NCBI RefSeq assembly: GCF_900302465.1
Contig: NZ_OMOR01000001.1
Span: forward strand, 186,001-250,000
From: Ascidiaceihabitans donghaensis
GTDB lineage: Bacteria > Pseudomonadota > Alphaproteobacteria > Rhodobacterales > Rhodobacteraceae
DNA: 64,000 bases
Direction: 5' to 3'
Numbering within the stretch: the first letter of the stretch is position 1; each line of letters opens with the position of its first letter. A program made the position numbers and the translations under genes. Positions 1 to 64,000 of the stretch are shown piece after piece. A model generated the notes under the pieces. The model made no database searches. It was not told the DNA's origin and saw only the letters and a program-made list of their open reading frames with translations.

Positions 1-685
1 TCACAGACAAGGAACGGTCTTTTTCGACGCGTCCTGCGCCAGAACAGCTTTTGCAGGGGTTGTTGATGATCTGACCCAAACCCGAACAGGTCGGGCAGGT
101 GCGTTCAACGGTGAAAAACCCCTGTTGCGCACGGACTTTGCCCATGCCGGAGCATGTGGGGCAGGTGGAAGGTTCTGCGCCGCCTTCTGCGCCGGACCCG
201 TTGCAGGGTTCGCAGGCCACGGATGTGGGCACGTTCAGCGTTTTCTGCATGCCCGCAAAGGCGTCTTCAAGCGAGATGGTCAGGTTGTAGCGCAAGTCAG
301 AGCCGCGTGCCGCGCGACGTCCGCCGCCTTGCCCGCCACGTCCGCCTGCGAAATCGCCAAACAAGTCGTCGAAAATATCCGAGAACGCGCTGCCAAAGTC
401 GCCTTGCCCCTGACCGCCGCCAAAGCCGCCGCCGGGTCGTCCGCCACCGCCCATTCCACCTTCAAAGGCGGCGTGGCCATAGCGGTCGTAGGCGGCTTTT
501 TTGTCGCCGTCTTTCAGAACTTCGTAAGCTTCATTTGCTTCTTTGAACTGGTCTTCCGCTTTGGGATTGTCCGCGTTGCGGTCGGGGTGCAGTTCTTTGG
601 CTTTCTTGCGATAGCCTTTTTTGATTTCGTCGGCTGAGGCGCCTTTGGCGACGCCAAGCACTTCATAATAGTCACGTTTTGCCAT
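1..685 (-). CDS. dnaJ: Chaperone DnaJ (Hsp40), 3' end beyond the window
   Basis: Co-chaperone that stimulates the DnaK ATPase and delivers unfolded clients in the cytoplasm. The visible 228 residues contain the whole J domain (start [14 protein letters not shown] loop near residue 34), a Gly/Phe-rich linker and all four zinc motifs of the CxxCxGxG type ([32 protein letters not shown]). The substrate-binding C-terminal domains lie beyond base 1, so this is a window-edge truncation, not a broken gene. GAGAGG stands about 8 bases before the ATG at 685. It is downstream of dnaK on the same strand and probably shares its heat-shock promoter. Confidence 0.97.
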
Positions 686-711
686 GGATCTGGTTCCTCT
701 CTGGAACGAAC

Positions 712-738
712 AAGCCGGCCCGGTGAACGGACCGGCTT
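712..738 (-). other. dnaK-dnaJ intergenic stem-loop
   Basis: An 11-bp inverted repeat (arms AAGCCGG and CCGGCTT extended by paired bases and one G-U pair, 5-base loop) fills most of the gap between dnaK and dnaJ. There is no strong U-tract after it, so it is more likely a partial terminator or an mRNA processing/stability element that sets the DnaK:DnaJ ratio than a full stop. The role is inferred. Confidence 0.5.
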
Positions 739-762
739 GAAATTGGGGTCACGACGGGGCGC

Positions 763-2676
763 TTACGCGCGTTTGTCGTCGTCCAGATCTTCGAATTCCG
801 CGTCGAGGATGTCGTCGTCTCCGTCGCGTGGTTCGTCGGCGGCTGCCGGCTCTTCTTCGCCAGCTTCCGCTGCAGAAGCTTTGTAGATCGCTTCGCCCAG
901 TTTCATGGCCGATTCGGTCACGTTCTGGATGCCGGATTTGATCTTGTCGGCATTTTCCGTTTCCAGATCGTCGTTAAGCGCGGCGATGGCCAATTCGATC
1001 GCTTCGATCGTTGTTGGGTCCACCTTGTCTTTGTGCTCTTCCATGGATTTCTCCGTGGAGTGGATCAGGCTTTCGGCTTGGTTTTTCGCCTCGATCAGTT
1101 CCTTACGCTCTTTATCCGCATCCGCGTTCTCTTCCGCGTCTTTGACCATGGCTTCGATGTCCTCGTCGGACAAACCACCAGAGGCCTGGATCGTGATCTT
1201 TTGTTCTTTCATCGTGCCTTTGTCCATCGCGCCCACGGACACGATGCCGTTTGCGTCGATGTCAAACGTCACTTCGATCTGTGGCATGCCGCGTGGTGCT
1301 GGTGGGATCGATTCAAGGTTGAAGGCACCGAGGATCTTGTTGTCGGACGCCATTTCGCGTTCACCTTGGAACACTCGGATCGTCACAGCGTTCTGGTTGT
1401 CTTCAGCGGTCGAGAAGATTTGCGATTTCTTCGTTGGGATCGTGGTGTTGCGGTCGATCAAACGTGTGAACACGCCGCCCAAGGTTTCGATGCCCAAGGA
1501 CAGAGGCGTCACGTCCAGAAGAACCACGTCTTTTACGTCGCCTTGCAGAACACCGGCTTGGATCGCGGCACCCATGGCCACAACTTCGTCGGGGTTCACG
1601 CCTTTGTGGGGCTCTTTGCCGAAGAATTTTGTCACTTCTTCGATCACTTTAGGCATACGTGTCATGCCGCCAACCAGGACCACTTCGTCGATGTCGGATG
1701 CAGACAGACCGGCATCTTTCAAAGCCGCGGCGCATGGTTTCATGGAGGCCTTGATCAGGTCGTTCACGAGGCTTTCCAGCTTCGCACGGGTCAGTTTCAT
1801 GACCATGTGCAGCGGTTGGCCCGTGGAGCCCATGGAGATAAACGGCTGGTTGATTTCGGTCTGGTTGGCGGAAGACAATTCGATCTTCGCCTTTTCAGCC
1901 GCTTCTTTCAGACGCTGCAACGCCATCTTGTCTTGTGTCAGGTCAACGGAGTGTTCTTTTTTGAATTCGTCCGCGAGGTAGTTGACGATGCGCATGTCAA
2001 AGTCTTCACCGCCCAGGAACGTGTCGCCGTTGGTCGATTTCACTTCGAACAGGCCATCGTCGATTTCCAGAATCGTGACGTCGAATGTACCGCCGCCAAG
2101 GTCATAGACCGCGATGGTTTGCGTGTTTTCTTTGTCGAGGCCGTAAGCCAGCGCCGCTGCTGTTGGTTCGTTGATGATCCGCAGCACTTCGAGGCCAGCG
2201 ATCTTGCCGGCGTCTTTGGTTGCTTGGCGCTGCGCGTCGTTGAAGTAGGCAGGAACCGTGATCACGGCTTGTGTCACGTCTTCGCCAAGGTAGCTTTCCG
2301 CTGTCTCTTTCATCTTTCCCAAGATGAAGGCAGAGATTTGCGACGGCGAATACTTTTCACCCTTGGCTTCGACCCATGCGTCGCCGTTGCCGCCATCAAT
2401 CACATTGAAGGGCAAGTTTTTTTTGTCTTTTGCCAGATGCGCGTCGTCGTTGCGGCGACCGATCAGGCGTTTGACGCCGAAGATTGTGTTGTCTGGGTTT
2501 GTCACCGCTTGGCGTTTCGCGGGCTGGCCCACAAGACGTTCGTTGTCGGTGAAAGCCACGATGGATGGTGTTGTGCGCGCGCCTTCTGCGTTTTCAACAA
2601 CGCGAGGCTGGCTGCCGTCCATGATGGCGATACAGGAGTTAGTTGTTCCGAGGTCAATACCAATAACTTTGGCCAT
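763..2676 (-). CDS. dnaK: Chaperone DnaK (Hsp70)
   Basis: ATP-driven Hsp70 chaperone of 637 residues, the usual bacterial length. The N-terminal ATPase domain has the phosphate-1 motif GIDLGTTNS at residues 6-14 and the adenosine region [10 protein letters not shown]. The peptide-binding domain and alpha-helical lid follow, ending in the acidic tail seen in alphaproteobacterial DnaK ([12 protein letters not shown]). AAGGGA is about 8 bases before the ATG. dnaJ follows after 77 bases containing a stem-loop. A sigma-32 type promoter lies about 110 bases upstream. Confidence 0.99.
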
Positions 2677-2788
2677 GTTTTTCGATCCCTTATTTAGCGT
2701 TCAAGGCGATGACACGAGACGCAGGCCCGTTACGGCACCCTTGTCCCGAATGATAAGCATGAAACAGGTCGTCTCATGCGGTTCGGAG

Positions 2789-2820
2789 CGTATATAAGGA
2801 GCGTACACTAGCCCTGCAAG
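2789..2820 (-). promoter_or_regulatory. Heat-shock (sigma-32) promoter of dnaK
   Basis: On the minus strand the sequence reads CTTG (2820-2817), 18 bases, then CTTATATACG (2798-2789). This fits every specified base of the alphaproteobacterial sigma-32 consensus described in Caulobacter (CTTG, N17-18, CYTATNTNNG). The predicted transcription start lies about 105 bases before the dnaK start codon. The divergent alkB gene begins only 47 bases beyond the -35 box. Promoter activity is inferred from the match. Confidence 0.8.
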
Positions 2821-2866
2821 CGTTGCGGACAGGTGAATCTGGGGAATTTTGCAATTTGAGGCGGAT

Positions 2867-3469
2867 ATGACGGTTCTTAGGCTGCGCGGCTTTGACATCC
2901 GTAAACAGTACCTTAACACACAGGCGCAAAATGAGGTCTTGCAGGCCGTGCGGGCTGTTGCCGAAACGGCACCTGTTTTCTCGCCCATGACCCCTTATGG
3001 AAAGCCTATGACTGTGCGCATGACGTCGGCAGGCAAATACGGCTGGTTTTCGGATGCGTCCGGGTATCGCTACGTTCGAACACATCCTTCGGGTACGGCT
3101 TGGCCGGACATTCCGTCTCCGATTTTGGACATTTGGCGCGCAGTATCGGGTGTGGACCGATTGCCCGACTGTTGTTTGGTCAATTTCTACGGCGAAGATG
3201 CGCGGATGGGTTTGCACCAGGACCGGGACGAAGCCGATTTTAGCTGGCCGGTTGTGTCTGTGTCGTTGGGCGATGACGGATTGTTCCGGATTGGCAACAC
3301 AACACGGGGTGGCAAGACGGAATCGGTATGGTTGCAATCGGGGGACGTGGTGGTCATGGGCGGCGCTGCGCGATTGACCTATCACGGCGTGGACCGGATC
3401 AGATTTGGCACATCCACGTTACTTCCCAAAGGGGGGCGCATCAATCTGACACTGCGTGTGGTTGATTGA
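2867..3469 (+). CDS. alkB: AlkB-type 2-oxoglutarate/Fe(II) DNA dealkylation dioxygenase
   Basis: Oxidative demethylase that repairs 1-methyladenine and 3-methylcytosine lesions. The 200-residue product, close to E. coli AlkB in size, shows the family signature: NFYGEDARMGLHQD with iron ligands H117 and D119, a third ligand H173 in TYHGVDR, and the 2-oxoglutarate-binding RINLTLR (R191, R197) at the C-terminus. I chose the ATG at 2867 because GAGG (2858-2861) precedes it at good spacing. An in-frame TTG at 2849 would add six residues. Divergent from dnaK across its heat-shock promoter. Confidence 0.95.
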   Translation: MTVLRLRGFDIRKQYLNTQAQNEVLQAVRAVAETAPVFSPMTPYGKPMTVRMTSAGKYGWFSDASGYRYVRTHPSGTAWPDIPSPILDIWRAVSGVDRLPDCCLVNFYGEDARMGLHQDRDEADFSWPVVSVSLGDDGLFRIGNTTRGGKTESVWLQSGDVVVMGGAARLTYHGVDRIRFGTSTLLPKGGRINLTLRVVD

Positions 3470-3642
3470 GAGACCGTTGTCCTTTATTCTTTTTCCAGAA
3501 CATGGAGATTTTATGTCCCGGTAAAGTGGGAAAGCCTTTGCGCTTTCCGATGCACACCTTCAAAGCGATTTGCGTACCTCGATTGGTGCGGCCTTTGTTG
3601 TGTGCGTTCGACCATTCCAGACACCACTGAAAGATCAAACCG

Positions 3643-4710
3643 ATGACACGGGACTATTCCCAATTCATGCCTCAAGCCAAACAAACAGAGGTAACACTTT
3701 CCACACTGGACACCCTTGGGTGGCAGCCGTTCTTTTCGCAGCAATTGTCCATTGACGATATGACCAACACCCCGCCTGTGCGCGTAACCGAGGTGCACCG
3801 CACAGTGATGCGTGTGATCGGGCAGGGGATCGACAAGACGATTCCGTCCGTGGCCGACGCAACTGTGGGGGATTGGCTGCTTTTAAGTGCGGATGGCACG
3901 TATTCCGACACTGTTTTAAATCGCAAAAGCCTGATGAAACGGCGTGCGCCGGGATCAGATCGTGCTGTGCAATACATTGCGGCCAACATCGATACCGCCT
4001 TTATCGTGACGTCTTGCAATCAAGACTTCAATGTCGCGCGATTGGAACGCTACATCGCGGTTGCGTTCGAGGCCGAGATTGATCCCGTGATTGTTCTGAC
4101 AAAGCGTGATCTGGTTGCGGACACCACCGATTTTGAAGCCCAAGCACGGTCCATTTCCGATCTGGTACCTGTCATTGCAATTGATGCCCGATCCGATGAA
4201 CCAAAAGCAAAGCTTGCGGAGTGGTGTAAACCGCGGCGGACCGTTGCCTTTTTGGGATCATCCGGGGTAGGAAAGTCGACCTTGGCGAATACGATGGCGG
4301 ATCGCGATATCATTGCCACGCAAGGGATCCGTGCGGCTGATGATAAAGGACGCCACACAACAACGTCCCGCCAATTGCATCTGGTGCCGGGGGGTTTTGC
4401 GGTTCTTGATACGCCGGGCATGCGCGAATTGCAGATGACGGATGTTACGGCAGGGATCGAAGATCTGTTTTCTGATCTGCAAGAGCTGTCCACGCAGTGC
4501 AAGTTTCGCGATTGTGCACATGAAACGGAACCGGGATGCGCCGTGCGTGCGGCCATGGACGCAGGCGACATCGATGAGGCGCGGATGCGACGGTGGAAAA
4601 AGCTTGTGGCTGAAGACGCCTACAACTCGGCCACACTGATCCAGCGCCGCGCCCGCGATAAAGCCTTCGGCAAGCTGGTGCGTGGGGTCGTGAAAGAGAA
4701 AAAGCGCTAA
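3643..4710 (+). CDS. rsgA: Ribosome small-subunit-dependent GTPase RsgA
   Basis: GTPase that checks late 30S ribosome assembly. The 355-residue product shows the circularly permuted GTPase order that defines the family: G4 TKRD at 153-156 comes before G1 GSSGVGKS at 205-212 and G3 DTPG at 256-259. An OB fold precedes these (about 45-100). The C-terminal zinc site is CKFRDCAHETEPGC (286-299). The ATG at 3643 has only a weak upstream AAAGA, and an in-frame ATG 24 bases later is an alternative. It appears to be a single-gene unit. Confidence 0.95.
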   Translation: MTRDYSQFMPQAKQTEVTLSTLDTLGWQPFFSQQLSIDDMTNTPPVRVTEVHRTVMRVIGQGIDKTIPSVADATVGDWLLLSADGTYSDTVLNRKSLMKRRAPGSDRAVQYIAANIDTAFIVTSCNQDFNVARLERYIAVAFEAEIDPVIVLTKRDLVADTTDFEAQARSISDLVPVIAIDARSDEPKAKLAEWCKPRRTVAFLGSSGVGKSTLANTMADRDIIATQGIRAADDKGRHTTTSRQLHLVPGGFAVLDTPGMRELQMTDVTAGIEDLFSDLQELSTQCKFRDCAHETEPGCAVRAAMDAGDIDEARMRRWKKLVAEDAYNSATLIQRRARDKAFGKLVRGVVKEKKR

Positions 4711-4720
4711 GCCGTTTTAT

Positions 4721-4763
4721 AAAAAACCCCGTATCGCCCGATTTGGTGGCGGTACGGTGGTTC
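4721..4763 (-). terminator. Terminator of the exported SH3-like gene
   Basis: Inverted repeat with arms AACC-CCGTATCGCC and GGCGGTACGG-T-GGTT (one wobble pair, one bulge, loop about 8 bases). On the minus strand it is followed at once by TTTTTT (complement of 4721-4726), a classic intrinsic terminator for the gene ending at 4778. It may also slow transcription arriving from rsgA. Confidence 0.7.
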
Positions 4764-4777
4764 ATGGTCTTTGCCGC

Positions 4778-5401
4778 TTAGGGTCTTAATGAACAACAGC
4801 CTGAAACAGTTTCATCCCCTTCAGGGCTTGCGAAACCTGTATAGCCTTTCAGCAATATTTCGATTTTCAACCCAAACGCGTTTTCTGTATTGGGGTAGGT
4901 ACATGCAGCAGGCGTCAGCTTGGCGTCGAAGTCGACTTGCAGTCCCGGACGCGCCGAGGTTTCCGACATTGTGATCTTGCCCTCATACCCAAGTTTGTCG
5001 TCGCTTTTGGTAAATTGTACATCACCACGGGTTTCGGGTGTGTTCCATGCGCTTGACTTGTCGTCGCTTAGATCAAGGTTCCAGCTTGGCTCTGCGCCGA
5101 AGCAGGCCAGCGTTAGGGGCATGTCGTCTTCTACTTTAATCATACTGCTCATGGTGACCCAGCCTGTCGTGTCGCGCACATTGACCTGACCCCAAATGCC
5201 ATCTGCACTGACGGAGACAACTTCGATGGATTTCGCATCAAACACATACCCTGCCAAGACATCCGAAGTGTCGTCTTGTGCTGCAAAGATTGGCAGCAAA
5301 TCACCATCCGGTATCCCGATCACAGAATACCGCGCGGGAAAATCATAGGCACTTGCGACGGTTGCCCAAAAGCCAAGCAGCAAAACAGATATAAATTTCA
5401 T
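4778..5401 (-). CDS. Exported SH3-like domain protein of unknown function
   Basis: A 207-residue protein with a signal peptide (MKFISVLLLGF, probable cleavage after VASA at residue 18). It has a bacterial SH3-like region (about 25-90) with a typical GIWGQVNVRDTTGWV stretch. The C-terminal half contains CFGAEPSWNLDL, reminiscent of the GxEPxW motif in uncharacterised periplasmic proteins. The ATG at 5401 is preferred over upstream in-frame codons because GGGGATC precedes it and it overlaps the stop of the upstream permease gene as ATGA, implying translational coupling. It probably acts in the periplasm; its function and any link to capsule export are unknown. Confidence 0.75.
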   Translation of the reverse strand: MKFISVLLLGFWATVASAYDFPARYSVIGIPDGDLLPIFAAQDDTSDVLAGYVFDAKSIEVVSVSADGIWGQVNVRDTTGWVTMSSMIKVEDDMPLTLACFGAEPSWNLDLSDDKSSAWNTPETRGDVQFTKSDDKLGYEGKITMSETSARPGLQVDFDAKLTPAACTYPNTENAFGLKIEILLKGYTGFASPEGDETVSGCCSLRP

Positions 5402-6222
5402 CGGCGTGATCCCCAACTGATAGACGCGTGGCGACGTGTGTAAAATTCGCCCATGAGGCCGAGCATAACCAGAACGACTCCGACCCAAAACCCATATTCC
5501 CACGTGCTGTATCGCGGATTGTAGTTGATGAACGTAAAGCCGCGCGATTGATCGATGGCATGAAACAGCGGGTTCCAGTCAAACATCGCCAGCATGAAGC
5601 CCGGAAGCGTGTTTGCAACAAACATCTTGCCAGACGCAATCATGTTCGCCCTTTGGTAAATGGTTGAAAAAATGGAAACGGCCGTGGGAAACCATGGCTT
5701 GATAGCAAGCAAGACCAGCCCCAAAGCCACCCCTGTAAACCATGCCAGCAACAGCATCCCGAAGGCGCCAGCCGGGTCTTCAATAACCACTGGTGTGAAG
5801 GCCACATGGTACACAAACAAAATGCAAAACAGCGAAAGCACTTGCACGTAAAGCGCACCAAGGGCGGCAGACAGAATGGCGATGATGGTGTTCATGGGGG
5901 CGTGTTGCATCATCGGGCTTGCGGGCCCTTCTGATCCAACCACAGCACCAAGGGACTTGGAGTGCGTCAGATACAGGAAAATTCCCGTCATGATATACAG
6001 TAGAAAATCGCCGCGAATGGCCGCACCGCGCAACCCCAAAATCGAAAACATCACGTAAAAAGCAAGAACAAAAACAATAACTTGAAGCATGTTCATCAAA
6101 ATTGCCAAAAACGCATTGTTATGGGTTTTGCGTACGCTTCGTACAATCGAATGATAGACCAGTTCGGCCATCGATAGGGCGATGCCTACCCCGCTTTGCG
6201 GTTTCCGCGTCGGTTGAAACAT
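5398..6222 (-). CDS. ABC-2 type polysaccharide export permease (KpsM/Wzm-like)
   Basis: Integral membrane protein of 274 residues with about six hydrophobic segments and the layout of ABC-2 permeases that export capsule or O-antigen chains across the inner membrane. The N-terminal cytoplasmic stretch RSVRKTHNNAFLAIL is typical of this family. GAGG precedes the ATG. No ABC ATPase (KpsT/Wzt) is adjacent or elsewhere in the window, so its partner must be encoded elsewhere. Divergent from cysQ-kdsB, whose CMP-KDO product would fit the KDO-linked capsules this permease class exports. Substrate is inferred. Confidence 0.8.
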   Translation of the reverse strand: MFQPTRKPQSGVGIALSMAELVYHSIVRSVRKTHNNAFLAILMNMLQVIVFVLAFYVMFSILGLRGAAIRGDFLLYIMTGIFLYLTHSKSLGAVVGSEGPASPMMQHAPMNTIIAILSAALGALYVQVLSLFCILFVYHVAFTPVVIEDPAGAFGMLLLAWFTGVALGLVLLAIKPWFPTAVSIFSTIYQRANMIASGKMFVANTLPGFMLAMFDWNPLFHAIDQSRGFTFINYNPRYSTWEYGFWVGVVLVMLGLMGEFYTRRHASISWGSRR

Positions 6223-6342
6223 GTGTCGTTGCCTCAGGGTTGTTGCGAAAGTCGCATGGAATTCTTGCCGTTCCGTTGTTGTCGCACCATAAGTGATCCG
6301 AGTTTTGAATTCAACAAAACCCCACGGGGCAGGAGACTAGAC

Positions 6343-7140
6343 GTGAATTATGAAGATTTGGTGCCGGTCATTCGCACCCTTGCGTTGGAAGCTGGCGACA
6401 AGATTATGGAAATCTACGGTGCTGACGACTTTGATGTGAAAACGAAGTCGGACGACAGCCCTGTCACCGCTGCTGACGAAGCTGCGGATGCTATTATTTC
6501 GGCTGGACTGCGTGCCGCGTTTCCCGACGTGATGCTTGTCACGGAAGAGCAATCCGCCACGCACACCGCATCAGGCGATACGTTTTTGATCGTTGATCCG
6601 CTGGATGGCACTAAAGAATTCATTCACCGTCGCGGCGATTTCACTGTCAACATCGCGCTTGTCGAAGGCGGCACACCCACGCGTGGTGTCGTTTATGCCC
6701 CAGCCAAAGGGCGCATGTTCTTTACGCAAGCCGATGGTCAGACGGTCGAGGAAACCGGCGATTTCGCCAAGGATAAAATTGGCGCGGTTACACCTATTTC
6801 TGTCTCTAACGCTGACAATTCCGCTCTTATGGTGGTTGCATCGAAATCGCACCGCGATCAGGCGACGGATGACTACATCAATAAATACGCCGTCAAAGAT
6901 ATGAAAAGCGCAGGGTCATCGTTGAAGTTCTGCCTGATCGCGACGGGCGAAGCGGATGTTTACCCGCGCCTTGGCCGCACAATGGAATGGGACACAGCCG
7001 CAGGACACGCGGTTTTGTTGGGTGCAGGAGGCGATGTGGTGCGGTTTGATGACCAAACAGCTTTGAAATACGGCAAGGCGGATTTTGCAAACCCGTTTTT
7101 CATCGCTTATGCGCCGTCGGTCGATTTGAAGCCTGCGTAA
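6343..7140 (+). CDS. cysQ: 3'(2'),5'-bisphosphate nucleotidase CysQ
   Basis: Magnesium-dependent phosphatase that degrades 3'-phosphoadenosine 5'-phosphate (PAP), the by-product of PAPS-using sulfotransferases and sulfate reduction. The 265-residue product has the inositol-monophosphatase fold motifs: E68 in VTEEQS, DPLDGTKEF at 85-93 and WDTAAGHAVL near the C-terminus. The start is the GTG at 6343, with AGGAG seven bases upstream. An upstream ATG at 6196 lacks such a site. Its stop overlaps the kdsB start (TAATG). PAP removal would support the NodH-like sulfotransferase downstream; that link is inferred. Confidence 0.92.
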   Translation: MNYEDLVPVIRTLALEAGDKIMEIYGADDFDVKTKSDDSPVTAADEAADAIISAGLRAAFPDVMLVTEEQSATHTASGDTFLIVDPLDGTKEFIHRRGDFTVNIALVEGGTPTRGVVYAPAKGRMFFTQADGQTVEETGDFAKDKIGAVTPISVSNADNSALMVVASKSHRDQATDDYINKYAVKDMKSAGSSLKFCLIATGEADVYPRLGRTMEWDTAAGHAVLLGAGGDVVRFDDQTALKYGKADFANPFFIAYAPSVDLKPA

Positions 7141-7940
7141 TGTCTGTTTTGATCGTCATACCCGCCCGCTATGCGTCCACGCGCTATCCTGCGAAACCCT
7201 TGGCGATGCTGACCGGTGCGCAAGGCGATCAACGGTCATTGATCGAACGCAGTTGGCGGGCCGCGTGTGAGGTGCAAGGCGCGGACCGCGTTGTTGTGGC
7301 CACAGATGACGCCCGCATCCAGGACGCCGCTGAGGCCTTTGGAGCGGAGGTAGTCATGACATCCGAAAGCTGCGCCAATGGCACAGAGCGTTGCGCAGAA
7401 GCGCATGCTGCGCTGGGCGGTAGCTATGAGATCGTGGTGAACCTGCAAGGCGATGCACCGCTGACACCGCATTGGTTTGTGGAGGATCTTGTGACGGGTT
7501 TGCGCGCTGCGCCGGATGCGGAAATCGCAACGCCTGTGTTGCGGTGCGATGGGGCGACACTGAACAGCTTTCTGAGCGACCGAAAGGCAGGCCGTGTTGG
7601 CGGCACAACAAGCGTTTTCGACGCGCAACGCCACGCGATGTACTTTTCCAAGGAAGTGGTGCCATTTACATCCGAAACCTATGCGGATGAAGACGAAACA
7701 CCCGTGTTCCATCACGTAGGCGTCTACGCTTATCGTCCCGATGCTTTGGCGGCGTATCCGTCGTGGCCTGTTGGTCCGTTGGAGCAGCTTGAAGGGCTGG
7801 AGCAATTGCGCTTCATGGAAAATGGCCGTTCCGTTTTGTGTGTCGAGGTCGAAGCAAAAGGACGTCAGTTCTGGGAGCTGAACAACCCCGAAGATGTGCC
7901 AAAGATCGAAGCGATGATGGCGCAGATGGGGCTGGCATGA
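7140..7940 (+). CDS. kdsB: CMP-KDO synthetase (3-deoxy-manno-octulosonate cytidylyltransferase)
   Basis: Activates KDO with CTP to give CMP-KDO for lipid A core and for KDO-linked capsule primers. The 266-residue product starts with the nucleotide-binding signature VIPARYASTRYPAKPL and has NLQGDAPL and a late QLEGLEQLRFMENG segment, all typical of KdsB. Its ATG overlaps the cysQ stop by one base and its own stop overlaps the next gene as ATGA, so cysQ-kdsB-GT2 is one translationally coupled operon. The Kdo-8-P pathway gene kdsD is also in this window at 19.7-20.7 kb. Confidence 0.93.
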   Translation: MSVLIVIPARYASTRYPAKPLAMLTGAQGDQRSLIERSWRAACEVQGADRVVVATDDARIQDAAEAFGAEVVMTSESCANGTERCAEAHAALGGSYEIVVNLQGDAPLTPHWFVEDLVTGLRAAPDAEIATPVLRCDGATLNSFLSDRKAGRVGGTTSVFDAQRHAMYFSKEVVPFTSETYADEDETPVFHHVGVYAYRPDALAAYPSWPVGPLEQLEGLEQLRFMENGRSVLCVEVEAKGRQFWELNNPEDVPKIEAMMAQMGLA

Positions 7941-9163
7941 CACGCCCTTCGGTCAGCGTTGTGGTGGTAAGCCGCGACCGGCCGGACGCGTTGACGCGTT
8001 GCATTACGGGGCTGTCGCAGGTCCAGTATGATCCGTTTGAAATTGTGGTTGTGGCTGATCCGGCCGGGATCGAAGCGGTCAAGAAAATGGCGTGTTCTGA
8101 CGACGTGAAGGTGGTTGCGTTTGATCAGGCGAATATCTCAGCGGCGCGCAACGCCGGTGTTGTTGCGGCAGCTGGTGATGTGGTGGCTTTCATTGATGAT
8201 GATGCTGTGCCAGAGCCTACGTGGCTGCACTATTTGATTGCACCGTTTGAGCAATCGGATGTGGCAGCGTCCGGCGGGTTTGTGATTGGGCGCAACGGCA
8301 TCAGCTTTCAATGGAAGGCGCGGCTGATCAACGCTTTGGGGCATAGCGAGCCGATCGAAGTGGCCGAGGACAAAGCCACAGTGTTGCGGGCCCCGACAGG
8401 GTATGCTGTGAAAACCGAAGGCACTAACATGGCGGTACGCCGTGATATTTTGGTCGAGCTGGGTGGATTTGATCCGGCCTACCATTTTTACCTAGACGAA
8501 ACGGACCTGAACATGCGGCTGGCGCGGGCAGGGCATGCGACGGCGATTTGCCCGCGTGCGCAGGTACACCACGGGTTTGCGGCCAGCGTGAGGCGCCGCC
8601 CGGACAGGGCGCCATCGGATTTGTTCGATATCGGCGCAAGCTGGGCGGTGTTCGCGCGAAAGTTCATCGTGGACACCGCGCAAGACGCGCATTGGAAGGA
8701 CGTGCAAACCAGTGAACGCAAACGGCTTTTGTCGCATATGGTGACGGGTCGGCTTGAACCGCGGCAGGTGCGCTATCTGATGAAACGCCTTCGGGCTGGG
8801 CATGCCGAAGGGGGCGTGCGTCCTGTCGGGGCAAATCAAGTGACCCGACATGCCAGTGATGGGTTCAAGCGATTCCCAGTGGTGGCGCGGCATACACATT
8901 TTGAGCTATCGACCCTGCGCGGTGCCGCAGCCGCAAGGGAGGCTGCGAAAGTCAGGGTGAAAAACGCACAGATAGTCACCTTGATCATTCTCTCGCGCAC
9001 GGCGATGTACCACCACGTGCAGTTCAATCCCGCCGGATTCTGGGAACAAAAAGGTGGGCAGTTCGGCAAGTCTTTGCGCAACGAAAGGATTTTTCAGTGG
9101 GCAAGGGCCAAAGCACGTAAAAAGAAAGAAATGGAACGTGTCGCTATCGTGCGTCAGGTGTGA
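7937..9163 (+). CDS. Family 2 glycosyltransferase
   Basis: A 408-residue GT-A fold glycosyltransferase, probably cytoplasmic or membrane-associated. The N-terminus VSVVVVSRDRPDAL is the usual nucleotide-sugar entry strand, IDDDAV at 86-91 holds the metal-binding DxD, and YLDETDLNMRL is the acceptor/base region. The last 150 residues are very basic and carry no domain I recognise. The start is the ATG at 7937, overlapping the kdsB stop (ATGA); a 99-base upstream extension would lie inside kdsB. Being coupled to kdsB suggests a role on a KDO-containing glycan, but donor and acceptor cannot be read from the sequence. Confidence 0.85.
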   Translation: MTRPSVSVVVVSRDRPDALTRCITGLSQVQYDPFEIVVVADPAGIEAVKKMACSDDVKVVAFDQANISAARNAGVVAAAGDVVAFIDDDAVPEPTWLHYLIAPFEQSDVAASGGFVIGRNGISFQWKARLINALGHSEPIEVAEDKATVLRAPTGYAVKTEGTNMAVRRDILVELGGFDPAYHFYLDETDLNMRLARAGHATAICPRAQVHHGFAASVRRRPDRAPSDLFDIGASWAVFARKFIVDTAQDAHWKDVQTSERKRLLSHMVTGRLEPRQVRYLMKRLRAGHAEGGVRPVGANQVTRHASDGFKRFPVVARHTHFELSTLRGAAAAREAAKVRVKNAQIVTLIILSRTAMYHHVQFNPAGFWEQKGGQFGKSLRNERIFQWARAKARKKKEMERVAIVRQV

Positions 9164-9300
9164 GTAAAAAATTGGCGTGATGATGCAACATTTGCAGGCA
9201 ATTCCAACGTTTTGAGACGTTTGCGTGTATTTTGTTCGGAAAATTACGTTTAGATAACCAAAAATGCTCTAAAACAGAGCGCACGAAATGAGGATCAGGA

Positions 9301-10194
9301 ATGCGTAAAAAGGTGACCAAGGCTATCTTTCCGGTGGCCGGACTTGGAACGCGGTTTTTGCCAGCGACAAAATCAGTCCCGAAAGAAATCATGACTTTGG
9401 TGGATCGCCCTTTGATCCAATACGCCATTGATGAAGCCCGTGCTGCCGGCATCAAGGAATTTATCTTTGTGACGTCCCGCGGCAAAGGCGCATTGGAAGA
9501 TTACTTCGACCATGCCCCGAACCTTGAACAAGAGCTGCGCAAAAAAGGTAAAACCGAGGCGCTTGAAGCCCTTAAAGATACCAACATGGACAGCGGCGCC
9601 ATTGCCTACATCCGCCAGCACAAGGCGCTTGGTTTGGGTCACGCTGTTTGGTGCGCACGGCGCTTGATTGCAAACGAACCCTTTGCGGTAATTTTGCCTG
9701 ATGATGTGATCGCGGCCGAAAAGCCATGTTTGCAGCAAATGGTAGAAGCTTATGAAGAAACAGGCGGCAACATGGTTGCGGCCATGGAGGTGGCTCCGGA
9801 AAAGGCATCCTCATACGGTGTGCTGGATGTGTCGGAAGACATGGGATCCATGGTGCGCGTCAAAGGTATGGTTGAAAAGCCCCCGGCCGATGAAGCGCCA
9901 TCCAATCTGGCCGTAATAGGCCGCTACATTCTGTCGCCCAACGTGCTTGGCAATTTGAACAAGATCAAATCCGGTGCCGGTGGTGAAATTCAGCTGACAG
10001 ACGCGATTGCGGCCGAGATTGAACAAGACAATCCAGTCTATGGCTACCGCTTCAAGGGCCAGCGTTTTGATTGTGGATCAAAGTCCGGCTTCTTGCAGGC
10101 GACTGTATCCTTTGGTCTGGCGCGTGAAGAACTGCGTGATGATCTGCGTGGGTACATCCACGATATCGTCGCAATGGACAAAGCGGCGGAGTAA
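9301..10194 (+). CDS. galU: UTP-glucose-1-phosphate uridylyltransferase
   Basis: Makes UDP-glucose, the precursor of many surface glycans. The 297-residue product has the signature GLGTRFLPATKSVPKEI near the N-terminus, VEKPPADEAPSNLAVIGRYI in the middle and the late motif RFDCGSKSGFLQA. AGGATCAGGA precedes the ATG. The 137 bases upstream are AT-rich with a small GCTCT/AGAGC inverted repeat, and no promoter there is clear enough to call. galE begins five bases after the stop. Confidence 0.96.
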   Translation: MRKKVTKAIFPVAGLGTRFLPATKSVPKEIMTLVDRPLIQYAIDEARAAGIKEFIFVTSRGKGALEDYFDHAPNLEQELRKKGKTEALEALKDTNMDSGAIAYIRQHKALGLGHAVWCARRLIANEPFAVILPDDVIAAEKPCLQQMVEAYEETGGNMVAAMEVAPEKASSYGVLDVSEDMGSMVRVKGMVEKPPADEAPSNLAVIGRYILSPNVLGNLNKIKSGAGGEIQLTDAIAAEIEQDNPVYGYRFKGQRFDCGSKSGFLQATVSFGLAREELRDDLRGYIHDIVAMDKAAE

Positions 10195-10199
10195 CGTCT

Positions 10200-11186
10200 T
10201 TGGCGGATCATGTACTTGTTACAGGCGGCGCGGGTTACATCGGTTCGCATGCCTGCAAAGCACTGGCGGCAGCTGGCGTCATTCCAGTGACCTTCGACAA
10301 TTTGGTTACGGGCTGGGAAGAGGCCGTAAAGTTCGGGCCGTTCGCCCAAGGTGATCTGTTGGATCGCGCCCGCCTGGACGCCGTATTCGCCGAATACCAG
10401 CCGATAGCCGTTATGCACTTTGCCGCGCTTTCGCAGGTTGGCGAAAGCATGTCAGAGCCCGGAAAATACTGGCGCAACAATGTGTCGGGGTCTTTGAACC
10501 TGATCGAAGCAGCCGTTGATTCGGGCTGCATGAACTTTGTATTTTCAAGCACCTGCGCCACCTATGGTGATCAGGACAACGTGGTTCTTGATGAAAACAG
10601 TGCTCAATACCCGATCAATGCATACGGCGCGTCCAAACGCGCAATTGAGGATATTCTGCGCGACTTCGAAACGTCGAACGGACTGCGTCATGTGATCTTT
10701 CGGTATTTCAACGTTGCGGGTGCTGACCCCGATGGTGAAGTGGGCGAATTCCACCAACCCGAGACGCATTTGATTCCGCTTATGTTGGATGCCATCGACG
10801 GCAAACGCGATGCGCTGACCATTTTTGGCACCGACTACGATACGCCGGACGGCACCTGTATCCGCGATTACGTGCATGTGTGTGATCTTGTGGATGCCCA
10901 TGTTCTGGGTCTGAAATGGCTACAAGACGACAAAGCGAGCCGCGTGTTCAACCTTGGCACGGGCTCCGGATTTTCGGTGCGTGAGGTCATTGATCATTCG
11001 CGCAGTGTCACAAACCGCGAAGTGCCCTATAACGAAGGGGACCGTCGCGCGGGGGATTGTACAAAACTGGTGTCTGGTTCGTCGCGCGCTGTGTCTGAAT
11101 TGGGGTGGTCGCCAACGCGGTCTACCCTGCAACAGATGATCGCAGACGCGTGGAGATGGCATCAAACTGGCCACTATTCCAAATAA
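10200..11186 (+). CDS. galE: UDP-glucose 4-epimerase
   Basis: Short-chain dehydrogenase-type epimerase interconverting UDP-glucose and UDP-galactose. The 328-residue product has the NAD motif TGGAGYIGSH at residues 8-17, FSSTCATYG, and the catalytic Y-x3-K as YGASK. The start is a TTG at 10200 with GGAG (10188-10191) eight bases upstream; no ATG fits the conserved N-terminus MADHVLVTGG. Directly downstream of galU, so the pair supplies UDP-glucose and UDP-galactose to the glycosyltransferases that follow. Confidence 0.95.
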   Translation: MADHVLVTGGAGYIGSHACKALAAAGVIPVTFDNLVTGWEEAVKFGPFAQGDLLDRARLDAVFAEYQPIAVMHFAALSQVGESMSEPGKYWRNNVSGSLNLIEAAVDSGCMNFVFSSTCATYGDQDNVVLDENSAQYPINAYGASKRAIEDILRDFETSNGLRHVIFRYFNVAGADPDGEVGEFHQPETHLIPLMLDAIDGKRDALTIFGTDYDTPDGTCIRDYVHVCDLVDAHVLGLKWLQDDKASRVFNLGTGSGFSVREVIDHSRSVTNREVPYNEGDRRAGDCTKLVSGSSRAVSELGWSPTRSTLQQMIADAWRWHQTGHYSK

Positions 11187-11220
11187 TCCGCCGCCCGCCC
11201 GGCTTTTAGACATAACCCGT

Positions 11221-12372
11221 TTGGTGCGCCGCGCAGGGCGTGTTTTGACCGGCGTGGACCGTGTCGAGATGGCGTATTTGAAAGCGTTTCTGGCGGACGA
11301 TGTGCCCGCCTTTGGCCTGGTGCGGACGCCATTTGGATATGTGTTGCTGGATGACATGGGGTTGCGGGCGATGTGTGGGCGGTTGAGCCATCCTTCAAAG
11401 ATGGCCTCTCCGGATGTCCTTTCATTGCTATCGCGCGGCTTGACCCGAACGGAACGCAAGGCGCAAACCGAAGTGCGCCGCAACGCTTTTGCCCGCGCCC
11501 TTCCTCAAAAACTGGATCAGATGTTGGCGAAACATCTGCCGCAGGGGACACACTATTTTAACGTTGGTCATAGCAACTTGACCGATCGCGTTTTGCAAGC
11601 CGTACGTGGTTTAGGCGGTGTGACGGCTGTAATGGTTCATGATGTTATCCCGCTAGATTTTCCACAATATCAAAGGGTTGGAACAGTCGAGGTATTTCGC
11701 GAAAAGCTGATGCGTGTGCGCCAGTTCGCGGATATCGTGATTTATAACTCAGCGGACACCCAAACCCGTACCGAAGCGCAAATGGCAATTTGGGGGGATG
11801 TGCCACGCAGCATTGTTTCCCATTTGGGGACAGAACAACCCGATCCCAATCCGGATTTTATCTGCCCGAAGACCCCCTACTTTGTGACAATCGGGACAAT
11901 CGAGCCCCGTAAAAATCACGCTTTTTTGCTGGATTTGTGGGAAGAACTAGGACCCGCAGCGCCTGAATTGCATATCGTCGGATCGCGTGGTTGGAACAAC
12001 GATGCGGTGTTTTCCCGTTTGGATGCTTTGAATGAACACGGCCGTGTGCGGGAACGAAACGGGCTTTGCGACGCCGACATGTTGGCCCTTTTGCAAGGCG
12101 CATCAGGGTTTTTGTTTCCGTCTTTTGCCGAGGGGTTCGGCCTACCGCCAGTTGAGGCGGCAATGTTGGGCGTTCCCATTTTATCCAATGAATTAGGTGT
12201 GATCCGGGAAATCCTTGGTGATATTCCAGTTTACGCAAGCGTTTCAGACCGTTATCTGTGGTTAACGACAATAAAACAGATGGCTGGAGACGACCCCAAA
12301 CGTAGAAAATTTGATCGATTTTCTCCCCCAGATTGGACGGCACATTTCAACACCGTGTTAAGTTTGATCTGA
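11221..12372 (+). CDS. Family 1/4 glycosyltransferase, start codon unclear
   Basis: GT-B fold glycosyltransferase of at least 383 residues. Typical signs are VMVHDVIPLDFP, TIGTIEPRKNH at the donor-domain entry, and the E-x7-E type motif in SFAEGFGLPPVEAAMLGVP. The coordinates use the first TTG at 11221, but the reading frame is open back to a TGA at 11137-11139. The preceding codons give ARLLDITRLVRR, which looks like the genuine family N-terminus. No ATG, GTG or TTG occurs in that stretch, so a rare start or coupling to galE is possible. Confidence 0.8.
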   Translation: MVRRAGRVLTGVDRVEMAYLKAFLADDVPAFGLVRTPFGYVLLDDMGLRAMCGRLSHPSKMASPDVLSLLSRGLTRTERKAQTEVRRNAFARALPQKLDQMLAKHLPQGTHYFNVGHSNLTDRVLQAVRGLGGVTAVMVHDVIPLDFPQYQRVGTVEVFREKLMRVRQFADIVIYNSADTQTRTEAQMAIWGDVPRSIVSHLGTEQPDPNPDFICPKTPYFVTIGTIEPRKNHAFLLDLWEELGPAAPELHIVGSRGWNNDAVFSRLDALNEHGRVRERNGLCDADMLALLQGASGFLFPSFAEGFGLPPVEAAMLGVPILSNELGVIREILGDIPVYASVSDRYLWLTTIKQMAGDDPKRRKFDRFSPPDWTAHFNTVLSLI

Positions 12373-12418
12373 TAGCGCAACGGGGCCGGAAGAATTCTGG
12401 CAGGTAAAGGGCAAAAGT

Positions 12419-13429
12419 TTGGGCGCTTGGCAGTCATATCGCAATAGGCTTCAGCGAAAGCGGTGGCGCATCCGTGCGTTTCGCAAGCGCCGTGAGTTGT
12501 CGCGTGTGGCGGACCGGACGACCCACATCAAATCTGACGATTTACTGTTGTTCTCGACCTTGCGGAATGAACGTGTGCGATTGCCGTATTTCCTTGATTA
12601 CTATCGTGAACAGGGCATCAACCATTTCCTGATCGTGGACAATGACAGCAATGATGGCAGCACAGACTATTTGGCGCAGCAGCCTGATGTTTCTGTTTGG
12701 CACACAACATCCAGTTACAAGCGCGCGCGGTTTGGTGTCGATTGGCTAAATTGGTTGCAGTTGAAGTATGCCCATGGGCATTGGGCGCTGGTGGTCGATC
12801 CTGATGAATTTCTGGTGTACCCCTTCTGTGACACACGCCCGTTGCGGGCGCTGACGGATTGGCTGGATGCGTCCAGCATCAAATCATTCAGTGCCATGCT
12901 GCTTGATATGTATCCAAAAGGGCGTCTGGACGCGCAACCTTACTCCGAAGGTCAGGATCCGATGGAAATTGCCAGCTGGTTTGACAGCGGCAACTATACG
13001 ATGTCACGCAACAAGCGCTTTGGTAATTTGTGGATACAAGGCGGGCCGCGTGCACGGGTATTTTTTCACGATGCCCCTGAAAAGGCCCCTGCGCTAAACA
13101 AGATTCCGTTGGTGAAATGGGACCGCCGTTACACTTACGTCAGCTCGACCCACATGCTTTTGCCGCGGGGATTGAACCAGGTTTATGACGAATGGGGCGG
13201 CGAAAAAGCCAGCGGCGTGCTGTTGCATGCCAAGTTCTTGGACACCTTCACCTCCAAAGCCGCCGAAGAACTGACCCGCAAGCAGCACTATGCGGCTTCG
13301 GTAGAATACAAGGCTTATGCAGATAGCCTGAAAGACGATCCAGAGCTGTGGTGCAAGTGGTCAGAAAAGTACATAAATTGGCGTCAGCTTGAAATTTTGG
13401 GGCTGATGTCCAAAGGAAACTGGGCATGA
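12419..13429 (+). CDS. Family 2-like glycosyltransferase
   Basis: A 336-residue glycosyltransferase of the group with a strongly basic N-terminus (QRKRWRIRAFRKRR) followed by a GT-A-like core: LLFSTLRNERVRLPYFLDYYREQG, then FLIVDNDSNDGS and the DxD-type VVDPDEFLVYP. This pattern is common in roseobacter polysaccharide clusters. The start is a TTG at 12419 with AAAGG about eight bases upstream, since no suitable ATG exists. Its last codons overlap the next gene as ATGA. Donor and acceptor are unknown. Confidence 0.8.
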   Translation: MGAWQSYRNRLQRKRWRIRAFRKRRELSRVADRTTHIKSDDLLLFSTLRNERVRLPYFLDYYREQGINHFLIVDNDSNDGSTDYLAQQPDVSVWHTTSSYKRARFGVDWLNWLQLKYAHGHWALVVDPDEFLVYPFCDTRPLRALTDWLDASSIKSFSAMLLDMYPKGRLDAQPYSEGQDPMEIASWFDSGNYTMSRNKRFGNLWIQGGPRARVFFHDAPEKAPALNKIPLVKWDRRYTYVSSTHMLLPRGLNQVYDEWGGEKASGVLLHAKFLDTFTSKAAEELTRKQHYAASVEYKAYADSLKDDPELWCKWSEKYINWRQLEILGLMSKGNWA

Positions 13430-15123
13430 GCGTCGGCATCGTCATGCTGGTTCACACGGCATTGAACCGTGCGGAACAGGCTGCGCGGCATTGGGCTGCG
13501 GGGGGGTGCCCTGTTGTGATCCATGTCGACAAGATGGTGGATCGCAAAACATATGATGCCTTCGCAAATGCCCTGTCAGGCGTTCCGAATGTTGAATTTT
13601 CGACACGGTTCAAATGCGAATGGGGCACGTGGGGCATCGTCGCGGCGTCCCAAGCCGCATCTGAACTGATGTTATCCAAGTTCTCATTCGTGCGGCATGT
13701 CTATCTGGCGTCGGGGTCATGTTTGCCTTTGCGGCCTGTGGATGAGCTGGTCGAGTACCTTGAGGCCCGTCCGCGTACGGATTTTATTGAAAGTGCAACG
13801 ACGTCGGATGTGCCTTGGACGGTTGGCGGTCTCGATGAAGAGCGATTCACTTTACGGTTCCCGTTTTCCTGGAAACGCCACCGTTTGCTGTTTGACCGCT
13901 ACGTTCAAATTCAACGCAAGTTGAAGTTGAAGCGACGTGTGCCGAACGGGTTGGTGCCCCATATGGGCAGTCAATGGTGGTGTCTGACACGGCAAACCTT
14001 GTCAGCCATCCTGCAAGACCCTGATCGTGCGGAATATGATACGTATTTCAAGCAGGTGTGGATCCCCGACGAAAGCTATTTCCAAACCCTGTCGCGGCAG
14101 TATTCCACCAACATCGAAAGCCGGTCTCTGACGCTAAGCAAGTTCGATTTCCAAGGCAAACCGCATATTTTCTATGATGACCATTTGCAGCTTTTGCGCC
14201 GGTCCGACTGCTTTGTGGCCCGCAAAATCTGGCCACATGCAGATCGTCTTTACGAGGCGTTTTTGACTGATACTGCAGGTGCGATGAAGCGGACAGAACC
14301 TAATCCTGGTAAGATTGACCGTATTTTTGCCAAAGCGGTCGAGCGACGGACGCGCGGCCGTCCAGGCCTGTATATGCAAAGCCGGTTTCCGAATGAAGAT
14401 TGGGAAAATGGAGTGACGGCAGCCCCGTATTCTGTGTTTCAGGGGTTTACGGAGCTTTTCGAGAATTTTGAACCGTGGTTGGCGAAAGCCACAGGGGCGC
14501 GGGTTCACGGCCATCTATTTGCCCCCGATCGTGTGTATTTTGCCGATGGTCGGGAAACCATTCACGGTGCGCTAAGCGATAGCGCTTTGGTGCGTGATAA
14601 CAATCCAAGCGGATTTCTGACAAACCTGATTTGGAACACACGCGGAGAACGGCAGTGTTTTCAATTTGGACCGGCGGATACGCAAATAATCAATTGGCGG
14701 ATGGCCAAAGACCATAATGCGCAGATCTCCGTGATAAGCGGCGCCTGGTCTGTGCCTTTGTTCAAATCAAATTTGAATTTTATTGATATACGTAAGCAAG
14801 CGGCTTTGCTGCAAAAGATCGAAAGCGAACACCTGGATGTTCTGCGGTCGCCATTTTCCAAAGCGCGCGTGCGGATTTGGAGCATGGCCGAGTTTATCGA
14901 AGCCCCGATGGAGCCGCTTCAGGGCATTTTGGACGAAATTGGACCGCAGCAGGCCAGACGTCTTTCGGAAGTGCCAAAGATGGTTGATTTAAGCGGCTTT
15001 GGTCAATTCCTGCAAAACTTGAAGAACCAAGGCATGCATCCGTATTTGATGGGTGATTTTCCTGTGGATCGCGGCCCTGAAGGGGCCAGTAAACCACCTC
15101 GCAAACCCTATCTGGTGCAATAA
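13426..15123 (+). CDS. Core-2/I-branching (GT14-like) glycosyltransferase with C-terminal extension
   Basis: A 565-residue protein. Residues 1 to about 260 resemble the GT14 beta-1,6-N-acetylglucosaminyltransferase/xylosyltransferase fold: IVMLVHTALNRAEQ, ASGSCLPLRPVDEL, GSQWWCLTRQT and WIPDESYFQTL. The remaining roughly 300 residues form a separate region, seen in roseobacter homologues, with no function I can name. The ATG at 13426 overlaps the previous stop by four bases, and the next gene starts two bases after its stop. It probably adds a branch sugar to the surface glycan; this is inferred from family. Confidence 0.82.
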   Translation: MSVGIVMLVHTALNRAEQAARHWAAGGCPVVIHVDKMVDRKTYDAFANALSGVPNVEFSTRFKCEWGTWGIVAASQAASELMLSKFSFVRHVYLASGSCLPLRPVDELVEYLEARPRTDFIESATTSDVPWTVGGLDEERFTLRFPFSWKRHRLLFDRYVQIQRKLKLKRRVPNGLVPHMGSQWWCLTRQTLSAILQDPDRAEYDTYFKQVWIPDESYFQTLSRQYSTNIESRSLTLSKFDFQGKPHIFYDDHLQLLRRSDCFVARKIWPHADRLYEAFLTDTAGAMKRTEPNPGKIDRIFAKAVERRTRGRPGLYMQSRFPNEDWENGVTAAPYSVFQGFTELFENFEPWLAKATGARVHGHLFAPDRVYFADGRETIHGALSDSALVRDNNPSGFLTNLIWNTRGERQCFQFGPADTQIINWRMAKDHNAQISVISGAWSVPLFKSNLNFIDIRKQAALLQKIESEHLDVLRSPFSKARVRIWSMAEFIEAPMEPLQGILDEIGPQQARRLSEVPKMVDLSGFGQFLQNLKNQGMHPYLMGDFPVDRGPEGASKPPRKPYLVQ

Positions 15124-15125
15124 AT

Positions 15126-16550
15126 ATGCCTAAGAATTTCGATTATTTTGTTGTTTTTGCTGAGATGCGCACCGGGTCTAATTTTCTGGAGGCAAACCTG
15201 AACGCGTTTGACGGGATTGCCTGTCATGGCGAAGCGTTCAACCCGCATTTTTTGGGATACCCGAAGACACAAGAAATTCTGGGGGTTACGCAGGACACAC
15301 GGGATGCAGACCCAAAGGTGCTGTTGCGTGAGGTGCGCAAAGACAAGTCTGCGCTGAATGGGTTTCGCTATTTCCATGATCACGATCCGAGGGTTCTGGA
15401 TACGATCTTGAACGACGAAAAATGCGCAAAAATTGTGCTGACACGTAATCCTTTGGACAGCTACGTGTCGTGGAAAATCGCGCAAGAAACCGGACAGTGG
15501 AAGCTGACGGATGCCAAGTCTCGCAAAGATGGCAAGGCCGAATTTGACGCTGATGAATTTGATGCCCACCTGACCGCGTTGCAAGAATTTCAGGTTATGT
15601 TGCTTGGACGGCTTCAAACCAGCGGTCAGACTGCATTTTATGTCGCTTATGAAGACCTGCAAAGCGTAGAAGTTATGAACGGTTTGGCCAAGTTTCTAGG
15701 CGTACAAGAAGCGCTTGATGGTTTGGACAAAAACCTGAAAAAACAAAACCCGTCCCCCATTTCCGAGAAAGTTAAAAATTTCGATAAAATGGAACAAGCT
15801 TTAGCGGGGCTCGACCGATTCAACCTGACGCGCACACCAAACTTTGAGCCACGCCGCGGTCCGGCGATCCCAACATATGTTACTGCCGCGCATGCGCCGC
15901 TTTTGTACTTGCCAATGCGGTCCGGCCCCGAGGATCAGATTTTGGACTGGATGGCAGCCGTTGACGGGGTGTCTGGCGATCAGCTGAACACAAAGCTTAG
16001 TCAAAAAGATCTGCGCCAATGGAAACGCAAACATGGCAAACACCGCAGTTTTACTGTGCTGCGTCATCCCGTTGCGCGGGCGCACCATGCGTTCTGCACT
16101 AGAATTTTGAACACCGGGCCGCAGTGTTACGATGCCTTGCGTCAGACTTTGCGCCGGCGTTACGCTTTGCCTATTCCGGAAAACATGCCGGACGTGTCCT
16201 ATGACAAAGTCGCACACCGGAAAGCTTTTGCGGCGTTTCTGGGTTTTCTGAAAGGCAACTTGGCAGGACAAACAGCGATTCGTGTAGACCAGTCTTGGTG
16301 TACCCAAGCTTTGGCTTTGCAAGGTTTTGGTGAATTTGCACTACCCGACAGGGTCATCCGTGAAGCTGATATGCAAGAAGAGTTAGCGCAGTTGGCGGCG
16401 CATGTCGGGGTCCATACGCCCCAAATACAAGATGCCCCAGCTGAAACACCTTTTGCCTTGGCAGACATTTACGATGCAGAAATAGAGGCGTTGGTTCAGA
16501 ACGTGTACCAACGCGACTACATGATGTTTGGTTTTGAAAGTTGGGCTTAA
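15126..16550 (+). CDS. Tandem NodH-like sulfotransferase
   Basis: A 474-residue protein with two sulfotransferase-like halves. The first (about 1-240) has a PAPS 5'-phosphosulfate loop MRTGSNFLEANL near residue 14 and a 3'-phosphate motif LTRNPLDSYVSW near residue 105, as in NodH-type carbohydrate sulfotransferases. The second half has a 3'-phosphate-like motif TVLRHPVARAHHAF, but its 5' loop is degenerate, so it may be inactive or a distinct module. It ends the glycosyltransferase operon, suggesting that the polysaccharide is sulfated. Its stop overlaps that of ptsN on the other strand. Confidence 0.8.
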   Translation: MPKNFDYFVVFAEMRTGSNFLEANLNAFDGIACHGEAFNPHFLGYPKTQEILGVTQDTRDADPKVLLREVRKDKSALNGFRYFHDHDPRVLDTILNDEKCAKIVLTRNPLDSYVSWKIAQETGQWKLTDAKSRKDGKAEFDADEFDAHLTALQEFQVMLLGRLQTSGQTAFYVAYEDLQSVEVMNGLAKFLGVQEALDGLDKNLKKQNPSPISEKVKNFDKMEQALAGLDRFNLTRTPNFEPRRGPAIPTYVTAAHAPLLYLPMRSGPEDQILDWMAAVDGVSGDQLNTKLSQKDLRQWKRKHGKHRSFTVLRHPVARAHHAFCTRILNTGPQCYDALRQTLRRRYALPIPENMPDVSYDKVAHRKAFAAFLGFLKGNLAGQTAIRVDQSWCTQALALQGFGEFALPDRVIREADMQEELAQLAAHVGVHTPQIQDAPAETPFALADIYDAEIEALVQNVYQRDYMMFGFESWA

Positions 16551-17011
16551 GCCGCCTGTTGCTGACGGCTTTCAGACAAAATTGCGAACAATGTAGAGGC
16601 ATCGGGATTGGCCCGCAATTTTGCGCAAATCGAAGGTTCGCGCAGTGTTCGCGACACCAAAGCCAAGGCTTTCAGGTGCTCTACACCTGCATTTTCAGGC
16701 GCGAACAACGCGAATGCGATATCCACAGGTTGGCGATCGACCGCCCCGAAATCGATTGGCTTGTCCAAAAGCACAAACACCCCGACAACTTCGTCAAGAC
16801 CCTCAATACGGGCATGAGGCAATGCGACGCCGTGACCGACACCGGTTGGTCCCAACGCTTCACGCGCCAAGAGGCATTCCAAAACAATGCCCGGGTTCAG
16901 ATCATAAGCAAAAGCCGCCAAATCACCGACGTCCGCCAGTAAGCGCTTTTTGCTAGAAGCCGACGTCAATACTTTGACGGCCTCCGGCTTTAGAAGTTTT
17001 GCAAAATCCAT
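16547..17011 (-). CDS. ptsN: Nitrogen-regulatory phosphotransferase protein IIA-Ntr
   Basis: Phospho-acceptor of the PTS-Ntr regulatory chain, acting in the cytoplasm on potassium, nitrogen and stress control. The 154-residue product covers one EIIA (fructose/Ntr) domain with the phosphorylated histidine H66 in ALPHARIEG. I start at the ATG at 17011, with AGGTG upstream; a GTG or ATG further out adds a 25-residue tail unlike the family. It follows hpf on the same strand. Its stop codon and that of the convergent sulfotransferase share the palindrome GGCTTAAGCC. Confidence 0.95.
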   Translation of the reverse strand: MDFAKLLKPEAVKVLTSASSKKRLLADVGDLAAFAYDLNPGIVLECLLAREALGPTGVGHGVALPHARIEGLDEVVGVFVLLDKPIDFGAVDRQPVDIAFALFAPENAGVEHLKALALVSRTLREPSICAKLRANPDASTLFAILSESRQQQAA

Positions 17012-17051
17012 GTCGCTCGCACCTATTGACGCATTGCCCGTCGTGTTTAGT

Positions 17052-17615
17052 TTACGGGTCGATCCAGCCGATGTTTCCGTCCTCACGACGGTACACGACG
17101 TTCACCCCATCTTTGCCTTCGTTCCGGAACACCAAGACAGGGGCACCGGCCAATTCCATTTGCATCACAGCTTCGCCAACGGACAATGATGGGATGTTGG
17201 TTTCCATCTCGGCCACGATAATTGGCTGTAGTGATTCCGGTTCAGGGTCCTGTGCCCCTTCCGCTGAAGCGAGGATATAGGAGGAAGCACCGAAAAGTTC
17301 AACCGGTTCCACACGATCCTTGTGGTGATCTTTCAATCGACGCTTGTAGCGCCGCAATTGTTTTTCCATTTTGGCGCAGCAACTGTCAAAGGCCGCGTAG
17401 ATTTCTGTTTCTTTGGCTTTGGCCGAGGCGGTCAGCCCCGTCGATAGGTGCACGGTCGCTTCACAGGCATATTCGTGGGCAGATTTTGAGAATATGACGT
17501 TCGCGTCGGTCGGTCGTTCAGCGTACTTCTGGACCACTTCGCCCAGTTCGGTTTTCACATGCGTTTGCAGTGCATTTCCAATGTCGATTTGTTTTCCGCT
17601 GATTTGGTACCGCAT
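17052..17615 (-). CDS. hpf: Ribosome hibernation promoting factor, long form
   Basis: Binds the 30S subunit and dimerises 70S ribosomes into inactive 100S particles in stationary phase. The 187-residue length with an N-terminal HPF/YfiA domain (about 1-100) and a C-terminal dimerisation domain (about 130-187, ending VVYRREDGNIGWIDP) marks the long form. The ATG at 17615 has a strong AGGAG seven bases upstream. Gene order lptB-hpf-ptsN is conserved in proteobacteria, but rpoN, usually between lptB and hpf, is absent. Confidence 0.95.
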   Translation of the reverse strand: MRYQISGKQIDIGNALQTHVKTELGEVVQKYAERPTDANVIFSKSAHEYACEATVHLSTGLTASAKAKETEIYAAFDSCCAKMEKQLRRYKRRLKDHHKDRVEPVELFGASSYILASAEGAQDPEPESLQPIIVAEMETNIPSLSVGEAVMQMELAGAPVLVFRNEGKDGVNVVYRREDGNIGWIDP

Positions 17616-17863
17616 TCTATCTCCTTCAAAGTGGTTGAAACAGGTCTGGGATCGCACCGTATAAAGGTGCGGGCCAAAGATCAGTTTCGCGGGAAAGGCT
17701 GTCTTCGCATGTGTCTGAACGTTGGCCGTTGGACCAAGAAAGTTTTGTAGTCAGACAGTAACATGCGTTTTGCCATATCTGTATTGAGCCAGATCAAACG
17801 TGGTTCTGTCAATCAAAACTGCCCGCTTGACGGGTAAAATTATCTCGCATTTTCTTGAATGGA
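17616..17863. other. hpf-lptB intergenic region
   Basis: These 248 bases contain no credible coding sequence and no trace of rpoN. At 17821-17835 a short CCCG/CGGG stem is followed on the minus strand by CAGTTTTGATTG, a weak candidate terminator for lptB. hpf therefore probably has its own promoter here, but I cannot assign -35 and -10 boxes with confidence. Confidence 0.4.
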
Positions 17864-18622
17864 TCAGGAAATGCGGAAATTTTCACCAAGATAAACGCGG
17901 CGTACATTTTCGTTGTCCACGACCTGTTCCGGCGTGCCTGACATCAAAACTTTACCGTCATGCAAAATATACGCGCGGTCTACAATTTCTAATGTTTCCC
18001 GTACGTTGTGGTCTGTGATCAACACGCCAATGCCGCGTGTTTTCAAATCGGCAACAAGCTGGCGAATGTCGCCTACCGAAATCGGATCGACACCTGCAAA
18101 GGGCTCATCCAGCAACAGATACTTGGGATTTGCGGCCAAACACCGTGCTATTTCCACGCGGCGTCTTTCACCGCCTGACAACGCCAACGCAGGTGCACGA
18201 CGCAGGTGTTCGATTGAAAATTCGGACAACAAATCTTCCAGGCGCGCACGCCGTTTTGTACGGTCTGTTTCGGTTATATCCAAAATCGCGCTGATGTTGT
18301 CTTGGACAGACAGCCCACGAAAAATGCTCATTTCCTGTGGCAGGTATCCGATCCCAAGCTGGGCGCGGCGGTACATCGGCAAAGTGGTCACGTCGTGCCC
18401 GTCAACCTTCACAGACCCGCCTTCGGGCGTGACCAGCCCGGCCACCGAATAAAAGGTTGTTGTTTTCCCAGAACCGTTCGGACCCAAAAGCGCCACGACT
18501 TCTCCGCGGTTCAATTGCATTGAAAAGTCGCGGATCACTAGTTTTTTGCGATAGGATTTGCGCAGGTTTTCAATTTGCAGGCCCGTGGCACCACCTGCAA
18601 CTGTCAGCTTTGGTTTCGCCAT
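17864..18622 (-). CDS. lptB: LPS export ABC transporter ATPase LptB
   Basis: Cytoplasmic ATPase that powers lipopolysaccharide extraction from the inner membrane with LptF/LptG and LptC. The 252-residue product has Walker A GPNGSGKT, signature [13 protein letters not shown], Walker [12 protein letters not shown] and the switch histidine in ITDHNVRE, with the LptB-typical C-terminus [10 protein letters not shown]. The start codon overlaps the lptA stop (TGATG). lptF and lptG are not in the window. Confidence 0.97.
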
Positions 18623-19131
18623 CAGTTGTTACCGGTGTTCAAGATCGTTTTGACGCGGCCTGACATTTTTGCAGTTCCGTCTTTCAAATCAACAGACATC
18701 CGCTCGGCCGTCAGTGCACTTGCGCCCTGGGTCATCAACACGCTGCCTGTCATGACGATTGTACCCGAATCAATATTGTAGTCGGCGCGTTCTGCTTCGG
18801 CTGCATCCTGCCCTGAAACCAGAGTGACGCCGCCCGTGGCTTCCAGCGATGCAATGCCTTCATTCTGGGCTTTGTAGACCACTTTCACACGCGCGGCAGA
18901 CAAGCGCATTTCGCCTTGTCCAATAAGCACGTTACCCACAAAAACAGCTGTTCCAGAGGCCTGATCCACCGACAAGTTGTCAGCGGTCACTTCGACGGGC
19001 TGGCTGGTGTCTTGCCGGATTGTTCCAAAGGCGACGTTGGTGCCTTGCGCAAATGCAGGCTGAACGTTGGGGGCAATCGCGGTCAGGGCGATTGTAAAGG
19101 CAAAGGCACGCAATAAGGTCACAGCAATCAT
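18622..19131 (-). CDS. lptA: LPS transport periplasmic protein LptA
   Basis: Periplasmic bridge protein of the Lpt system, 169 residues, with a signal peptide ending near AFAQG (residue 29) and one OstA/LptA beta-jellyroll (about 45-160) recognisable in [19 protein letters not shown] and [11 protein letters not shown]. It sits between lptC (4-base overlap) and lptB (1-base overlap), as in other proteobacteria. Overall similarity is low, as is normal for this family, so context carries much of the call. Confidence 0.9.
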
Positions 19132-19721
19132 TCTCGTTTCTTTTGCGGGTCGTATATCAGTTTTACCGCGTTTGTGAAAATCAATTGGGCGGGGCCGCCG
19201 TCTTTCACTGCAGAAATTTGTAGCGATCCCGCCGTGATCTGTCCAATCGGTCCTGACCCCTGCACCTCGTCGGGCGATTTGATGTCCAACTGGCCCAGTG
19301 ATGACGTGAGGCGGTTCGTGGTCACTTTGTATAAGGTGGATGTGGTGATCTTGACGTCGCCCGTCAATGTCACAGTTTGTTCCGACATGCTTAGGTCTGC
19401 TTGATTTGCGGTGATGTTCACCTTGGTGCCACCCGCAAGATCCAGTTTTGCCACGACATTTTCGGCCGTGGTTTTGCCTGCGCCTCGCCCGACTTTGTCG
19501 GCGGAAAACGAAATAAGATCACCGCTGCTGGTTGCACCGGAAAAGAACGGTCCTGTGATTTGCTGGTCACGCAAACGGTCCTGCACATCTTTTTCAGCAA
19601 AAGGAATAGAGGCCGTTGGGTCGATGTTGCGCGATAATAGAAACAGCGTCGACAAAAGCCCCAGCGCCATAAGCGGCAACAGCACTTTTAGCCATGCCAC
19701 CATGCGCGAATACCAGTCCAT
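19128..19721 (-). CDS. lptC: LPS export protein LptC
   Basis: Bitopic inner-membrane protein linking LptBFG to LptA. The 197-residue product has one N-terminal transmembrane helix (about 9-30, WLKVLLPLMALGLLSTLFLL) and a periplasmic LptC jellyroll. The ATG overlaps nothing upstream but lies six bases from the kdsD stop. Its stop overlaps the lptA start by four bases, giving a kdsD-lptC-lptA-lptB transcription unit for KDO supply and LPS export. Confidence 0.9.
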   Translation of the reverse strand: MDWYSRMVAWLKVLLPLMALGLLSTLFLLSRNIDPTASIPFAEKDVQDRLRDQQITGPFFSGATSSGDLISFSADKVGRGAGKTTAENVVAKLDLAGGTKVNITANQADLSMSEQTVTLTGDVKITTSTLYKVTTNRLTSSLGQLDIKSPDEVQGSGPIGQITAGSLQISAVKDGGPAQLIFTNAVKLIYDPQKKRE

Positions 19722-19727
19722 GTGCCG

Positions 19728-20696
19728 TTATCCCAGTCCGACGCGCAGGCAGTCATGGATATGCAAAAGCCCGGCGGGTTGCGCTGGCTGGGCGGGATCA
19801 ACGACCAGTAGGCAGGTGATTTTGCGATCTTGCATAATGCCCACCGCCTTCTCGGCCAGCGCATCGGGTGGAATCGTTGCAGGATCGTGCGTCATCACGT
19901 CCTGTGCTGTCAGCGTTGCCAACCCGTCCATGTGGCGGCTTATGTCGCCGTTCGTGATGATGCCTTTCAATGCGCCGGACGTGTCGGTGACACAGGTCAC
20001 CCCAAAACCCTTTTGTCCGATCTGCCCCAGAACCTGAGACATATTCGCGTCCATTCCCACAAAAGGAATCGCATCGCCCGAATGCATCAGATCTTTGACC
20101 AGACTTAACTGTGCGCCAAGCTTACCGCCGGGGTGGAAATCGCGAAAATGTTCGGGTGTGAATGCGCGGTGTTCCATCATGGCCACAGCCACCGCATCGC
20201 CCATTGCCAGCGTCAACGTGGTCGAAGTCGTGGGCACAACGCCGGTGCCGCACGCCTCGCCCAAGGCAGGCAATTGCAGAACGATGTCGGATTGTTTGCC
20301 CAAGCTGCTGTCGGGGCGGCTGGTGATCCCGATCAGCGGAATATCAAAGCGGCGCGTGAAGGCCACAAGATTTGCCAGCTCGGGTGCTTCGCCGGAATTG
20401 GAAATGGCAATCACCGTATCGCTGCGCGTGATCATGCCCAAATCGCCGTGGCTGGCTTCGGCGGGATGTACGAATTGCGCAGGTGTGCCAGTGCTAGCCA
20501 GTGTTGCTGCAATCTTGCGGGCGATGTGCCCCGATTTGCCAATGCCCGTGACGATCACGCGCCCCTTGGTGTCCAGCAGTTTGACCACGGCCTGCGCAAA
20601 GCGTTCATCCAGGCCATCTGCCATCACGCGCAGCGCGTCAGCTTCGGCTTCGATCACGCGGCGGGCGGTGTCACGGAAAGGGGTCTGTTCGCTCAT
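19728..20696 (-). CDS. kdsD: Arabinose-5-phosphate isomerase KdsD/KpsF
   Basis: Converts ribulose-5-phosphate to arabinose-5-phosphate, the first committed step to KDO. The 322-residue product has an N-terminal SIS domain with VTGIGKSGHIARK near residue 50 and SNSGEAPEL, followed by two CBS domains (about 205-320). TPEHFRDFHPGGKLG is diagnostic of the family. The start overlaps the stop of the upstream RNase D gene by four bases. Together with kdsB in this window it covers both ends of CMP-KDO synthesis. Confidence 0.96.
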   Translation of the reverse strand: MSEQTPFRDTARRVIEAEADALRVMADGLDERFAQAVVKLLDTKGRVIVTGIGKSGHIARKIAATLASTGTPAQFVHPAEASHGDLGMITRSDTVIAISNSGEAPELANLVAFTRRFDIPLIGITSRPDSSLGKQSDIVLQLPALGEACGTGVVPTTSTTLTLAMGDAVAVAMMEHRAFTPEHFRDFHPGGKLGAQLSLVKDLMHSGDAIPFVGMDANMSQVLGQIGQKGFGVTCVTDTSGALKGIITNGDISRHMDGLATLTAQDVMTHDPATIPPDALAEKAVGIMQDRKITCLLVVDPAQPAQPAGLLHIHDCLRVGLG

Positions 20697-21307
20697 GAGT
20701 GGGCAAAGATGTCTGTATCTGGCCAGCCGATCAGGTCCAGATTGGCCCGCATTGGCAAGAAATCGAAACAGGCTTGTGCCACCTCCATACGGTCCTCGCG
20801 TACCAGTCTTTTGTTCAGTTCCTCGCGCAAGCGGTGCAGGTACAATACATCGGAGGCCGCGTAATCCATTTGCGCAGTGGTCAAAGTGTCCGCGCCCCAG
20901 TCGCTGGATTGCTGCTGCTTGGACACGTCAACGCCCAACAGTTCATGCAGCAGGTTCTTCAACCCGTGACGGTCTGTGTAGGTGCGGATCAGACGGCTGG
21001 CGATTTTTGTGCAGTACACAGGCGCCGTGACCGCACCAAAGGCGTTTTGCATCGCAGCAATGTCAAACCGTCCGAAATGAAACAGCTTCAGCACGTCGGG
21101 GTCTGTCAGCATTTTGCACAGGTTCGGGGCCTCGGTCTGGCCTTTCATGATTTGAACGATATGTGCGTTCCCGTCGCCAGACGACAGCTGCACCACGCAC
21201 AGTCGGTCACGGTGTGGATGCAAGCCCATAGTTTCACAATCGATGGCAACCATTGGACCCAAGTCCAAATCATCGGGCAAGTCGGAGATATGAAGAAAAT
21301 TTGTCAT
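20693..21307 (-). CDS. Ribonuclease D-type 3'-5' exonuclease (short form)
   Basis: DEDDy-family exoribonuclease of 204 residues. Catalytic residues are visible: D23 and E25 in AIDCETMGL, the aspartate of FHFGRFD, and Y and D in YAASDVLYLHRL. It lacks the C-terminal HRDC domains of E. coli RNase D (375 residues), as is usual for alphaproteobacterial short forms. It probably acts in tRNA or stable-RNA 3' processing. It overlaps kdsD by four bases and so heads the kdsD-lpt operon. Confidence 0.9.
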   Translation of the reverse strand: MTNFLHISDLPDDLDLGPMVAIDCETMGLHPHRDRLCVVQLSSGDGNAHIVQIMKGQTEAPNLCKMLTDPDVLKLFHFGRFDIAAMQNAFGAVTAPVYCTKIASRLIRTYTDRHGLKNLLHELLGVDVSKQQQSSDWGADTLTTAQMDYAASDVLYLHRLREELNKRLVREDRMEVAQACFDFLPMRANLDLIGWPDTDIFAHS

Positions 21308-21389
21308 GCCCCGCTATAGCGTGGCTTTGCCGAAGGGAAAAGGCACCGCTTCAATTGTAAGCAAGAACAGGTATTTTCAAATGCCGGGT

Positions 21390-22079
21390 TCAAATGCCAA
21401 GGAATTTTTGGGTGATGGCGTTTGTGACCTCATCCATGCGTCCGGTCCATACGGAAGTGCCGCGTTCCAGAATGGTGGCGTGATCTGCGATCTGGGCCAA
21501 TTCTTTTATGGATTTATCAACAACCAGCAGGGCCATGCCGGTGTCGCGTTTCAAGGTCGCAATGGCGTCCCAGATTTCCTGGCGGACCAATGGGGCCAGC
21601 CCTTCAGTGGCCTCGTCCAGAACCAAAAGGCGCGGGTTCGTCATCAGGGCGCGCCCGATTGCCAGCATCTGTTGTTCGCCCCCCGAAAGCGATCCGGCCA
21701 ACTGCATGCGCCGTTCGGTCAGGCGGGGAAACAATTGCCCGACTTTTGTCGTGTCCCAAGCCCCTTTGCGTGCGGCCGCTATCAGGTTTTCTTCAACGCT
21801 TAAGTTGGTGAAGCATCTGCGTCCTTCCGGCACAAGGCCAATGCCCAATCGCGCCGCCTTATGGGACGGCACTGCCCCAAGATCATGCCCGTCGAAAACC
21901 ACGCGCCCTGATCGTGCGGCCAGCATTCGGCATATCGTTTTGACGGTTGTTGATTTGCCCATACCATTGCGCCCCATCAAGGCCATTACTTCGCCTTCTG
22001 CGATATCCAGCGAAACATCGAACAAGGCTTGGGATGCGCCATAAAAGGTCGCAATGCTTTGGACGCTCAGTAGGGTCAT
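21390..22079 (-). CDS. livF: Branched-chain amino-acid ABC transporter ATPase LivF-like
   Basis: Second ATPase of a Liv/HAAT importer, 229 residues. Walker A is GRNGMGKST, the signature is LSGGEQQMLAIGRAL and Walker B is LLVLDEATEGLAP, the last a LivF hallmark. The usual histidine after Walker B (H-loop, VEQN or VDHD context) reads VVDKSIKEL here, so the switch residue is a lysine, a noticeable deviation also seen in some LivF proteins. It overlaps livG by four bases and is the last gene of livJHMGF. Confidence 0.93.
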   Translation of the reverse strand: MTLLSVQSIATFYGASQALFDVSLDIAEGEVMALMGRNGMGKSTTVKTICRMLAARSGRVVFDGHDLGAVPSHKAARLGIGLVPEGRRCFTNLSVEENLIAAARKGAWDTTKVGQLFPRLTERRMQLAGSLSGGEQQMLAIGRALMTNPRLLVLDEATEGLAPLVRQEIWDAIATLKRDTGMALLVVDKSIKELAQIADHATILERGTSVWTGRMDEVTNAITQKFLGI

Positions 22080-22825
22080 GCCTCTTCCCCCAGATAAGCT
22101 TCGCGCACTTTCGGGTTTTGCCGGATGTCGTCGACTGTACCTGTGGCAATGATTTCGCCGTAGACCAGAACGCTGATGCGGTCGGCCAGTGCAAACACCG
22201 CATCCATGTCGTGTTCAACCAATAGGATCGGGGCCTCATGGCGCAGGGTATCAAGGAAAGCGGTCAAGGTCTGTGACCCTTCGGCACCCAACCCCGCCAT
22301 TGGTTCATCCATCACAAAGGCTGTCGGTGACAACGTCAATGCAACGGCAACTTCCAATTGGCGACGTTGCCCATGGGACAATTCGGATGTGCGCGTGTCG
22401 GCGTGCGCGCTAAGACCCACGCGGTCCAGCGCTTGTTCCGCGCGGTCGCGCAGGTCTTTTTGCGACAGTGCTTTTGTGAAAAACCGAAACGGTGATGCAT
22501 GTGCGCCCAAAGCCCCAAGCACGGCGTTTTGCAACACCGAGTCCTCCATCGCCAGGGCCGAGATCTGGAACGTGCGCCCCAACCCTTTGCGGGCCCGCAG
22601 CGGCGTGGATAAGGCTGTGACGTCTTCGCCGTTTAGGCGCACGCTGCCTGCGTCGGGCCGCAAACTCCCTGAGATTTGCTTGATTAGGGTCGATTTTCCC
22701 GCGCCGTTTGGACCGATAAGCGCATGTATTTCACCGGGTCGCAGGTCCAGCGTGATGTTCTTGCTGGCATGCACGGCGCCAAAGGACTTGGTGATGCCGC
22801 GCACTTCCAAAACAGGGTCAGTCAT
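22076..22825 (-). CDS. livG: Branched-chain amino-acid ABC transporter ATPase LivG-like
   Basis: First ATPase of the importer, 249 residues. It has Walker A GPNGAGKST, signature ELSHGQRRQLEVAVAL, and VMDEPMAGLGAEG with the switch histidine in LLVEHDMD. The C-terminal REAYLGEEA is typical. I chose the ATG at 22825 because GGGAGG lies seven bases upstream. It overlaps livM by eight bases. Confidence 0.94.
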   Translation of the reverse strand: MTDPVLEVRGITKSFGAVHASKNITLDLRPGEIHALIGPNGAGKSTLIKQISGSLRPDAGSVRLNGEDVTALSTPLRARKGLGRTFQISALAMEDSVLQNAVLGALGAHASPFRFFTKALSQKDLRDRAEQALDRVGLSAHADTRTSELSHGQRRQLEVAVALTLSPTAFVMDEPMAGLGAEGSQTLTAFLDTLRHEAPILLVEHDMDAVFALADRISVLVYGEIIATGTVDDIRQNPKVREAYLGEEA

Positions 22826-23801
22826 GGGATGCCTCCCGACCTGCCAGTGTGCCAATAACGCCACCGCGTGCAAACAGCACGATCAAAAGCAGAAGCACCC
22901 CAAGGTAGATATGCCAGTAGTCGGACAACCCGCCCAAGATGTGTTCTAGCAAAATAAATAGCACGGCGCCCACGACCGGACCAAACAACCGGCCGACACC
23001 ACCAATGATGATAAATACCATAATTTCACCGCTGATTTGCCAGCTGAACATCGTAGGGCTGACAAAGCGGTTGAGGTCGGCAAACAGTGCCCCGGCCAGT
23101 CCGGTGATCATGCCTGAAATGACAAAGGCCATCAGACGCAATCTGTAGGGATTGATGCCAACGGTTTCGACGCGTTCGGATGATTGACGGGCGGCGTTCA
23201 GGGCAAGGCCGAAGGGCGATTTGATCAAGCGCGCGGTAAAAAACAGGGCCGCCATAAGGATGACGAACACCACACCGTAGAATTGGATGGGATCCAGTGT
23301 GTTCACCCCGGGAAAGCCGTTGCGCACGTAGATGGGTAAACCGTCTTCGCCGCCATAAGCGGGCCAACTGATGGTAAAGAAATACAGCATTTGTCCGAAG
23401 GCCAGTGTGATCATGATGAAATAAACGCCTGTGGTGCGCAGGCTCAAAGCCCCTATGGCAAGAGCCGCCAAACCGGACGTGATGATGGCAACCAGCCAGA
23501 TCACGGGCATGGATTTGGTGCCTTCGATCAGGAACGGGCTTTCCATGATCGGCGCATAGCTTTGGGCATGGCTGGCGAGGATGCCCATGGCATAACCGCC
23601 TAATCCAAAGAATGCAGCGTGTCCGAAGCTGACCAGTCCGCCGATGCCTAGCGCGATGTTTAGCCCGACACCCGCCAAAGCAAGAATGGCAGCTTTGGTG
23701 GTGAGGGTGATTATGAAGGGTTCGTCTGCGACCCACGCCCAAAGCGGCACAAGAAACAGTCCCAGCACCATGACTGCGTTTAATATGGTTTCACGCTTCA
23801 T
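22818..23801 (-). CDS. livM: Branched-chain amino-acid ABC transporter permease LivM-like
   Basis: Integral membrane permease, 327 residues with about ten hydrophobic segments. The conserved stretches GIGGLVSFGHAAFFGLGGY and SGEIMVFIIIGGVGRLFGP identify LivM. The ATG at 23801 overlaps the livH stop as ATGA. An upstream ATG at 23846 would add a basic tail read through livH and is unlikely. It forms the transmembrane pore with LivH. Confidence 0.94.
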   Translation of the reverse strand: MKRETILNAVMVLGLFLVPLWAWVADEPFIITLTTKAAILALAGVGLNIALGIGGLVSFGHAAFFGLGGYAMGILASHAQSYAPIMESPFLIEGTKSMPVIWLVAIITSGLAALAIGALSLRTTGVYFIMITLAFGQMLYFFTISWPAYGGEDGLPIYVRNGFPGVNTLDPIQFYGVVFVILMAALFFTARLIKSPFGLALNAARQSSERVETVGINPYRLRLMAFVISGMITGLAGALFADLNRFVSPTMFSWQISGEIMVFIIIGGVGRLFGPVVGAVLFILLEHILGGLSDYWHIYLGVLLLLIVLFARGGVIGTLAGREASHD

Positions 23802-24718
23802 GTGCGCGCCCCGAACAGACCGGTTGGTTTTGCGATTAAAACGCAAGCCATGAGAATGTAGATCAGCATTGATGCCAGCGCCGATCCGATGGATGAGGCG
23901 GCGGCATTGTCCATAAAGGTTTTGAACAGTTCAGGCAGCAAGACGCCACCCAATGTATCGGTGAGCCCAACCAGAATTGCACCGACAAGCGCCCCTTTGA
24001 TCGACCCGATGCCGCCGATGACAATAACCACAAAAGCAAGAATCAGAACCGGTTCGCCCATGCCAACTTGAACCGATTGAATTGCTCCAACAAGCGCACC
24101 TGCAAGTCCGGCAAGGGCTGCGCCTAAGGCAAAAACGATGGTGTAAAGCTTTGAGATATCGACGCCCAGCGCGGCAATCATCTCGCGGTCATTTTCGCCG
24201 GCACGAATTTGGATGCCAAGCCGTGTGCGCGAGATCAACAAAAACAGACCGCCCGCAATAGCCAAGCCAATGGCAATCAATGTCAGGCGGTATAGCGGAT
24301 ACTGGATGCCGCCGGGCAGGGTGACGGGGCCTGCAAGGTAGTCGGGGATGTTCAGGAACAGAGGGAAGGAGCCAAAAATCCAGCGTGTGCCTTCGGAAAA
24401 GATCAGGATCAGCGCGAAGGTGGCAAGGACCTGATCAAGGTGGTCACGATCATACAGGCGGCGGATCACCAGCATTTCCACCAAAGCCCCAGCCGCGGCA
24501 GCAGCCGCAAGGGCCGCGACCAGCGCAAGCACAAAAGACCCGGTCAATCCGGCAACCGCTGCCGCCGCGAACGCGCCGACCATGTATAGCGACCCGTGTG
24601 CCAGATTGATCAGCCCCATGACACCAAAAACCAGCGTCAAACCAGCGGCCATAACAAACAGCATCACACCCAGCTGCAAGCCGTTCAGCACCTGTTCGGC
24701 GAAAAGGATAAAAGACAT
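23798..24718 (-). CDS. livH: Branched-chain amino-acid ABC transporter permease LivH-like
   Basis: Integral membrane permease of 306 residues. VFGVMGLINLAHGSLYMVGAF near the N-terminus and VIVIGGIGSIKGALVGAI near residue 230 are the LivH family signatures. The gene follows livJ after a 56-base gap holding a strong stem-loop, which probably lowers expression of the membrane genes relative to the binding protein. Confidence 0.94.
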   Translation of the reverse strand: MSFILFAEQVLNGLQLGVMLFVMAAGLTLVFGVMGLINLAHGSLYMVGAFAAAAVAGLTGSFVLALVAALAAAAAAGALVEMLVIRRLYDRDHLDQVLATFALILIFSEGTRWIFGSFPLFLNIPDYLAGPVTLPGGIQYPLYRLTLIAIGLAIAGGLFLLISRTRLGIQIRAGENDREMIAALGVDISKLYTIVFALGAALAGLAGALVGAIQSVQVGMGEPVLILAFVVIVIGGIGSIKGALVGAILVGLTDTLGGVLLPELFKTFMDNAAASSIGSALASMLIYILMACVLIAKPTGLFGART

Positions 24719-24740
24719 GTGGAACAGGTCCTAAAGTGGT

Positions 24741-24767
24741 CCCCGGGCGCTATGAGTGTGCCCGGGG
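24741..24767 (-). other. livJ-livH intergenic stem-loop
   Basis: A perfect 8-bp inverted repeat, CCCCGGGC and GCCCGGGG with an 11-base loop, just after the livJ stop. No U-tract follows on the minus strand. Such stems behind binding-protein genes commonly protect the upstream mRNA or act as partial terminators; that role is inferred. Confidence 0.6.
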
Positions 24768-24774
24768 GATGCCA

Positions 24775-25920
24775 TTAGTTTGCGCAGTCAGATGCGTAAA
24801 CGTCTTGGTGGCTTTCCAGTGCGGTGCCGATGATCTTGTTGGTAAACACGTCACCTTCCTGGATCACTTCACGGACGTAGATGTTTTGGATTGGGTGGTT
24901 GTTGTTCCCAAATGCAAAATCCCCGCGTGTGCTGGCAAAGTCGGCGGCCTTCAGCGCTGCGCGAAACGCGTCGGCGTCTCTCACATCGGCTTTGGCGGCG
25001 GCAGAAATCAGCAGGTTTGCCGTGTCAAACCCTTGGCTGGCATAAAGCGATGGAAGACGACCGTATTCTGCGGAAAACGTCTCTACGAAGGCCTTGTTGG
25101 CAGCGTTGTCGATGTCTTTGTTCCACTGGGATGTGTTCACAACACCCAAAGCGGCGGCGCCTACGGCTTGCAAGATTCCTTGGTCAAAGCTGAAGGCGGG
25201 GCCAACAACAGGCAAGTCGATGCCGCTGTCTGCGTATTGCTTCAGGAAAGAAATACCCATGCCGCCGGGCAGGAAGAAAAACACAGAATCAGCCCCGGAG
25301 GCACGGATTTGTGCAATTTCAGCGGCGTAATCTGTTTGACCCAGTTTGGTAAACAACTCGCCCGCCAGTTCCCCACCATACTGGCGTTTGTAGCCGGTCA
25401 GCGCGTCTTTGCCCGCAGGATAGTTTGGCGCAAGAATAAAGGATTTCTTGTAGCCCGCCGTGTTGGCATAGGCACCCGCAGCTTCGTGCAGGTTGTCGTT
25501 TTGCCATGCGACGTTGAAATAGTTCGGATGGCACCCTTTGCCCGCCAGTGCGGATGGGCCGGCATTTGGTGACAGGTAGAATTTTCCTTGTGCGGTGGCT
25601 GATGGCACAACAGCCATAGCAAGGTTTGACCAGATGATGCCTGTCATAACATCAACTTTTTCAGACTGGATCATTTTGTCAGCCAGTTGGACAGCAATGT
25701 CGGGCTTGCGTTGGTCGTCTTCGATGACAACTTCGATGCCTGTGTCACCTGCTTGTTTCATTGCGAGCATAAAGCCGTCACGGACATCGATGCCCAGACC
25801 GGCGCCGCCGCCTGACAAGGTCGTGATCATGCCGACCTTCAGTTTTGCGTGACCATCGGCCAAGCCCACAGACGCGGTCGCTGCCATGCACGCAGCCAAT
25901 ACGAGGGATTTCAGTTTCAT
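24775..25920 (-). CDS. livJ: Branched-chain amino-acid type periplasmic binding protein
   Basis: Substrate-binding protein of the ABC importer, 381 residues, with a signal peptide (MKLKSLVLAACMAATASVGLADGH) and a class I periplasmic-binding (Peripla_BP_6) fold starting KVGMITTLSGGGAGLG. AAGGAG precedes the ATG. Cysteines near residue 132 and at the C-terminus (SDCAN) could form a disulfide. The ligand is not readable from the sequence: members of this family bind leucine/isoleucine/valine, but also amides, urea or aromatic acids. Confidence 0.9.
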   Translation of the reverse strand: MKLKSLVLAACMAATASVGLADGHAKLKVGMITTLSGGGAGLGIDVRDGFMLAMKQAGDTGIEVVIEDDQRKPDIAVQLADKMIQSEKVDVMTGIIWSNLAMAVVPSATAQGKFYLSPNAGPSALAGKGCHPNYFNVAWQNDNLHEAAGAYANTAGYKKSFILAPNYPAGKDALTGYKRQYGGELAGELFTKLGQTDYAAEIAQIRASGADSVFFFLPGGMGISFLKQYADSGIDLPVVGPAFSFDQGILQAVGAAALGVVNTSQWNKDIDNAANKAFVETFSAEYGRLPSLYASQGFDTANLLISAAAKADVRDADAFRAALKAADFASTRGDFAFGNNNHPIQNIYVREVIQEGDVFTNKIIGTALESHQDVYASDCAN

Positions 25921-25940
25921 GGTGTTTCTCCTTGTTGGAT

Positions 25941-25970
25941 CCCGCTGTCATGACGTGTTCATGCAGCGGG
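25941..25970 (-). promoter_or_regulatory. Stem-loop in the livJ leader
   Basis: CCCGCTG and CAGCGGG arms extended inward by CATGA/TCATG with one bulged base give a stem of about 12 pairs with a 5-base loop, 20 bases before the livJ start codon and just ahead of its AAGGAG site. There is no U-tract, so it is a leader structure rather than a terminator. It could influence mRNA stability or translation. Confidence 0.5.
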
Positions 25971-26069
25971 TTGGTGTCGCCTTTTTGTGCAGCGATTCAT
26001 AATTGTTCACAAACTTAGGCATAATTTACTTTAAGATTAAAGCATTCTTTGTGTGATCGTCCCAAACCA

Positions 26070-26516
26070 TCATCGCACGACTTCCATCACCGCAAAGGAA
26101 TTGGTCTGTAAAATTCCGGGCAGCTTGTTGATTTTGTCGCCCAAAACTTCCCGAAAGTGCACGATGTCACGCGTGCGTACAGTCAGCAGGTAATCAAAAG
26201 ATCCGGCCAACATCAGACAGCTTTCGATCTCCGGAACCAATCCGACAGCCGCGTTGAACGCATCAAGCGAATTGTCACCCCCGGTGGCGGTCAGCGACAC
26301 CTGAACGACGGTCAGATGTCCAAGCCCCAGTTTCTCCATGTTCAGGGACGCGCGGTAGCCGTTGATGTAGCCGGACCGTTCCAGCCGTTTGACCCGTTCC
26401 GAACACGGTGTGTTGGTCAGGTTTACACGTGTGGAAAGCTCGACAATGGACAGCCGCCCATCCTTTTCAAGCTCTTTCAGAATCCGATGATCGATCGCAT
26501 CTATTTCCCTACTCAA
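26070..26516 (-). CDS. Lrp/AsnC family transcriptional regulator
   Basis: Feast/famine-type DNA-binding regulator, 148 residues from a TTG start at 26516. The N-terminal winged HTH reads IDAIDHRILKELEKDGRLS through NTPCSERVKRLERSGYI. The C-terminal RAM effector domain includes VPEIESCLMLAGSFDYLLTVRTRD. The TTG is preferred because GGGA lies about nine bases upstream and family members begin at this point; a longer frame to 26603 is open but unlike the family. It lies upstream of livJHMGF on the same strand and probably controls it in response to amino acids. Confidence 0.88.
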   Translation of the reverse strand: MSREIDAIDHRILKELEKDGRLSIVELSTRVNLTNTPCSERVKRLERSGYINGYRASLNMEKLGLGHLTVVQVSLTATGGDNSLDAFNAAVGLVPEIESCLMLAGSFDYLLTVRTRDIVHFREVLGDKINKLPGILQTNSFAVMEVVR

Positions 26517-26590
26517 TAGCAAAATTCCCTGCAAATAGCGTCTCTTTTGACAATAACACCCGCCATATTCCCAAAAAAAGCGCCAATGGC

Positions 26591-26605
26591 TAGTGATAAT
26601 CACTA
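26591..26605. promoter_or_regulatory. Palindromic operator candidate TAGTGATAATCACTA
   Basis: A 15-base perfect inverted repeat (7-base arms around a central A) in the 195-base gap between the Lrp-type regulator and uspA. It lies about 75 bases before the regulator's start codon and 106 before uspA. The core GTGAT-ATCAC is the kind of dyad bound by dimeric regulators; which protein binds is unknown. Confidence 0.4.
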
Positions 26606-26711
26606 ATATTGAAGGCAGGACTTAGAGACAACGTCAAGTTGATTCTCATGGGTCCGCAAGGGGGAAGGACGTGCTTTCCACTTTGTAAATTCAACCAACA
26701 CGGAGGATAAA

Positions 26712-27149
26712 ATGACAGTCAAAATAGTCATTGGACTTGACGGGACAGACACCGGAGAACGTGCGCTTGCGTTTGCGAAAGACCTGGCGTCAAAGATCGA
26801 CAAATGTGAACTGATTGCCGTTTACGTCATCGAATGGTCCCCATTCACATTCCAAACAGCCGAAGAAAACGAAAAACGCCACCAGCGCCGCGAAGAAGAG
26901 GTCGCAATGGCGACATCCCGTATCGTGGACCCTGCTGTTACGGCTCTTTCGGATGCGGGTTTTGTCGCGACGGGTCTTGTGCGTCATGGCGACGTTGCAG
27001 AAACGTTGAACCGGCTGACCGTCGAACATGGCGGATCGCAAATCATCGTGGGTCGCGCGTCATCTGACGGTTTTGCCAAGCGTATCTTCGGCAGCTCAAC
27101 CCAGAACCTTGTAATGCACGCCGACGTGCCTGTCACAGTTGTCGGATAG
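26712..27149 (+). CDS. Universal stress protein, UspA family
   Basis: A 145-residue single-domain Usp. It starts VKIVIGLDGTDTGERAL and contains the ATP-binding signature IIVGRASSDGFAKRIFGSS followed by TQNLVMHADVPVTVVG, so nucleotide binding is expected. GGAGG precedes the ATG. The AGCS symporter gene begins nine bases after its stop, so the two are probably co-transcribed and the Usp may tune the transporter; that functional link is inferred from position only. Confidence 0.93.
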   Translation: MTVKIVIGLDGTDTGERALAFAKDLASKIDKCELIAVYVIEWSPFTFQTAEENEKRHQRREEEVAMATSRIVDPAVTALSDAGFVATGLVRHGDVAETLNRLTVEHGGSQIIVGRASSDGFAKRIFGSSTQNLVMHADVPVTVVG

Positions 27150-27158
27150 GGGGACATC

Positions 27159-28712
27159 ATGAAAAATTCTGCGAAGTTTATGGGTCTTACAGGGACCTTT
27201 TCTGCATTGGCCACGTCTTCATTGGCGCAAGAGGCCGTATCGCTTGATCAAAAAGTGAACGACATCTTTGCTGCATCCACCGGCTGGTTTGTGAATTTCA
27301 TCTTTATGGCGTTGCCGGGCACGAATTTCCCGTGGATCGTTATGTGGCTTGTCGTCGCCGCATCTATTTTTACTTTGTATTTCGGTTTTGTTCAGTTTCG
27401 TTTCTTCAAGCACGCGATCCAATTGGTCAAAGGGGATTATTCTGATCCCAATGACGCAGGCGAAGTTAGCCACTTTCAAGCACTGGCAACGGCGCTGTCA
27501 GGCACCGTTGGTTTGGGTAACATCGCAGGTGTTGCTGTAGCGGTCGGTATCGGTGGTCCGGGTGCCACATTCTGGATGATCCTTGCGGGCCTATTGGGCA
27601 TGGCATCGAAGTTCACGGAATGTACGTTGGGTGTTAAATATCGCAACGAATATGCAGACGGTTCCGTTTCGGGGGGGCCAATGTACTACATCTCCAAGGG
27701 CTTCACAGAGCTGGGTCTGCCGGGTGGCAAAATCCTTGCCGTGCTGTTTTCGGTGTTCTGTATCCTTGGCGCTCTTGGCGGTGGCAATATGTTCCAAGCC
27801 AATCAGGCGCATGCGCAGATTTCGGGTATTGTAGGTGACTATCCAGGATGGATCACAGGCATTATCTTTGCGGGCGTCGTGTTTGCAGTGATCGTGGGCG
27901 GTATCAAATCCATCGCTAATGTTACTGAGAAAGTCGTGCCGTTGATGGGTATTCTATATGTCGGTGCTGCGGCGATTATCCTGATTGTGAACTACGACAT
28001 GATCGGGTGGGCCTTTGGGCAGATCTTCGCGGGTGCCTTCACAGGGCTTGGTGTTGCAGGTGGTATGGTTGGCGCTTTGATCCAAGGCTTTAAGCGGGCT
28101 GCGTTTTCGAACGAGGCAGGCGTTGGGTCAGCGGCGATTGCGCACTCAGCGGTGAAAACCAAAGAACCCATCACCGAAGGCTTTGTGTCTTTGCTTGAGC
28201 CATTGATCGACACCGTTGTGATCTGCACCATGACCGCTTTGGTTATCGTGATCTCGCAGCAGCTGATTATTGACCCGGCAACAGGCAACTACATGCTGAA
28301 TGAAGCAGGCACAGCCATTGCAACAATCGATGGCAATTCTGGCGTATCGTTGACATCAGCGGCATTCGCGTCGGGCATCAGCTGGTTCCCATATGTTCTG
28401 GCTGTCGCCGTTGTGTTGTTTGCGTTCTCGACGATGATTTCCTGGAGCTACTATGGTCTCAAGGCTTGGACATATTTGTTTGGCGAAGGCAAAACATCAG
28501 AACTGGTGTTCAAGGTTATCTTCTGCGTCTTCATCGTTATTGGTGCAGCAGCATCCCTTGGCCCTGTCATCGACTTCTCGGATGCGGCGATCTTTGCGAT
28601 GGCTGTGGTCAACATCTTCTGCCTCTACTTCTTGATGAAGCTGGTGAAGACCGAACTGGCGTCTTATGCGTCCCGTTTGGACAGCGGTGAAATCAAGAAA
28701 TTCCACCACTAA
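27159..28712 (+). CDS. Sodium:alanine/glycine symporter, AGCS family
   Basis: Secondary transporter importing alanine or glycine with sodium. The 517-residue product starts with a hydrophobic export-like segment (ATSSLAQEA) and has about 10 further membrane helices. Family hallmarks are HFQALATALSGTVGLGNIAGVA, GGPMYYISKGF, and KRAAFSNEAGVGSAAIAHSA in the second half. GGGGG precedes the ATG. Coupled to uspA upstream and closed by a strong terminator. Confidence 0.95.
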   Translation: MKNSAKFMGLTGTFSALATSSLAQEAVSLDQKVNDIFAASTGWFVNFIFMALPGTNFPWIVMWLVVAASIFTLYFGFVQFRFFKHAIQLVKGDYSDPNDAGEVSHFQALATALSGTVGLGNIAGVAVAVGIGGPGATFWMILAGLLGMASKFTECTLGVKYRNEYADGSVSGGPMYYISKGFTELGLPGGKILAVLFSVFCILGALGGGNMFQANQAHAQISGIVGDYPGWITGIIFAGVVFAVIVGGIKSIANVTEKVVPLMGILYVGAAAIILIVNYDMIGWAFGQIFAGAFTGLGVAGGMVGALIQGFKRAAFSNEAGVGSAAIAHSAVKTKEPITEGFVSLLEPLIDTVVICTMTALVIVISQQLIIDPATGNYMLNEAGTAIATIDGNSGVSLTSAAFASGISWFPYVLAVAVVLFAFSTMISWSYYGLKAWTYLFGEGKTSELVFKVIFCVFIVIGAAASLGPVIDFSDAAIFAMAVVNIFCLYFLMKLVKTELASYASRLDSGEIKKFHH

Positions 28713-28722
28713 AAACAACATA

Positions 28723-28753
28723 CCCCGCCGCACATACACTGTGGCGGGGTTTT
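28723..28753 (+). terminator. Rho-independent terminator of uspA-AGCS unit
   Basis: CCCCGC-(cg)-CACA and TGTG-GCGGGG form a 10-bp stem with a two-base bulge and a short loop, followed by TTTT. It lies 11 bases after the symporter stop codon. Confidence 0.9.
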
Positions 28754-28849
28754 CAACTTTGAACAGGCACTGTCTGGGATTTGCGGCTCGACGGATTTCT
28801 CCGCGATGCCAAGCCAGCGATCATCACTTTTCGGGGAATTTTGGGAAAT

Positions 28850-28865
28850 TGGTGCCCAGAAGAGG
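28850..28865. repeat. Distal attachment site of the integrative element
   Basis: TGGTGCCCAGAAGAGG, identical to 16 bases at 35267-35282 that encode the 3' end of tRNA-Leu(CAG) including CCA. Flanking bases are also similar (GAAAT versus AAAAC before the repeat). The pair bounds 6,417 bases holding a tyrosine integrase gene, so this is the far junction left by site-specific insertion. Confidence 0.9.
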
Positions 28866-28985
28866 CATTGAAGTCCTATATTTAGGGGTTTCACGGTACA
28901 CCACTGAATCAGTCAATCGCATGTTTTATATAGTTTTCTTGTCCTAGGGTGTTCCATGGGGCATCACACCATACTATATGTTGAG

Positions 28986-29004
28986 GGTGGACCAGAGGGT
29001 GGAC
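28986..29004 (+). repeat. Paired GGTGGAC boxes at the integrase end
   Basis: GGTGGAC occurs at 28986-28992 and 28998-29004, a 12-base period, immediately before the integrase start codon. A matching pair with the same spacing occurs at the opposite end (35192-35210). They are candidate arm-type binding sites for the integrase or its accessory protein, and their position would allow autoregulation. Confidence 0.5.
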
Positions 29005-29007
29005 TGT

Positions 29008-30207
29008 ATGACTAGGGCATTGAACAAGCTATCGGCGCAAGGGGTGAAGTCTTTGGAGGCTGGCAAACACTCGGATGGCGGCGGACTTTGGATATTCAAG
29101 AATGATGGCGGCGGCGGCAAGTGGGTGTTGCGGGTGCATGTGCATGGGCGGCGGCGCGAAATGGGGCTGGGCGCTTATCCCCGCGTATCGCTTAGAGAGG
29201 CGCGGATGGAGGCGGAAAAGTGGCGCAGGGTATCCCAACAGGGCAAAGACCCGATCAAGCAACGTCAAGCCGCCCAGCGCGATGCAGAGCGCAACATGCA
29301 CCTGTTGTCCGATATCGCCCATGATGCCTTTGAAAGCCGGAAAGCTGAATTGAAAGGCGATGGTAAGGCGGGGCGGTGGTTTTCCCCTTTGGAACTGCAC
29401 ATCTTGCCAAAGCTGGGCAAGCTGCCAGTGTCCGAGATTGATCAACGCGACATCCGCGATACGCTGGCCCCAATCTGGCACGACAAAGCAGAGACTGCAC
29501 GCAAGGCGATGAATCGTCTGGGCATATGTATCAAACACGCGGCGGCGCTGGGCCTTGATGTGGATATCCAAGCGACAGAGAAGGCCAAGGCGCTTCTAGG
29601 CAAGCAACGTCACAAAGCAGTTCACGTCCCTGCGCTGAACTGGCGCGATGTTCCTGCCTTCTATCAATCGATGAATGAAGGGACCGTGACCGAACTGGCG
29701 TTGCGCTTGCTTATCGTTACGGCGGTGCGGTCTGCCCCGTTGCGATTTCTGCATTTGGATCAAATCGAAGGTGACGTCTGGACCATCCCTGCGGAGGCCA
29801 TGAAAGGCCGTAAGGACGCGACCAGTGATTTCAGGGTGCCATTGTCGTCGGAGGCTTTGGCGGTGATCGAACAAGCCAAACCCTTTGCGCGTGACGGGTT
29901 CCTGTTCGCAGGGGTGCGGCGCGGAGTCATTTCGGATGCCACGATGTCGAAATACATGGATCGGCGCGACATGGCGGAACGGCCCCATGGGTTCCGGTCC
30001 TCTTTCCGCGATTGGGTGGCAGAGGCCACAAACACGCCGCGTGACGTTGCAGAAACCTGTCTGGGTCATGTGTCAGGCGGGGCGGTGGAGTTAGCTTATC
30101 GTCGCACGGACTATCTGGAGCAACGGCGGGCCTTGATGGAATGGTGGGCACGCTGCTTAACACTTCAGGACATTGCCGCTGTTGCAATGTTCGGAGCGTC
30201 AAAGTGA
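29008..30207 (+). CDS. P4-type tyrosine integrase
   Basis: Site-specific recombinase of 399 residues. The N-terminal arm-binding DUF4102-like domain includes HSDGGGLWIF and MGLGAYPRVSLREAR. The catalytic domain shows R241 in TAVRSAPLR, H327-x2-R330 in RPHGFRSSFRDW, H354 in CLGHVSGG and the probable nucleophile Y364 in LAYRRTDY, then RRALMEWW typical of this family. I start at the ATG at 29008, preceded by AGAGGG; an in-frame ATG at 28978 adds ten residues over the GGTGGAC boxes. It lies beside the distal junction rather than beside the tRNA. Confidence 0.95.
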   Translation: MTRALNKLSAQGVKSLEAGKHSDGGGLWIFKNDGGGGKWVLRVHVHGRRREMGLGAYPRVSLREARMEAEKWRRVSQQGKDPIKQRQAAQRDAERNMHLLSDIAHDAFESRKAELKGDGKAGRWFSPLELHILPKLGKLPVSEIDQRDIRDTLAPIWHDKAETARKAMNRLGICIKHAAALGLDVDIQATEKAKALLGKQRHKAVHVPALNWRDVPAFYQSMNEGTVTELALRLLIVTAVRSAPLRFLHLDQIEGDVWTIPAEAMKGRKDATSDFRVPLSSEALAVIEQAKPFARDGFLFAGVRRGVISDATMSKYMDRRDMAERPHGFRSSFRDWVAEATNTPRDVAETCLGHVSGGAVELAYRRTDYLEQRRALMEWWARCLTLQDIAAVAMFGASK

Positions 30208-30884
30208 TTTTCCCTGTCGGATATACCCCGCTTTCTGAAATTGCAGATCAGTGCATAGCTGACAACAGGAAGATGCATGAAGTACAAGCACCGTTTGATA
30301 GTAGTGTTCCCAGCTCAAGCCACAGAGAATGGGTAAATTGGATAGACCACGCAAGCTATTCTGAGGGAGTCCAAACGGCTTGGGGGTTTTGTGATCAAGA
30401 TGAGGCTCTACCTTTTACGATGTTGACGAATGGCACTGTTGTGAGAATTTCTCACCATTTGCTGAGGAATTGGGGCGTTGATCCCATCGGAACCTTTGTT
30501 GATGTCACAGTTGGTACGCTTGGTTCTGGGTCTGGGCACTACGATTGGAAATCCTTTGCGGAGGCGGATGAAGCGGTGGACACAGATGTCTTAGAGAGAT
30601 TTGTTGGTCCATTTATGAACCTGCCCGTCATCTACACAGACAAAGTCGCTCACAATTTTTTCAACTTACTCGGAAAGTGGGAAGGTTCCCCTAGCGCACC
30701 AAACCATCGACAAACCGCGCAAGCTATTGTTGATGCATTTGACGACGACAATAGGATGACTAAACGGGAAGCTAGAAAGCGATTTGCTACGGACATGAAG
30801 CAAGCGGAATTTCTGGCTACATGGGAAATGGCTGTCAAAATTAGGCCTGAGCTTTCAAAACCGGGGCCACGAAAAGCAATCTAA
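30204..30884 (+). CDS. Hypothetical protein of the integrative element
   Basis: A 226-residue protein starting at a GTG at 30204 that overlaps the integrase stop (GTGA), with GGAG upstream, so it is translationally coupled to the integrase. It is acidic in the first two thirds and has a basic C-terminal segment, MTKREARKRFATDMKQAEF then WEMAVKIRPELSKPGPRK, that could bind nucleic acid. I recognise no domain. Coupling to the integrase suggests a role in element maintenance, but this is only positional. Base composition is more AT-rich than the integrase. Confidence 0.7.
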   Translation: MIFPVGYTPLSEIADQCIADNRKMHEVQAPFDSSVPSSSHREWVNWIDHASYSEGVQTAWGFCDQDEALPFTMLTNGTVVRISHHLLRNWGVDPIGTFVDVTVGTLGSGSGHYDWKSFAEADEAVDTDVLERFVGPFMNLPVIYTDKVAHNFFNLLGKWEGSPSAPNHRQTAQAIVDAFDDDNRMTKREARKRFATDMKQAEFLATWEMAVKIRPELSKPGPRKAI

Positions 30885-30913
30885 TCCATTTAATAATTCG
30901 TCGCGTAATTTAG

Positions 30914-30927
30914 TTCGTCCAAACGAA
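30914..30927. promoter_or_regulatory. TTCGT-ACGAA inverted repeat upstream of the alpA-like gene
   Basis: TTCGTccaaACGAA, a 14-base dyad 45 bases before the AlpA-like gene, in the only AT-rich gap of this part of the element. A further half-like TTCGT stands at 30898. Plausible operator of the element's own regulator; binding is inferred. Confidence 0.3.
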
Positions 30928-30945
30928 TAGGTGGTGAATGAAGGT

Positions 30946-30963
30946 TCCATGCAACAACATGGA
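30946..30963 (+). promoter_or_regulatory. Hairpin overlapping the alpA-like ribosome binding site
   Basis: TCCATG (30946-30951) and CATGGA (30958-30963) form a 6-bp stem with a 6-base loop. The downstream arm includes the first bases of the GGAG ribosome site (30961-30964) for the start codon at 30972, so folding would limit translation of the regulator. Confidence 0.4.
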
Positions 30964-30971
30964 GCACCACA

Positions 30972-31145
30972 ATGCGCTATCTTTCTTTCCGCGACCTACA
31001 AGCCAAACTTGGAGGCCGTGGACGCACTACGATCTACCGTGACGTTGATCTGGGCCGCTTGCCCAAACCCGTAAAAATTGGTTCCCGTCTGTACTGGAAC
31101 GAAGCGGACATCGACGCCACTCTCCAACAACGTTCAAACGCATAA
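30972..31145 (+). CDS. AlpA-like helix-turn-helix regulator/excisionase
   Basis: A 57-residue protein resembling the AlpA/MerR-like short DNA-binding proteins that activate or direct excision of P4-type elements. LSFRDLQAKLGGRGRTTIYRDVDLGRLPKPVKIG is the typical helix-turn-helix plus wing, ending SRLYWNEADIDATL. The ATG at 30972 has GGAG seven bases upstream, inside a small hairpin. It is the natural partner of the integrase in controlling excision; this is inferred from family. Confidence 0.88.
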   Translation: MRYLSFRDLQAKLGGRGRTTIYRDVDLGRLPKPVKIGSRLYWNEADIDATLQQRSNA

Positions 31146-31258
31146 CTTCACCCCCCGCCATGCAGTGCGCATGGGCGGCGGGTGGAGCGTTTTCCGTGGT
31201 AGGAATGTCTGCACTCTACGCCCAGCGCCTTGTGGCATCAACCATAAGGACGACCCTA

Positions 31259-31546
31259 ATGATTGACGATCAATTCTACTCGGGCAAAACCCAAGTTTTC
31301 TGGACCTGCAAAGCGCTTTTGGATGGGCGCGCAATTTCCCATCAAACCGAAATCCGCGAAGTACGTGGCTGGCGTTTGGGTGCAATCATTCACCGCCTGA
31401 AATCGGAATATGCTTGGCCGATCCAGACCAGCTATCGCAAGCCCGACAATGTGGCGTTCTATAGTCTCAATGCGGACGTGGACCGCAAGGCACTTCGCTA
31501 TCCACCATCTGCCAAAGCGCTGGGCGCGGTGGAGGGCGCGCAATGA
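31259..31546 (+). CDS. Small winged-helix-like hypothetical protein
   Basis: A 95-residue protein starting at the ATG at 31259, with AAGGA about nine bases upstream. The middle, TCKALLDGRAISHQTEIREVRGWRLGAIIHRLKSEYAWPIQT, looks like a small winged helix that positions a recognition helix (AIIHRLKSEY), as found in small proteins of phages and islands. Its stop overlaps the next start as ATGA. Function unknown; DNA binding is inferred. Confidence 0.75.
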   Translation: MIDDQFYSGKTQVFWTCKALLDGRAISHQTEIREVRGWRLGAIIHRLKSEYAWPIQTSYRKPDNVAFYSLNADVDRKALRYPPSAKALGAVEGAQ

Positions 31547-31671
31547 ACCGCAAGCGCACCACAACCCCGCCCAGCGCCGTGCGCCGTATCATGCGCAAAC
31601 ACGGGCTGTCAGAACCCGCCGCATGGTCCTATGCGTTCCTAGCCTATGGGGAGGCCGGGCTGCATGGCTAG
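31543..31671 (+). CDS. Very small hypothetical protein
   Basis: A 42-residue basic protein (MNRKRTTTPPSAVRRIMRKHGLS...) whose ATG overlaps the previous stop by four bases (ATGA) and whose end overlaps the start of the next gene by eight bases. Tight coupling on both sides and a good coding pattern support it being translated. The segment RRIMRKHGLSEPAAWSYAFLAYGE is helical in character. No family recognised. Confidence 0.6.
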   Translation: MNRKRTTTPPSAVRRIMRKHGLSEPAAWSYAFLAYGEAGLHG

Positions 31672-32122
31672 TGGCGTGAACAAGAAAGGGCGAAGCAAAG
31701 CCAAGTTTGTCCAGCTTTACTATTGGTTCCTGAACTCGGAGGCGTGGGCAACCATGCCGCCGGGACCACGGGCGCTCTATGTTGAACTAAAGCGCCAGTA
31801 CAACAGCCACAACAACGGCGCGATATTTTTGAGCCATAGGGACGCTGCAAAGGCACTGGCGGTGCATCGCAATACGGTTGGCCCTTGGTTTCGTATCCTT
31901 GAAGAACGCGGGTTTATCAAAATGACGCGCGGGTCATTCCTTGGCCCCTCTGGCGTCGGTAGCGCTGCATCTTGGGCTTTGACAGAACTTGCGACAATGG
32001 ACGGTAAACGCGCGACCATGGATTTCAAAAAATACAAAAGCCCCGCACAAAAACCGTGCAGCCCCGTCACAAAATCTGTGCATTGCAACGCAGAAAACGC
32101 CAAGCGTGCACAAAATATGTGA
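31664..32122 (+). CDS. Winged-helix hypothetical protein of integrative elements
   Basis: A 152-residue protein starting at the ATG at 31664, with GGAGG 10 bases upstream. LYYWFLNSEAWATMPPGPRALYVELKRQYNSHNNGAIFLSHRDAAKAL and RNTVGPWFRILEERGFIKM make a clear winged helix of the type used by replication-related or regulatory proteins; relatives are common in rhodobacterial islands next to integrases. The C-terminal 45 residues are rich in Lys, Ala and Cys and look disordered. It may act in element replication or regulation; this is unproven. Confidence 0.75.
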   Translation: MASGVNKKGRSKAKFVQLYYWFLNSEAWATMPPGPRALYVELKRQYNSHNNGAIFLSHRDAAKALAVHRNTVGPWFRILEERGFIKMTRGSFLGPSGVGSAASWALTELATMDGKRATMDFKKYKSPAQKPCSPVTKSVHCNAENAKRAQNM

Positions 32123-32394
32123 CAGATCAGGGGGATAACGCGTGGTCAGGCGTCACAAAAAACAGGACATATATACATCTAGCCATATGGTGTATCTGAG
32201 CCGATAGGAAAGAAGGCTAGAGAGGCCGCTAGGGCGCAGCTAGAGGCCCGTATAGCGTGGATCCCTCTCTCAGCACGCGGAGAACGCCCTGAAACCCATA
32301 TATGGCCCCTGAGGGGTTAAAAACGTGGGTTGTCAAAAGATCAGATAGATAACCCCCCTCTGCGTTGCGATTAAATCAAGTTGGAGGGCTTTCT
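32123..32394. other. Noncoding region with nested inverted repeats
   Basis: These 272 bases hold no convincing gene. Structured elements are visible: a perfect palindrome CCATATATGG (32296-32305), CCCC-TGA-GGGG (32306-32316) directly after it, both enclosed by AACCC (32293-32297) and GGGTT (32327-32331). A further ATACA/TGTAT pair flanks an AT-rich stretch near 32175-32197. This could be the element's regulatory or replication-origin region; only the repeats are observed. Confidence 0.4.
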
Positions 32395-32661
32395 ATGCCA
32401 GCACCTGACCTGGACGGGGTTTACATCTCAGAGCGTGGCGAGGGCCGGATTACAGTCACCCATGAGGGCTATTTGTGGAGCAACAGCAGCCAAAACCGTT
32501 TCAAGCGTGCAGTGACAATTCTCAGGCGGCTACAGCGCAATACATGGCGCTGTGATTGGTGTTTTGAGGATCTGCAAACATGGCGCAGAGCTGATGCCAG
32601 GTATTGCTGTGAAGGATGCCGCAAGCGTGCAGCGCGTCAGAGGCGGTTTTGGAGAGGCTAA
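32395..32661 (+). CDS. Small zinc-finger hypothetical protein
   Basis: An 88-residue protein starting at the ATG at 32395, with GGAGGG seven bases upstream. The C-terminal half carries four or five cysteines in zinc-finger spacing (CDWCFEDLQTWRRADARYCC then EGC) followed by a basic tail RKRAARQRRFWRG, suggesting nucleic-acid binding. The N-terminal half reads as a short beta-rich segment. No named family recognised. It sits directly before the decayed GGIGSGR fragment. Confidence 0.7.
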   Translation: MPAPDLDGVYISERGEGRITVTHEGYLWSNSSQNRFKRAVTILRRLQRNTWRCDWCFEDLQTWRRADARYCCEGCRKRAARQRRFWRG

Positions 32662-32698
32662 CTTTCCAAATGATTTCGGCAAAACCCTGAGGTGAGAC

Positions 32699-32940
32699 AT
32701 GGGCGGTATAGGTAGCGGGCGACATTGGCAGTTCGGGGCAAACACGACAGAAGGCTAGGCAGAGGCTTGAGAGACGTGGCGCTGGGCATGACGCGAAGGG
32801 CTACGGGGGGCGGTTCAAAGTCTAGACCAATACGACAAGGGACCGGAGCGGGAAGGCAAATATGCGTATACACAGTTCAGGGATTTTGGGTTTCACCAGC
32901 CGACTACCCTAAACTTGCCAAACGATTTCGTAAAAAATGA
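32699..32940 (+). pseudogene. Decayed copy of the GG(Y/I)GSGR zinc-ribbon gene
   Basis: At 32699 an ATG with GAGGTG upstream begins MGGIGSGRHWQFGANTTEG and then hits TAG at 32756-32758. The first 19 codons match the start of the family represented by the intact gene at 32953, but the rest is lost or shifted. The 30 bases before this start (CCAAATGATTTCG...GAGGTG) resemble those before the intact copy (CCAAACGATTTCG...GAGGTG), so the region looks like a tandem duplication with decay. A small frame ending at 32940 (tail YPKLAKRFRKK) cannot be supported as a gene. Confidence 0.5.
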
Positions 32941-32952
32941 GAGGTGCAGAAT

Positions 32953-33600
32953 ATGGGCGGATATGGATCAGGCAGACCACGCCAAAAGAACAAGGTAGAG
33001 AGCTGTAAGCGGTTGGACGTTAATCGTTTGCACCGCGAAGGCACTTTGAGACCCGGTTGGAGCGGTAGCTGGATCTGGTCACGCGACGGGGAAGAATTTG
33101 GCCGGATAAACTATCGCGCGCAAGAGGGGCGACTTGTCCTAAACTACCGTGTCAGGGAATATGGCGGCGACTGGGAGCACGTGGAGCAACCTGTGCCCTT
33201 GACCTACGCTTCCTGTCATTATGGAAGCCAGCGCCCCTATTTCCGTTGCCCCGGCGTTGTGAATGGGCAGGCTTGCAATCGACGGGTTGCAAAGCTGTAC
33301 GCTGGCGGCAAATACTTTCTATGCCGCCACTGCTACAGGCTAGCTTACACCAGCCAATCGGAACCACGCTATGACCGCATGTTGCGCCGCGCAAACAAGC
33401 TGCGGATGGAACTGGGCGGCGAACCCGGTACTGCGCATTGGATTGCACCCAAACCCAAAGGAATGTGGCAACGGACGTACCAGCGCAAACGGTTTGAGAT
33501 TGAGTGGTGCGAGGGCCAAGCGGACCACCTATTCGTAGAACAATTTAAGCATCTCCTCAGCGTAGAGGGACGGGAGGCGGTTTTCGGGAACCTCTCATGA
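32953..33600 (+). CDS. GGYGSGR-type zinc-ribbon hypothetical protein
   Basis: A 215-residue protein of a family widespread in proteobacterial islands and phages, starting MGGYGSGRPRQKNKVESCKRLDV. The middle holds a zinc ribbon: CPGVVNGQACNRRV then FLCRHCYRLAY, four to five cysteines that could bind one zinc. The C-terminus is basic with KRFEIEWCEGQADHLF. AGAGG lies eight bases before the ATG at 32953; a GTG at 32944 is an alternative. Its role is unknown; a truncated copy lies just upstream. Confidence 0.75.
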   Translation: MGGYGSGRPRQKNKVESCKRLDVNRLHREGTLRPGWSGSWIWSRDGEEFGRINYRAQEGRLVLNYRVREYGGDWEHVEQPVPLTYASCHYGSQRPYFRCPGVVNGQACNRRVAKLYAGGKYFLCRHCYRLAYTSQSEPRYDRMLRRANKLRMELGGEPGTAHWIAPKPKGMWQRTYQRKRFEIEWCEGQADHLFVEQFKHLLSVEGREAVFGNLS

Positions 33601-33647
33601 CCGTTGCATTGGCAGAGGGGCGTAGCCGAGAAAATCTTCCATTTCGG

Positions 33648-33679
33648 TTGACAGTGCGCACGCGATGTTTAGTTATATC
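33648..33679 (+). promoter_or_regulatory. Possible promoter of the toxin-antitoxin-chaperone module
   Basis: A perfect -35 hexamer TTGACA (33648-33653) is followed after 16-20 bases by AT-rich TAGTTATATC, offering weak -10 choices. The position overlaps the first codons assigned to the toxin gene, so if active the real toxin start must be further downstream. Confidence 0.35.
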
Positions 33680-34072
33680 TTAACTTGTAGTGGGCAGAGT
33701 GTGTTGAAAGCAGGATTTTTAAAGATTGCAGAAGGCGACTATTGCGAAGTCTGGCTCTCAAAAAAGGCATTCAAGATTGTCAAATCCGCCCCTCCAAAAG
33801 ATCGCGGTCGAACAAATGACATACTAGGGCATCTGAGTGATAACGGACCGAATGATTTGAATGAACAGAAATTCAAATCCGAGGCACGCTTTCCAAATGC
33901 TGAAGGAACAGAAGTCATGGTTTATGCCACAAAATCATACCAACTTCGCGTTTATGGATGCTGGGAAAGCGGGCCACGGCTTCGTTTTGTTGCGTCTGAA
34001 GCCGCGATTAAAAAAGACAATAAAGCAGACAGAGCTCAGCTCAAAAGAGCGGCCAAAAGTGTGGGAGAATAG
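33665..34072 (+). CDS. HigB/RelE-superfamily toxin of a TAC module
   Basis: Predicted ribosome-dependent mRNA interferase, up to 135 residues. The RelE-like core runs CEVWLSKKAFKIVK (strand and helix), ILGHLSDNGPNDLNEQKFK, VMVYATKSYQLRVYGCW and RLRFVASEAAIKKDNKADRAQLKRA, the last two matching the end of HigB-type toxins. The first 12 codons look unlike a RelE start and overlie a TTGACA box, so translation may begin at GTG 33701 or TTG 33704. The antitoxin gene starts two bases after the stop. Toxin activity is inferred from fold and operon. Confidence 0.75.
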   Translation: MFSYILTCSGQSVLKAGFLKIAEGDYCEVWLSKKAFKIVKSAPPKDRGRTNDILGHLSDNGPNDLNEQKFKSEARFPNAEGTEVMVYATKSYQLRVYGCWESGPRLRFVASEAAIKKDNKADRAQLKRAAKSVGE

Positions 34073-34074
34073 AC

Positions 34075-34473
34075 ATGGGTATCAATAAGGAACTGATGGG
34101 TCCCGTAGGTCCAGAAGACAAAGAAGCGTTCGCTATCGAATCGTTGGTTTTTTCGGTTCAGGTTTCGTTGCAGAAAATCATGAACAAAAGGGGCGTTAAC
34201 AATAAAGATTTGGCTGAACGGCTTGGTATGACACCAGCAAGAGTTTCTCAGATTTTTTCGTCTAATGGACCTAATCTGACGGTGAAAACCATTGCTAAGA
34301 TTGTCCACGCGCTTGGTGACGAATTTGAGTTCGTTCCCAAGCAGGACATTCGTAGTGCCCGGGTTAGTGAGAGGGTTGCTAAGTTTAAGCCAATGATTGT
34401 GAGTGGAAATCCGTCTATTTGGAAAGAGCAGCCAGCAAATGACGCGGCTCCTAGGAAAAAGATGGCCGCATGA
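34075..34473 (+). CDS. HigA-like XRE-family antitoxin with C-terminal extension
   Basis: A 132-residue DNA-binding antitoxin. Residues about 30-85 form a Cro/C1 helix-turn-helix (NNKDLAERLGMTPARVSQIF, then LTVKTIAKIVHALGDEFEF). Residues 90-132 form a polar tail with a single tryptophan (NPSIWKEQP), in the place where TAC antitoxins carry the chaperone-addiction region bound by the SecB-like partner. GGGAG is upstream of the ATG. It lies between toxin and chaperone, and its stop overlaps the chaperone start (ATGA). The addiction role of the tail is inferred. Confidence 0.82.
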   Translation: MGINKELMGPVGPEDKEAFAIESLVFSVQVSLQKIMNKRGVNNKDLAERLGMTPARVSQIFSSNGPNLTVKTIAKIVHALGDEFEFVPKQDIRSARVSERVAKFKPMIVSGNPSIWKEQPANDAAPRKKMAA

Positions 34474-34964
34474 TGGCTCAAAGCAATAAAAACCTTGGAA
34501 CATATGAAGCTAGCGCTGAGCTTCCAGAAGTCGCTTTTGACTACGACGGGTATGCCGAAGTTTCAAAGGCCGCTCGGCTTTTCGAAATCAAGCTCATTGA
34601 CAGCAAGTATTTGATCAAACCAGAAATCTCCTTTGCCATCGAAGATCTTTCAAAGATGACTCATGGCTTCTCTGGTGATAGCGATCACTTTACCTTTGAC
34701 GCTAAACAGGGACTTGCAATGGGCCACTATCGATGGACCGCAGAGATTAAGTATGGGCGAAAGAAAGCTCTGAGGCTCGTCGCGAACTACCTTATCGGAT
34801 ACTCTGATTTGGCAAATTTTGATGAAGCCAATGTAAGGCATTATTTTGACAAGGTAGGAAGGTTTGCTACGTACCCCTACTTTAGGGCGCTTTTCAGTCA
34901 TCATACTTCAGAGTCTGGCCTTGCGCTGCCGCCGCTGCCAACATTGAGCGAGCGAGTGAATTGA
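34470..34964 (+). CDS. SecB-like chaperone of a TAC module
   Basis: A 164-residue protein (163 if the second ATG at 34473 is used). The C-terminal half follows the SecB pattern: long beta strands (GHYRWTAEIKYG, ALRLVANYLIGYSDL), then the helix with YPYFRALFSHHTSESG (135-150) and the closing LPPLPTL (153-159), corresponding to FPYxR and GFPPLxL in SecB. The N-terminal part (RLFEIKLIDSKYLIKPEISF) fits the first strands. True SecB is encoded near grpE or grxC in proteobacteria, not beside a toxin. Coupling to the HigA-like gene makes a TAC chaperone the best explanation. Confidence 0.72.
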   Translation: MMAQSNKNLGTYEASAELPEVAFDYDGYAEVSKAARLFEIKLIDSKYLIKPEISFAIEDLSKMTHGFSGDSDHFTFDAKQGLAMGHYRWTAEIKYGRKKALRLVANYLIGYSDLANFDEANVRHYFDKVGRFATYPYFRALFSHHTSESGLALPPLPTLSERVN

Positions 34965-35266
34965 AGCACTGATTGACTGCCTCAGGTGCGTAACAGGCTT
35001 AGTTGCTGCCATCTTGCCTAGTGATTTTGTTGGTAGCCTTTAATTTGCATGTAATGCAGCCGAAATTTCTAGCCGTTTTCCTTGAGGGTAGACACAAAGC
35101 TGTAGAATAGTAGGAAAGGGGCCGCTGATATCGGTCGCTTTCCTGCGCATTCATTTGGACGCTAGGAAATTGGTACAAGAAAAGCTGCAAAGGTGGATCA
35201 GAAGGTGGACCGTCGGACAGCTTATTCTATTAAGCTATTGAAAAATATTCATTATTTTTAGAAAAC
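34965..35266. other. AT-rich noncoding end of the element
   Basis: About 300 bases between the chaperone gene and the tRNA-side junction with no credible gene. The only structure I see is the pair of GGTGGA boxes at 35192-35210. The last 50 bases are strongly AT-rich (GAAAAATATTCATTATTTTT), typical of an integration-host-factor or integrase bending site next to an att core; that role is inferred. Confidence 0.4.
35192..35210 (+). repeat. Paired GGTGGA(C/T) boxes at the tRNA end
   Basis: GGTGGAT (35192-35198) and GGTGGAC (35204-35210), the same 12-base period, orientation and similar spacer (CAGAA versus CAGAG) as the pair at 28986-29004. Its position 57 bases inside the attachment core fits an arm-type integrase site. 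Confidence 0.5.
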
Positions 35267-35282
35267 TGGTGCCCAGAAGAGG
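35267..35282. repeat. tRNA-proximal attachment site
   Basis: TGGTGCCCAGAAGAGG, the 3' end of the tRNA-Leu gene read on the plus strand (CCA, discriminator, acceptor and part of the T arm). It is identical to 28850-28865 and marks the junction that regenerates an intact tRNA on insertion. Confidence 0.9.
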
Positions 35283-35352
35283 ACTCGAACCTCCACGTCC
35301 ATACAGACACTAGCACCTGAAGCTAGCGCGTCTACCATTCCGCCACCTGGGC
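35267..35352 (-). tRNA. tRNA-Leu, anticodon CAG
   Basis: An 86-base gene with encoded CCA. The acceptor stem pairs GCCCAGG with the 3' strand TCTGGGC (one G-U at the base), followed by discriminator A. The D arm has GCGGAATGGTAGACGC, and the anticodon arm is CTAGC-TTCAGGT-GCTAG with CAG at the anticodon. The long variable arm (TGTCTGTATGGACG) confirms a class II leucine tRNA, and the T loop has GTTCGAGTC. Its 3' end serves as the integration site for the element on its downstream side. Confidence 0.96.
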
Positions 35353-35554
35353 ACAGGTGTGGTGCAGCAATTAAGGGCGCCGGCGTTAGGTGTCAAATGG
35401 AATCTTAAGGATTCTCGCATCAGATGATGGCAAACAATACCATGTACCGCCAAACAGGTTCGAAACACAGGCAAAGCGACGATTTAGCGCCTTGTTTGGG
35501 GGCACTGCCTTGGGTACATCCCTATATAACAATGCGCACAGTCAGGAGCACACA

Positions 35555-36535
35555 ATGTCCAAGCTGGTTACAATCTACGGCGGATCCGGTTTTATCGGGC
35601 GGTACATCGCCCGCCGCATGGCGAAAGCGGGATGGCGTGTGCGCGTGGCGGTGCGCAGGCCGAACGAAGCGATCTTTGTAAAGCCTTACGGTGTTGTCGG
35701 TCAGGTTGAACCGGTTTTGTGCAACATCCGCGATGACGCGTCAGTGGCGCAGGTAATGCAAGGTGCGGACGCGGTTGTGAACTGCGTGGGTATTTTGGCG
35801 GAAGCGGGCAAGAACCGTTTTGACGCCGTGCAAGCCGAAGGTGCGGAACGTGTCGCGCGGATTGCGGCGCAGCAAGGTGTGGGCAAAATGGTTCATATCT
35901 CGGCCATTGGTGCGGATGTGACAGCAGACAGCGATTATGCGCGCACCAAAGGTGAAGGCGAGGCAGGCGTTTTGAAGCACATGCCAAACGCTGTGATCTT
36001 GCGTCCTTCCATTGTCTTTGGTCCCGAAGATGACTTCTTTAACCGATTTGCCGGCATGACGCGCATGGGTCCGATTTTGCCTGTGGTTGGCGCTGACACA
36101 AAATTCCAGCCTGTCTTTGTCGATGATGTGGCGCAGGCGGCGGAACTGTCTTTGACAAGCAGCGCCGCGCCGGGCGTCTATGAGTTGGGCGGCCCTGATG
36201 TTGCAACATTCCGGTCCTTGATGGAAACTATGCTGGGTGTGATCCGTCGCCGTCGCATGATTGTGAATATCCCGTTTTTTGTGGCCCGCATCATGGCCTT
36301 TGGCTTTGGTTTGGCCAGCAAACTGTCGTTGGGTATTATTCCTGCGATGATCACAAGCGATCAGGTCAAAAACCTGGCCAACGACAATGTTGTGTCTGAC
36401 GGCGCAAAAGGGCTGGCAGATTTCGGAATTGAACCCGTCGCTTTGGAAGCGGTTTTGCCAGAGTATCTGTGGCGCTTCCGTCCATCTGGTCAGTATGCGG
36501 CGATCAAGGAAAGCGCAAAGAACCTGCGCACGTGA
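35555..36535 (+). CDS. NDUFA9-like NAD(P)-binding SDR family protein
   Basis: An atypical short-chain dehydrogenase of 326 residues related to the complex I accessory subunit NDUFA9 and to nucleotide-sugar epimerases. The Rossmann motif is IYGGSGFIGRYIARRMA at the N-terminus, followed by ADAVVNCVGILAE and the mid-motif FGPEDDFFNRFAGM. The classical YxxxK is represented only by DYARTKGEGE. AGGAG precedes the ATG at 35555; a frame open further upstream lacks a site and crosses the promoter region. In alphaproteobacteria homologues may bind complex I; the cellular role here is not shown by the context. Its stop lies three bases from the convergent uppP stop. Confidence 0.85.
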   Translation: MSKLVTIYGGSGFIGRYIARRMAKAGWRVRVAVRRPNEAIFVKPYGVVGQVEPVLCNIRDDASVAQVMQGADAVVNCVGILAEAGKNRFDAVQAEGAERVARIAAQQGVGKMVHISAIGADVTADSDYARTKGEGEAGVLKHMPNAVILRPSIVFGPEDDFFNRFAGMTRMGPILPVVGADTKFQPVFVDDVAQAAELSLTSSAAPGVYELGGPDVATFRSLMETMLGVIRRRRMIVNIPFFVARIMAFGFGLASKLSLGIIPAMITSDQVKNLANDNVVSDGAKGLADFGIEPVALEAVLPEYLWRFRPSGQYAAIKESAKNLRT

Positions 36536-36538
36536 CCC

Positions 36539-37342
36539 TTAGCTGTAGGCCCAGATCAACAGGCCTGTGCCAAAGATGATGCGATAGATGACGTAAGGCG
36601 TAAAGCTAACGCTGCGCAACAAACGCATCATCAAAGCCAATGCAATCAAAGCCGCAACAAAGGCAAAGAAAGCCCCGATCGCAGCGTCGCGCGCTTGGGG
36701 CAGATCGATGTTGCCGATGGAGTGCAGACCCAACAGCACTCCGGACGCGATGATTGTTGGAATAGACATCAGCATAGATAGTTTCGCAGCACCTTCGCGC
36801 CCGTAACCAAGGCGACGCGCAGCGGTGATGGTAATGCCAGAGCGCGACGTGCCGGGGATCAATGCCAACGCCTGCGCCAATCCCATGATCCAAGCGTCTT
36901 TCAAAGACCAATCGCCGTCGGTTTTTTCAGAGGCGCCGGTCATGTCGGCCCAATACAGCAAAATGCCGAACCCCAAGATGGCCCAGCCAATCATGGCTAC
37001 AGACCGCATGACATAGGCAAGCCCGGTCATTTCCAAAACAAAGCCAACAACAATGACGGGAATTGTTCCGATCACAAGGCACAAAGCCAAAAACGCGCCC
37101 TGTGTATCCACTTTTCCGCGCAGCAATCGCCCGAAGCCAATGGTGGCAGTCACGACATCTGAACGGAAATACAAGATCACCGCAAACAATGTGCCCACAT
37201 GTACCGCCACATCCAGAACATGGCCTTGATCAGCGGCGCCGGTCAGGCTGGGTAGTAAAATCAAGTGTCCAGATGAGCTGATGGGAAGAAATTCGGTGAC
37301 GCCTTGGATCACAGCCAGGATGAAAAGGTGAAAGAGTGACAT
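36539..37342 (-). CDS. uppP: Undecaprenyl-diphosphatase UppP (BacA)
   Basis: Inner-membrane phosphatase that recycles undecaprenyl pyrophosphate, the lipid carrier for peptidoglycan and surface polysaccharides. The 267-residue product has about eight membrane segments, the first motif QGVTEFLPISSSGH at residues 13-26 and the second motif PGTSRSGITITAARRLG near residue 160. The ATG at 37342 fits the family start. It probably forms a single-gene unit. The carrier link makes it relevant to the two polysaccharide regions. Confidence 0.95.
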   Translation of the reverse strand: MSLFHLFILAVIQGVTEFLPISSSGHLILLPSLTGAADQGHVLDVAVHVGTLFAVILYFRSDVVTATIGFGRLLRGKVDTQGAFLALCLVIGTIPVIVVGFVLEMTGLAYVMRSVAMIGWAILGFGILLYWADMTGASEKTDGDWSLKDAWIMGLAQALALIPGTSRSGITITAARRLGYGREGAAKLSMLMSIPTIIASGVLLGLHSIGNIDLPQARDAAIGAFFAFVAALIALALMMRLLRSVSFTPYVIYRIIFGTGLLIWAYS

Positions 37343-37581
37343 TGTGGTCCTAAAGGCTATCGGTGCAGCCCGAACTGACTATTCGCAATGCAAAACAATG
37401 TAAAACCGGCATTTAGGTCCGATTCGGTATTAATATTGGCGATTATCGGCTCTGCAAGTGTAATTTTGTAAGAAAGCATCAAAAAATAGGTCGCAAAAGT
37501 TACCTATATTGCAATTTTCCCTTCCAAACCTGACAATACTGCCCTAAAGACCGCGTATCACACGCAGAATCTGAGGGTATC

Positions 37582-39021
37582 ATGGCCAAACAACCTATGT
37601 TGAAGTTCGTTAATATTGAACGGGACATGCCTCAGAAGCGTGAGGCGGGCGAGCGTCGCGAGGATTTCAATGAAATCTATGCGGAATATGCAGACGCGAA
37701 AGCCAAAGAGCAGTCCAGCCGATGCAGCCAATGCGGCGTGCCATATTGCCAGCAACATTGCCCGCTGCACAACAACATCCCCGACTGGTTGCGTCTGACT
37801 GCAGAGGGCCGTTTGCAAGAAGCTTACGAATTATCCCAAGCGACAAATACTTTCCCCGAGATTTGCGGCCGCATCTGCCCACAAGACCGCTTGTGTGAAG
37901 GTAACTGCGTGATCGAAGGATCAGGTCACGGCACAGTCACCATCGGTTCGGTCGAAAAATACATCACAGACACCGCGTGGGACCAAGGTTGGGTCCTGCC
38001 CATTTCCCCCAGCGTGGAACGCGCGGAAACTGTCGGCATTATTGGCGCGGGTCCCGGCGGTTTGGCAGCAGCGGACGTGCTGCGTCGCGCAGGCATTCAA
38101 GTCACCGTTTATGACCGCTACGACCGCGCAGGGGGTTTGCTGACATACGGAATTCCCGGTTTCAAATTGGAAAAAGACGTGGTCGTGCGCCGCAACGATC
38201 AACTGGCGCAGGGCGGCGTCAAGTTTGAGCTGAACACAGATGTCGGGACCGATGTTTCCTTTGCTGATTTGCGGGCAAAACACGACGCGATCATCATTGC
38301 GACAGGTGTCTACAAAAGCCGCGATTTGCAGGCCGAAGGGTCGGAAGCGGGCGGCGTTTTGCGTGCGATTGATTTCCTGACAGCCAGCAACCGCAAAAGC
38401 TTTGGGGATGCAGTGCCTGAATTTGACAGCGGCGCTTTGAACGCCGAGGGCAAGAAGGTCGTGGTCATTGGCGGCGGCGACACGGCAATGGATTGTGTGC
38501 GAACGTCGATCCGCCAAGGCGCGACATCGGTGAAATGTCTTTATCGGCGTGACCGTGCGAATATGCCGGGATCGCAACGCGAAGTTCAAAACGCCGAGGA
38601 AGAAGGTGTCGTATTTGAATGGCTGTCTGCCCCTAAAGGCTTCGTCGTCGAAGGCGATGCGGTCAGCGGCGTGATGGTGCAAAAGATGCGTCTGGGTGCG
38701 CCCGATGCAACCGGTCGACAAGCCCCTGAAGTGATCGATGGCGCGGATTATGTAGAAGATGCAGACATTGTCATCATGGCGCTGGGCTTTGAACCTGAAG
38801 CGTTGCCAACATTGTGGAACGAACCGGAATTGCCGGTCAGCCGCTGGGGCACGATTCTGACGGAATACACCAGCGGTGCCACGCAAATGGACGGCGTGTA
38901 TGCCGTCGGAGATATTGTGCGCGGTGCGTCTTTGGTGGTTTGGGCAATCAAAGATGGACGCGATTGTGCAGAAGCCATTTTGGAAAAGATGAACGCGAAT
39001 GCGGTCATAGCCGCCGAATAG
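37582..39021 (+). CDS. gltD: Glutamate synthase (NADPH) small subunit
   Basis: FAD- and iron-sulfur-containing beta subunit that passes electrons from NADPH to GltB. The 479-residue product begins with the cysteine clusters CSQCGVPYCQQHCP and CGRICPQDRLCEGNC, then the FAD site GAGPGGLAAADVLRRAG, and the NADPH site VVIGGGDTAMDCVRTS. GAGGG precedes the ATG. The 239-base upstream gap is AT-rich and probably holds the promoter, but I cannot assign boxes. gltB follows after two small genes. Confidence 0.96.
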   Translation: MAKQPMLKFVNIERDMPQKREAGERREDFNEIYAEYADAKAKEQSSRCSQCGVPYCQQHCPLHNNIPDWLRLTAEGRLQEAYELSQATNTFPEICGRICPQDRLCEGNCVIEGSGHGTVTIGSVEKYITDTAWDQGWVLPISPSVERAETVGIIGAGPGGLAAADVLRRAGIQVTVYDRYDRAGGLLTYGIPGFKLEKDVVVRRNDQLAQGGVKFELNTDVGTDVSFADLRAKHDAIIIATGVYKSRDLQAEGSEAGGVLRAIDFLTASNRKSFGDAVPEFDSGALNAEGKKVVVIGGGDTAMDCVRTSIRQGATSVKCLYRRDRANMPGSQREVQNAEEEGVVFEWLSAPKGFVVEGDAVSGVMVQKMRLGAPDATGRQAPEVIDGADYVEDADIVIMALGFEPEALPTLWNEPELPVSRWGTILTEYTSGATQMDGVYAVGDIVRGASLVVWAIKDGRDCAEAILEKMNANAVIAAE

Positions 39022-39086
39022 CTGTTCACGTTTGGCGCAGCTAAAAATGCGCCACGATCACCCGATGCGATGAAGGACAAGCAAAA

Positions 39087-39512
39087 GTGACATCTCAACG
39101 ACACATCGAAGGACGCTGCCTGTGCGGTGCGGTCACGGTTAAAGCAACCGTAACCAACCCTATCGTACGCGCGTGTCACTGTGATATGTGTCGCCGTCAT
39201 ACCAGTTCGATGTTCATGTCGCTGGCGACGGATGGTGAAATTGACGTGCAGGGTCCGTTTCAAACCTTTCAATCGTCTGAATGGGCAGAACGTGGTTTTT
39301 GTAGCCAATGTGGGTCAACGCTTTGGTATGGCACGACACATGATGGCGTACGGAACCTGTCTGCGGGGTTGTTTGACGACGCCGCGGGTGCGCCGCTCAA
39401 GCTTGAATTTTTTGCAGATGCCGCCCCCAAGGGCTACGCATTGGCGGGCGATCATCGCAAAATGACTACCGTTGAAACGCTTGCACTGTTTGCGCCGGAG
39501 GACGACGCGTGA
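39087..39512 (+). CDS. GFA-fold zinc protein (glutathione-dependent formaldehyde-activating enzyme family)
   Basis: A 141-residue GFA-family protein with the zinc-binding cysteines GRCLCGAV, ACHCDMCRR and GFCSQCGSTLW. Family members bind zinc and some bind glutathione, but most are uncharacterised, so formaldehyde activity should not be assumed. The start is a GTG at 39087, with AAGGA nine bases upstream. The stop overlaps the next gene as GTGA. It lies between gltD and gltB. Confidence 0.88.
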   Translation: MTSQRHIEGRCLCGAVTVKATVTNPIVRACHCDMCRRHTSSMFMSLATDGEIDVQGPFQTFQSSEWAERGFCSQCGSTLWYGTTHDGVRNLSAGLFDDAAGAPLKLEFFADAAPKGYALAGDHRKMTTVETLALFAPEDDA

Positions 39513-40216
39513 AGGGGTGCGTCGTCATATTCGCTGTATGCGCGTCACCGGCTTTGGCGGGTGATCCTGTGTTCACGCCGCCCGCCGGCTGCACCGGCTT
39601 TCTGACCGTACAGCAGGCCAACTGCAAAGTTGCGCAATATTGGACCTGCGAAAAAGATCCAGATGGCATTCAATGGCGCGCTGACATCGGTCAAACCTCC
39701 GTGACGTATCTGGGCAAGATCGACGCTGAAGCGCAATGGCTTGAAAGCTACGATTTTTCACCGTCTCGCCAGACAAACCTACAGCAACCCGCAACCGATC
39801 CGGCCAATTTGACCGAGCTTTTGGCGACGGGCGTCGACAGTTACGATTTCATTATCGTCGATGCCAAAACACAGCAACGCACACGCGTTGTGGGATATGA
39901 TCGTATCGTGGAATACAACGTAACCGTTGACGGCGAACCACTGCACCGCACTGAATTCAGCGCACGGTTTGTGAACCCGGGATCGAACACCGCGCTGTTG
40001 AAAGTGTCTGGCCGTGAATATGTGTCGGCCAAACATCGCCGCTTTTTTGGTGGCCCACGCACGCGCGAAATGGGCGACCGTCAGTCAGTCGTCGACAGTT
40101 CTCCGATTGAATTTATCTATCCAGGCGAAAACGGGTTTTTCGCCTCAACGCCACTTTACGGATGTTCGCTAGAAATGGCGTCGCTGTCCGCTGCACTGAA
40201 AGGGCCAAAGCCATGA
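39509..40216 (+). CDS. Exported hypothetical protein coupled to gltB
   Basis: A 235-residue protein with a short signal peptide (MKGCVVIFAVCASPALAGD). The mature part has cysteines near its start (PAGCTGF, NCKVAQYWTCEKD) and near its end (YGCSLE) that could form disulfides, and a beta-rich core with VDGEPLHRTEFSARF. No family recognised. Its GTG overlaps the previous stop and its own stop overlaps the gltB start (ATGA), an unusual place for a periplasmic protein: inside the glutamate synthase operon. Confidence 0.75.
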   Translation: MKGCVVIFAVCASPALAGDPVFTPPAGCTGFLTVQQANCKVAQYWTCEKDPDGIQWRADIGQTSVTYLGKIDAEAQWLESYDFSPSRQTNLQQPATDPANLTELLATGVDSYDFIIVDAKTQQRTRVVGYDRIVEYNVTVDGEPLHRTEFSARFVNPGSNTALLKVSGREYVSAKHRRFFGGPRTREMGDRQSVVDSSPIEFIYPGENGFFASTPLYGCSLEMASLSAALKGPKP

Positions 40217-43200
40217 CCAAATACGATGAAAACTGGGTGAAAGCCGAAGAAGCGAAACGCACGTTTATGGCCGAAAACGGTCTCTATTCCGAGGAAGAAG
40301 AACATTCTTCCTGCGGCGTTGGTCTTGTGGTGTCCATCGACGGCACCCCCACACGCTCCGTTGTGGAGAATGGTATTCAGGCGTTGAAAGCCATCTGGCA
40401 TCGCGGCGCTGTGGACGCGGACGGCAAGACTGGCGACGGCGCGGGCATTCATGTGCAAATCCCTGTCAAATTTTTCTACGACCAGATCGAGCGCACAGGC
40501 CACACCCCCAACATGGACGAATTGATCGCCGTGGGTCAGGTGTTCTTGCCACGCACCGACTTTGGCGCCCAAGAAACCTGCCGGACCATCGTGGAAACCG
40601 AAGTGCTGCGTATGGGCTACTATATTTACGGCTGGCGCCACGTGCCGGTTGAGATCGCTTGTCTGGGCGAAAAAGCCAACGCGACCCGCCCCGAGATCGA
40701 ACAGATCTTGATTTCCAACTCCAAGGGTGTCGATGAAGAGACCTTTGAGCGCGAGTTGTATGTGATCCGTCGCCGCATCGAAAAGGCGGCTTTAGCGGCG
40801 GGTGTCGGCGCGCTTTACATCGCTTCTTTGTCCTGCCGGTCTATCATCTACAAAGGTATGATGCTGGCCGAACAGGTTGCAGAATTTTACCCTGATTTGA
40901 TGGACGAGCGTTTCAAATCGGCCTTCGCGATTTATCACCAGCGCTATTCCACAAACACATTCCCGCAGTGGTGGTTGGCGCAGCCATTCCGCATGTTGGC
41001 GCACAACGGCGAGATCAACACGCTAAGAGGCAACCTGAACTGGATGAAGTCCCACGAGATCCGCATGGCGTCCGGTGCCTTTGGTGATATGGCCGAAGAT
41101 ATCAAACCGATTGTGGCATCAGGATCGTCGGATTCCGCTGCATTAGACTCTGTTTTTGAGGTTCTTGTGCGCGCTGGTCGCAATGCGCCCATGGCGAAAA
41201 CCATGTTGGTGCCAGAAAGCTGGTCCAAGCAGGCGGTTGAGCTGCCACAGGCGTGGCGCGACATGTATTCCTACTGTAATTCTGTGATGGAGCCATGGGA
41301 TGGTCCTGCCGCTTTGGCGATGACCGATGGTCGCTGGGTCTGCGCGGGTCTGGACCGGAACGGCCTGCGCCCCATGCGCTATGTTGTGACCAACGATGGT
41401 CTTGTGATTGCCGGTTCTGAAACAGGCATGGTGCCTTTGGACGAGGCCCGCGTGCAGGAAAAAGGCGCGCTTGGGCCGGGGCAAATTCTGGCCGTCGATA
41501 TGAAAGAGGGCAAGCTGTACCACGACACTGAAATCAAGGATGAACTGGCCGCATCACAACCCTTTGGCGAGTGGGCTGGCAAGATCAAGGACCTTGATGC
41601 GCCGCTGGCGTCGGTGACGGAAAAACCCCTGTTTGAAGGCGCCGAACTGCGCCGCCGTCAGATTGCGGCGGGCTACACCATCGAGGAACTTGAGCAGATT
41701 TTGGCCCCGATGGCTGAGGATGGCAAAGAGACCTTGGCGTCGATGGGCGATGATACCCCGTCTGCGGTCTTGTCGAAAAAGTACCGCCCGCTGAGCCACT
41801 TTTTCCGTCAAAATTTCAGTCAGGTCACGAACCCACCCATCGACAGCTTGCGCGAATTCCGGGTGATGTCGTTGAAGACGCGTTTTGGGAACCTCAAGAA
41901 CGTGTTGGACGAAGACAGTTCGCAAACCGAGATTTTGACGCTTGATAGCCCCTTTGTTGGCAACGCGCAGTGGGATCAATTGGTTGAGGAATTCAACGCG
42001 GACCTCGCGACCATCGACTGCACATTTGAAGCAGGCAACGGCACCCTGAACGCAGGTTTGGCCCGTATTAGAGCCGAAGCGGAAGACGCTGTGCGTTCTG
42101 GAGCCGGACATATTGTGCTGACCGATCAAGGCAGCAGTGAAGGCCGTGTGGCGATGCCGATGATCCTGGCGACCAGTGCGGTGCATTCGCATCTGACGCG
42201 TAAGGGCCTGCGCACATTCTGTTCGCTCAACGTGCGCTCTGCTGAATGTGTCGATCCGCACTATTTCGCTGTCTTGATCGGTTGCGGTGCGACAGTTGTG
42301 AACGCCTATCTGGCAGAGGATTCACTGGCGGACCGGATCGATCGCAACTTGCTTGATTGCAGCCTAACCGTGGCCGTGCAGCGCTATCGCGATGCGATTG
42401 ACCAAGGGCTTTTGAAGATCATGGCGAAGATGGGGATTTCCGTGATTTCCAGCTATCGCGGCGGTTTGAATTTTGAGGCGGTGGGCCTGTCCCGCGCCAT
42501 GTGCGCTGAATTTTTCCCCGGCATGACCAGCCGGATTTCCGGCATCGGTGTCAGCGGCATCCAACGCAAAACCGAAGAGGTTCACGCGCAGGGCTGGCAA
42601 GGCACCAACGTGTTGCCCATCGGTGGTTTCTACAAATCCCGCAAGTCCGGCGAGACCCACGCGTGGGAAGCGACAAGCATGCATATGATGCAAATGGCCT
42701 GTAATAGAGCCTCATATGCCATGTGGCAGCAGTATTCCGCGAAGATGCAAAGCAACCCGCCGATCCATTTGCGCGACTTGCTGGATTTCAAACCTTTGGG
42801 TGATGCGATCCCCTTGGAAGAGGTCGAAAGCATCACCTCGATCCGTAAGCGTTTCGTGACGCCGGGCATGTCCTTGGGTGCGCTGAGCCCCGAGGCCCAC
42901 AAGACCTTGAACGTCGCTATGAACCGCATTGGCGCGAAGTCCGACAGTGGCGAGGGCGGCGAAGATCCGGCGCATTTCCACCCTGAGCCCAACGGCGACA
43001 ACCCGTCTGCGAAGATCAAGCAGGTGGCGTCGGGCCGCTTTGGTGTGACGGCGGAATACCTGAACCAATGTGAAGAGCTTGAGATCAAGGTCGCCCAAGG
43101 GGCAAAGCCGGGTGAAGGCGGGCAGTTGCCGGGGATGAAGGTCACCGACCTGATCGCGCGGCTACGCCATTCGACCAAAGGTGTGACGCTGATTTCACCG

Positions 43201-44742
43201 CCGCCGCACCACGACATCTATTCCATCGAGGATCTTGCGCAGCTGATCTATGACCTGAAACAGATCAATCCGCGCTGCAAGGTGACTGTGAAGCTGGTGG
43301 CATCTTCTGGTGTTGGCACGATTGCGGCGGGTGTGGCCAAGGCGAAGGCCGATGTGATCCTGATTTCGGGCCACAATGGGGGCACGGGTGCCTCCCCCGC
43401 GACCTCGATCAAATATGCGGGTCTGCCGTGGGAAATGGGTCTGACCGAAGCGCATCAGGTGCTTTCCATGAACAACCTACGCGAACGTGTGACGCTGCGC
43501 ACCGATGGTGGTTTGCGCACAGGGCGTGACATTGTGATGGCGGCGATGCTGGGGGCCGAGGAATACGGCATCGGCACCGCAGCCCTGATCGCCATGGGCT
43601 GCATCATGGTGCGCCAGTGCCAGTCGAACACTTGCCCTGTGGGCGTCTGTACACAGGATGAATCCCTGCGTGAAAAGTTCACAGGCAACGCCGACAAGGT
43701 CGTGAATCTGATCACATTCTACGCACAAGAAGTGCGTGAATTGCTGGCGTCTTTGGGCGCGCGCAGCATGGATGATGTGATCGGGCGTGCCGATTTGCTG
43801 GCGCAGGTGTCGCGTGGCTCTGCCCATTTGGACGATCTGGATTTGAACCCGCTTTTGATCACCGTCGATGGGGCGGCTGCGATCAAATACGATCTGAAAA
43901 AGCCACGTAATCCGGTGCCGGATACGCTGGATGCAGAGATTGTGCGCGACGCGGCCCGCTTCCTTGAGGACGGTGAAAAAATGCAGCTGTCATACGCGGT
44001 GCAGAACACGCACCGCACCGTGGGCACGCGTACATCCAGCCACATCGTCAAGAATTTCGGGATGCGCAACACGCTACAGCCTGACCATTTGACGGTGAAG
44101 CTGCAAGGATCGGCGGGACAATCGCTGGGGGCTTTTGCGGCACCCGGGTTGAAACTGGAAGTGTCTGGTGATGCCAATGACTATGTGGGCAAGGGTCTGT
44201 CCGGGGGCACGATTGTGATGCGCCCGCCGATGGCCTCGCCTGTGGTCGCATCTGACAACACCATCATCGGCAACACGGTCTTGTACGGGGCCACGGACGG
44301 GTATCTGTTTGCGGCGGGCCGTGCTGGTGAACGGTTTGCGGTGCGCAATTCGGGCGCGAAGGTCGTCATTGAAGGCTGCGGCAGCAACGGTTGCGAATAC
44401 ATGACCGGTGGCGTTGCTGTGATTCTGGGCGAGATTGGCGCGAACTTCGGGGCCGGGATGACGGGCGGCATGGCCTATCTGTATGATCCGGACGGGAAGG
44501 TCGCCGAGATGATGAACATGGAGACCTTGGTGACGTGCCCGGTGACAGTTGATCATTGGAAAGTGCAATTAGAGACGCTTTTGGAACGCCATCTGGAAGA
44601 AACAGGCAGCCGCAAGGCCGCTGACATCTTGCAACATTGGGATCTTGAACAAGCGCATTTCGTGCAGGTTTGTCCCAAGGAAATGCTGGTGCATTTGCCA
44701 GCACCGTTGTCCCATGAAGAAACGGCCATTCCGGCAGAATAA
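40213..44742 (+). CDS. gltB: Glutamate synthase (NADPH) large subunit
   Basis: Alpha subunit making two glutamates from glutamine and 2-oxoglutarate. The 1509-residue product has an N-terminal class II glutaminase domain whose nucleophile is C34 in EEHSSCGVGLV, so a 33-residue propeptide must be removed. The FMN synthase domain includes SGEGGEDPAHF and SGHNGGTGASPATSIKYAGLP, with the iron-sulfur cluster MGCIMVRQCQSNTCPVG. A C-terminal beta-helix carries SGGTIVMRPP. The ATG at 40213 overlaps the upstream stop by four bases. Confidence 0.97.
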   Translation: MTKYDENWVKAEEAKRTFMAENGLYSEEEEHSSCGVGLVVSIDGTPTRSVVENGIQALKAIWHRGAVDADGKTGDGAGIHVQIPVKFFYDQIERTGHTPNMDELIAVGQVFLPRTDFGAQETCRTIVETEVLRMGYYIYGWRHVPVEIACLGEKANATRPEIEQILISNSKGVDEETFERELYVIRRRIEKAALAAGVGALYIASLSCRSIIYKGMMLAEQVAEFYPDLMDERFKSAFAIYHQRYSTNTFPQWWLAQPFRMLAHNGEINTLRGNLNWMKSHEIRMASGAFGDMAEDIKPIVASGSSDSAALDSVFEVLVRAGRNAPMAKTMLVPESWSKQAVELPQAWRDMYSYCNSVMEPWDGPAALAMTDGRWVCAGLDRNGLRPMRYVVTNDGLVIAGSETGMVPLDEARVQEKGALGPGQILAVDMKEGKLYHDTEIKDELAASQPFGEWAGKIKDLDAPLASVTEKPLFEGAELRRRQIAAGYTIEELEQILAPMAEDGKETLASMGDDTPSAVLSKKYRPLSHFFRQNFSQVTNPPIDSLREFRVMSLKTRFGNLKNVLDEDSSQTEILTLDSPFVGNAQWDQLVEEFNADLATIDCTFEAGNGTLNAGLARIRAEAEDAVRSGAGHIVLTDQGSSEGRVAMPMILATSAVHSHLTRKGLRTFCSLNVRSAECVDPHYFAVLIGCGATVVNAYLAEDSLADRIDRNLLDCSLTVAVQRYRDAIDQGLLKIMAKMGISVISSYRGGLNFEAVGLSRAMCAEFFPGMTSRISGIGVSGIQRKTEEVHAQGWQGTNVLPIGGFYKSRKSGETHAWEATSMHMMQMACNRASYAMWQQYSAKMQSNPPIHLRDLLDFKPLGDAIPLEEVESITSIRKRFVTPGMSLGALSPEAHKTLNVAMNRIGAKSDSGEGGEDPAHFHPEPNGDNPSAKIKQVASGRFGVTAEYLNQCEELEIKVAQGAKPGEGGQLPGMKVTDLIARLRHSTKGVTLISPPPHHDIYSIEDLAQLIYDLKQINPRCKVTVKLVASSGVGTIAAGVAKAKADVILISGHNGGTGASPATSIKYAGLPWEMGLTEAHQVLSMNNLRERVTLRTDGGLRTGRDIVMAAMLGAEEYGIGTAALIAMGCIMVRQCQSNTCPVGVCTQDESLREKFTGNADKVVNLITFYAQEVRELLASLGARSMDDVIGRADLLAQVSRGSAHLDDLDLNPLLITVDGAAAIKYDLKKPRNPVPDTLDAEIVRDAARFLEDGEKMQLSYAVQNTHRTVGTRTSSHIVKNFGMRNTLQPDHLTVKLQGSAGQSLGAFAAPGLKLEVSGDANDYVGKGLSGGTIVMRPPMASPVVASDNTIIGNTVLYGATDGYLFAAGRAGERFAVRNSGAKVVIEGCGSNGCEYMTGGVAVILGEIGANFGAGMTGGMAYLYDPDGKVAEMMNMETLVTCPVTVDHWKVQLETLLERHLEETGSRKAADILQHWDLEQAHFVQVCPKEMLVHLPAPLSHEETAIPAE

Positions 44743-45370
44743 AGTGTTTCGTTATCTGATCTTGATGATTGTGATGGCTTTGCCTTTGAGGGCAGAGCCA
44801 TTGCGCATTCTTGCGATGGGCGACAGCGTGATGGCGTGGAACGCATGGAGCGGTAAAGACATTCCCAGTGTTATGGGTGAGGCTTTAGGCGCTGAGATCA
44901 CAAGCGTTGCTGTATCAGGTGCAAATTTTGCAACACGGTCCGGTAATGGCGATATCCGGTCCCAATATGTGGCAGGCGATTGGGATTTGGTTGTTGTGAA
45001 CGGCGGGGCCAACGACTTTGCCAATGGCTGCGGGTGCGGCGCGTGTTTTCCGTATTTGGATTTGCTTATTGATGCTGATTTGCAAGGGTTGATGCCTGCG
45101 TTTTTACGGAAATTAGAGACTGATATATTGTGGGTTGGGTACTATGCCACCGGGTTCACAGGTCCGTTTTCCGGCTGTCGGGATGCGTTGGTCGAAATGG
45201 AAATACGTCTGTCCCGTCTTGCGAAAGAGATGCCCAATTTGCGGTTTGTGGATGCGGAAGATGTGATTGAGCCGGGCAATCGCGCGCAGTTCTTTTATGA
45301 CCGTGTGCATCCATCGCGCTTGGGGTCGCGGTTGATCGGGACATATTTGGCAGAGCAGATCGCGCGTTAA
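44714..45370 (+). CDS. Exported SGNH/GDSL-family hydrolase
   Basis: Predicted periplasmic esterase or acyl hydrolase, 218 residues, with a basic then hydrophobic signal segment (LILMIVMALPLRAEP). The SGNH blocks are present: AMGDSVMAW with the catalytic serine, GGANDF with asparagine, and DRVHPS with the Asp-His pair. The GCGCGAC cluster before the middle is unusual and could bind metal or form disulfides. The ATG at 44714 lies inside gltB; a GTG at 44744, just after the gltB stop, is an equally possible start. Substrate unknown. Confidence 0.78.
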   Translation: MKKRPFRQNKVFRYLILMIVMALPLRAEPLRILAMGDSVMAWNAWSGKDIPSVMGEALGAEITSVAVSGANFATRSGNGDIRSQYVAGDWDLVVVNGGANDFANGCGCGACFPYLDLLIDADLQGLMPAFLRKLETDILWVGYYATGFTGPFSGCRDALVEMEIRLSRLAKEMPNLRFVDAEDVIEPGNRAQFFYDRVHPSRLGSRLIGTYLAEQIAR

Positions 45371-45408
45371 GCGTTCACAAACCAGCATGCGCTGCCTATA
45401 GCTGAACC

Positions 45409-46128
45409 ATGGCGAAGCGTACCAAAAAACCAACAAAGCCAAAAGGCACCCCACGTCGTCCTTTGCGGTGGTTGATGTGGCAGTCTGTGCGCGTGTTCAG
45501 CGTTGCGTTTCTGGTTGCGGTTTTGTTGGTTGTTTTGGGCACTGTCGTGAACCCGTTCACCACCATTTACATGTCTCAGGAAAAGAACCGTTTGGGCGGC
45601 GTTGATTACCAATGGGTGTCGTTAGAAGAAGTGGCCCCCGTTATGGCCCGATCGGTTGTGGCGGCTGAGGATGCAAATTTCTGTCGCCATTGGGGATTCG
45701 ATGTTGAGGCCATCAAAGATGCTATCGAAGATGGATCAAACCGCGGGGCTTCTACGTTAAGCCAGCAAACGGTCAAGAACGTTTATTTGTGGCATGGTCG
45801 GAATTATACACGCAAAGCGATGGAAGCTTTTGGAACGCTTTTGGTCGAAGCGGTCTGGTCCAAGCGTCGCATCGTCGAAGTGTATCTGAATGTCGCGGAA
45901 TTTGACGAAGGTGTATTTGGAGTCGAAGCGGCAGCGCGGCATTACTTTGGGGTCGGTCCCGAAGACCTAAGTGGTGTGCAGGCCGCCCGGCTGGCTGCGA
46001 TTTTGCCGGGCCCTAAGACGCGGTCAGCGTCGAAGCCGTCCGCCTCTGTGCGCAAACGGGCCGCCCAGATCATGGATGGAGCGGCTACAATTCGCGCTGA
46101 TGGCCGTGCTGGTTGTTTCGAGAGTTGA
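45409..46128 (+). CDS. mtgA: Monofunctional peptidoglycan glycosyltransferase MtgA
   Basis: GT51 enzyme polymerising lipid II into glycan strands. The 239-residue product has one N-terminal membrane helix (about 30-50) and the family motifs AAEDANFCRHWGFD with the catalytic glutamate, RGASTLSQQTVKNVYLW, and RRIVEVYLNVAEFDEGVFGVEAAA. There is no transpeptidase domain, which separates MtgA from class A PBPs. A basic, proline-rich N-terminus (KRTKKPTKPKGTPRR) is cytoplasmic. Confidence 0.95.
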   Translation: MAKRTKKPTKPKGTPRRPLRWLMWQSVRVFSVAFLVAVLLVVLGTVVNPFTTIYMSQEKNRLGGVDYQWVSLEEVAPVMARSVVAAEDANFCRHWGFDVEAIKDAIEDGSNRGASTLSQQTVKNVYLWHGRNYTRKAMEAFGTLLVEAVWSKRRIVEVYLNVAEFDEGVFGVEAAARHYFGVGPEDLSGVQAARLAAILPGPKTRSASKPSASVRKRAAQIMDGAATIRADGRAGCFES

Positions 46129-46186
46129 AAAACCCTGCGTGTGCAGGCATTGAAGACAAACACCTCAAATTGTCCATGGATTGCTG

Positions 46187-46852
46187 ATGGCCCGCCTATT
46201 TCACGTTCCCTTGTCCCCGTTCTGCCGCAAGGTGCGCCTAAGTCTTGCTGAAAAGAAGATCGAGGTTGAACTGGTTGAAGAGAAATACTGGGAACAGGAT
46301 CCCGATTTCATGCGTCGCAATCCTGCAGGCAAAGTGCCTGTTTTGCGTTTGGACGGCATCATGATGTCTGAAAGCGCTGCAATTTGTGAGTATATCGAGG
46401 AAACGCGCCCCGAGCCTTCTTTGATGCCGACTGACACTGCGGCAAAGTTGGAAGTACGTCGTTTGGTGACGTGGTTTGATGATAAGTTTCATCACGAAGT
46501 CACGTCCAACCTGTTGTACGAACGCGTCAACAAGAAGGTGATGAAGCAAGGTTATCCTGATAGTAAGAACGTCAAGGCCGGCGCCAAGGCGATCAAGTAC
46601 CATCTGGATTACATGACGTGGTTGCTGGATCACCGTCGTTGGTTGGCAGGAGATGCCATGACGTTGGCTGATTTCGCTGCAGCGGCCCATCTGTCGTCTT
46701 TGGACTATATTTCCGATGTCGATTGGAACCGTTCAGATATTGTGAAGGATTGGTATGCCAAGATCAAATCGCGTCCGGCGTTCCGTTCCATTCTGGCTGA
46801 CCAGGTGTCCGGATTTCCGCCGCCACGCCACTACAATGATCTGGATTTTTAA
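46187..46852 (+). CDS. Glutathione S-transferase family protein
   Basis: A 221-residue GST with an N-terminal thioredoxin-fold domain (HVPLSPFCRKVRLSLAEK, NPAGKVPVLRLDG, SESAAICEYIEE) and an all-helical C-terminal domain with LAGDAMTLADFAAAAHL. The SPFC at residues 9-12 offers Ser or Cys as the catalytic residue. I chose the ATG at 46187; a TTG six bases upstream is also in frame. Substrate unknown. Confidence 0.92.
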   Translation: MARLFHVPLSPFCRKVRLSLAEKKIEVELVEEKYWEQDPDFMRRNPAGKVPVLRLDGIMMSESAAICEYIEETRPEPSLMPTDTAAKLEVRRLVTWFDDKFHHEVTSNLLYERVNKKVMKQGYPDSKNVKAGAKAIKYHLDYMTWLLDHRRWLAGDAMTLADFAAAAHLSSLDYISDVDWNRSDIVKDWYAKIKSRPAFRSILADQVSGFPPPRHYNDLDF

Positions 46853-46865
46853 AACCCTCGTTGGA

Positions 46866-46910
46866 CCGGGGCGCTGCCCCGGACCCCGGGATATTTTTAG
46901 CGAAAAGAAG
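46866..46910 (+). repeat. Intergenic CCCGGGATATTT element, copy 1
   Basis: A CCGGGGC-GCT-GCCCCGG hairpin (46866-46882) followed by CCCCGGGATATTT and AGCGAAAAGAA, ending next to the queG start. A second copy of the core is at 50069-50095. I recognise this as a repetitive intergenic element common in Rhodobacterales genomes; from this window only the two copies are shown. Confidence 0.6.
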
Positions 46911-46912
46911 AT

Positions 46913-47956
46913 ATGGACGATTTGAAAGACCGTCTTGTCGCCCGTGCCCTTGAAGAAGGCTTTGTGATGGCGCGTGTCTGTCGGCCTGATGCTGTGCCAG
47001 ACGTTCCTGCGCGTTTGTCAGCCTTTGTCGACGCCGGATTTCATGGCCAGATGGGCTGGATGGCCGACCGTATCGCATGGCGCGGTGATCCGTCTGCATT
47101 GTGGCCTGACGCACGGTCTGTTTTGATGTTGGCCGAAAGCTATGCCCCCGAGTTTGATCCCCGAGACGTTTTAGCCATGTCTGAAAAGGGTGCGATTTCC
47201 GTCTACGCCCAGAACCGCGATTATCATGACATTGTGAAAAAGCGCCTGAAGCGATTGGCGCGGTGGTTGATCGCTGAGGCAGGTGGCGAGGTGAAGGTGT
47301 TCGTGGACACTGCCCCTGTGCCGGAGAAGGCCTTGGGCATGGCCGCCGGTTTGGGCTGGCAGGGCAAGCACACAAATCTTGTCAGTCGTGATTGGGGCAA
47401 TTGGGCCTTTCTAGGCTCTGTTTTTACCACGCTGGATTTGATCCCTGATACCCCCGAGGTCGATCATTGCGGGTCGTGCCGTGCCTGTCTGGATGCCTGT
47501 CCAACAGATGCATTTCCCGCGCCTTATCAGTTAGACGCACGCCGTTGCATTTCCTATTTGACCATCGAGCACAAAGGTCCCGTTGCCGAGGAGCTGCGGT
47601 CTTTGATGGGCAATCACATCTATGGGTGTGACGATTGTCTGGCAGCTTGCCCGTGGAATAAGTTTGCTGTTGCAGCGTCGGACATCCGGTACGCCGCCCG
47701 TGATGATTTGGCGGCCCCCGATTTAGCAGCACTGGTTGGTTTGGACGATGCCGCGTTCCGGGCCAAGTTTTCCGGATCACCGGTGAAACGCATCGGGCGT
47801 GATCGATTTGTTCGCAATGTTTTATACGCCATCGGAAATTCCGGGGTGTTGACGTTCCGCGATGCGGCACAAGCTTTGTGTGAGGACCCTGATGCCACCG
47901 TATCTGACGCAGCGCGTTGGGCTGTGACGCAACTGGACAAGACGTGTCGCACTTAA
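46913..47956 (+). CDS. queG: tRNA epoxyqueuosine(34) reductase QueG
   Basis: Cobalamin- and iron-sulfur-dependent enzyme performing the last step of queuosine synthesis at tRNA position 34. The 347-residue product has the two ferredoxin-type clusters [16 protein letters not shown] and [13 protein letters not shown], and [17 protein letters not shown] of the cobalamin domain. C-terminal HEAT-like repeats cover about 290-340. The ATG at 46913 follows AAAAGAAG, which belongs to a repetitive intergenic element. Confidence 0.96.
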
Positions 47957-47990
47957 CCGTTATGCCGGTTTAAAGAATAAGAGGCAGACC

Positions 47991-49994
47991 ATGGCGATAC
48001 TTTTGGGTGTAGACACCGGCGGCACATACACTGATGCCGTTTTAATCAGGGATGAGCGCGAGATTATTGCGTCTGCCAAGGCGTTGACCACACGCCATGA
48101 TTTGGCGATTGGCGTAGGAGGGGCTGTCGGATCGGTTTTGCAGCAGTCCGGTGTGGATCCTGCCGACGTATCCATGGCGTCTTTGTCCACGACTTTAGCC
48201 ACCAACGCATTGGTGGAGGGCCAGGGTGGTCGAGTTGCTTTGATCTACATCGGCTTTCGCGCCCAGGACCTGGACAAGCACGGTCTGACAGATGCGTTGA
48301 AAGGCGATCCTGCGATTGTTTTGGAGGGCGGCCACAATCATGCAGGCGGTGAGGTCGCACCTCTTGATGAAAACGCACTAAAAGCCTTTGTAGAGACACA
48401 TATGTCTGCTGTCAGTGGCTTTGCAGTTGCAAGTCAATTTGCCACTCGCAACCCCGCGCACGAGCTGAAAGCGGCGGCTTTGATTGCGCAATTGTCAGGC
48501 TTGCCTGTGTCTTCGTCGCATCAATTGTCGGCCAAATTGAATGGTCCAAAACGCGCTTTGACCGCTTTGCTGAATGCGCGTCTTATCGGAATGATTGAAA
48601 GGTTAATTGGCCGCGCCGAAGACACATTGAAGGGCCTTGGTATTTCGGCACCCATGATGGTTGTACGTGGTGATGGCGCGTTGATCTCAGCCGTTCAGGC
48701 ACGGTCCCGTCCCATTGAAACAATTCTGTCCGGCCCTGCCGCGTCCATCGTGGGTGCACGCTGGATGACGGGCGCAGATCATGCGCTGGTTTCCGATATA
48801 GGCGGCACCACCACGGATGTTGCGATTTTGCGAGACGGGCGGCCTGCCATTGATCCGGGCGGTGCACGCGTCGGCCCCTACCGCACTATGGTCGAGGCCG
48901 TCGCCATGCGCACCACAGGCTTGGGTGGTGACAGCGAAGTGCATTTTCTAAGTGAAGGACTGCAAGGTGGCGTGACCCTTGGGCCGCGCCGTGTTGTGCC
49001 TGTGTCTTTGATGGCCGTGGATGCACCTGAGGTTGTGCACAAAGCTTTGGATAGCCAATTGCGAAGCACCACGCCGGGCGATCATGACGGGCGTTTTGTC
49101 CGCGCCGTGCAGGGGCAAAGCGAAGAGGGCATTTCTGATCGTGATGCAGCCTTGCTGGCCAGAATAGGCCACGCCGTGCATCCATTGGGTGACGTCTTGA
49201 AAAGCCGCGCGGAAACGGCGGCATTGCGGCGTTTGGTTGAACGCGGGTTGGTTCAGGTGTCTGCCGTAACCCCTTCTGACGCGAGCCATGTTCTGGGCCG
49301 CGTGGACGTCTGGGACAAGGATGCCGCCGAAAAAGCGTTGATTGTGTTTGGCCGCAGGCGCACAGGTGCGGGCGACATTCTGGCGAAAGACCCTGCGATC
49401 ATGGCACGGATGATCGTCGACCAGTTGACCCATCAAACAGGTTTGGCCTTGTTAGAGGCTGCTTTTGCAGAAGAAGCTGAAGATTTTGGCCTGCCTGAGG
49501 ACGTATTGGCCCGTCACATTTTGACCCAACGTGGTTTGCGCACGCACCGTGGTTTGTTGCGGCTTGATGCGGGGCTGAATGTGCCTGTTGTTGGTCTTGG
49601 AGCTTCTGCTGCCAGCTATTATCCTGCTGTGGGTGACTTGATGGGCTGCGAAATGATTTTGCCTGCCCATGCCGGTGTTGCGAATGCGATTGGTGCAGTT
49701 GTGGGCCGCGTTACGATGCGTGTGAGCGGATCAATTACGTCGCCCAGCGAGGGTTTGTTCCGATTACATCTGGATACTGGAATTGAAGATTTCGGGTCCT
49801 CCGATGTCGCCTTGGCACATCTGGAGGATGTTCTGGGGAAACGTGCTGTGTCAGATGCGCAAGCGGCCGGTGCCGAAGACATTCAATTGCGTGTGGAGCG
49901 TGATATTCGCACCGCGCAGGCAGAAGCCCGCGAGGTGTTTGTAGAGGCGTTTTTGACAGTTGAGGCTGCCGGGCGTCCAAGAGTCGCGGAATAA
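47991..49994 (+). CDS. Hydantoinase/oxoprolinase-type ATP-dependent hydrolase (HyuA-like)
   Basis: A 667-residue protein of the HyuA/5-oxoprolinase alpha group. The N-terminal hydantoinase domain starts LGVDTGGTYTDAV and includes STTLATNALVEGQGGR. The central ASKHA ATPase has SGPAASIVGARW and VSDIGGTTTDVAILRDG. No HyuB partner is adjacent, so it may act as a fused or alternative form; the substrate (hydantoin, 5-oxoproline, N-methylhydantoin or other) is not readable. GAGG lies upstream of the ATG. It converges on msrA. Confidence 0.88.
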   Translation: MAILLGVDTGGTYTDAVLIRDEREIIASAKALTTRHDLAIGVGGAVGSVLQQSGVDPADVSMASLSTTLATNALVEGQGGRVALIYIGFRAQDLDKHGLTDALKGDPAIVLEGGHNHAGGEVAPLDENALKAFVETHMSAVSGFAVASQFATRNPAHELKAAALIAQLSGLPVSSSHQLSAKLNGPKRALTALLNARLIGMIERLIGRAEDTLKGLGISAPMMVVRGDGALISAVQARSRPIETILSGPAASIVGARWMTGADHALVSDIGGTTTDVAILRDGRPAIDPGGARVGPYRTMVEAVAMRTTGLGGDSEVHFLSEGLQGGVTLGPRRVVPVSLMAVDAPEVVHKALDSQLRSTTPGDHDGRFVRAVQGQSEEGISDRDAALLARIGHAVHPLGDVLKSRAETAALRRLVERGLVQVSAVTPSDASHVLGRVDVWDKDAAEKALIVFGRRRTGAGDILAKDPAIMARMIVDQLTHQTGLALLEAAFAEEAEDFGLPEDVLARHILTQRGLRTHRGLLRLDAGLNVPVVGLGASAASYYPAVGDLMGCEMILPAHAGVANAIGAVVGRVTMRVSGSITSPSEGLFRLHLDTGIEDFGSSDVALAHLEDVLGKRAVSDAQAAGAEDIQLRVERDIRTAQAEAREVFVEAFLTVEAAGRPRVAE

Positions 49995-50068
49995 CCGGTT
50001 AACGCCGAACGCCCTGTAAATTGGAGGCCAGCTCGCAAACAAGGCAGCAATGAGGGCCAGCCCCCAAA

Positions 50069-50095
50069 CCCCCGGGATATTTAAAGCGAAAAGAA
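50069..50095 (+). repeat. Intergenic CCCGGGATATTT element, copy 2
   Basis: CCCCCGGGATATTT then AGCGAAAAGAA, matching copy 1 at 46884-46910 with two changes in the spacer, in the same orientation. The leading hairpin of copy 1 is absent. It lies in the gap between the convergent hyuA-like and msrA genes. Confidence 0.6.
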
Positions 50096-50122
50096 AACGG
50101 GGTTTATTCTGCAGCCCGTTTT
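50094..50122 (-). terminator. Terminator of msrB-msrA
   Basis: AAAACGGG (50094-50101) and CCCGTTTT (50115-50122) form an 8-bp stem with a 13-base loop that holds the msrA stop codon. On the minus strand the stem is followed by TTTTCTTTTCG, a T-rich tract. It may also serve the convergent gene. Confidence 0.6.
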
Positions 50123-50610
50123 GGCAGCACCCAGCCCGGGCGGATGAAGTGGCAGGTGTAGCCATTTGGTATCCGTTCCAGATAGTCTTGGTGTTCTGGT
50201 TCGGCTTCCCAGAAGTCTGATACGGCTTCCACTTCTGTCACCACTTTTCCCGGCCACAGCCCCGATGCATCTACATCTTTGATTGTGTCTTCTGCCACGT
50301 CTTTCTGGGTTTCATTCACGTAGTAGATGGCAGACCGGTAGCTTAGTCCGCGATCATTGCCTTGCCGGTTTGGAGTGGTCGGGTCGTGGATTTGGAAGAA
50401 GAATTCCAAAATTTCACGATAGGTCGTCACCGAGGGGTCGAAGATGATTTCGATCCCTTCTGCGTGTGTTCCATGATCACGATATGTCGCGTTGGGAACG
50501 TCGCCACCTGTGTAACCAACCCGCGTCGACAGGATGCCAGGGCGCTTGCGGATCAGGTCCTCCATTCCCCAGAAGCATCCGCCTGCCAGTACTGCGCGTT
50601 CTTGTGTCAT
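50104..50610 (-). CDS. msrA: Peptide methionine (S)-sulfoxide reductase MsrA
   Basis: Repairs the S epimer of methionine sulfoxide in oxidised proteins. The 168-residue product has the catalytic motif GGCFWG (C12), [19 protein letters not shown] and SYRSAIYY. The ATG at 50610 overlaps the msrB stop as ATGA; an upstream frame of 86 residues is msrB read out of frame. There is no signal peptide, so it is cytoplasmic. The resolving cysteine at the very C-terminus of some MsrA is absent; TCHFIRPGW offers another. Confidence 0.95.
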
Positions 50611-51056
50611 GCCACGTCCTCTACCTGATTGATGTAATCGCCATATCCTTCGGCCTCCATGTCGTCGCGGTGCACGAACCGCAAGGAGGCGGAGTTGATG
50701 CAGTAACGTAATCCGCCACGATCCCGCGGACCATCCGGAAAGACATGCCCCAGATGGCTGTCGCCGTGTTTGGAACGAACCTCCGTGCGTACCATACCAA
50801 GTGTGCTGTCGCTGAATTCTTCGACGTAGGCGTCCACAATAGGTTTGGTGAAGCTGGGCCAACCGCAACCGCTTTCGTATTTGTCGCCGGAAGCGAACAG
50901 GGGTTCACCGGATACGATGTCTACATAAATGCCCGGTTCCTTGTTGTTCAACAGTTTTCCGGTGCCGGGCCGTTCTGTGCCGCTTTCTTGTGTCACATAG
51001 AACTCTTCGGGCGAGAGGGTCGCAATGACGTCGGGGTTTTTGGTGTATTGGGTCAT
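50607..51056 (-). CDS. msrB: Peptide methionine (R)-sulfoxide reductase MsrB, zinc-free type
   Basis: Repairs the R epimer of methionine sulfoxide. The 149-residue product has [33 protein letters not shown] and the catalytic [11 protein letters not shown]. Both CxxC pairs that hold zinc in E. coli MsrB are missing: the first reads [10 protein letters not shown] and the second SKHGDSH, so this is a zinc-free form. The cysteine in SGCGWPSF could be the resolving residue. It is co-transcribed with msrA through a four-base overlap. Confidence 0.95.
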
Positions 51057-51170
51057 GGCGCAATGTCCTTTTCTTGGCTTGTTCTATTAGATGGTGCGTT
51101 TGCGCAAAAATCAAAGGGTGATCTGTCACAGAGTGGTCCGCGTATCATTCACATAAAAGGGAGCCATCAC

Positions 51171-51704
51171 ATGCTGAAACAGAGACTTGTTGCAAGTATC
51201 ATAGCATTGGGCACAACAGCGCAGGCCGATATGCCAGCCGTGTCGTTTGCATCGATTGATGGCGGGATGTTGCATCTCCAGGATTGGGCCGGCCATCCTG
51301 TGCTGGTGGTGAACACGGCATCGCAATGCGGGTTCACCTATCAATACGATGGGGTTCAGGGGTTGTATGATCGCTACAAAGATCAGGGCTTGATTGTGTT
51401 GGCTGTCCCTTCGGATGATTTTAATCAGGAACTGAAAAGCGCAGCGGATGTGAAAGAGTTCTGTGATCTGAACTTTGCTTTGGATGTGCCCATGGCGGAC
51501 ATCACCCATGTCAAAGGGTCAGATGCCCATGCGTTTTACAAATACGTAAACGCGCAAACAGGTTTTGTGCCGAACTGGAACTTCAACAAAGTGTTGTTGG
51601 ACGGGGAGGGCAATGTGGTGGGGACTTGGCGGTCCAGTACCAAACCGCAATCCGCTAAAATCATGGATGCTGTCGAGAAGGCGCTGAGCCAGGTCGCAGG
51701 GTAG
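51171..51704 (+). CDS. Exported glutathione peroxidase-family thiol peroxidase
   Basis: A 177-residue GPx-family peroxidase with a signal peptide (MLKQRLVASIIALGTTAQA), so probably periplasmic. The catalytic cysteine C53 is in VVNTASQCGFTYQYD (Cys form, not selenocysteine); VLAVPSDDFNQE and FVPNWNFNKVLLD give the Gln, Trp and Asn of the tetrad. AAGGGAG precedes the ATG. Divergent from msrB, so this small locus handles methionine and peroxide oxidation on both sides of the inner membrane. Confidence 0.9.
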   Translation: MLKQRLVASIIALGTTAQADMPAVSFASIDGGMLHLQDWAGHPVLVVNTASQCGFTYQYDGVQGLYDRYKDQGLIVLAVPSDDFNQELKSAADVKEFCDLNFALDVPMADITHVKGSDAHAFYKYVNAQTGFVPNWNFNKVLLDGEGNVVGTWRSSTKPQSAKIMDAVEKALSQVAG

Positions 51705-51723
51705 AAACGGTTGTGGCATAAGA

Positions 51724-51755
51724 AAACGGGCGCATCTGGATAGATACGCCCGTTT
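51724..51755. terminator. Bidirectional terminator between the peroxidase and yjbE-like genes
   Basis: AAACGGGCG (51724-51732) and CGCCCGTTT (51747-51755) form a 9-bp stem, extended by ATC/GAT inside. A/T-rich tracts lie on both sides, suiting termination of the convergent peroxidase and yjbE-like transcripts. Confidence 0.85.
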
Positions 51756-51785
51756 CAATAACTCAGTGCAACAGCGCTGTAGCGT

Positions 51786-52040
51786 TCAGCTTGGTGCTGT
51801 CGTTGTCACGACTACTTCTTCACCGTCGTCTGTTACGACTGTTACGAACAGAACGGTACCGACGATTGCAACGGCTGTTACCGTGCCTGTCAGGCCGAAG
51901 GCCGCTGCTGTGATGGCTTGACCGTCAAGGTTCACGTCGCCCTGACCGCCGGAAACGGTGTTGTTTGTTGGCAATTGCTGGGCTGCGACTGGCGCTGCCA
52001 ACAGGGCCAAAACCGCCGTCAATGCATATGCTTTTTTCAT
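51786..52040 (-). CDS. Small exported protein, YjbE-like
   Basis: An 84-residue protein with a clear signal peptide (MKKAYALTAVLALLAAPVAAQ). The mature part, about 63 residues, is rich in Gly, Thr, Val and Ala with a hydrophobic stretch FGLTGTVTAVAIVGTVLFVTVV. It resembles YjbE of the E. coli yjbEFGH exopolysaccharide operon in size, composition and position, but low complexity makes homology uncertain. GAGGAATT precedes the ATG. A separate promoter in the 127-base AT-rich gap upstream is likely. Confidence 0.65.
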   Translation of the reverse strand: MKKAYALTAVLALLAAPVAAQQLPTNNTVSGGQGDVNLDGQAITAAAFGLTGTVTAVAIVGTVLFVTVVTDDGEEVVVTTTAPS

Positions 52041-52167
52041 TTGAATTCCTCAGATCTGATGAGTCGAGATTAATCTTGTTTGTTCGGTAACACAACTACT
52101 TAGGATTTTGCAGGGGAAAATCACACTTTCTATACAAAATTGAGTGCTTTTTTTGCCGCAAAGCGTC

Positions 52168-52857
52168 CTATTTAAGCAACCGAATTTTAAGGTATCCAAG
52201 ATCCGGCCCCGCCCATTGCCGTGATTGCAGGACTTTGCCGGAGTGATTCACCCAGTAGTCGTTGCGCACAGTTCCCAATGTTGACTGGCAGGTTTCGCGC
52301 AGATGTAGGGTCTGAAATCGTAATTCGATGATGTCGATGCTTTCATTTCCAACGACAGCCGTTTCACATTGCAGCAACAGATCGAACGCGCCGTTAACGT
52401 CGTTGCGCACCTGCATACGTCGTTCACCGCCGCCGTTCCCGCGTGCTTTGATCGCGCGAAGGGATGCGGATGCGTCGCTTGAGGCCAAATCACGGCCCAG
52501 TCCGCGCGTCGAGATCAAAACACCTTCACGCAACACCACGTTTTCGCCAGTAATTGTCCGCCACACTGCGATCTTGCCGGGCAGGTGATCTGTCCGAAAC
52601 GCGCCAGGAATAAGATAGGCGGTTTGATTGGTGGATTCGACTGTGACTTCTAGCGAGCCTACGGTTTGCAGGTCCAAAATTGCCCGCGTTATCTGGAATT
52701 TGGTTGCTGGTGCTTTGCGCGACTTGCGGTTTTCTTTTACAACTGTGCGCAGCTCTTTCAGAACGGCGGTTTGGCTGTTTGAACTGTCTTCCCCGCCGGA
52801 ACATGCCGCCAGTAGGCCAAGGCAAAGGCCTGCGCAGATTTTTGTCAGATGCTTCAT
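52168..52857 (-). CDS. YjbF-like lipoprotein
   Basis: A 229-residue lipoprotein with the lipobox LLAAC at residues 14-18, so probably outer-membrane anchored. The mature protein contains ITRAILDLQTVGSLEVTVESTNQTAYLIPG, then REGVLISTRGLGRDLASSD and DYWVNHSGKVLQSRQWAGPDLGYLKI, the pattern of YjbF/GfcB exopolysaccharide-export proteins. The ATG at 52857 overlaps the yjbH stop by four bases. It probably works with YjbH in secretion of a surface glycan; function is inferred from the E. coli yjb and gfc operons. Confidence 0.85.
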   Translation of the reverse strand: MKHLTKICAGLCLGLLAACSGGEDSSNSQTAVLKELRTVVKENRKSRKAPATKFQITRAILDLQTVGSLEVTVESTNQTAYLIPGAFRTDHLPGKIAVWRTITGENVVLREGVLISTRGLGRDLASSDASASLRAIKARGNGGGERRMQVRNDVNGAFDLLLQCETAVVGNESIDIIELRFQTLHLRETCQSTLGTVRNDYWVNHSGKVLQSRQWAGPDLGYLKIRLLK

Positions 52858-55040
52858 TCCCAGACCCTCGCCCAATCGCTGGACAAGGCCTTTTTCTGAG
52901 CGCCCCGTACCTGTTCATACAATCGTCCCGGCACGATCAACCGTGCGCCGCCGTCGCGTTGGATCGGGCGGATGGTGGTTGAAATTGTGCGCTGCGTCGG
53001 TTTGCCAAGGAACCAGTTTACCGGAATGGTCAGATTGATACCCTTGTCGAATGACCCTTCCCCGAAATCGGCTGATGAAACGTCCGTCAATGTAAAGAAC
53101 CCACCCACGGCCCAACCGTTTCGAAATTCGCGTGTAAGCGTTACAGTGCCGCCGATGTCACCCGCAAGATAGCGTCCCACATCCAATTGACCGTGGTAGC
53201 CGTTGCCGAATTCATAGTAGGCCGACACGTGCCCTGTCGCGACAGTATAGTCCAAAAGCCCGAAAGCCCCGTCAAAGTCACGTTGTTTCACATAGTTGGC
53301 TTCAACCCCAAGCGCCAAGCGGCTGGCGGATGGTTTCCAAAGTAATTCCCCAGAAACGCCCGCAAACATCTGCTCTAGATAACCTGCTGTCACCCTTGCA
53401 TAGGTGCTGTTGCCCGGTTTCCACTGTTTGGACAGGTACAGCTGGCTTAGGCGCGTCGTAGAGCCTTGAGAATACAGCAGCCCGTTGGTGCGCACCCGTG
53501 GCAAAACTGAGTTCGAAGTACGTGTGCTGTCGCCGATGTTGCCGATCAAACGATGTTTGATAGAGCCTGCCAATTTCCAGCCTGGCGCAAACTTGTAGCT
53601 GGCTGCGGCGCGAATACCTGCGTCAGCCCGCACGGGTTTGTCGGGGTCAAAATAGCTTGGATCGACATAGGGCCCGATCGAGTAGCTGAATTTCGGTGTT
53701 GCGTCTTCGGGGCGTACTTCACCCACCAATTGCGGCGTTGCGTCTCCGAATCCGGTCACGGCAAACAGGGCGTCGGCGGCATCGGGTTGGAATTCCAATG
53801 CTTCAAGGTCGGACCGGCGAATGGTGACCAAAGACACAGGCAGATCGTTCTGCACAATCACCAATTTGAACGTCTCAACCGAAGGCGGCAAAATCCGTGC
53901 CAAGCTGCGTGCGGCACGGCCAACCGCGATGGAATCGGATTGATAGCGTTGATTGATGAACCGCAGTTCCGCAGAGGATGCGGTAACAGACAACGCATAA
54001 AGCTTTAGCCCTTGGTTTTGCAGTTCAGGCATCAACAGGTCGCGCAATTGCGTGGGCGCGGATGCACTTTGCGCCCAGTCTGTGCGCCATGCTTCAGGGT
54101 TGGCTTTGCGTGTGGGGCGCACGACAACCGCACGTGGCGCCGATACGCGCAACGGGTTCAGGGCGCGGCGCGGGTTCAGCTGGATTTGGGCGTTGATCCC
54201 GAACTCAGACCCGTAAAGATAGTAGGCCCCCAAACGCACGCGTTCTGAATACTGGTATTCCGCACCGAAGTTTATGTTGGATTTACGTTCCAACACGCCT
54301 TGGCGCACTTCGCGGTCATAAGTGTCGGATGAATATTCGAGCTTCAGCCCCAAGCGGTCGTTGACCTGCCATTCGATGCCTGCAAAGGGCGATGCTTTGC
54401 CGCGAAACCACGTGTCGTAGCTGGGGCTACCGCCGTTGGAACCGCTGGTGCCGCCGGTAAAGCGCGGACGCGCTGGATCAAACACACCACCATCTGCCAA
54501 TCGGCCCCAACCCACACCAGCGGTCACTTTGATGGTGCCCGGCAGGCTGAGCGGATTGTTGAAGGTTTTGGTGGCGACCACGTATTCGCCCGAATAGATG
54601 CCGGTGCCTGCAAAGTCCTGCAAGCCCACGGCCAATGCCGGCATGTACCGTTTTTCGCGCACGGCCAGATAACGGATGTCAAAGCTGCGGTCGCGGTAAT
54701 CGACAAAACCGCCGATGTTGAAGTCTTTGGTGCCTGCGTAGCGAAAGCTGGCTGTCAGGCGCGGGGTGGCCTGAAAAGTGATCGTGTTGCGGCTGATGCC
54801 TGCGAAGTAAGACAGCGTCACGGCAAACTGGCCGTCTGGCAACGCCTCGGCCGAAGGCATATCGATCAAGCCAGGCAAGCCGTAGAAGTTCTGCGAGGGT
54901 TGGTTTTTATGCAAAAGCCGCGTCGATTTTTCTTCGGCGCTGGCCAACTGCCCCGTCATGGCAATCGCAGCACACGTCACGGCGATCCGTTTGGCTGTCT
55001 TCAGTGTGAAAGCCTGAAATGTCGTGCGGTGAAGCGGCAT
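52854..55040 (-). CDS. YjbH-like outer-membrane exopolysaccharide protein
   Basis: A 728-residue protein with a signal segment ending near QLASAEE. The start of the mature chain has FYGLPGLIDMPSAEALPDGQFAVTLSYF, the hallmark of the YjbH/GfcD family, and the chain has alternating beta strands ending in an aromatic-rich barrel (VNWFLGKPTQRTISTTIRPI). GfcD-type proteins form paired outer-membrane beta barrels. It is likely a lipid-exposed outer-membrane component of exopolysaccharide secretion. It is not truncated: E. coli YjbH is of similar length. Confidence 0.88.
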   Translation of the reverse strand: MPLHRTTFQAFTLKTAKRIAVTCAAIAMTGQLASAEEKSTRLLHKNQPSQNFYGLPGLIDMPSAEALPDGQFAVTLSYFAGISRNTITFQATPRLTASFRYAGTKDFNIGGFVDYRDRSFDIRYLAVREKRYMPALAVGLQDFAGTGIYSGEYVVATKTFNNPLSLPGTIKVTAGVGWGRLADGGVFDPARPRFTGGTSGSNGGSPSYDTWFRGKASPFAGIEWQVNDRLGLKLEYSSDTYDREVRQGVLERKSNINFGAEYQYSERVRLGAYYLYGSEFGINAQIQLNPRRALNPLRVSAPRAVVVRPTRKANPEAWRTDWAQSASAPTQLRDLLMPELQNQGLKLYALSVTASSAELRFINQRYQSDSIAVGRAARSLARILPPSVETFKLVIVQNDLPVSLVTIRRSDLEALEFQPDAADALFAVTGFGDATPQLVGEVRPEDATPKFSYSIGPYVDPSYFDPDKPVRADAGIRAAASYKFAPGWKLAGSIKHRLIGNIGDSTRTSNSVLPRVRTNGLLYSQGSTTRLSQLYLSKQWKPGNSTYARVTAGYLEQMFAGVSGELLWKPSASRLALGVEANYVKQRDFDGAFGLLDYTVATGHVSAYYEFGNGYHGQLDVGRYLAGDIGGTVTLTREFRNGWAVGGFFTLTDVSSADFGEGSFDKGINLTIPVNWFLGKPTQRTISTTIRPIQRDGGARLIVPGRLYEQVRGAQKKALSSDWARVWE

Positions 55041-55160
55041 AAATGACCTCTGTGGAAAAGCATTATTTGCCCACGCTTACATCACGGTACGGTGGTTCAA
55101 TCAATTGTTTGTGCGCCTCATGCCTGCAACAGGGGGCAGACCGCGGCAATCAAGTGACTA

Positions 55161-57089
55161 TTAAGTAACGGGGGTTATCGTCGTGTATCCCGAAAAAGGG
55201 GGAATTGTGCGGGTGCTGCCGTAGCCCTCGACCCAGCGTCGGGCCACATCACGCGCTGCGTCTTCGTCGCCGTTGACCATGGCTTCGCGTAGTGCGCGTG
55301 TGGCGGTGGCCACTTCGATTTCGGACAATTGTGCTTCGTCTGAATAGAAAATCTTGCAGTGACCAGTGCCCAGAAGATTGCCGGACAGCGTCAGTTCTTC
55401 CATCATTTTCTCACCGGGTCTTAGTCCAGTGAACGCAATTTCAATATCGCCATCGGGATTGGCTTTGTCGCGCACGGTGTAACCGCCGCTTTCAATGATT
55501 TGGCGCGCAAGGCGTTCGATCGGAACCGGTTTGCCCATATCAAGCACAAAGACTTCGCCACCCTGGGCCATCGCACCGGCCCGCAACACCAGCGTTACGG
55601 CCTCTTGTACCGTCATGAAAAAGCGCGCCACATTCGGGTGCGTGACTGTCAGCGGTCCACCACGGCGCAGTTGGTCCTGAAACAGGGGCACCACAGATCC
55701 CGAAGACCCAAGCACGTTCCCAAAACGGACCATGGACAAAACAGTGCCCGCGTTGCCTGCGCTGGGCGGATTGGCCCGTGTTGCGAGGTCCTGAACCACC
55801 AGTTCGGCAAGGCGTTTGGAGGCTCCCATCACATTGGTGGGGCGCACGGCTTTGTCGGATGAAATCAACATAAAGCGTTCTACGCCGGCGGCCACGGCCT
55901 CTTGGGCGATGGTTTGCGTACCAAGCACGTTGTTGGCCAGCCCGGACAGCGGGTTGGCTTCGACCAACGGCACATGTTTGTAGGCGGCGGCGTGCAACAC
56001 GACCTGAATGTCGTGATCTTGTAGCAATTTGCGGACCTGTCGCGCGTCGGTAACGGACCCTAGTACTGGCACGATGGTGATCTGCGCTTTTTCAGCGATC
56101 TGTGCCAATTCCATGTCGATGCGAAACAGCGCCAGTTCGGACAATTCGAAAAGCACCAGTTTGGCGGGGCGACATTCTAAAATTTGACGGCAAAGTTCTG
56201 ATCCAATGGATCCGCCAGCGCCTGTTACCAGCACGTTCCGCTCTGTGTAGTTTGACCGCGAATCGTCGAAGGTTTCCGACATTTCGTCACGGTTCAAAAA
56301 CACGTTCGGCTCAAGCGATGTCAGTTGGTCGATCAGGGTATCTTCGCCAATCAATTGCGCGAACGATGGCAGGGCTTGTACTTCAAGTCCTTGTTCTTGC
56401 AGGCGATGTGCAATTTGCATCTGACGTGGCTGACTGAGTGACGGCATCGCCAGCAGCACCCGGTCGATCCGCATTTTTTCAACGATCTGGTGCAGGCGGA
56501 CTGGCGAATGGACGGGCAGGTGGGACAACGTCATGCCATGCATCGCCGCGTTGTCGTCCAGAAATGCGACGGGCATGATGGATTTGTGATTGCGCAGTGC
56601 TGACACCAGTTGCGTGCCAGTGGCACCCGCCCCGTAAATCAAAACGCGAATGGCGTCTTTGGATCTGCGATACGCCGCTTGCACGACTTTCAGCATCAAG
56701 GCCCGAACCACAACCGAAAGCACCAGAAAGCTAAGAGCAAACACAACATGAGTGCCAAAGGGCAAAGCAGGCCCGAACAGGCTGGACAATCCAAAGGAAG
56801 CGGCCCCCAGAAGGCCTGCAAAAATCGCAGTGGTGCCGATGGATGTCGCATCATAGGCGCTTAGCTGAATGGCGCAGACCCCAAGCCAGATTGACACCAA
56901 AACCGAAATAACAAGCAGTGCCGCCAACACGGGCATGTTTTGCAGCGCAACTTGTTGTGCCATCATCGGGGACACCTGCAAGCTGAACGCAAAAACCATG
57001 GCCACAGGCACCAGGATCAGGTCCACCGCCAGCATAATGTTGCGCTTTTGTGCGCGGCTCAGCGCTTTGATGAAGTTCAATAGATGCAC
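55161..57089 (-). CDS. Nucleotide-diphosphate sugar 4,6-dehydratase (FlaA1/WbpM/CapD family)
   Basis: A 642-residue membrane protein. Four N-terminal helices (about 15-140) lead to a CoA-binding-like Rossmann region (YGAGATGTQLVSALRN), then the catalytic SDR domain with VTGAGGSIGSELCRQI near residue 290 and SSDKAVRPTNVMGASKR, where Met replaces the usual Tyr of YxxxK as in WbpM and PglF. This class dehydrates UDP-GlcNAc-type sugars for bacillosamine, QuiNAc or FucNAc. It is upstream of yjbH on the same strand and supplies modified sugars for the glycan. Confidence 0.92.
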   Translation of the reverse strand: MHLLNFIKALSRAQKRNIMLAVDLILVPVAMVFAFSLQVSPMMAQQVALQNMPVLAALLVISVLVSIWLGVCAIQLSAYDATSIGTTAIFAGLLGAASFGLSSLFGPALPFGTHVVFALSFLVLSVVVRALMLKVVQAAYRRSKDAIRVLIYGAGATGTQLVSALRNHKSIMPVAFLDDNAAMHGMTLSHLPVHSPVRLHQIVEKMRIDRVLLAMPSLSQPRQMQIAHRLQEQGLEVQALPSFAQLIGEDTLIDQLTSLEPNVFLNRDEMSETFDDSRSNYTERNVLVTGAGGSIGSELCRQILECRPAKLVLFELSELALFRIDMELAQIAEKAQITIVPVLGSVTDARQVRKLLQDHDIQVVLHAAAYKHVPLVEANPLSGLANNVLGTQTIAQEAVAAGVERFMLISSDKAVRPTNVMGASKRLAELVVQDLATRANPPSAGNAGTVLSMVRFGNVLGSSGSVVPLFQDQLRRGGPLTVTHPNVARFFMTVQEAVTLVLRAGAMAQGGEVFVLDMGKPVPIERLARQIIESGGYTVRDKANPDGDIEIAFTGLRPGEKMMEELTLSGNLLGTGHCKIFYSDEAQLSEIEVATATRALREAMVNGDEDAARDVARRWVEGYGSTRTIPPFSGYTTITPVT

Positions 57090-57187
57090 AAGCTTACCTA
57101 AAACTGTTCCTGCCGACTTTACCCATAGTTGCTGAAATGGGCCACTGATTTGAGGGGAAAACCCTTAAAAGCAACGCATTAGGCGTT

Positions 57188-57808
57188 CTAACGCTTGTTT
57201 TTCCGCCGAAACAGGTTCCCGATGGTCTGAAAAACCAGATCAAAATCGTAACAGGTTGATTGATTGCGCTGATAAATCAGGTCCAGCCGTGCTTTGCGCG
57301 GCACACAGATTCGGGTGTAGATATCATCGGTTTGCGCTGCCGTTTCGCACCGCGCCAGCAGCATGTCTTCGTGTTTGTGAAAGCGGATGGTGGCAAGCCC
57401 CGTCACACCGGGCCGTGATTTCAACACGTCTTTGTAAGTCTGGGGGAAACGGTCGACATATTCGCGCAAGGGCGGGCGCGGCCCCACAAAGCTAAGGTCG
57501 CCTTTCAGGATATTCCAAAGCTGTGGGAATTCATCCAGACGTTTCGACCGCAGTTTTGCGCCAATGGGGGTTATGCGTGCCGTTTTGTCTCCGCCTGACA
57601 CGCCCGCGTCGGTGTCGACCACCGTCATGGTGCGGAACTTCCAAAGCCCGAACGATTGATCCGGTGTTTTCATCCGCTCCGCCACATAAAACAATGGCCG
57701 TCCCTGTTTGATCAGGATGTAGATACACAATACTGCAATCACAGGCCCAAGGATTATCACCAAAAGGCTGGCGAAAAACAGATCGAATATGCGTTTGCGC
57801 CACGTCAT
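57188..57808 (-). CDS. Undecaprenyl-phosphate sugar phosphotransferase (initiating enzyme)
   Basis: A 206-residue monotopic phosphoglycosyltransferase that puts the first sugar phosphate on the lipid carrier. One N-terminal membrane helix (FFASLLVIILGPVIAVLCIYI), then RPLFYVAERM, LWKFRTM, RLDEFPQLWNILKGDLSFVGPRP and RPGVTGLA, the core blocks of WcaJ/RfbP/PglC-type enzymes. The short form lacks WcaJ's extra helices. The ATG at 57808 overlaps the upstream epimerase stop by four bases. Its sugar is plausibly the product of the adjacent dehydratase; this is inferred. Confidence 0.92.
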   Translation of the reverse strand: MTWRKRIFDLFFASLLVIILGPVIAVLCIYILIKQGRPLFYVAERMKTPDQSFGLWKFRTMTVVDTDAGVSGGDKTARITPIGAKLRSKRLDEFPQLWNILKGDLSFVGPRPPLREYVDRFPQTYKDVLKSRPGVTGLATIRFHKHEDMLLARCETAAQTDDIYTRICVPRKARLDLIYQRNQSTCYDFDLVFQTIGNLFRRKNKR

Positions 57809-58647
57809 TGGATGTCCTGACTGCGCCGCCATTGGGCCACCATTGTTTCGGGTGCGCTGTCTTCCGGCATCAGTTTGACGTGGTTTTGCAGTCTCTTGGT
57901 GCACAGGTTCACACAGCCAATCACCCCTGTTGCGGGTGCGCGGTAGGTATAGGCCAAGCCTGCAGCATCCAGCAAACTGTCCATTCCAATGGGACCCGGG
58001 GTTGCAACATTCAAGCGTTTGGGCAAATCGCTTTGCCCCATCAAACCCATCAAAACACGCGCCAGAGTTTCCAACCCTATGTAGCTGCGTCGCGGTGCGC
58101 GGCCGTCTTCAAGCTGGTCCAATGCCATTTCCGGTGTCCACCCTGCCAGAATGGCATCGGCACCAGCGATATTGCTAATACGCAATGCTGTATTGGGGTG
58201 CAAATGCGCTTGTGCCATGTGTTCCATGTCCAGTTTGGCGCGGCCATAGTCGTTTTGGGGTATGGCGGGGCCGTCTTCGGTCAATAGACCATTGGCCGCG
58301 CCATAAACCGCCGCGGACGAGGCAAGAAAAACGCGTCCTGCGGCAGTGTCCCGCGCAGCGTCCAGAACAGCACGTGCCAGATCGACGTTGAGTGCCATAT
58401 TCGCATTTGGTTTGTAGGTTTCACCGGCCAGACACAGCACGGCATCCGCACCATTGATTAGCTGCCGCATGCCTTTAGGATCGTTCAACACGTCAACGGT
58501 CTCAAAACCGTATTCTACACGTCTGGATTGCCACAAAACGGGCAAATCTTTCCAATAAGGGCGGATGCATTTCCCCAACCGACCCGTTGCCCCGACGACA
58601 ACGATTTTGGATAATGTGCGCAGGTGTGAGGCATCTATTGACGACAT
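57805..58647 (-). CDS. NAD-dependent epimerase/dehydratase family protein
   Basis: An extended SDR of 280 residues: VVVGATGRLGKCIRPY at the N-terminus, FLASSAAVYGAANG, and the catalytic YxxxK as YGRAK. It is shorter than typical epimerases at about 320 residues. Coupled to the sugar phosphotransferase by an ATGA overlap, it could reduce or epimerise the 4-keto sugar made by the neighbouring dehydratase, as in QuiNAc/FucNAc pathways. Divergent from the Wza-like gene across 117 bases. Confidence 0.85.
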   Translation of the reverse strand: MSSIDASHLRTLSKIVVVGATGRLGKCIRPYWKDLPVLWQSRRVEYGFETVDVLNDPKGMRQLINGADAVLCLAGETYKPNANMALNVDLARAVLDAARDTAAGRVFLASSAAVYGAANGLLTEDGPAIPQNDYGRAKLDMEHMAQAHLHPNTALRISNIAGADAILAGWTPEMALDQLEDGRAPRRSYIGLETLARVLMGLMGQSDLPKRLNVATPGPIGMDSLLDAAGLAYTYRAPATGVIGCVNLCTKRLQNHVKLMPEDSAPETMVAQWRRSQDIQ

Positions 58648-58764
58648 GCTTTCAGGCAGTATCCTGCGCGCAACAAATTTCCAATACTTTCGGATGCCCT
58701 TGGGGGGAAATAACCGAAAAAGTCATTGGTGCGTAGGCGCAAATCGAAAAAGGGCAGAGTTGCT

Positions 58765-59874
58765 ATGCTGTTGAATATTAAGCGAACCTTGGGGTTCTGC
58801 TTGGCTTTGGGTCTTGCAGGATGTTCGACTTTGCCGCGTGGCGCTGCCGTCGACAACGAGATTTTGCGCGAAGCAGATGACGAGAATGCAGGCTTTGCGA
58901 TTTACCCCGTGACCAAGGCATTCTTGCCCAGTGTCGCCACGTGGCCCGCCACAAACACCAAATCCTACAACTGGATCAAGCACAGCCACGGCGCTGCGAC
59001 CAACATTATTCGCGCTGGCGATGTGGTCAATCTGCGGGTCTGGGACAGCGATGCAAATTCGCTTTTGACAGGCCCGTCAGAGCCTGCTGCGGACTTGGGC
59101 GATTCAGTCGTCAGCCCCGCAGGGTCTATCTTTGTGCCTTACGTCGGCAAGGTGAACATCGCAGGACGCAGCCCTGATGCAGCACGGTCCGTTATCCAGC
59201 GGTCGCTTGAGTCTATTTCCCCGTCTGCGCAGGTTCAGTTGTCGCTGGCGGCCGGTCGTGGCAATTCGGTTGATCTTGTGGGCGGCGTCAGCACACCGGG
59301 CAATTATCCGATGCCCAACAATGACTTTTCGGTCCTGAGCCTAATCGCTGCTGGCGGCGGTGTGCCCAAAGATATGCGCAACCCGCAGGTGCGTTTGCAG
59401 CGTGGCCATACGGTTTATGGCACGTCCATTGATCATTTGTACGAAAACCCGACGCTGGACACGCGCTTGCGTGGTGGTGACAAAGTTATTGTTGAAGAAG
59501 ACGATCGTTATTTCTTGTCCCTCGGGGCTGCCGGTTCAGAGGCTCAGTTTCGCTTCGATCAAGCGCAAGTGTCTGCCTTGGACGCGGTGTCTATTATTGG
59601 CGGTGTGAACGACACCCGTGCTGATCCCAAAGGCATCCTGATCTTGCGCGAATATTCTGATGCCGCTGTGCGCCCCGGCGTGCGTGGCCCGCGCCAGACG
59701 CGGGTTGTGTTTACGCTTGATCTGACATCGTCGGATGGCTTGTTTTCGGCACGCAATTTCCCGATCCATCACAAGGATCTGGTGTTGGCCACAGAAAGCC
59801 CCGTGACCAACGCCCGCACAATCTTGCAATTGGTTGGTGCATCCTTTGGTGTGGTCAGTGCGGCCACAAACTAG
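58765..59874 (+). CDS. Wza-like polysaccharide export lipoprotein
   Basis: Outer-membrane polysaccharide export protein of 369 residues with signal peptide and lipobox LGLAGC at residues 15-20. The PES domain starts IRAGDVVNLRVWDSD and includes GSIFVPYVGKVNIAGRSPDAARSVI, followed by SLBB-like segments (VDLVGGVSTPGNYP, then SVLSLIAAGGG). The ATG at 58765 suits the lipoprotein signal. No Wzc-type kinase or Wzz is adjacent. It is divergent from the dehydratase/phosphotransferase/yjb operon and is probably its exit channel. Confidence 0.92.
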   Translation: MLLNIKRTLGFCLALGLAGCSTLPRGAAVDNEILREADDENAGFAIYPVTKAFLPSVATWPATNTKSYNWIKHSHGAATNIIRAGDVVNLRVWDSDANSLLTGPSEPAADLGDSVVSPAGSIFVPYVGKVNIAGRSPDAARSVIQRSLESISPSAQVQLSLAAGRGNSVDLVGGVSTPGNYPMPNNDFSVLSLIAAGGGVPKDMRNPQVRLQRGHTVYGTSIDHLYENPTLDTRLRGGDKVIVEEDDRYFLSLGAAGSEAQFRFDQAQVSALDAVSIIGGVNDTRADPKGILILREYSDAAVRPGVRGPRQTRVVFTLDLTSSDGLFSARNFPIHHKDLVLATESPVTNARTILQLVGASFGVVSAATN

Positions 59875-59885
59875 GGATTGATGCC

Positions 59886-60503
59886 CTAAACGCGAAAGAC
59901 ATCGAGGGTGCTGCGCGGCCCGTTGAAGCTGTCCATATCCACGTTACCGGACACGCCGCTACATGACCCTGACTGGGAATGCTGCCAGATCGTGTAAATC
60001 TTCCAGCCCTGTGGCATGTGTGGCTTTGACACGCCGTAATTGGCTACCCAAAGCGGGTAATCTTCGAAACCCGACGGGTTGCCGATCCCTGCAAAGAAGC
60101 TGGCTGTGGTGTATAGGAACGGCTTTTTGCCCACGGCTTTTTCCACAGCACTTAGCCATGCCAAAGCTTCCTCGACAATCACGCTGGCACTGGCGCCGTT
60201 GGTCTCTTCCAGATCCAGCATCGGCAACAGATCACCGGGCTTTGGTTTTGCCACGCTTAGAAAATAGTCAGCTTGGGCTTTTCCATCATCGCCACCGGTA
60301 AAGAAGTGATACCCGCCCGAGATCAGGTCAGCTTCGCGCGCCCTTTCAATATTGTTTGTGTAGTAGCTGGCGGCAGAATAGCCGCTTTGCCCTTGGGTCG
60401 CTTTAATGCTGACAAAGCTTTGCCCGCCTGCTGCAACCTTGTTCCAATCCACGTCGCCTTGAAAATGCGAAACATCAATCCCTTGCGGGTTTCCATCGGC
60501 CAT
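59886..60503 (-). CDS. GH25 family muramidase (lysozyme-like)
   Basis: A 205-residue glycoside hydrolase family 25 domain, complete on its own. GIDVSHFQGDVDW opens the barrel with the acid aspartate, MLDLEETN carries the catalytic Asp-Glu pair, and WKIYTIWQHSQSGSCSGVSGNVDMDSF closes it. A strong AGGAGG precedes the ATG. No signal peptide is visible, so export would need another route. Convergent with the Wza-like gene after 11 bases; it could be a cell-wall remodelling or phage-derived enzyme. Confidence 0.9.
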   Translation of the reverse strand: MADGNPQGIDVSHFQGDVDWNKVAAGGQSFVSIKATQGQSGYSAASYYTNNIERAREADLISGGYHFFTGGDDGKAQADYFLSVAKPKPGDLLPMLDLEETNGASASVIVEEALAWLSAVEKAVGKKPFLYTTASFFAGIGNPSGFEDYPLWVANYGVSKPHMPQGWKIYTIWQHSQSGSCSGVSGNVDMDSFNGPRSTLDVFRV

Positions 60504-60567
60504 AATTGCCTCCTGTTAAATCTATCAATGCAGGGATTAACGCAGAGGTTGTGTATCGAAACAAGCT

Positions 60568-61818
60568 TTATGGCAGTGCCATGCGCTTTGCTTCAGGCAC
60601 CAGATCGTTGATTTGTCGAATGTGTTCGGGCAGGCATACGGTGTGGAAGTCGTAGGTTTTCACCACATGGTCCCGTGCGGCTGGCCCGATATGGGCGTAG
60701 GTTTCCGGATTCTGCAGAACGTCAACAACTTGCGCAGCAATCGCATCCGGATCAAAGAAATCCACGATCAAACCGGTTTCACCGTGGGTGATCGCCTCGC
60801 GGACAGGCGCCACATCGGACGCCACAATCGTGGCCCCCATCGACATGCTTTCCAGACAGGACCACGACAGCACGAAGGGCATCGACAGGTATAGGTGGCA
60901 TTTGCTGATCTGGATGATCTTCTGGTAGTCCTCGAACGGAACTTGCCCCAGAAAATGCACGCGGCTCCAATCGACGCGATCGCCCACTTCGGCCTCCATC
61001 TGCCCGCGCAGCCCGCCGGGGTGTTTGGACTTGCCGCCATAGGATGTGTCGTTGCCGCCAATCACCAGCACGCGGGCATTGGGGTGGCCTGCCTGAATGC
61101 CGGGAAGTGCACGCATGAACTGGTGAAAGCCGCGCGTGGTTTCCAGATTGCGGGCCATGTAGGTGACAATGTCGTCGTCGGCACGGGTAAGCGCACGGTC
61201 CACGCGGCCCAACGTCAGTTCGACGTTTGGATCGGGCAACAGCGTGTCGGTGCGGATGCCGTCATGACAGACATAGCATTTGTCGTGGAAGCTTTCGGGA
61301 AAGCGGTCGCGTTGCCAATAGGTCGGGCAATGCCCCAAATCGACGACTTCGATGTTTACCAAAGGCACAGCGTTGTTGGCGGCCAGAATATAGGGGGAAT
61401 GTGCGGACACTGGGCTTTCCGGATCAAAGCCTACCGGTCCGCCGTGGGCGCTGTAATAGTATTCGAAGAAGCCGATGATGGGTGTGTCCGGGTACACCTC
61501 TTTCATAAAGGTCAGTTCGCCCCAGCCCACATGACCAATAATGATGTCGGGGGTAAATCCGGTATCTTTCAGTTTACTGGCTGCTTGGGCCGCCCCAAAA
61601 CCGGACCCTGTGGCGTTTTCCCACGTCCGTGACAGCCCGTAGGCGTCGTCTTTGGCAACGTTGTGTGGTTTGTAAACAATGGTTCGTACCCCGTCGATTT
61701 TGGGGGCGTTTTTGCGCTGGGTCAGAAAGACAATGTTGTGGACACCGCGCCCAACCAGCCATTGTACGAATTCGCGGTATTGGCCGGGCATATTCTGGTG
61801 CACAAACATGATATTCAT
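60568..61818 (-). CDS. Family 4-like glycosyltransferase
   Basis: A 416-residue GT-B glycosyltransferase. It starts IMFVHQNMPGQYREFVQWL, a pattern of group 1 transferases in EPS clusters; the donor domain has VHFLGQVPFEDYQKIIQ and ESMSMGATIVASDVAPVREAI, containing the E-x7-E type motif. Sugar and acceptor unknown. It lies 64 bases from the GH25 gene on the same strand and may belong to the same polysaccharide locus. Confidence 0.88.
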   Translation of the reverse strand: MNIMFVHQNMPGQYREFVQWLVGRGVHNIVFLTQRKNAPKIDGVRTIVYKPHNVAKDDAYGLSRTWENATGSGFGAAQAASKLKDTGFTPDIIIGHVGWGELTFMKEVYPDTPIIGFFEYYYSAHGGPVGFDPESPVSAHSPYILAANNAVPLVNIEVVDLGHCPTYWQRDRFPESFHDKCYVCHDGIRTDTLLPDPNVELTLGRVDRALTRADDDIVTYMARNLETTRGFHQFMRALPGIQAGHPNARVLVIGGNDTSYGGKSKHPGGLRGQMEAEVGDRVDWSRVHFLGQVPFEDYQKIIQISKCHLYLSMPFVLSWSCLESMSMGATIVASDVAPVREAITHGETGLIVDFFDPDAIAAQVVDVLQNPETYAHIGPAARDHVVKTYDFHTVCLPEHIRQINDLVPEAKRMALP

Positions 61819-61877
61819 TAAATAAATCCGTTCTGAATTTGGCTTGTGTCACTGCATAGCGTCCACATGGTTAAGGA

Positions 61878-62906
61878 TCAATGTGGGTCCCAAGCCAACA
61901 CATGGCCACGCTTTTCCTGACCGGGGCTTATGCCGTAGGCGGCGCGGTAGCTTTTGGAAAAATGGGACAGGGACTGAAAGCCACAAGTCACGCAAACGTC
62001 TGTGACAGACATAGCGGTTTGGCGAAGCAATTCGCGGCTTCGTTTTAGGCGTAGACGCAAGTAATACCGTTTGGGGGAGGTGTTGATGTACTTCGCAAAC
62101 AGGCGTTCAAGCTGCCGCGTGCTCAGTTGAATGACATCGGCGATTTCGTCCGGACTTAAGGGGTCTTCGATGTTGTTTTCCATGATTTGTACCGCCAACG
62201 CGAGCTTGCTGTTGCGGGCCTCTGGACGATTTTGGGCCGACATGCGCTGGGCCGCAGTGGGTTGGCGGGGGGTCGAGTAAATCATCTGGTCTGCGACCCA
62301 TGTCGCCAGGTCGGTGCCGTGATCTGCGTGGATGCGTGCCAGCATCATGTCCATGGACGCGGCCCCGCCTGCACTGGTGAAAATACGACCATCTATAGAA
62401 AACAGGCTGTCTTCGATGACCACATCCGGCAGCATTTCAGTCAAGGCACCGTGATATTCCCAATGGGTGGTCACCCGTTTGCCTGCAAGCAAACCTGCCA
62501 AGGCCAACGTATATGTGCCCGAGGACAAGGCCCCGATATCCATCCCTTTGCGGGACTCGCGGCGCAGCCAGTTTAACACGCGTTTGGTGCTGCCTTCCCC
62601 AACGTTTTCGCCGGCACAAACAACGATCGTTTCATGGCGGTCCAGATCGGGCAGGGCGCAGTCGACTTGAAACGTGACGCCATTGTATGCCGGTACTGGC
62701 GCGCCCGTTTCGCTGATCAAACGCCATTGGTAAAAGGGGGTGCGTGACGGATGGTGGTTGGACAGGCTGAGCGCTTCGATGGCACAGGAAAATCCAAGAG
62801 GCGAAAAACCAGGAAGCAACAAAAACGCATATTTGCGCGGATGGTCATCCGTCTTCGCGTCAGGCTGCAAGAGCCTGATCCAAGAATGCGCGCATTTTAC
62901 GCTCAT
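61878..62906 (-). CDS. GlxA-type AraC-family transcriptional regulator
   Basis: A regulator of up to 342 residues with an N-terminal DJ-1/PfpI-like sensing domain (YAFLLLPGFSPLGFSCAIEAL, then GALSSGTYTLALAGLL) and a C-terminal double helix-turn-helix AraC domain (LSTRQLERLFAKYINTSPKRYYLRLRL, CGFQSLSHFSKSYRAAYGISP). Relatives control glycine-betaine, carnitine or arginine catabolism; the inducer here is unknown. The 62906 start overlaps the upstream thioredoxin-like gene by 47 bases; a TTG at 62870 is the better-spaced alternative. Confidence 0.9.
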   Translation of the reverse strand: MSVKCAHSWIRLLQPDAKTDDHPRKYAFLLLPGFSPLGFSCAIEALSLSNHHPSRTPFYQWRLISETGAPVPAYNGVTFQVDCALPDLDRHETIVVCAGENVGEGSTKRVLNWLRRESRKGMDIGALSSGTYTLALAGLLAGKRVTTHWEYHGALTEMLPDVVIEDSLFSIDGRIFTSAGGAASMDMMLARIHADHGTDLATWVADQMIYSTPRQPTAAQRMSAQNRPEARNSKLALAVQIMENNIEDPLSPDEIADVIQLSTRQLERLFAKYINTSPKRYYLRLRLKRSRELLRQTAMSVTDVCVTCGFQSLSHFSKSYRAAYGISPGQEKRGHVLAWDPH

Positions 62907-63261
62907 AGGGTTCGTTGACGATGCGCGCGACTTCCTGTCCGCCTTTCATCACAACCAAAGTCGACCGGCGGGTCACCTTCATGCGCTGCGTCATTTGTGA
63001 TTGTCCGAAAGTGTCCCAATCAATGTCCACAAAAGTCAGTCGGCCGTAGCCCGGATTTTCGGCAATCAGCTTGGCAATCATTTCAAGTTTGATCTGACAG
63101 GTCAGTGACCATTTGGCCCGAAAATTCAAAACAAGAGTTTGATCCGATTTGCGCAATTCAGACCATTCATCGGCGCGGAATGTGACGGAAGAATACGCCA
63201 TTGCTGTATGGGGCAAAGCAAGTGCCGAAACAGACAGCAAGCAAAAGGCACGGCGGTTCAT
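62860..63261 (-). CDS. Exported thioredoxin-fold protein without the CxxC pair
   Basis: A 133-residue protein with a signal peptide (MNRRAFCLLSVSALALPHTAMAYS). The thioredoxin fold is clear in LVLNFRAKWSLTCQIKLEMI and YGRLTFVDIDWD, and LVVMKGGQEVARIV matches the end of the fold. The active site WCGPCK is replaced by WSLTCQ: only the second cysteine remains, and the cis-proline region reads RRSTLVV without proline. It cannot be a normal oxidoreductase; a binding, chaperone-like or monothiol role is possible. It may be co-transcribed with the GlxA-type regulator. Confidence 0.8.
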   Translation of the reverse strand: MNRRAFCLLSVSALALPHTAMAYSSVTFRADEWSELRKSDQTLVLNFRAKWSLTCQIKLEMIAKLIAENPGYGRLTFVDIDWDTFGQSQMTQRMKVTRRSTLVVMKGGQEVARIVNEPYERKMRAFLDQALAA

Positions 63262-63332
63262 AAACGCACTCCAAAACGTGTTAAATTCCGCAAGACGTTA
63301 ACGCGAAAATACGGCCCTGATAAGGCGCAAAA

Positions 63333-64000
63333 TCAGGTTTTCTGCTGTCGCGATACCTGAACGGCCAAAATCCCAAGCGCAATGATTGCAACTCCGATCA
63401 TGTCGCGTGCGGTCAGTTGTTCACCAAGCAGAAGGGCCGCGATAGCGACCCCGAAAAAGGGATTGAGAAAGTGAAAGGTTGCCGCCCGCACTGCCCCGAT
63501 CCGAGCCACCAGCGCAAACCAGATCCAGGTGGCCAACAGGCCGGGGGCCAGCGTGGTGTAAATGAAAGCTGCCACAAGTTCCGGGGTTACGTTCACGGTG
63601 ATGGTTTCGGTGAGCGCAGATGCGCCCGCCAGAACCCCTGCACCCACAAACATCTGAAGCCCGACCACCATCATCAAATTACCACCGGATGACGCGCCAC
63701 GCATCGACAAGGTGGCCACTGTCAAAGCTGCGGCTGCAATGACACATAATGATAGCCCGAAGACGTCAACGCCGCCCGACAGTCTGGCGCCCATAATCAA
63801 GACAACGCCGACCACGCCCAAGACCAAACCTGCGACACCCAAAAGTGGCAGGGTTTCGCGAAACAATACCCATCCGGCCAGCGCAACCATCAATGGCATG
63901 GTCGATGCGATGATCGACGCCAAAGAGGCTTCGATGGTTTGCATGGCCACAAAGTTAAGCCCAAGGTAGATGGCGTTCTGGCACAGCCCGAAAATAAATG
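63333..64000 (-). CDS. EamA/DMT-family transporter, 5' end beyond the window
   Basis: Drug/metabolite transporter-superfamily permease. The visible 222 residues contain about seven hydrophobic helices and one full EamA repeat: AALTVATLSMRGASSG through AATFHFLNPFFGVAIAALLLGE. The frame runs unbroken to base 64000 (QNAIYLGLNFVAM precedes the first internal start), so the gene is cut by the window edge, and the missing N-terminus probably holds two or three more helices. Substrate unknown. Confidence 0.88.
   Translation of the reverse strand, partial: FIFGLCQNAIYLGLNFVAMQTIEASLASIIASTMPLMVALAGWVLFRETLPLLGVAGLVLGVVGVVLIMGARLSGGVDVFGLSLCVIAAAALTVATLSMRGASSGGNLMMVVGLQMFVGAGVLAGASALTETITVNVTPELVAAFIYTTLAPGLLATWIWFALVARIGAVRAATFHFLNPFFGVAIAALLLGEQLTARDMIGVAIIALGILAVQVSRQQKT

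Follow-up and report, generated by a model that had tools for sequence, protein, structure and literature searches.

The window analysed here, a 64,000-nucleotide stretch of the Ascidiaceihabitans donghaensis genome, contains an island made up of an integrase gene, small genes mostly without assigned function and, at its far end, three intact genes on one strand, which encode a toxin (an open reading frame of 135 amino acids), an antitoxin (132 amino acids) and a SecB-like protein (164 amino acids; Table 1). The toxin and antitoxin genes are 2 nt apart and the antitoxin and SecB-like genes overlap by 4 nt (ATGA), confirming the gene order and overlaps claimed by the first-pass annotation; together they form one operon-like cluster (33665-34964), as in toxin-antitoxin-chaperone (TAC) modules of the HigBA type. 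G+C content is 46-47% over the triad versus 49-58% in the surrounding 1-kb windows, and a scan for sigma-70 promoters found none.

Table 1. Features of the island and its TAC module (positions are those of the window)
Feature	Position	Strand	Basis
Integrative element, ~6.4 kb, at tRNA-Leu(CAG), TAC module at right end	28850..35282		Flanked by an exact 16-bp direct repeat; integrase adjoining left repeat
attL-like repeat TGGTGCCCAGAAGAGG	28850..28865		Exact 16-bp direct repeat
Tyrosine integrase (Arm-DNA-bind_3, Phage_int_M, Phage_integrase)	28978..30207	+	Domain matches
Replication-initiation / DnaD-like helicase-loader-like protein (weak)	31646..32122	+	phrog_270 E 4.9e-6, phrog_186 E 6.1e-5
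Element gene, 218 aa	32944..33600	+	Without Pfam or NCBIfam match
HigB/Gp49-type RelE-fold toxin	33665..34072	+	Profile match to Gp49; model best matched to Rv1955 HigB1
XRE/HigA-like antitoxin (HTH_3, residues 32-81)	34075..34473	+	Pfam HTH_3 E 5.1e-8
Antitoxin C-terminal tail, ~residues 90-132, putative chaperone addiction (ChAD) region, W116, C-terminal MAA	34342..34470	+	Comparison with relatives (Trp context, AA end)
SecB-like TAC chaperone (HigC-like)	34470..34964	+	Overlaps antitoxin stop by 4 nt
attR-like repeat inside 3' end of tRNA-Leu	35267..35282		Exact 16-bp direct repeat
tRNA-Leu(CAG), integration target	35267..35352	-	tRNA call

The module had been taken to begin at 33648, but that position is a TTG within a TTGACA, out of frame with the toxin open reading frame, whose first start codon is an ATG. 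The true start is perhaps the GTG at 33701 or the TTG at 33704, because the toxins of five closer homologues (loci L002, L005, L007, L008 and L080) are shorter, at 122-128 amino acids, and residues 1-13 of the predicted toxin model are of low confidence (pLDDT <50); the longer homologues of L003 (144 amino acids) and L006 (164 amino acids) speak against such a later start.

That the triad is cargo of an integrative element is borne out by the anatomy of the island: the integrase, the tRNA-Leu(CAG) gene and the exact pair of 16-bp repeats support its being cargo of a tRNA-Leu integrase island. Within the genus, matches to the right flank were present in 11 of 12 genomes. At the eight loci inspected (L022-L029) the gene left of the island had no match left of the tRNA, where at most 1500 bases were covered and where two of the loci (L026 and L028) end at the tRNA, so that no empty integration site was found. 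The sole PADLOC match among the nine island open reading frames was the helix-turn-helix of the antitoxin, and we set aside the PHROGs and PADLOC matches of this protein, which look like generic helix-turn-helix matches.

The identities proposed for the three proteins held up, through predicted models for the toxin and SecB folds and through Pfam HTH_3 for the antitoxin. The toxin model has a RelE/HigB (BECR) fold, and Rv1955 (HigB1) ranks top among solved structures, tied with a Streptococcus pneumoniae entry, at 14% identity to the Mycobacterium tuberculosis toxin over aligned residues. By profile comparison the toxin set matches Gp49. Because one of 100 permutation controls of the hhalign comparison gave an outlying E of 2.6e-24, we do not trust that E-value alone, and base the Gp49 claim on the hmmsearch controls and the fold. 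The window toxin itself had no match to Pfam Gp49 (PF05973) above the curated cut-off; among relatives, one of ten toxin members matched at E 0.0023, and that of L080 gave E 0.076, below the cut-off. A PDB sequence search with the toxin returned no match, and the PDB matches of the toxin profile to PLS9-PPR and to a dioxygenase were rejected as repeat or short matches. Single-protein searches of named families gave none for the toxin or for the SecB-like protein, and Pfam scans of 10 toxin and 12 SecB-like members otherwise yielded just scattered single-member matches.

Predicting the structure of the third protein, as the first-pass annotation had proposed, gave a SecB fold with Rv1957 as the top-ranked solved structure (17% identity over aligned residues), and Rv1957 was also the sole match in a PDB sequence search (E 0.63). 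None of the 12 SecB-like members scanned matched Pfam SecB (PF02556; those of L077, L078 and L080 lay outside the scan), which supports the suggestion that this chaperone belongs to a distinct, diverged lineage; 33 published TAC chaperones are likewise absent from PF02556, according to the available text of PMC4257090. Comparison of the SecB-like set with canonical SecB by hhalign was null with realignment and, when trimmed, gave E 0.0096 at a probability of 4%; 1 of 200 residue-shuffle controls equalled the real best single score. The SecB assignment relies on the permutation controls and the fold, not on hhalign. The PADLOC profile PD-T4-9_C (CmdC) matched 1 of 12 members weakly (E 0.031). 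Unlike canonical SecB, which the host genome also encodes, the SecB-like protein of this module is linked to a toxin-antitoxin pair.

The antitoxin is a helix-turn-helix protein with a C-terminal extension, and this tail contains, as claimed, one tryptophan, W116, the only one in the whole protein. In the closer relatives this residue stands in the context S-x-W-x-E...A-N. The proteins end in Ala-Ala in 10 of 13 antitoxins (the others in IA, VA and, at L078, NG) versus 10 of 300 long open reading frames picked mechanically from the window and the fetched loci. Binding of the antitoxin's C-terminal region by the chaperone in known TACs is published for M. tuberculosis, where excerpts of the reports describe dependence of the HigA1 tail on the SecB-like chaperone (PMC5105189) and occupation of a chaperone pocket by Trp108 of HigA1 (PMC6377645); HigA1, unlike the window antitoxin, has two tail tryptophans (W108 and W137). 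CmdA, like other TAC antitoxins, is described as ending in LAA, a ClpXP signal (PMC11618068, in part). Distant members of the family may differ, as in the antitoxin end of L078 and the toxin residues of L013, where the toxin (3080-3490, +) is without the family's conserved basic residues (K90, R95, K116 and K117) and may be inactive or different.

Thirteen of the 15 distinct loci carry the full triad, its genes ordered as in the window: the window itself, L002 (Loktanella sp. D2R18) and L003 (Celeribacter ethanolicus NH195), which are the closest named carriers, L005, L006, L007 and L008 (both viral contigs), L016, L017, L077, L078, L080 and L013 (a Sphingobium baderi plasmid, where the first gene is taken to be the toxin on account of its position and a weak similarity). 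The two closest named carriers fit the suggestion that the host is a Roseobacter relative. Of the remaining two, L009 starts at the SecB-like gene, its upstream pair lying outside the contig, and L014/L015, merged because they share the same chaperone protein, have a different upstream pair; L004, a copy of L003, and L079, which shares the contig of L002, were not counted separately. The contigs of L003 and L004, both of C. ethanolicus NH195, share an identical stretch of 12,426 bases that takes in both the integrase and the TAC, which may reflect a duplication or an assembly artefact.

The proposed search of other Rhodobacterales showed that the module is patchily distributed: the SecB-like gene was found in 5/390 genomes of the order, 3/295 of the family, 1/12 of the genus, 3/386 of the class and 3/397 of the phylum, the genome of the window itself being one of those counted in every case. 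Elsewhere, relatives lay at three places in genome contigs, in three plasmid records and in three viral contigs; tblastn of phage records gave 0 matches, tblastn of plasmids with the window toxin and with that of L085 gave none, and three further viral scans revealed no new locus (one returned the L009 contig again). The toxin profile, run on the 386 class genomes, found the same three SecB-positive genomes plus a weak match in G548, so that three of four toxin carriers are SecB-positive. Pairwise identities of the three proteins co-vary (rho 0.74-0.84, reached by 0 to 1 of 1000 label permutations) and the gap between antitoxin and chaperone genes stays within -8 to +10 nt across the 13 triad loci. 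The recurrence of one gene order at 13 separate loci, together with the co-varying identities, takes the association of the three genes beyond chance.

Ten of the 15 loci, the window included, are on or near mobile genes. At L007 a gene for the terminase large subunit precedes the triad and portal and head protein genes follow; a terminase gene precedes it at L008 and a major head protein gene at L016; and a tail fibre gene lies about 2 kb from it at L080, so that 4/15 loci are amid or close to phage structural genes. L013 belongs to a conjugative plasmid, and L014/L015 are plasmid-borne; inspection by eye recognised integrase genes adjoining the module at L003 and L009, and a resolvase-like gene 1.7 kb downstream at L002. 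No mobile gene was recognised near L005, L006, L017, L077 or L078. Adjoining the L013 module, at 1-2910 (-), are genes for a Mov34 protein (E1-E2-type PADLOC matches) and a metallohydrolase (LmuA/MBL-type PADLOC matches), a candidate defence neighbourhood.

The first-pass annotation likened the gene order to the HigB1-HigA1-Rv1957 system of M. tuberculosis, the bacterium in which such modules first became known, and this holds: the order toxin-antitoxin-SecB-like is the same, both antitoxins have a tail with Trp and, as above, both models rank proteins of that system top. The window module differs in its location on a tRNA-Leu island and in a host which also has a canonical SecB. The E. coli HigBAC module, reportedly described by Mets and coworkers in 2024, resembles the window module in its Gp49-family HigB and SecB-like HigC, a likeness drawn from description, not sequence. 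According to the accessible part of PMC11980606, a gp49-family HigB of E. coli belongs to a TAC that works through abortive infection, and HigBAC is triggered by a phage structural protein, the major tail protein of lambda, which disrupts HigA-HigC. In CmdTAC (PD-T4-9), the T4 capsid is described as capturing CmdC and so freeing the toxin (PMC11618068, in part); there too a SecB-like chaperone, CmdC, shields an antitoxin ending in LAA, but CmdT is an ADP-ribosyltransferase whereas the window toxin is RelE-fold, which sets it apart from CmdTAC toxins. These two systems are published examples of TACs that defend against phage. That TAC chaperones lie on horizontally transferred regions, some of them outside PF02556, was already reported in 2014 (PMC4257090, in part). 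Among the literature matches listed, from a search outside which most subscription papers lay, there was no TAC on an alphaproteobacterial integrative element; in a paper on Caulobacter higBA (PMC13384398), TAC terms are confined to the reference list.

We propose, at a probability of roughly 85%, that the module is a chaperone-dependent TAC of the HigBA type carried as cargo by the tRNA-Leu-integrated element. By homology with known systems, the Gp49/HigB-type toxin would be an mRNase, with the A site of the ribosome as the place where it is expected to cleave mRNA. It would be neutralised by the XRE antitoxin, which would probably also repress the operon. The antitoxin tail, with its one conserved tryptophan and MAA end, would make the antitoxin addicted to the chaperone and also serve as its ClpXP degron, and a tetramer of the SecB-fold protein would bind and shield this tail. 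If some other client captured the chaperone, most likely a structural protein that a phage makes in abundance, the antitoxin would be degraded, and the freed toxin would halt translation and abort phage growth; the same switch could also stabilise the element. For the phage trigger by itself we would give about even odds: the link of the window module to phage is circumstantial, drawn from the four loci near phage structural genes and the related published defences.

TA modules in general stabilise the elements which carry them, and the recurrence of this TAC on an integrase island, phage elements and plasmids would suit a true TAC that serves maintenance by addiction alone, without phage sensing. 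This explanation has a real though lesser claim, since CmdTAC and HigBAC are published, in the text available, as phage-triggered defences (PMC11618068, PMC11980606) and plain addiction is less obvious at the five loci where no mobile gene was recognised. Alternatively, the system might act as a stress switch responding to temperature or translocon overload. Such a role has been put forward for the M. tuberculosis TAC, whose proteins are the top solved relatives here and which PMC4257090, in its available part, describes as stress-responsive; the patchy occurrence in the family and the mobile setting of most loci suit cargo better than housekeeping, making a stress switch unlikely.

It is very improbable that we are dealing with an ordinary two-component HigBA with a passenger export chaperone dispensable for neutralisation. 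A host which already has canonical SecB could put a spare SecB fold to use for any client; against this, the third gene is fixed beside the pair at 13 loci with co-varying divergence, the antitoxin retains a Trp-bearing tail with a mostly AA end, and most toxin carriers in the class have the SecB-like gene.

The chaperone-dependent TAC reading adds a diverged, mobile TAC branch in Alphaproteobacteria, and CmdTAC and HigBAC place such switches in phage defence. As neither the chaperone nor the toxin of the window has a Pfam match, annotation will miss both; the set of 13 members, together with the tail motif, offers a means of finding more such TACs, and members within phage head gene clusters allow a direct test of how a phage-borne TAC escapes being triggered by the coat proteins of its own phage. 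It is conceivable, if rather doubtful, that this mobile lineage has become specialised for contests among phages and other mobile elements. Several members sit in phage head or tail clusters, and structural proteins of this type trigger known TACs; on that reading each phage-borne copy would need to disregard the coat proteins of its own phage while responding to those of others, and chaperone specificity would act as a self/non-self filter.

At L085 (G548:C2:594000-602000; 3650-5119, +) the weak toxin relative (E 2.2e-4) is followed by an XRE antitoxin whose tail contains a Trp, and by a third gene which overlaps the antitoxin stop and encodes DUF6941 (PF22091, E 3e-10), not SecB; a literature search on DUF6941 found no paper. 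This one locus may be a toxin-antitoxin triad in which another protein takes the third place. On the Sphingobium plasmids of L014 (1896-4432) and L015, the SecB-like relative follows a 417-amino-acid protein without Pfam match and a 245-amino-acid MarR-like protein ending in DEDLAA, possibly a TAC with unrelated toxin and antitoxin.
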